A DNA stretch of 13,671 nt from Candidatus Hodarchaeota archaeon. GTDB lineage: Archaea; Asgardarchaeota; Heimdallarchaeia; Hodarchaeales; Hodarchaeaceae. Below, one piece after another: positions 1 through 13,671 of the stretch. The notes below the pieces were generated by a model, which was not told the DNA's origin, searched no databases, and worked only from the letters and a program-made list of their open reading frames with translations. Each line of letters starts with the position of its first letter. Position 1 is the stretch's first letter. The translations under genes were made by a program, and so were the position numbers. The stretch covers positions 1 through 13,671 of the forward strand of contig JAEOSP010000298.1 in the NCBI GenBank assembly GCA_016840305.1, given 5' to 3'.

Positions 1-112
1 CCGGGTGTGACTCAGGCCCTTTGGCCGAAGAACCTTCAGCTTTCTGATTTTCCCGTAGGCGCGAGCACAACAGTACAGATCAGAACGGAGCCTGACTTAA
101 CTTTCGGCAATA
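1..112 (-). rRNA. 5S ribosomal RNA, circularly permuted, 3' end cut by window edge
   Basis: Read on the minus strand, this block carries the hallmarks of archaeal 5S rRNA in rotated order. The AGTTAAG loop (102-96) is followed by the helix II 3' strand (95-88). Next comes the helix V/IV arm: TTCTGAT at 85-79 pairs with ATCAGAA at 48-42, enclosing CTGTACTG (78-71) and CGGGAAAA (55-48). Helix I follows, 40-34 pairing with 30-24 (7 bp, one G-U), closed by the triloop GTT (33-31), where a normal 5S has its free ends. Then come loop A-like CAAAG (23-19), the helix II 5' strand (19-12, pairing with 88-95 over 8 bp) and ACACCCGG (8-1), the start of helix III. From CGAAAG to CTGTACTG the order and spacing match canonical 5S as I remember it, and helix substitutions are compensatory. 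The conserved loop C should lie just outside the window. The exact 5' end, near 108-112, is inferred. Confidence 0.85.
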
Positions 113-128
113 TCTCACAAGGAAAGTC

Positions 129-160
129 GACGTTAAACGTCTGTTTGTAAGATTACAAAC
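129..160 (-). other. Two perfect hairpins in the 5S rRNA leader
   Basis: GTTTGTAA-TC-TTACAAAC (160-143, 8-bp arms) and GACGTT-T-AACGTC (141-129, 6-bp arms) lie side by side between the TATA box and the 5S body. Neither belongs to the 5S fold. They are probably leader structures removed by processing, or signals that define the new 5' end. The processing role is inferred. Confidence 0.5.
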
Positions 161-183
161 CAGTTGGGGCAATTCCAAGAGAG

Positions 184-191
184 TTTAAATA
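184..191 (-). promoter_or_regulatory. TATA box, probably for the 5S rRNA gene
   Basis: TTTAAATA on the plus strand (TATTTAAA on the minus strand) is the best TATA-like element in the region. Read on the minus strand it would start transcription near 160-163, giving a leader of about 50 nt before the 5S body. The element is nearly symmetrical and fits the archaeal consensus slightly better on the plus strand, so direction is assigned from the neighbouring RNA gene. It is too far upstream to be the obvious promoter of mptE. Confidence 0.5.
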
Positions 192-471
192 CTTAATGGT
201 ACCGTGTTTTTGATTGCATTCTTGTAAATTCTCTGAATACTTGCGAGAATACTGCTATAGACCAAGAGTTTTATTCAAATAAAGTATTATTTGTATTTGA
301 TTTGATCCCAATCATGATTATCATAAAGAGTAATCCAAGTCCTTTTTGTGATGTTTTTATCCTTTTCTGCTCACTAGTAAGAATAAAAAACGAGGAAGCT
401 ATTATTCATAAATTAAGAAAGAATAGGGAGAAATATCCTACTAAACTTTACTAAAGAATATTCTCAAAGGA
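192..471. other. AT-rich intergenic region upstream of mptE
   Basis: No coding frame or RNA gene was recognised here. It contains a weak TATA-like element, CATAAATT at 407-414 on the plus strand, suitably placed for transcription to begin about 35 nt before the mptE start. It also holds a direct repeat, TACTAAA at 439-445 and 449-455, with the small palindrome CTTTACTAAAG at 446-456. A weak hairpin (ATTCTC 228-233, GAGAAT 245-250) has no evident role. Confidence 0.4.
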
Positions 472-1323
472 ATGTTTTTTTCAATGATCCATAAAAAGAT
501 GAAGGATGAATATTCCAAAATTGTAGAAAAACTAAACCTAACTGTTTCTGAAGATATTTCTTCTTCAAAGAATTTGGAATTCCTGTTGAAAGCATTAAGT
601 TCAGTAAATAATAATAAAATTTTACATTCTTTATCCCTGTGTTTGAAATATCCATGTTTAATTGCTGGAGGGGGGCCTTCAATAGAGATGAATCTTGAAC
701 AATGTATTGAACTGGATTTACTTGAAAAATTAACTACTATTTCGGTTGATGGCACATGTAAGCTATTTTACGAGCTCGAGCTCATACCAAATATTCTTGT
801 TACAGACCTTGATGGTGATTGGTCCTCCATTTACTGGGCAATCAAAAATGGAACTACCACTTTAATTCATGCACATGGAGATAATAATCATTTGATTAAT
901 GATTTCTTTTTAAAATATGAAGATTTACGGTACCAAAATAATATCTGGGGAACTACTCAGAACTACATATCAAGCGATCTTTTTAATTTTGGAGGATTTA
1001 CAGATGGAGACCGTGCTATATTTTTAGCCTTTCATTTTCAATCACCAGTAATTGGGTTAATTGGTTTCGATTTTGGGATAGAAATTGGTAAGTATAGCCT
1101 ATCTCATCCAAGTATTGTTAAAGATTTATCACGAAAGAAACTAAAATTTGAAATTGCTTTAGGATTACTAGAAAAATTTCATCAATTTCATAGAGGCTCA
1201 CGATATAATCTCACATATAGTGGAGTAGAAATTCCAGGATTTCCTCGTTCAACAATTACCAGCTTTGTTGATATCATAAATAAAGATTATAGGAGGCATA
1301 ATAATGAGGAGTTTCCCAAATAG
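472..1323 (+). CDS. mptE: 6-hydroxymethyl-7,8-dihydropterin pyrophosphokinase, MptE type (COG1634/DUF115-like)
   Basis: MptE transfers pyrophosphate from ATP to 6-hydroxymethyl-dihydropterin in archaeal folate or tetrahydromethanopterin synthesis. The family signature blocks appear in order: IAGGGPSIE (64-72), SVDG (91-94), PNILVTDLDGDW (106-117), LIHAHGDN (131-138), NFGGFTDGDRA (172-182) and IGLIGFDFG (194-202). The TDLDGD, HAHGDN and GGFTDGDR motifs are the conserved core. A length of 283 residues is somewhat longer than I expect for the family, through an N-terminal extension. ATG 472 has GGA almost touching it, while ATG 484 has the same GGA at 11 nt and is an equally good start. The 3' end overlaps the convergent PTPS gene by 50 bp. 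That gene probably makes this enzyme's substrate, so the two likely act in one pathway although they are not co-transcribed. Confidence 0.9.
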   Translation: MFFSMIHKKMKDEYSKIVEKLNLTVSEDISSSKNLEFLLKALSSVNNNKILHSLSLCLKYPCLIAGGGPSIEMNLEQCIELDLLEKLTTISVDGTCKLFYELELIPNILVTDLDGDWSSIYWAIKNGTTTLIHAHGDNNHLINDFFLKYEDLRYQNNIWGTTQNYISSDLFNFGGFTDGDRAIFLAFHFQSPVIGLIGFDFGIEIGKYSLSHPSIVKDLSRKKLKFEIALGLLEKFHQFHRGSRYNLTYSGVEIPGFPRSTITSFVDIINKDYRRHNNEEFPK

Positions 1324-1771
1324 TAACTTTGATTGCAGAAATAACATCTTTCGATTTATTATCACTTAGTGCGGAGGAAAATTTCTCAGCAATTAATTTG
1401 GCGAATATTTCTGCTGATGTATTTTTACAATTCAGAAGTTTGACTTCAGTTATGGGTACAGAGTAAAACCTATCGTGATACTTGATTTCAAGATTATCTC
1501 TCTTTTCTTCATAGATAATTCCTTCATTATGCTTGGGAAGTAATAAAAAATGATCCCACTCTGAAGTAATCTTTTCTAATATCCCTTCCAGGTAGATGAA
1601 ATCATATAATAAGTCATCTTTACCAATTTTGCCAAATATTTCAAGTTCAACGCAATAATTATGACCATGAATACCTTCCACAATATCAGAGGTTAAAATT
1701 ATATGAGAAGCTGAAAAATGACAAGAGAACTTCCCTAATCCGACAGATGCATGTTTTCTTTGAGTATTCAA
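1274..1771 (-). CDS. 6-pyruvoyl-tetrahydropterin synthase family protein, PTPS-III-like active site
   Basis: The protein has 165 residues. The zinc ligands are visible as FSASH (His23) and HGH (His35, His37). WDHF (72-75) carries the catalytic Asp-His, NTSAE matches the family's T-x-E block, and Glu153 in WETP is the pterin-anchoring Glu. The catalytic Cys of QueD/PTPS, four residues before HGH, is Val31 here. Instead Glu32 forms ExxHGH. From family knowledge, this replacement marks PTPS-III enzymes, which cleave dihydroneopterin (or its triphosphate) to 6-hydroxymethyl-dihydropterin in place of FolB. The start is TTG 1771: an in-frame TAA lies just upstream (1777-1775) and there is no usable ATG. 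No clear Shine-Dalgarno is visible. It follows trxB by 24 bp on the same strand and is probably co-transcribed with it. A queuosine (QueD) role is less likely given the missing Cys and the mptE neighbour. Confidence 0.82.
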   Translation of the reverse strand: MNTQRKHASVGLGKFSCHFSASHIILTSDIVEGIHGHNYCVELEIFGKIGKDDLLYDFIYLEGILEKITSEWDHFLLLPKHNEGIIYEEKRDNLEIKYHDRFYSVPITEVKLLNCKNTSAEIFAKLIAEKFSSALSDNKSKDVISAIKVTIWETPHYYASYNLYL

Positions 1772-1795
1772 TATTTATTACAACAACACTATATC

Positions 1796-2749
1796 TTATT
1801 CTTTCCCATACCAATCCCCACCTCTCATATCTAAAAATGCTGATATTGCTGCTGTTGTACCTTCGCCAACTGCTACCGAAATCTGACCTTGACCAGGAGT
1901 AATATCACCACAGGCGTAAATACGGGGGATATTTGTCCTTTGATTTGTATCGACTGCTATCAAACCGTTTTCAGTCAATTTTATGCCGATTTTCTTTGCT
2001 AAATCATTATTCGGTATTATTCCAATTGCAACAAAGACCGCTTTTACTCGTAATTGTTTCTCCTCATTCGTTTTTACATTCTTAATTGTGACTTTTCTTA
2101 CCCCTGTTTCTTCATCACCACTAATCTCTGTCACAACAGAGTCCCAAATCATTTTGACTTTGGAATTGTTCAATATAGTATTCTTAAGAGATTCTTCTGC
2201 ACGAAGTTCATCCCGTCGATGGATTAAAGAGACTTCACGAACAATATTATCAAGATATAGTGCTTCAGTTACGGCAGAATTTCCGCCACCTACAACGACT
2301 ACCTTCCTAGTGCTATATAAAGCTCCATCACAGGTAGCACAGAAAGAAACTCCTTTCCCCTCAAATTCTTTTTCACCTTTAACTTTCAGATGGCGATGTT
2401 CAGTACCTGTAGCAATTACAACAACTTTAGTACTAAATTCTCCTGAAGATGTAAATACTACTATTTTTGATTCCTCAGGTTTTATATCGGTTACTTCAAC
2501 CAGTTCTTTAACTTCAGCCCCCCATTTCAGAGCTTGTTCTTTTAATCTATCAGAAAACTCAAGACCAGTTATCTCGATAAATCCAGGATAATTCTCTATG
2601 ATAGGAGTTGTCGCTGCTAGTCCACCTACAGGTCCTTTATCAAAAACTACCGTTTTCCAACCCATTCTTGATGCATAAATTGCTGTAGCCATACCTGCTG
2701 GCCCTGCACCGACTATTACCATGTCATAATCAAAGGATTTACTTGCCAT
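1796..2749 (-). CDS. trxB: Thioredoxin reductase (NADPH-dependent, FAD-containing)
   Basis: This is a low-molecular-weight flavoprotein that passes electrons from NAD(P)H through FAD to a CxxC disulfide and on to thioredoxin. Counting from ATG 2749 (317 residues): GAGPAG FAD-binding motif at 14-19, redox centre CATC at 137-140 followed by DG, a second Rossmann motif GGGNSA near 154-159, HRRDELRA (177-184) typical of NADPH phosphate binding, and YACGDITPG near the C-terminus for the FAD pyrophosphate. Length and order are normal for the family. A GTG at 2761 would add four residues, but GGAG abuts that codon, whereas it sits 11 nt before ATG 2749. A TATA-like CATATA (about 2780) would also place initiation close to 2749. 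The PTPS gene follows 24 bp downstream. No thioredoxin gene is in the window, so the physiological partner is unknown. Confidence 0.93.
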   Translation of the reverse strand: MASKSFDYDMVIVGAGPAGMATAIYASRMGWKTVVFDKGPVGGLAATTPIIENYPGFIEITGLEFSDRLKEQALKWGAEVKELVEVTDIKPEESKIVVFTSSGEFSTKVVVIATGTEHRHLKVKGEKEFEGKGVSFCATCDGALYSTRKVVVVGGGNSAVTEALYLDNIVREVSLIHRRDELRAEESLKNTILNNSKVKMIWDSVVTEISGDEETGVRKVTIKNVKTNEEKQLRVKAVFVAIGIIPNNDLAKKIGIKLTENGLIAVDTNQRTNIPRIYACGDITPGQGQISVAVGEGTTAAISAFLDMRGGDWYGKE

Positions 2750-2761
2750 TACTCGTAACAC

Positions 2762-3113
2762 TCCATAAATCGAAGTATATGATTGTGAGAAACACTTTCA
2801 AGAGCCCTACTAAGCTTAATATTGATTCGAGGTTAATAAAGTAGAAGCCTTCATTCACAATCCTCTGATAATAATCTTGATTAAAAATCTATTTGTTAAT
2901 ATCTAGCTCAGATGCTATTCTCCCAGTGTTCATAGTCCAATAGAAGATATTATAAAATAATTTTCATTTGATTAATCCAAATAACATTATTACAAACAAT
3001 TTACTTACAAAAGATCTAAGAACAGACAAAGATACTTTTCCATGAAAATATGAAGAAGCTGAGTAGATGATGTGTGTTATTTCACTTTTAATAAGATTGT
3101 TTGAGATAGAAAA
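2762..3113. promoter_or_regulatory. Divergent intergenic region between trxB and the HerA-like ATPase gene
   Basis: This 352-bp AT-rich region holds no coding frame. For the plus-strand ATPase gene, TTTTAATAA at 3086-3094 lies about 24 nt before the TTG start, the spacing expected for a leaderless archaeal transcript. A stronger TATA-like run (TTATAAAAT, 2950-2958) would give a leader of about 130 nt. For trxB, CATATA near 2780 and TTTATTAA near 2840 on the minus strand are candidates. No operator-like palindrome stood out. Confidence 0.4.
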
Positions 3114-5741
3114 TTGGTAGAACGACTGATAAGAATTACGCGGGCTTCGACTTCACATATCTCGTTTCTTGTTGATCCCCAGGACATGATATTTCATGAA
3201 CAAGATTTTGTCCTCATTACTGATTCTAAAGGGGAAATAGATAGATATCTGCTTGGTGTGATCACTATCCTAACACATGAGAAAAATAATGAAATTAGAG
3301 GTACCATTTCAATTTTGGGAGAATATAATGAAGATAAATATCAGCTATTCCCCTCCCGAGTTCCCATTTCTATGGACGCGAATATTAACCGTCCTCCTGA
3401 AGGAATTGTTTCAAGGGTGCTTTCATATCAAGAGGATGATGGTATCTACATTGGAGATATTATTACATCAGCCTCAAGTAAAGATCCTTTTTTTATTTCC
3501 CCAAAATTTTTAGAACGACATGTACTTTGTGTTGCTAGTACGGGCGCTGGAAAGTCGTATAGTATTGGTGTACTATTAGAAGAAATCCTTTTGAAATTCA
3601 AGAAAGCATCAGTCCTATTATTCGATGTTCATAATGAGTATTGGGGGTTAGCTCAAGAAAATACTGGCTCTGAAATTTCAGATCTAAACCAAGAAGGGTA
3701 TTATCCAAGGGAGTTTTCATCTCAAATCTTAGTATTTGAAAAAGAATCTCTTGGATTAGGGAGGAAGTTTGATCTTCAGAAAATCAGACGATTGTTGGAA
3801 TTATCCTCAGCACAAGAAAATGCATTAATGAATATAATAAAAGATTCAGAGGATCTTAAATCGATTGAGGTAAAAATAGAAGAAGCTGACATTCATACAG
3901 GAACACGAGATAATTTAAAATCTAAATTAACCGCATTGAATGGTTTAAATCTCTTTTCCAAAGAGTTAGATATATCATCACTTATACAACCAGGACAAAT
4001 ATCAATTATTCGATTAGATCAATACTCTGATGAAAAAAAACGAGCAATCATGGTCAATGAATTACTAAACCAAGTTTTTAAACAGAAAACCTCTGGAAAA
4101 ATTCCTAAAGATCAGGAAGTAATTATCATTCTAGAAGAAGCTCATCGTTTTGCTCAAAAAAGCGACATTCTTGTACAAATAGCTCGTGAAGGTCGAAAAT
4201 TTGGAATCTATGAAATTCTCGTTTCTCAAAGACCAGGAGACCTTCCTGATAATATCATTGCTAATATGAACACATTAGTTGCTCTACGTATAAAATCTGA
4301 AAAAGACACAACAAAAATCCGTCTAATGGAAGGAATAAATACCGATACTGTAGCAATACTCCCTCATCTTGTTAAAGGTGAAGCACTGATCGTTGGATTA
4401 CAGGGAGAAATTTCAATTCCTATTAGAATACGGGTTCGCCCACGTCTTACTAAACATATAGATCCACAGATTCATCAAATGCCAACTAAAATTCGTCGAT
4501 ACATAGAACCAAATACTATACATGACTTAAAGGTCGAAATGAAAGAGATGAAGAAAGTAAACGAGCAGAAGTTTGAAACAGTTATTCCTCCTAATGAAAT
4601 AATTCCCTTCGATCACAAGGATTTGACAAATCTTCTTTCCTTCGAACATATTTTGATTCTTCACAAGAATACAGGGATTTGTCTTTTTGGTTTTAGTACC
4701 ACTATTTTGCGAATAGATCCACAATTAGTTTCTGGTTTTTTAACAGCGATTTCTAGTCTCTTCAGTGAGTTAAAAGATGAGATGGTTAAGAATAGAACGA
4801 TTATCAGAGAGTTTACGGAAGAAATTGCGGATCGTGCATTTCATATTATCACCGTTGAGGGAAAATATTCAGTTACTGCAATAATTTTAGACCGTCCACC
4901 AAAATTTAAGAACCGTTTGAAAAGTAGAATGAGAGAATTTGTGTACTCTTTTGAAGATAGATTCCAAGAGATATTGGAGAGATTTATAGGGGAATTAGAT
5001 CCTTTTAGTGAAGCAATCAACCTTCTGGATTACTACTTGGGTCTCTCCTTGCTTGGTCCTTTCAGGCTTGATTATCAAAAAGAGGATGAAGCAGTAGCAC
5101 AACAGATCTTCACCATAATAAAAGAACAGGTAGATCAGCTAGCACAGACAGAGGGGTTATTTCTGAGAGAAATAGTCAATAAATGTCTATTTAACTCTGA
5201 TATGAGTCGTGCCGAGATTATTGAGACAATAATAGATTATTATCAAAATAACTTGATTTTCCCTAATAATCCTTCTAGAATTTTACCGCCTTTTCATGAA
5301 AATGAAATCAGGGATGATGAATATGAAGAGGAGGAGGATGAGCAACAAGAAACATCTGAAGAAATGAGTATTCTTTTCAAGGATCCATCGAATATAAAAT
5401 CAGAGAAACCCGTAACAGCTTGGTTTATTGATCTTATAACAGGTATCCAAAAGAACTCTGTACCTGATCAATTAAAGGAGGATATTTTAAACAGAGACTT
5501 AATATTCGAATCACATGTCCAACTAAGGAATAATGCTCTAACTACCAATATGTACTCCGAATCTGAATTAGAGAATTTGTTATTTTCCTTGTCTGAAAAT
5601 GGATATTCTCTAAAAAAATCTTCTAAAAATCCTCTTAATGGCGTTAAGTGCATTCTTTCTTCGATGAAAAACGAGTTCATACTCTCTATTGCTATATACG
5701 GTGAAGACAGATTTATTTGTGTCATGGGTTTGCTTTTATAA
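3114..5741 (+). CDS. HerA/DUF87-type ATPase with C-terminal longin/roadblock-like domain
   Basis: The protein has 875 residues. Residues 1-100 resemble the HAS barrel of HerA (SFLVDPQD near 17, later LGVIT and RGTISILGEY). The ATPase core has Walker A STGAGKS (142-148), LLFDVHNEY shortly after, Walker B VIIILEE followed by AHRF (336-346), and sensor SQRPGDLPDN (371-380). These are HerA/FtsK-superfamily features, expected to give a hexameric motor. Residues about 505-630 form an added domain (ILILHKN...VSGFLTAISSLF...RFIGELDPF) that matches the C-terminus of the convergent membrane protein and looks longin/roadblock-like. A Glu/Asp-rich linker (about 733-750) leads to a last unrecognised domain (760-875). 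The start is TTG 3114 because an in-frame TGA lies at 3102. No nurA, rad50 or mre11 gene is nearby, so a DNA end-resection role is not supported; DNA or protein translocation elsewhere is possible. Confidence 0.8.
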   Translation: MVERLIRITRASTSHISFLVDPQDMIFHEQDFVLITDSKGEIDRYLLGVITILTHEKNNEIRGTISILGEYNEDKYQLFPSRVPISMDANINRPPEGIVSRVLSYQEDDGIYIGDIITSASSKDPFFISPKFLERHVLCVASTGAGKSYSIGVLLEEILLKFKKASVLLFDVHNEYWGLAQENTGSEISDLNQEGYYPREFSSQILVFEKESLGLGRKFDLQKIRRLLELSSAQENALMNIIKDSEDLKSIEVKIEEADIHTGTRDNLKSKLTALNGLNLFSKELDISSLIQPGQISIIRLDQYSDEKKRAIMVNELLNQVFKQKTSGKIPKDQEVIIILEEAHRFAQKSDILVQIAREGRKFGIYEILVSQRPGDLPDNIIANMNTLVALRIKSEKDTTKIRLMEGINTDTVAILPHLVKGEALIVGLQGEISIPIRIRVRPRLTKHIDPQIHQMPTKIRRYIEPNTIHDLKVEMKEMKKVNEQKFETVIPPNEIIPFDHKDLTNLLSFEHILILHKNTGICLFGFSTTILRIDPQLVSGFLTAISSLFSELKDEMVKNRTIIREFTEEIADRAFHIITVEGKYSVTAIILDRPPKFKNRLKSRMREFVYSFEDRFQEILERFIGELDPFSEAINLLDYYLGLSLLGPFRLDYQKEDEAVAQQIFTIIKEQVDQLAQTEGLFLREIVNKCLFNSDMSRAEIIETIIDYYQNNLIFPNNPSRILPPFHENEIRDDEYEEEEDEQQETSEEMSILFKDPSNIKSEKPVTAWFIDLITGIQKNSVPDQLKEDILNRDLIFESHVQLRNNALTTNMYSESELENLLFSLSENGYSLKKSSKNPLNGVKCILSSMKNEFILSIAIYGEDRFICVMGLLL

Positions 5742-5820
5742 GTAATAGACCACTAAACGCCAATAAAGATGGCTATATGCTCAATGAACCCATATAAAAT
5801 AGATATTTCTCCCTCTGATC

Positions 5821-8382
5821 TTATCCACCAGCAAATCTAGCATCAACATTAGCGTTTTCATCAGCAAATCTATCGAGATCTCCCAACCACTTAGGAAGAG
5901 TTTTTGCATGTCTGGTCTCGAAATCTGTCAAAAATTCACCAAGTTTCTTTCTCAGTTCAGTTGAGGTACTATCAGCAAATATGGCAGCAAAAACCCATTT
6001 TGCATATTCTATTGTCAAAACAACATCACCATGATCAATTGTTTTCAATAACTGTTCACTTCGAACAGCTTCCTTTGCAAAGGATGTGATTGCTGAGAAT
6101 AAACCAGCTACAAGAGCGGGTTCTACTTGGGATTCCTCTCCAAAGGTATGAGAAAGAACAGCACGCCCATCCAACATCATTACATGCAAAGAATCGATTG
6201 TAACTTCTTCAAATGAATATGCGAATTCGCGTTGCCAAAGAGTGATAATCCTATTAAACGGTATCTCCGCATCATAAGTCACTTTGTCGAGTATTTCATA
6301 TATTTCACTTATGGGAACATCGAGTGACTGCGAGAGTTTGGAAATCGTCATCATATTGCCTGTAATAGTATTTCGAAGAGTTTCACCGCGTTCTATTTTG
6401 GCCCAGTATTGATTAATTAGCTCTTTAGTTTTAGAATCTGTTGTTGGAGTAGCAGTAATCAGAAAAATATCAGCTTTGCGGTTTAGCTCGCTTATTGATG
6501 GTAATCTTGTTACATCTGAAAAAATTGATTTGAATTGCTGCTTCTCCTCTCCTTTTTGTGTTCTAACATGAAATTCTCTACCAGCTAGGAAGAAAATCCC
6601 TCCATAGGTAAGGATTATTGCGAGAGGATGAAGAAAATTATAGGGAATTGAAAGGAATTGCAGGAATCTACCACCGATACCTTGCCAAATAACTGGAATT
6701 TGATGAAGCTCGGGAACGATGAACTGATAATCACCAATTATTCCTCCTTTCCATACTGCTGTTAACCATTTGAGGTTTACTGTTCCTGAAATTCCTGATG
6801 TTAATGTAATAAATGGTTCAATTAGTCTTATTCCTGCGTAACTCGGAAAGTTGGCATTAGAAGGGAAACCAAGAACCATATACCATTGTTCGGTATACCA
6901 ACTAAAGATAAACAAGCTAGAAAACAAAATAGAAAAGTACGTAATCACACTGCTTCCAAAAACACTCCAATTCCATCTTCGGACTAACAGGACTAGAGCT
7001 GCGCTGATCAGAAATGCTAGGAAATTCTGTGTTAACCAGAAAAATGTATCATATTGCACTGTGTTTATATTCAAAAAGATACTCGAAACAATAACACGAT
7101 AGGAAAGAAAACCAGCTGCTAATAAGAAACCAATTATAATTCCTGCAATCGTTGCTTTTGCTAAATTACCCACACCACTTCTGCTGATAGCTTTTTTAAC
7201 ATCCTTAAAACTTTCTATAAGCTTCACTAAGAAGTAGATGGAAAAAGGTTCGAAAATATCCAAGAAAATTATGAAGAACAGAGAAACCATTATGAAATAT
7301 ACAATGAAATAGGCAATCACAAATATTTGTTCAAAATATTGTACTAAGAACAAGATAACAGCTAATCCTGACATAAAAGCTCCTACTGTTGAAAGGCTTT
7401 GTATCATAGCTACATATAGCTGATTTCTAAGAAATTTCCCCTTACGAGACAAGTGACTGGCCTTGATTAAATATACACTAAACACTAGAGTTGCAATATA
7501 GGCAAAAAAGATTTCCAAAAACCAACCCATTGAAGTTCCTTGGAGAAGACTTGGATTTTCAGTTTCTCCGAGTAGATGCAAAATCGTCATGAGTAGGAAT
7601 AAAGTAATTGGTAGAATTGCAATTAAGACTTTAAGTAGTTCACGTTCATTCTTCCAATCTTTCTCACTCACTCGTTTCATGACTGCCTGAAAGGGCGAAT
7701 CTTCAAACTCAAACTGTATTTCCTGTAGTCTTTGAGAGACAGTTTTTACTTGGCTAAGTTGATGCTTTAAATCATCATTTTCCTCTTTCAGAGCTAGAAT
7801 TTCAGCGGTTTCTAAACTCGTAGAGCCCTTTAATTGTTTACGTAATTGTTTTAACTCACCTTCATTACGTTTAACAAGTTTTTTCAAAGGATTGATTTCG
7901 CTCCTCTTTTCTCCCCACGTTTGATAGAGAATAATACTTATGGAAACTAAAGGAGAAATTCCAAAGACAAAACCCAGAATTATTATTGGATAGCTAAGAT
8001 AGATAACCACTGAATTCGCAAAGTGCTGAAAAAGATATTTTAGTAATAAAGGAATGGGAATAGAGATAGCACCCTCAGTAATTATTGATCCAGAATCCCA
8101 TAAAGTTGACCATTGTGTTGTTCCTGAAACAGGATAGTATTGTTGATCTAAATATTGATTGGGATCTGGAACTAACGCATTCAGCATACTAGGAAATATA
8201 AAATAAGCAACATAGAAAATAACAAAACCAACAAACGCACGATTAAAGATTGTTGCAATGAAATTTCCTGATTTTCTTCTTGTGTATAAATAGGGGAAAA
8301 ATAAAATGATTATAGGGGAGAGAGTTAATAATAACGAGATAAGAAGGTTAATTGGGTCTGTTAAAATATCAAAACTGGTCAT
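5821..8382 (-). CDS. Polytopic membrane protein with cytoplasmic coiled coil and C-terminal longin/roadblock-like domain
   Basis: The family is not recognised. Of 853 residues, hydrophobic segments fall near 11-33, 47-66, 107-152 (two), 250-271, 287-306, 322-347, 354-386, 409-436, 446-467, 476-494 and 583-601. Between the fourth and fifth segments lies a charged heptad-rich coiled coil (about 160-225), followed by ERELLK into the membrane. After the last segment comes a soluble tail with a short helix-turn-helix-like stretch (ISKLSQSLDVPISEIYEIL, 680-698). A final domain (about 726-840; LHVMMLDGR, LVAGLFSAITSF, WLGDLDRF) matches the added domain of the neighbouring HerA-like ATPase. ATG 8382 has GGAAG about 8 nt upstream on the minus strand and a promoter further up. 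It converges with the ATPase gene across a 79-bp gap that lacks a clear terminator. A role as membrane scaffold or receptor for the ATPase or a GTPase is inference. Confidence 0.75.
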   Translation of the reverse strand: MTSFDILTDPINLLISLLLTLSPIIILFFPYLYTRRKSGNFIATIFNRAFVGFVIFYVAYFIFPSMLNALVPDPNQYLDQQYYPVSGTTQWSTLWDSGSIITEGAISIPIPLLLKYLFQHFANSVVIYLSYPIIILGFVFGISPLVSISIILYQTWGEKRSEINPLKKLVKRNEGELKQLRKQLKGSTSLETAEILALKEENDDLKHQLSQVKTVSQRLQEIQFEFEDSPFQAVMKRVSEKDWKNERELLKVLIAILPITLFLLMTILHLLGETENPSLLQGTSMGWFLEIFFAYIATLVFSVYLIKASHLSRKGKFLRNQLYVAMIQSLSTVGAFMSGLAVILFLVQYFEQIFVIAYFIVYFIMVSLFFIIFLDIFEPFSIYFLVKLIESFKDVKKAISRSGVGNLAKATIAGIIIGFLLAAGFLSYRVIVSSIFLNINTVQYDTFFWLTQNFLAFLISAALVLLVRRWNWSVFGSSVITYFSILFSSLFIFSWYTEQWYMVLGFPSNANFPSYAGIRLIEPFITLTSGISGTVNLKWLTAVWKGGIIGDYQFIVPELHQIPVIWQGIGGRFLQFLSIPYNFLHPLAIILTYGGIFFLAGREFHVRTQKGEEKQQFKSIFSDVTRLPSISELNRKADIFLITATPTTDSKTKELINQYWAKIERGETLRNTITGNMMTISKLSQSLDVPISEIYEILDKVTYDAEIPFNRIITLWQREFAYSFEEVTIDSLHVMMLDGRAVLSHTFGEESQVEPALVAGLFSAITSFAKEAVRSEQLLKTIDHGDVVLTIEYAKWVFAAIFADSTSTELRKKLGEFLTDFETRHAKTLPKWLGDLDRFADENANVDARFAGG

Positions 8383-8430
8383 TTCATCGCTTCCGTTAAT
8401 TATGAAAAATAATTCGTTGGTGTTAGAATT

Positions 8431-8448
8431 GTATAAATTGGTTTAAAT
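8431..8448 (-). promoter_or_regulatory. TATA-like elements for the membrane protein gene
   Basis: On the minus strand ATTTAAAC (8448-8441) and ATTTATAC (8438-8431) are two alternative TATA boxes, about 50-65 nt upstream of the ATG at 8382. A purine-rich GGGAAG just before the first resembles a BRE. Either would give a short leader of roughly 25-35 nt. Confidence 0.5.
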
Positions 8449-8625
8449 CTTCCCATTTAAAACCCCTTTTCAGGTTAATGTACTAAAAGATCATCATACA
8501 TAGTACTGAAAAATTCCAGTAGCGTGTTATTTTTGGAAAAAAACCCCGCACCCAAATTAAATTTTCGTATAAGTTAACATTTCTGCTAACCAGTAATACT
8601 ACCTAACTTACGTCAAAAGTAAGAG
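8449..8625. other. Intergenic spacer, no gene seen
   Basis: This is the remainder of the 285-bp gap between the two minus-strand genes. It has a small inverted repeat (CTTAC 8607-8611, GTAAG 8619-8623). No coding frame or RNA gene was recognised. Confidence 0.4.
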
Positions 8626-8651
8626 AAAAAAGTAATTCTTAGTAAAAAAAA
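8626..8651 (-). terminator. Poly-T terminator after the major surface-protein gene
   Basis: Just past the stop codon at 8668, the minus strand has two oligo-T runs: eight T at 8651-8644 and six T at 8631-8626. Archaeal RNA polymerase terminates at such T-rich tracts without needing a hairpin. The tandem arrangement suits a strongly transcribed gene. Confidence 0.55.
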
Positions 8652-8667
8652 GAGAGGGATAAGACGC

Positions 8668-10488
8668 TTAATTACGTCTCTTCCGATATAACGCGTAGAG
8701 TGGTGGAATTGCTAAAAGAGTTGAAATAAACTCAAATCCAGGTATGTTCAATCCAGTTGTTGTTGTCCCTGGAGGGAGATCCGTACTTGTAGTAGATTCA
8801 GCTTGCGCTGCAGCTGCTGCGATCGCTGAATAAGAAGGATCATGATAGATTTCTCCACCGTACCATTCAGGAAATTCTGTGAAGGTCAAATAGGCTATCT
8901 GGTTTACTACAGCAGTGTGCTCTCCTACATCTGGATGTACTATATCTGGAGCTATTTTTTCTGCTACAAATACTGTGAATCCCCAAGCGAGTGCAAATTC
9001 TACAATGAAGTAGGCTTTTGCTATGTTGGTGAAAGCCCAGCCACTTGGATCAAACAAAGTGACATATACATCACGATTTTGTGTAGCATTAATGTTGAAT
9101 GGAGCAAAATCTAACTCTCTAAGTTTGTAGTGCATCTTATCCTTGAAACTAGTCCAGAAAAATTCGTTTCCTTCTTTTTCGAGTTTAATCGTTGGATCCT
9201 CTGGTTCGTCTAAATGAGTAACATATTGAGGATCGCTTACTGTCGTTACATCAAACCAGTTTGTTGCAGTGACAACAGTCAAACCAAAGGCGTCAGCCAT
9301 ACTCATTCTCAGCTTTGCATCATTTTCGATATAGAACGCCATTTCTGGAAGAGTAATGCTTACACTACTTGGAAATGTCGCTGAAACTCCTAAAGTAGTT
9401 AAATTAACTCCTTGTAAAGCAGCAGGAACGTCTAAAGTGTAACTAGGAGATTCTACGAAAGGTGTACCTTCCCAAATCCCTGCATTGGCAGTAATAAAGG
9501 CAGCATCATCATTCATTGTTACTAAAAAGTTTGTTTCACCAATATGATATTTTGTCTCAACAGTTCCAAGATTAACAGTGATTGGAACAGGAGTTGGAAG
9601 TTCGATTTCTTCGACCTTAAATGAATATTCAAAAGCTAGATGATCGAGAACAGATGCAGCGACAATATCTTGTCCATAAACAATTCCTTTAGTATCTGGA
9701 AGTTGTAAACCAGCTGCAGTGAGAACATCTGGGCTTCTAAGTTCCGTATCAATTTCCTGCCATAATACAAACATGTTGGTATAATTTATTCCGAAATCAT
9801 AGCCTGCAGCAGTCTGTTCAAAACGGGCTTCATAATCAAAGTGAGGAATTCGATAAGATGTGTGTGGAGCTAAGTTAGCGTTTAAAGCGTCAGCTAATTC
9901 TTGAACGGCAAAAGTATACCCCATATAGAGATTATCTCCAGAATCCATTAGTAATGGATCCGTGCCAGTACCATTGGAATATGCAATTAATGTCATGAAG
10001 TTATTCGTAACAAAAGCATCAGTACCCCAAGGAGTATCAAAATGTTGGACTAATTGTTGGAATGGAGCAGTTGCATTGACATGTACAATATTCGCATCAA
10101 GAGCTGCTGAAGCACCAGGGAAAGCTAGATCCGCCAGAGGGCTATCAACAACCGTCACTACAGATTCAGGCAATAAATCACGGAATTTTATCCAATGTTC
10201 CATTTTTTCTAAAGCTGAATAAGCCACTTCAATCCCAGAGTCATTCATATAGCTCATAAAGAATTGTAAATCAGTGTCAGGGACTGAGTCTGTACCTTCT
10301 ACCCCAGAAACAAGGTCGTAAATTACATCAGGGTTATTTGCACTTGGGAAAAGATCAATTTCAACAGCAAAATGATCTTCACTAAAGTTGTGCCCTGCAT
10401 AATCCGCTGCTTGAACTGGAGAAGTAAACGTTAGAAGTATCAGTAAGAATATTACCGATATTCCCATAAAAAATTTCTTCTTCATCAT
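8668..10488 (-). CDS. Secreted cell-surface protein with IPGF-type C-terminal anchor
   Basis: This is a 606-residue extracytoplasmic protein of unknown function. Residues 1-27 form a signal peptide (MMKKKFF, hydrophobic core, cleavage after VQA). The mature part is beta-rich, with several possible N-glycosylation sites (NFS, NDS, NAT, NGT) and few Cys. Near the end a Thr/Ser-rich linker leads into IPGFEF, a hydrophobic helix and a final RKRRN, the layout of archaeosortase-processed C-termini (PGF-CTERM class) or similar sorting tails. Start ATG 10488, or ATG 10485, has AGGTG 5 nt upstream, a good Shine-Dalgarno, with its own promoter and terminator, which suggests high independent expression. 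Its codons look richer in G/C than those of neighbouring genes. The N-terminal half resembles the next surface protein on the minus strand, and both may be envelope or S-layer-associated. Function is not assigned. Confidence 0.75.
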   Translation of the reverse strand: MMKKKFFMGISVIFLLILLTFTSPVQAADYAGHNFSEDHFAVEIDLFPSANNPDVIYDLVSGVEGTDSVPDTDLQFFMSYMNDSGIEVAYSALEKMEHWIKFRDLLPESVVTVVDSPLADLAFPGASAALDANIVHVNATAPFQQLVQHFDTPWGTDAFVTNNFMTLIAYSNGTGTDPLLMDSGDNLYMGYTFAVQELADALNANLAPHTSYRIPHFDYEARFEQTAAGYDFGINYTNMFVLWQEIDTELRSPDVLTAAGLQLPDTKGIVYGQDIVAASVLDHLAFEYSFKVEEIELPTPVPITVNLGTVETKYHIGETNFLVTMNDDAAFITANAGIWEGTPFVESPSYTLDVPAALQGVNLTTLGVSATFPSSVSITLPEMAFYIENDAKLRMSMADAFGLTVVTATNWFDVTTVSDPQYVTHLDEPEDPTIKLEKEGNEFFWTSFKDKMHYKLRELDFAPFNINATQNRDVYVTLFDPSGWAFTNIAKAYFIVEFALAWGFTVFVAEKIAPDIVHPDVGEHTAVVNQIAYLTFTEFPEWYGGEIYHDPSYSAIAAAAAQAESTTSTDLPPGTTTTGLNIPGFEFISTLLAIPPLYALYRKRRN

Positions 10489-10560
10489 AAAAACACCTTT
10501 CTTGGAATTCTCGAAATTTCAATTTGTTTTTTCAAATCGAATCTGTTCGAGTCCAAAGTC

Positions 10561-10566
10561 TATATA
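10561..10566 (-). promoter_or_regulatory. TATA box of the major surface-protein gene
   Basis: CTATATAG on the minus strand, with its core at 10566-10561, lies about 75 nt upstream of ATG 10488. Initiation about 25 nt downstream would leave a leader near 50 nt that includes the AGGTG ribosome binding site at 10498-10494. Confidence 0.55.
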
Positions 10567-10586
10567 GTTTTCATCAACCTTGATTT

Positions 10587-10603
10587 ATAACATCATATGT
10601 TAT
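10587..10603. promoter_or_regulatory. Palindromic operator candidate upstream of the TATA box
   Basis: ATAACAT-CAT-ATGTTAT is a perfect 7-3-7 inverted repeat about 20 bp upstream of the TATA box of the surface-protein gene. The location suits an activator site or BRE-flanking control site for a dimeric winged-helix protein, possibly the regulator encoded at the right edge. That link is inference. Confidence 0.4.
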
Positions 10604-10658
10604 TAATATCCGCAAAATCGTATAGAGAAACTATTCGCGGTTAAAAATCATTTTCAAC

Positions 10659-10678
10659 CTATACTAAGTCTATACTAA
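10659..10678. repeat. Tandem 11-bp direct repeat CTATACTAA
   Basis: CTATACTAA occurs at 10659-10667 and again at 10670-10678, separated by GT, giving an 11-bp period close to one helical turn. It lies between the stop codon of one surface-protein gene (10718) and the promoter of the next. It could be a protein-binding site on one DNA face, or chance in AT-rich DNA. Confidence 0.35.
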
Positions 10679-10717
10679 AATCAAATAACTTTGATCTTGG
10701 TTAACAAGTTCATCGTT

Positions 10718-12376
10718 TTAGGATTTTCTTGCGATCTTCACTTGTTTTCTCGATTTTCGGGAAGAAATTTTCAAGTAAATTACTAAAATACCAACGCTTG
10801 TAAGAAAAGGGTAACTAGTAATGTTATTATATTCTGGAATATCCCTATTATATACACGTAATGCCCTGTGAAGTAATTTAACGGTTGATGGGTACCCCTT
10901 CCAATCTTCTATCTGCAAGTCTTGGACATATATAGCATCATTCAAGTATGATTTCGTTCTCTTCAAGATCTCGTCAGTGGTTAGTTTTGTAAGATTGTCA
11001 TTGGCAATGAACCGCTTGATGCTTTCGACAACTAATTCATATATCAATGACGTTTCCTTTAGAAACAACTTAGTACGGTACAAGCTTGGATGCAGGTAGT
11101 TTAAAGGAATAAGATTCACTGAAGCTGGGGCAATTGACAGAGTTTTGGTATCAGTATCTTCTTCTAAAGCAAAATTATATCCGTCAACAATTGTAGCTGA
11201 CAATATTTCTTCGTTATGTAAAACGGTGATATTATCATTTACTGTATGGTCCGACTGTGACAATTCCTCTTTCGATATATTCTGTCCAGATAGCTCAATC
11301 TCAAAATTATCATTATTTTGCGTTCCGTCAAGAATTCCAGTATTCTGGGAAATTAATAATGATAGAGAAGTCTTATTAAAAAGGGAGAGTCGTTTTGCAA
11401 TTTCCTCTCCTGTATACCAAGAAAATGTATCATTTATAACGATAAATCTATTATAGTTGGTTTCAACAGGTTCTTCATACGATTGATTCCACGTTTCTTC
11501 ATCAGGTCTTTCTTCATTTATAACTAAATTTATCACATTTCCTACTCTGATATCAAAGTGGGTTTCCACTCCGGAGGCCATTGAATTTGAATGCTTTAGT
11601 AGATTAATAGTGATTTCTACTGTATCAAATTGAATCATTAAGAAATGATCTGAAATATCAAAATTAACTAAGTTTTCAAAATCAATACTCTGAGTTTGAA
11701 ATAGATAGGTAATGTTGTAGTAAGTTGTTTTTATAGTCAAATCATTATTTGAATTGAAAACAGCAATCGACATTGGTGAGGAACTAGTATTATGCATAAT
11801 TTGAGAAAATTTTGGAGGGAGAGTATCACTTAAGAAATCCAAAAAATCAATTGGAATATGGGCATACCCAACCTGGTAATTATTATAGTCAAAATCTTGC
11901 CCCTCTAATCTCAACGCCATACCCAAAAAATCTTGAGACATGACCACATTCTCTCCTGAAGGGAGTTCATATAGGATTAGATGTTTGACAAAGGGAAGGG
12001 ATGCTTGCCACTCAAACGAACCAAAAGGTGGTATATATTCCATCTTCCTCAATTTATCAACTGCAAAAAACGCAGAGTGAATATCTTGTGATTCATGACC
12101 TACCAAAGCAATAATACTATCCATTGTTGGGTGTGGATCAGTCTGATTTGGTATATTCTCACCAGTTATAATATTCGAGATTAATTGTATAGCAGTCGAC
12201 CCAGGAAAACCTGAATCAAGCTTAATTCCAAAGAGATCCTCTTCAAAAAATTCATCCAGCTGACTAAACTGATAAACTTGAATGTTTCCACTCACGGAAA
12301 AGTCCATGGAAAGAATTAATATTAATGTGAATAGGAGAATCAGATTTATCCGAAGGAGGGTACTCTTGTTATTCAT
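10718..12376 (-). CDS. Secreted, C-terminally membrane-anchored surface protein, coupled to the upstream regulator gene
   Basis: The family is not recognised. Of 552 residues, 1-30 form a signal peptide (basic MNNKSTLLR, then a long Leu/Ile core). A large extracytoplasmic part with several N-glycosylation sequons follows, then one hydrophobic helix near 525-541 (LTSVGILVIYLKI) and a basic tail (SRKSRKQVKIARKS). Parts align by eye with the neighbouring 606-residue surface protein. FEEDLFGIKLD matches its FSEDHFAVEID, NYQVGYAH...FLSDTLPP matches NLYMGYTF...LNANLAP, and VETHFDI matches VETKYHI. It is a distant paralogue lacking the Thr-rich linker and IPGF signal. ATG 12376 directly follows the TGA of the upstream gene with no gap, and GGAGG lies 11 nt upstream, so it is co-transcribed and probably translationally coupled with the regulator. 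It may be the sensor partner or target of that regulator (inference). Confidence 0.75.
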   Translation of the reverse strand: MNNKSTLLRINLILLFTLILILSMDFSVSGNIQVYQFSQLDEFFEEDLFGIKLDSGFPGSTAIQLISNIITGENIPNQTDPHPTMDSIIALVGHESQDIHSAFFAVDKLRKMEYIPPFGSFEWQASLPFVKHLILYELPSGENVVMSQDFLGMALRLEGQDFDYNNYQVGYAHIPIDFLDFLSDTLPPKFSQIMHNTSSSPMSIAVFNSNNDLTIKTTYYNITYLFQTQSIDFENLVNFDISDHFLMIQFDTVEITINLLKHSNSMASGVETHFDIRVGNVINLVINEERPDEETWNQSYEEPVETNYNRFIVINDTFSWYTGEEIAKRLSLFNKTSLSLLISQNTGILDGTQNNDNFEIELSGQNISKEELSQSDHTVNDNITVLHNEEILSATIVDGYNFALEEDTDTKTLSIAPASVNLIPLNYLHPSLYRTKLFLKETSLIYELVVESIKRFIANDNLTKLTTDEILKRTKSYLNDAIYVQDLQIEDWKGYPSTVKLLHRALRVYNRDIPEYNNITSYPFLTSVGILVIYLKISSRKSRKQVKIARKS

Positions 12377-13671
12377 TCAGGAGGCTACCTCCAAGATTTT
12401 TGATAGTGATTCAACCTTATTGGGATTAACAATATATGAAGATCTCTTTTTCTCCTTTAGAATTATTATTACACTCAAGTCTGAAAGTCTCTTTATGTGG
12501 TGCTGAATGCTTGAATGATGAACATCAATTTCTGATGAAATTTTTGATAGAGAAAGAGGTTTAATTTTACGTAAGAGTACACGACATAACTCTTTTGCAA
12601 CATCACTCTTCAATGCTAAAGCAATTTCAGTAGTTTGAAGTGATTCCGTACCTGTTAGATAAAAAATGTGATATTTTCCTATTTTATGATGAGTTACAAG
12701 ATTAAAATCGTCCAATGCCTGTAAATGCCAAAGAAGTGAAGAAATCCCACAGCCTATTATCCTTTGAATTTCTCTTAAATGGGCACCCTGCTCTCCTTTT
12801 TCTTCTAGAAAGTCGATAATCTGCATTCGCATTTCATTATCCAACAAATCATCCTCGCTCATTCTTCTTTTTTGAGGAGAATATGCTATATGCGCTAAAA
12901 ACAGAAAACTACCAATAGAACCACTTACTATTAATTCTTTTAACTTAGAAATTACCCCAAATTTCAGCAATCCTATGAAAGACAGTATTGCTGCTGTTAC
13001 TAAAACTCCAGTGGATATTATTTGACTCAATTCAGGGATTTGAAAATTTCCCACTGGATTGGGTAATGGTTCCATTGTTAAACGTGCTATATCTCCTAAA
13101 ATTTCGCTCAAACTTTTATCGGAGATAGATTCGACTCCTGAAAATTTAAAACTAGTATTATCTCGTACTTCTGAGGATATAAGAGAAAAGCTTCCTACAA
13201 TAACCCTTTTTTGAACCATCCATATTCCTGAATCAAAATCATTCAGAAAAGGGATATTCTCTTTGTGTGAGATTTCTGCAAGAAGTACTGATCGATCGTT
13301 AAGCTTTACCCAAGATGAACTGCCATTGAATTCGTAAGAAAGCTGATTCAAGTTTAGAGTGGAAAGAGTTTCGTTGTTAAGTACGATTTGATGAGTTAAA
13401 GACTCTCCAGTCAAAGGTAATACTTCAGGCCAATAGCTGTTTATTCCTAACCAATTCAATTCAGTTAGAGGTGTTTTATCAAAATAGCGATTTAAAATGA
13501 ATAATCCTTTCCCATTCTGAATCCAACTTCCAAAATCCCCTACAAAAGAGAAATCTATTGCTGAATGTAGTTCATTAATCCACCAAATAGTTTCAATGGT
13601 TTGATTATCAAAATTGAAGGAATTATTCTTTAATATCTTCGTTATATTAAAAAATTCAGCTTGAATTTCCG
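12377..13671 (-). CDS. Membrane-tethered tandem winged-helix transcriptional regulator (N-terminus beyond window)
   Basis: The reading frame stays open to the window edge, so the gene is 5'-truncated here; 430 codons are visible. The first 200 or so residues are probably extracytoplasmic and contain FVGDFGSWIQNGKGLFIL followed by an LTELNWLGI block, loosely like glutamine-amidotransferase-fold (DUF4350/GldG-like) domains. A clear membrane helix follows (about 13025-12955, TGVLVTAAILSFIGLL), then a second, shorter hydrophobic stretch (about 12935-12880). Next come two winged helices. The first (about 12840-12650) includes LREIQRIIGCGISSLLWHL, and the second (about 12590-12400) includes LSKISSEIDVHHSSIQHHI. 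Both have the recognition-helix pattern of MarR/ArsR-like archaeal regulators. A one-component sensor linking the cell exterior to transcription is likely. Its stop codon abuts the start of the following surface-protein gene. With two full membrane helices the N-terminal domain would be cytoplasmic, so topology depends on the unseen N-terminus. Confidence 0.8.
   Translation of the reverse strand, partial: EIQAEFFNITKILKNNSFNFDNQTIETIWWINELHSAIDFSFVGDFGSWIQNGKGLFILNRYFDKTPLTELNWLGINSYWPEVLPLTGESLTHQIVLNNETLSTLNLNQLSYEFNGSSSWVKLNDRSVLLAEISHKENIPFLNDFDSGIWMVQKRVIVGSFSLISSEVRDNTSFKFSGVESISDKSLSEILGDIARLTMEPLPNPVGNFQIPELSQIISTGVLVTAAILSFIGLLKFGVISKLKELIVSGSIGSFLFLAHIAYSPQKRRMSEDDLLDNEMRMQIIDFLEEKGEQGAHLREIQRIIGCGISSLLWHLQALDDFNLVTHHKIGKYHIFYLTGTESLQTTEIALALKSDVAKELCRVLLRKIKPLSLSKISSEIDVHHSSIQHHIKRLSDLSVIIILKEKKRSSYIVNPNKVESLSKILEVAS
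12380..12392 (-). promoter_or_regulatory. Shine-Dalgarno-sequestering hairpin at the regulator/surface-protein junction
   Basis: On the minus strand GGAGG-TAG-CCTCC spans the last codons of the regulator gene, just before its TGA and the following ATG. The GGAGG is the only Shine-Dalgarno-like sequence for the downstream gene and is fully paired in this 5-bp hairpin. Ribosomes finishing the regulator would open it, a simple coupling device. Confidence 0.5.

Follow-up and report, generated by a model that had tools for sequence, protein, structure and literature searches.

Circularly permuted 5S rRNA genes in Asgard archaea and the predicted splicing of their transcripts into circles

The window, that is, the whole stretch of 13,671 nucleotides analysed here, comes from a Candidatus Hodarchaeota archaeon, and bases 114 to 1 on its minus strand hold a 5S rRNA gene in which the 3' half leads. 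The contig end truncates the gene, and loop C and the 3' strand of helix III are missing from the window, lying beyond position 1. An earlier reading of the letters without database searches (the sequence-only reading) had proposed a circularly permuted archaeal 5S rRNA gene at this place. Reading the minus strand, we found the helices where it had put them, with helix II at 95-88/19-12, helix V at 85-79/48-42, and helix I at 40-34/30-24 around a triloop at 33-31. The features are as follows (loci are numbered with L and genomes with G).

184 to 191, minus strand: TATA-like box TATTTAAA, a putative promoter seen in the sequence; an A/T box lies at the equivalent place in L016, L023, L021 and L025
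108 to 114, minus strand: GATATTG, predicted leader strand of the outer helix of a bulge-helix-bulge (BHB) motif; pairs 7 of 7 with the trailer CAATATC in relatives L030 and L032
104 to 107, minus strand: CCGA, leader strand of the BHB central helix; pairs at 3 of 4 positions with CCGG, the 3' strand of helix III in the 5' half
101 to 103, minus strand: AAG, predicted leader-side bulge, from relatives with an identical leader; joining gives CCGGAA followed by GTTAAGT
between 102 and 101, minus strand: predicted cut, from relatives with an identical leader, giving a mature 3' half that starts at G101
41 to 101, minus strand: 3' half of 5S rRNA (GUUAAG, helix II 3' strand, helices V and IV), from sequence, a partial Rfam match and covariation
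88 to 95, minus strand: helix II 3' strand, partner 19-12, from sequence and covariation in both alignments
79 to 85, minus strand: helix V first strand, partner 48-42, from sequence and covariation in both alignments
68 to 71, minus strand: helix IV first strand, partner 58-55, with a U69-U57 mismatch in the window, from sequence, minimum free energy (MFE) folding and covariation
55 to 58, minus strand: helix IV second strand, from sequence and MFE folding
42 to 48, minus strand: helix V second strand, from sequence and covariation
34 to 40, minus strand: helix I 3' strand, from sequence and covariation
31 to 33, minus strand: triloop GUU capping helix I, the site of the free ends in ordinary 5S, from sequence
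24 to 30, minus strand: helix I 5' strand, from sequence and covariation
1 to 23, minus strand: 5' half of 5S rRNA (loop A, helix II 5' strand 19-12, loop B, helix III 5' strand CCGG 4-1), ending at the contig end

The triloop of helix I is replaced by a UUCG tetraloop in L003 and L011, and the central-helix leader is CCGG in L034 and L036, which gives four of four pairs against three of four for CCGA in the window. Between the putative TATA box and the 5S gene, a leader hairpin (GTTTGTAA-TC-TTACAAAC) occupies bases 143-160 of the minus strand; L018 has a hairpin of other sequence at the equivalent position, and the hairpin may thus be conserved.

A scan of the whole window against Rfam (E up to 1) returned neither 5S nor mtPerm-5S, the family of permuted mitochondrial 5S rRNAs, which are reportedly linear and lack a BHB. 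The 5S model RF00001 reached 17.3 bits on the window against a cut-off of 38, matching the 3' half alone with unrelated sequence preceding it. Because this model assumes the ordinary order, the low score reflects a failure of detection and not of identity. There was likewise no match of mtPerm-5S in the first 300 bases of the window (E up to 10) or in five complete permuted loci (L016, L026, L003, L004 and L011; E up to 1), where, in those sequences that RF00001 matches weakly (the window, L003 and L011), a lower-scoring match of the same clan would be masked.

We scanned a genome collection of 84,980 species for the motifs of the 3' half followed by ACACCCG of the 5' half, 30-55 bases past GGGAA. 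Fifteen of the 27 stretches found were permuted 5S genes, all from Asgard archaea: 12 from Hodarchaeota or Heimdallarchaeota, three of them on records of 1.4 to 4.9 Mb labelled as chromosomes, and one each from Odinarchaeia, Helarchaeota and the 'archaeon' Dive96_bin3.136. The other 12 stretches were discarded, nine as noise (eight bacteria and one Methanolinea) and three, from Halorussus, as ordinary 5S genes with a chance ACACCCG. Window bases 1-105 are identical to L010, and bases 1-116 are 99% identical to L007. The continuation past position 1 that the sequence-only reading had asked after was found in relatives whose contigs do not stop there: UCUCAUUCCGAACCCGGAA and then a trailer such as ACAAUAUC, corresponding to loop C, the 3' strand of helix III and the outer strand, are visible in L016, L023, L015 and L007. 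In the closest relatives CAATATC comes after CCCGGAAA, and this would be the window's own trailer beyond position 1.

Homologues of the MptE-like, PTPS, thioredoxin reductase and HerA genes of the window lie beside the permuted 5S gene in many Hodarchaeota and Heimdallarchaeota loci, the MptE-like gene being the commonest neighbour and HerA occurring in four loci, and the locus is therefore orthologous. The identical order on three chromosome-scale records, together with this conserved neighbourhood, excludes the assembly rearrangement against which the sequence-only reading had warned. An ordinary copy elsewhere, the other outcome it had feared, was not found above the Rfam cut-off in 13 genomes with a permuted gene, the two weak matches being the permuted loci themselves; these checks on continuation, rearrangement and ordinary copies were made in relatives of the window. 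We also considered that the contig end might have cut through a tandem of ordinary 5S genes, and rejected this: in the loci read with their upstream sequence the 3' half has no 5' half before it, and few bases separate the two halves.

We then asked how well the helices hold across related genes. Among 12 such genes the 28 named pairs were paired in 95.8% of cases, with changes on both sides in 17 of the 28, and none of 500 shuffles reached any of the five measures. An alignment of 87 distinct genes (101 matches in 100 loci), which was fitted to the structure model, had 95.3% of its cells paired and a covariation score of 0.96, compared to at most 0.11 with slid partners, and 0 of 500 shuffles reached either value; sliding the partners by one base lowered pairing to about 38%. 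Double-change pairs (28, shuffle average 26.6) and pair types (98, shuffle average 96.9) did not rise above the shuffles among these 87 genes. All five 5S helices covary. The conserved blocks GUUAAG, loop C and loop E are invariant or nearly so in alignment A1. MFE folding of the closed circular core gave helices I to V, with most or all of their pairs, in 11 of 12 genes, and the 0 of 7 pairs of helix I in the twelfth, L003, result from an alignment register shifted by one. The order of the halves, the closed helix I and the covariation of the five helices together support the claim of a circularly permuted archaeal 5S rRNA gene.

We searched the 227 genomes of the phylum with covariance models of the permuted core, R1 and then R2 (built from the 101 matches). 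Since R1 also matches ordinary 5S genes, a genome was counted as permuted only where the swapped order was read. In a control phylum, that of Halorussus, R1 matched 176 of 246 genomes at E up to 0.001 with a best score of 62 bits, all six matched loci that we read (L190-L193, L195 and L196) had the ordinary order, and a tandem of ordinary 5S genes does yield a match (L190); the R1 score was thus rejected as proof of permutation. Permuted order was read in 139 of the 227 genomes. This number is made up of 126 genomes found through R1 (123 with both ends and the position of loop A, G008 and G012, and G153), 12 more through R2, among them G034, whose gene is cut by a contig end after the start of helix II, and G085 through a weak Rfam match; ten R1 matches that overlapped an ordinary 5S match had been removed.

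RF00001 exceeded its cut-off in 64 of the 227 genomes, five of which are permuted genomes. In G043, one of the five, RF00001 hits the permuted locus itself; the gene matched in G026 has the ordinary order and contains an intron; and in G054, G111 and G135 (L203, L204 and L201) the match is a bacterial-looking 5S, whose sequence and flanking rRNA-like ends point to probable contamination. Ordinary-order 5S genes above the Rfam cut-off thus occur in 63 genomes, four of which also have a permuted copy; about two dozen of these genes were read, and the others are assigned by Rfam score. In the remaining 134 of the 139 permuted genomes, searched using Infernal with stricter filters, RF00001 gave no match above cut-off, and in the smaller comparison it exceeded the cut-off in 0 of 13 permuted genomes versus 11 of 14 control genomes. 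Neither kind of 5S was found in 29 genomes, where one may still exist, as the stricter filters lose weak matches. On an RpoB tree of 57 genomes, eight changes between states were needed, and branches supported at 95 or above require a minimum of three changes for the ordinary order and of five for the window type. The tree was made by a quick method from 67 genomes, of which nine had no RpoB match and one, fragmentary, was dropped; G085 is absent from it.

The ends of the window-type gene lie between helix III and GUUAAG, where leader and trailer form a BHB in relatives. The sequence-only reading had placed the new ends in helix III or loop C; for the window type they lie just beyond, in loop B, 3' of helix III and before GUUAAG. 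It had also taken GCCG at 108-105 for a strand of helix III, but these bases belong to the leader, and it is in the precursor alone that CCG at 107-105 would pair with the 3' strand of helix III. The BHB at the ends, and the spread of the permuted gene over most of the phylum, had escaped it.

The splicing endonuclease cuts each three-nucleotide bulge of a BHB after its second base. In the permuted genes the leader consists of the outer strand, CCGG and AAG, and the trailer of CCGG, AAA and the outer strand; cutting both bulges after the second base and joining the ends gives CCGGAA followed by GUUAAG, which is the ordinary 5S sequence. Other lineages are one base over in register, with CGUG-AAA in the leader and CACG-GAA in the trailer giving CACGGA followed by AGUUAAG, and their central helix has changed on both sides. 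Under a strict rule (bulges of three nucleotides, no fewer than three of four central pairs, and an outer score of 4 or more), a BHB was present in 76 of 119 genes with both flanks, compared to 715 (5.5%) of 13,038 mismatched pairs, in which leader and trailer come from different genes; four of the 123 genes had flanks too short to be counted, and all are genes of one phylum and hence related. The duplex energy of the whole flanks averaged -20.2 kcal/mol, whereas sampled swapped pairs averaged -11.7 kcal/mol, and some outer helices are long (13 pairs in L060, 15 in L070 and 14 in L057). The outer helix carries most of the weight, because helix III by itself keeps the central CCGG conserved and the genes are not independent; central pairing on its own proves little.

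The strict rule was missed by 43 of the 119 genes. A perfect central helix with few or no outer pairs beside the bulges was seen in L047, L049-L051, L058, L059, L062, L067, L069, L077, L078, L080, L082, L083, L087 and L089-L091, and inspection of the Helarchaeota gene L040 suggested an enlarged 3' bulge. The window itself holds the leader strand of its BHB only, with an A.C mismatch among its four central pairs. Leader CCGG can alternatively pair with the 5' strand of helix III, and the MFE folds of some precursors favour that pairing. The splicing endonuclease domain PF01974 was present in all 13 permuted genomes tested, and the ligase RtcB (PF01139) scored above its cut-off in 11 of the 13, the match in G009 being partial; of the other two, G001 (1.4 Mb) gave no RtcB match and G011 a fragment below the cut-off.

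Taken together, these results lead us to propose, at a probability of about 0.84, a 5S gene with swapped halves whose transcript is predicted to be cut at the leader/trailer BHB by the tRNA-splicing endonuclease and then ligated into a circle. The gene would be transcribed from its own promoter, leader and trailer would pair into the BHB, and EndA would cleave both bulges. Ligation, probably by RtcB, would then close the circle and restore the ordinary 5S sequence, and the resulting 5S would be used in the ribosome. The mature molecule would stay circular, with a short loop, GUU here and UUCG in several relatives, at the end of helix I. The best-supported mechanism is splicing at the BHB, which would turn the permuted precursor into a circle.

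Further permutation points and introns were seen in the same kind of gene. Loop C is the permutation point in six genomes (G100, G119, G120, G123, G125 and G126), with a BHB motif seen by inspection, without a control, and joining would give ACCCGGUC followed by CCAUCCGAACCCGG (ACCCAGAA followed by ACAUUCCG in G100), the intact loop C sequence found elsewhere. The gene of G085 opens on the 5' side of loop B, where a BHB, again by inspection and without a control, would join AUCGGAA to ACACCCG. Inserts of about 30 bases interrupt 21 of the 123 window-type genes, in loop C, helix III, helix IV or the helix I loop. Candidate BHB introns of this size were noted across the permuted genes in L139, L141-L148, L151, L152, L154-L156 and L158 for loop C, L114 for helix III, L133, L140 and L143 for helix IV, and L134, L136, L137 and L207 for the helix I loop. 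In single-insert genes, which are related to each other, the removal that best restored the sequence of an insert-free relative coincided with BHB geometry in 16 of 20, where 0.75 would be expected from the local background. No BHB was found among the best-restoring placements in the other four of the 20 (L134, L136, L137 and L145).

The ordinary-order gene with an intron mentioned above, L297 (G026:C117:8000-8700, minus strand), is archaeal-looking, adjoins a tRNA-Thr gene, and may come from another organism in the bin. Its 22-base BHB intron sits exactly at the window-type permutation point, between CACGGA and AGUUAAAC, which suggests a possible route by which a permuted gene arises. These permutation points and introns would make sense if 5S precursors are routine substrates of the splicing endonuclease. 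We also noted an ordinary-order 5S gene, L278 (G212:C15:39750-40200, minus strand), in which roughly 30 extra bases, with no evident BHB geometry, separate GUUAA from helix II.

The predicted mature 5S likely stays a circle, a point on which we are less sure than on the swapped order and the splicing. The circle closed at the BHB might instead be reopened in the helix I loop to give ordinary 5S ends, as with permuted pre-tRNAs, whose transcripts are circularised and then cleaved to the standard tRNA form according to the available text of PMC10085705. The variation of helix I loops in length and sequence between lineages is compatible with such a step, but the loops are short, often UUCG on a perfect helix (L003 and L011), with no processing signal seen, and inserts in them were noticed in just the four genes listed above; we consider reopening unlikely, while according it some weight. 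A second alternative is that the permuted 5S works in linear form with its ends at loop B, as in some mitochondrial 5S rRNAs, leader and trailer being simply trimmed. Circularly permuted 5S rRNAs do exist, as the part of PMC10085705 available to us records, and the outer helix is weak in many genes. However, the leader repeats a helix III strand at a fixed place and with BHB geometry, the ordinary sequence results from joining at each of the three permutation points, and genes of this kind also contain BHB introns, all of which makes a linear form quite improbable. A pseudogene, contig-end artefact or assembly chimera, which the end of the window inside the gene and the five MAG contigs that stop at or near it (L007, L010, L015, L021 and L027) might bring to mind, is already refuted as far as sequence allows by the covariation, the synteny with the four neighbouring genes, the three chromosome-scale records and the lack of another 5S above the Rfam cut-off in 134 of 139 permuted genomes, and its probability is negligible.

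Splicing of a permuted precursor into a circle has its closest parallel in the permuted SRP RNA gene of Thermoproteus, for which the tRNA splicing endonuclease cuts the ends, ligation yields a functional circle, and the ordinary gene had been missing from annotation, as the accessible text describes (Plagens et al., 2015, PMC4731332). Both are essential structural RNAs with a permuted gene, a TATA box of its own, putative in the case of 5S, and no annotated ordinary gene, and in both the joining of leader and trailer sides after the endonuclease cut, which for 5S is predicted, restores a functional loop. Unlike the SRP RNA case, which in that text concerns two named species, the present one concerns 5S rRNA, most of a phylum, three permutation points and additional BHB introns, with a circle that is predicted. 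Permuted tRNA genes of Thermofilum pendens and of the red alga Cyanidioschyzon also carry a BHB at their termini, in the portion of PMC3218864 consulted. They share with the 5S genes the leading 3' half in one transcript, the terminal BHB and the short sequence between the halves, but 5S is a ribosomal RNA and, in contrast to what is described there, reopening of the circle is not indicated for it.

Circularly permuted 5S rRNAs have been described in organelles (Valach 2014, as cited in the accessible part of PMC10085705); mtPerm-5S resembles the present genes in its swapped halves and differs in being organellar. In archaea, 16S and 23S rRNAs, but not 5S, are excised and circularised according to the excerpts of PMC12918454, where circular 16S and 23S are reported for Asgard archaea, and their BHB processing and circularisation are also treated in those of PMC7758197 and PMC7714728; the enzymes and motif are the same as those proposed here, but the genes are in ordinary order. 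Circular 5S forms in Halobacterium and Sulfolobus have been suggested, in the available text, to be part of 5S degradation (PMC12558985). In one study of complete Asgard genomes 5S rRNA genes could not be predicted (PMC8813620), while 5S genes were reported in two other Asgard lineages (PMC9723677), and as far as the accessible parts of both papers go, this fits the mixture of permuted and ordinary genes found in the phylum. The sequence-only reading had known of no described archaeal permuted 5S, and our search of the literature, which covered open texts, in part as excerpts, and left preprints and most subscription papers outside, likewise found no report of one.

On balance we lean towards a wider reading, held with less assurance than the splicing itself, in which most Asgard archaea, including the Hodarchaeota relatives, have a covalently circular ribosomal 5S made from permuted genes, the permutation has originated or shifted position several times, at sites where BHB introns can occur as well, and the sequence order of 5S depends on the tRNA-splicing machinery. 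If this is true, the splicing endonuclease would be essential for the large ribosomal subunit. We know of no other case in cellular organisms of a ribosomal RNA gene being permuted in most members of a phylum. The 5S rRNA is a universal part of the ribosome, now read in permuted order in 139 of 227 genomes of this phylum and with a model that aids its detection, and the swapped halves would explain why 5S is missing from the annotation of some of these close relatives of eukaryotes. A circular 5S is a directly testable prediction in archaea held to be near the eukaryote root. The ordinary genes, the intron-bearing genes and the three permutation points form a natural series in which to study how RNA genes become permuted.

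The ends of MAG contigs at or near permuted 5S genes, at position 1 in the window and in the five contigs named above, suggest two near-identical copies or strain variants. Two model matches each were found in G008 and G013, and L057 (genome G056) holds two permuted 5S copies in tandem on the minus strand, at 1344-1459 and 1501-1616.
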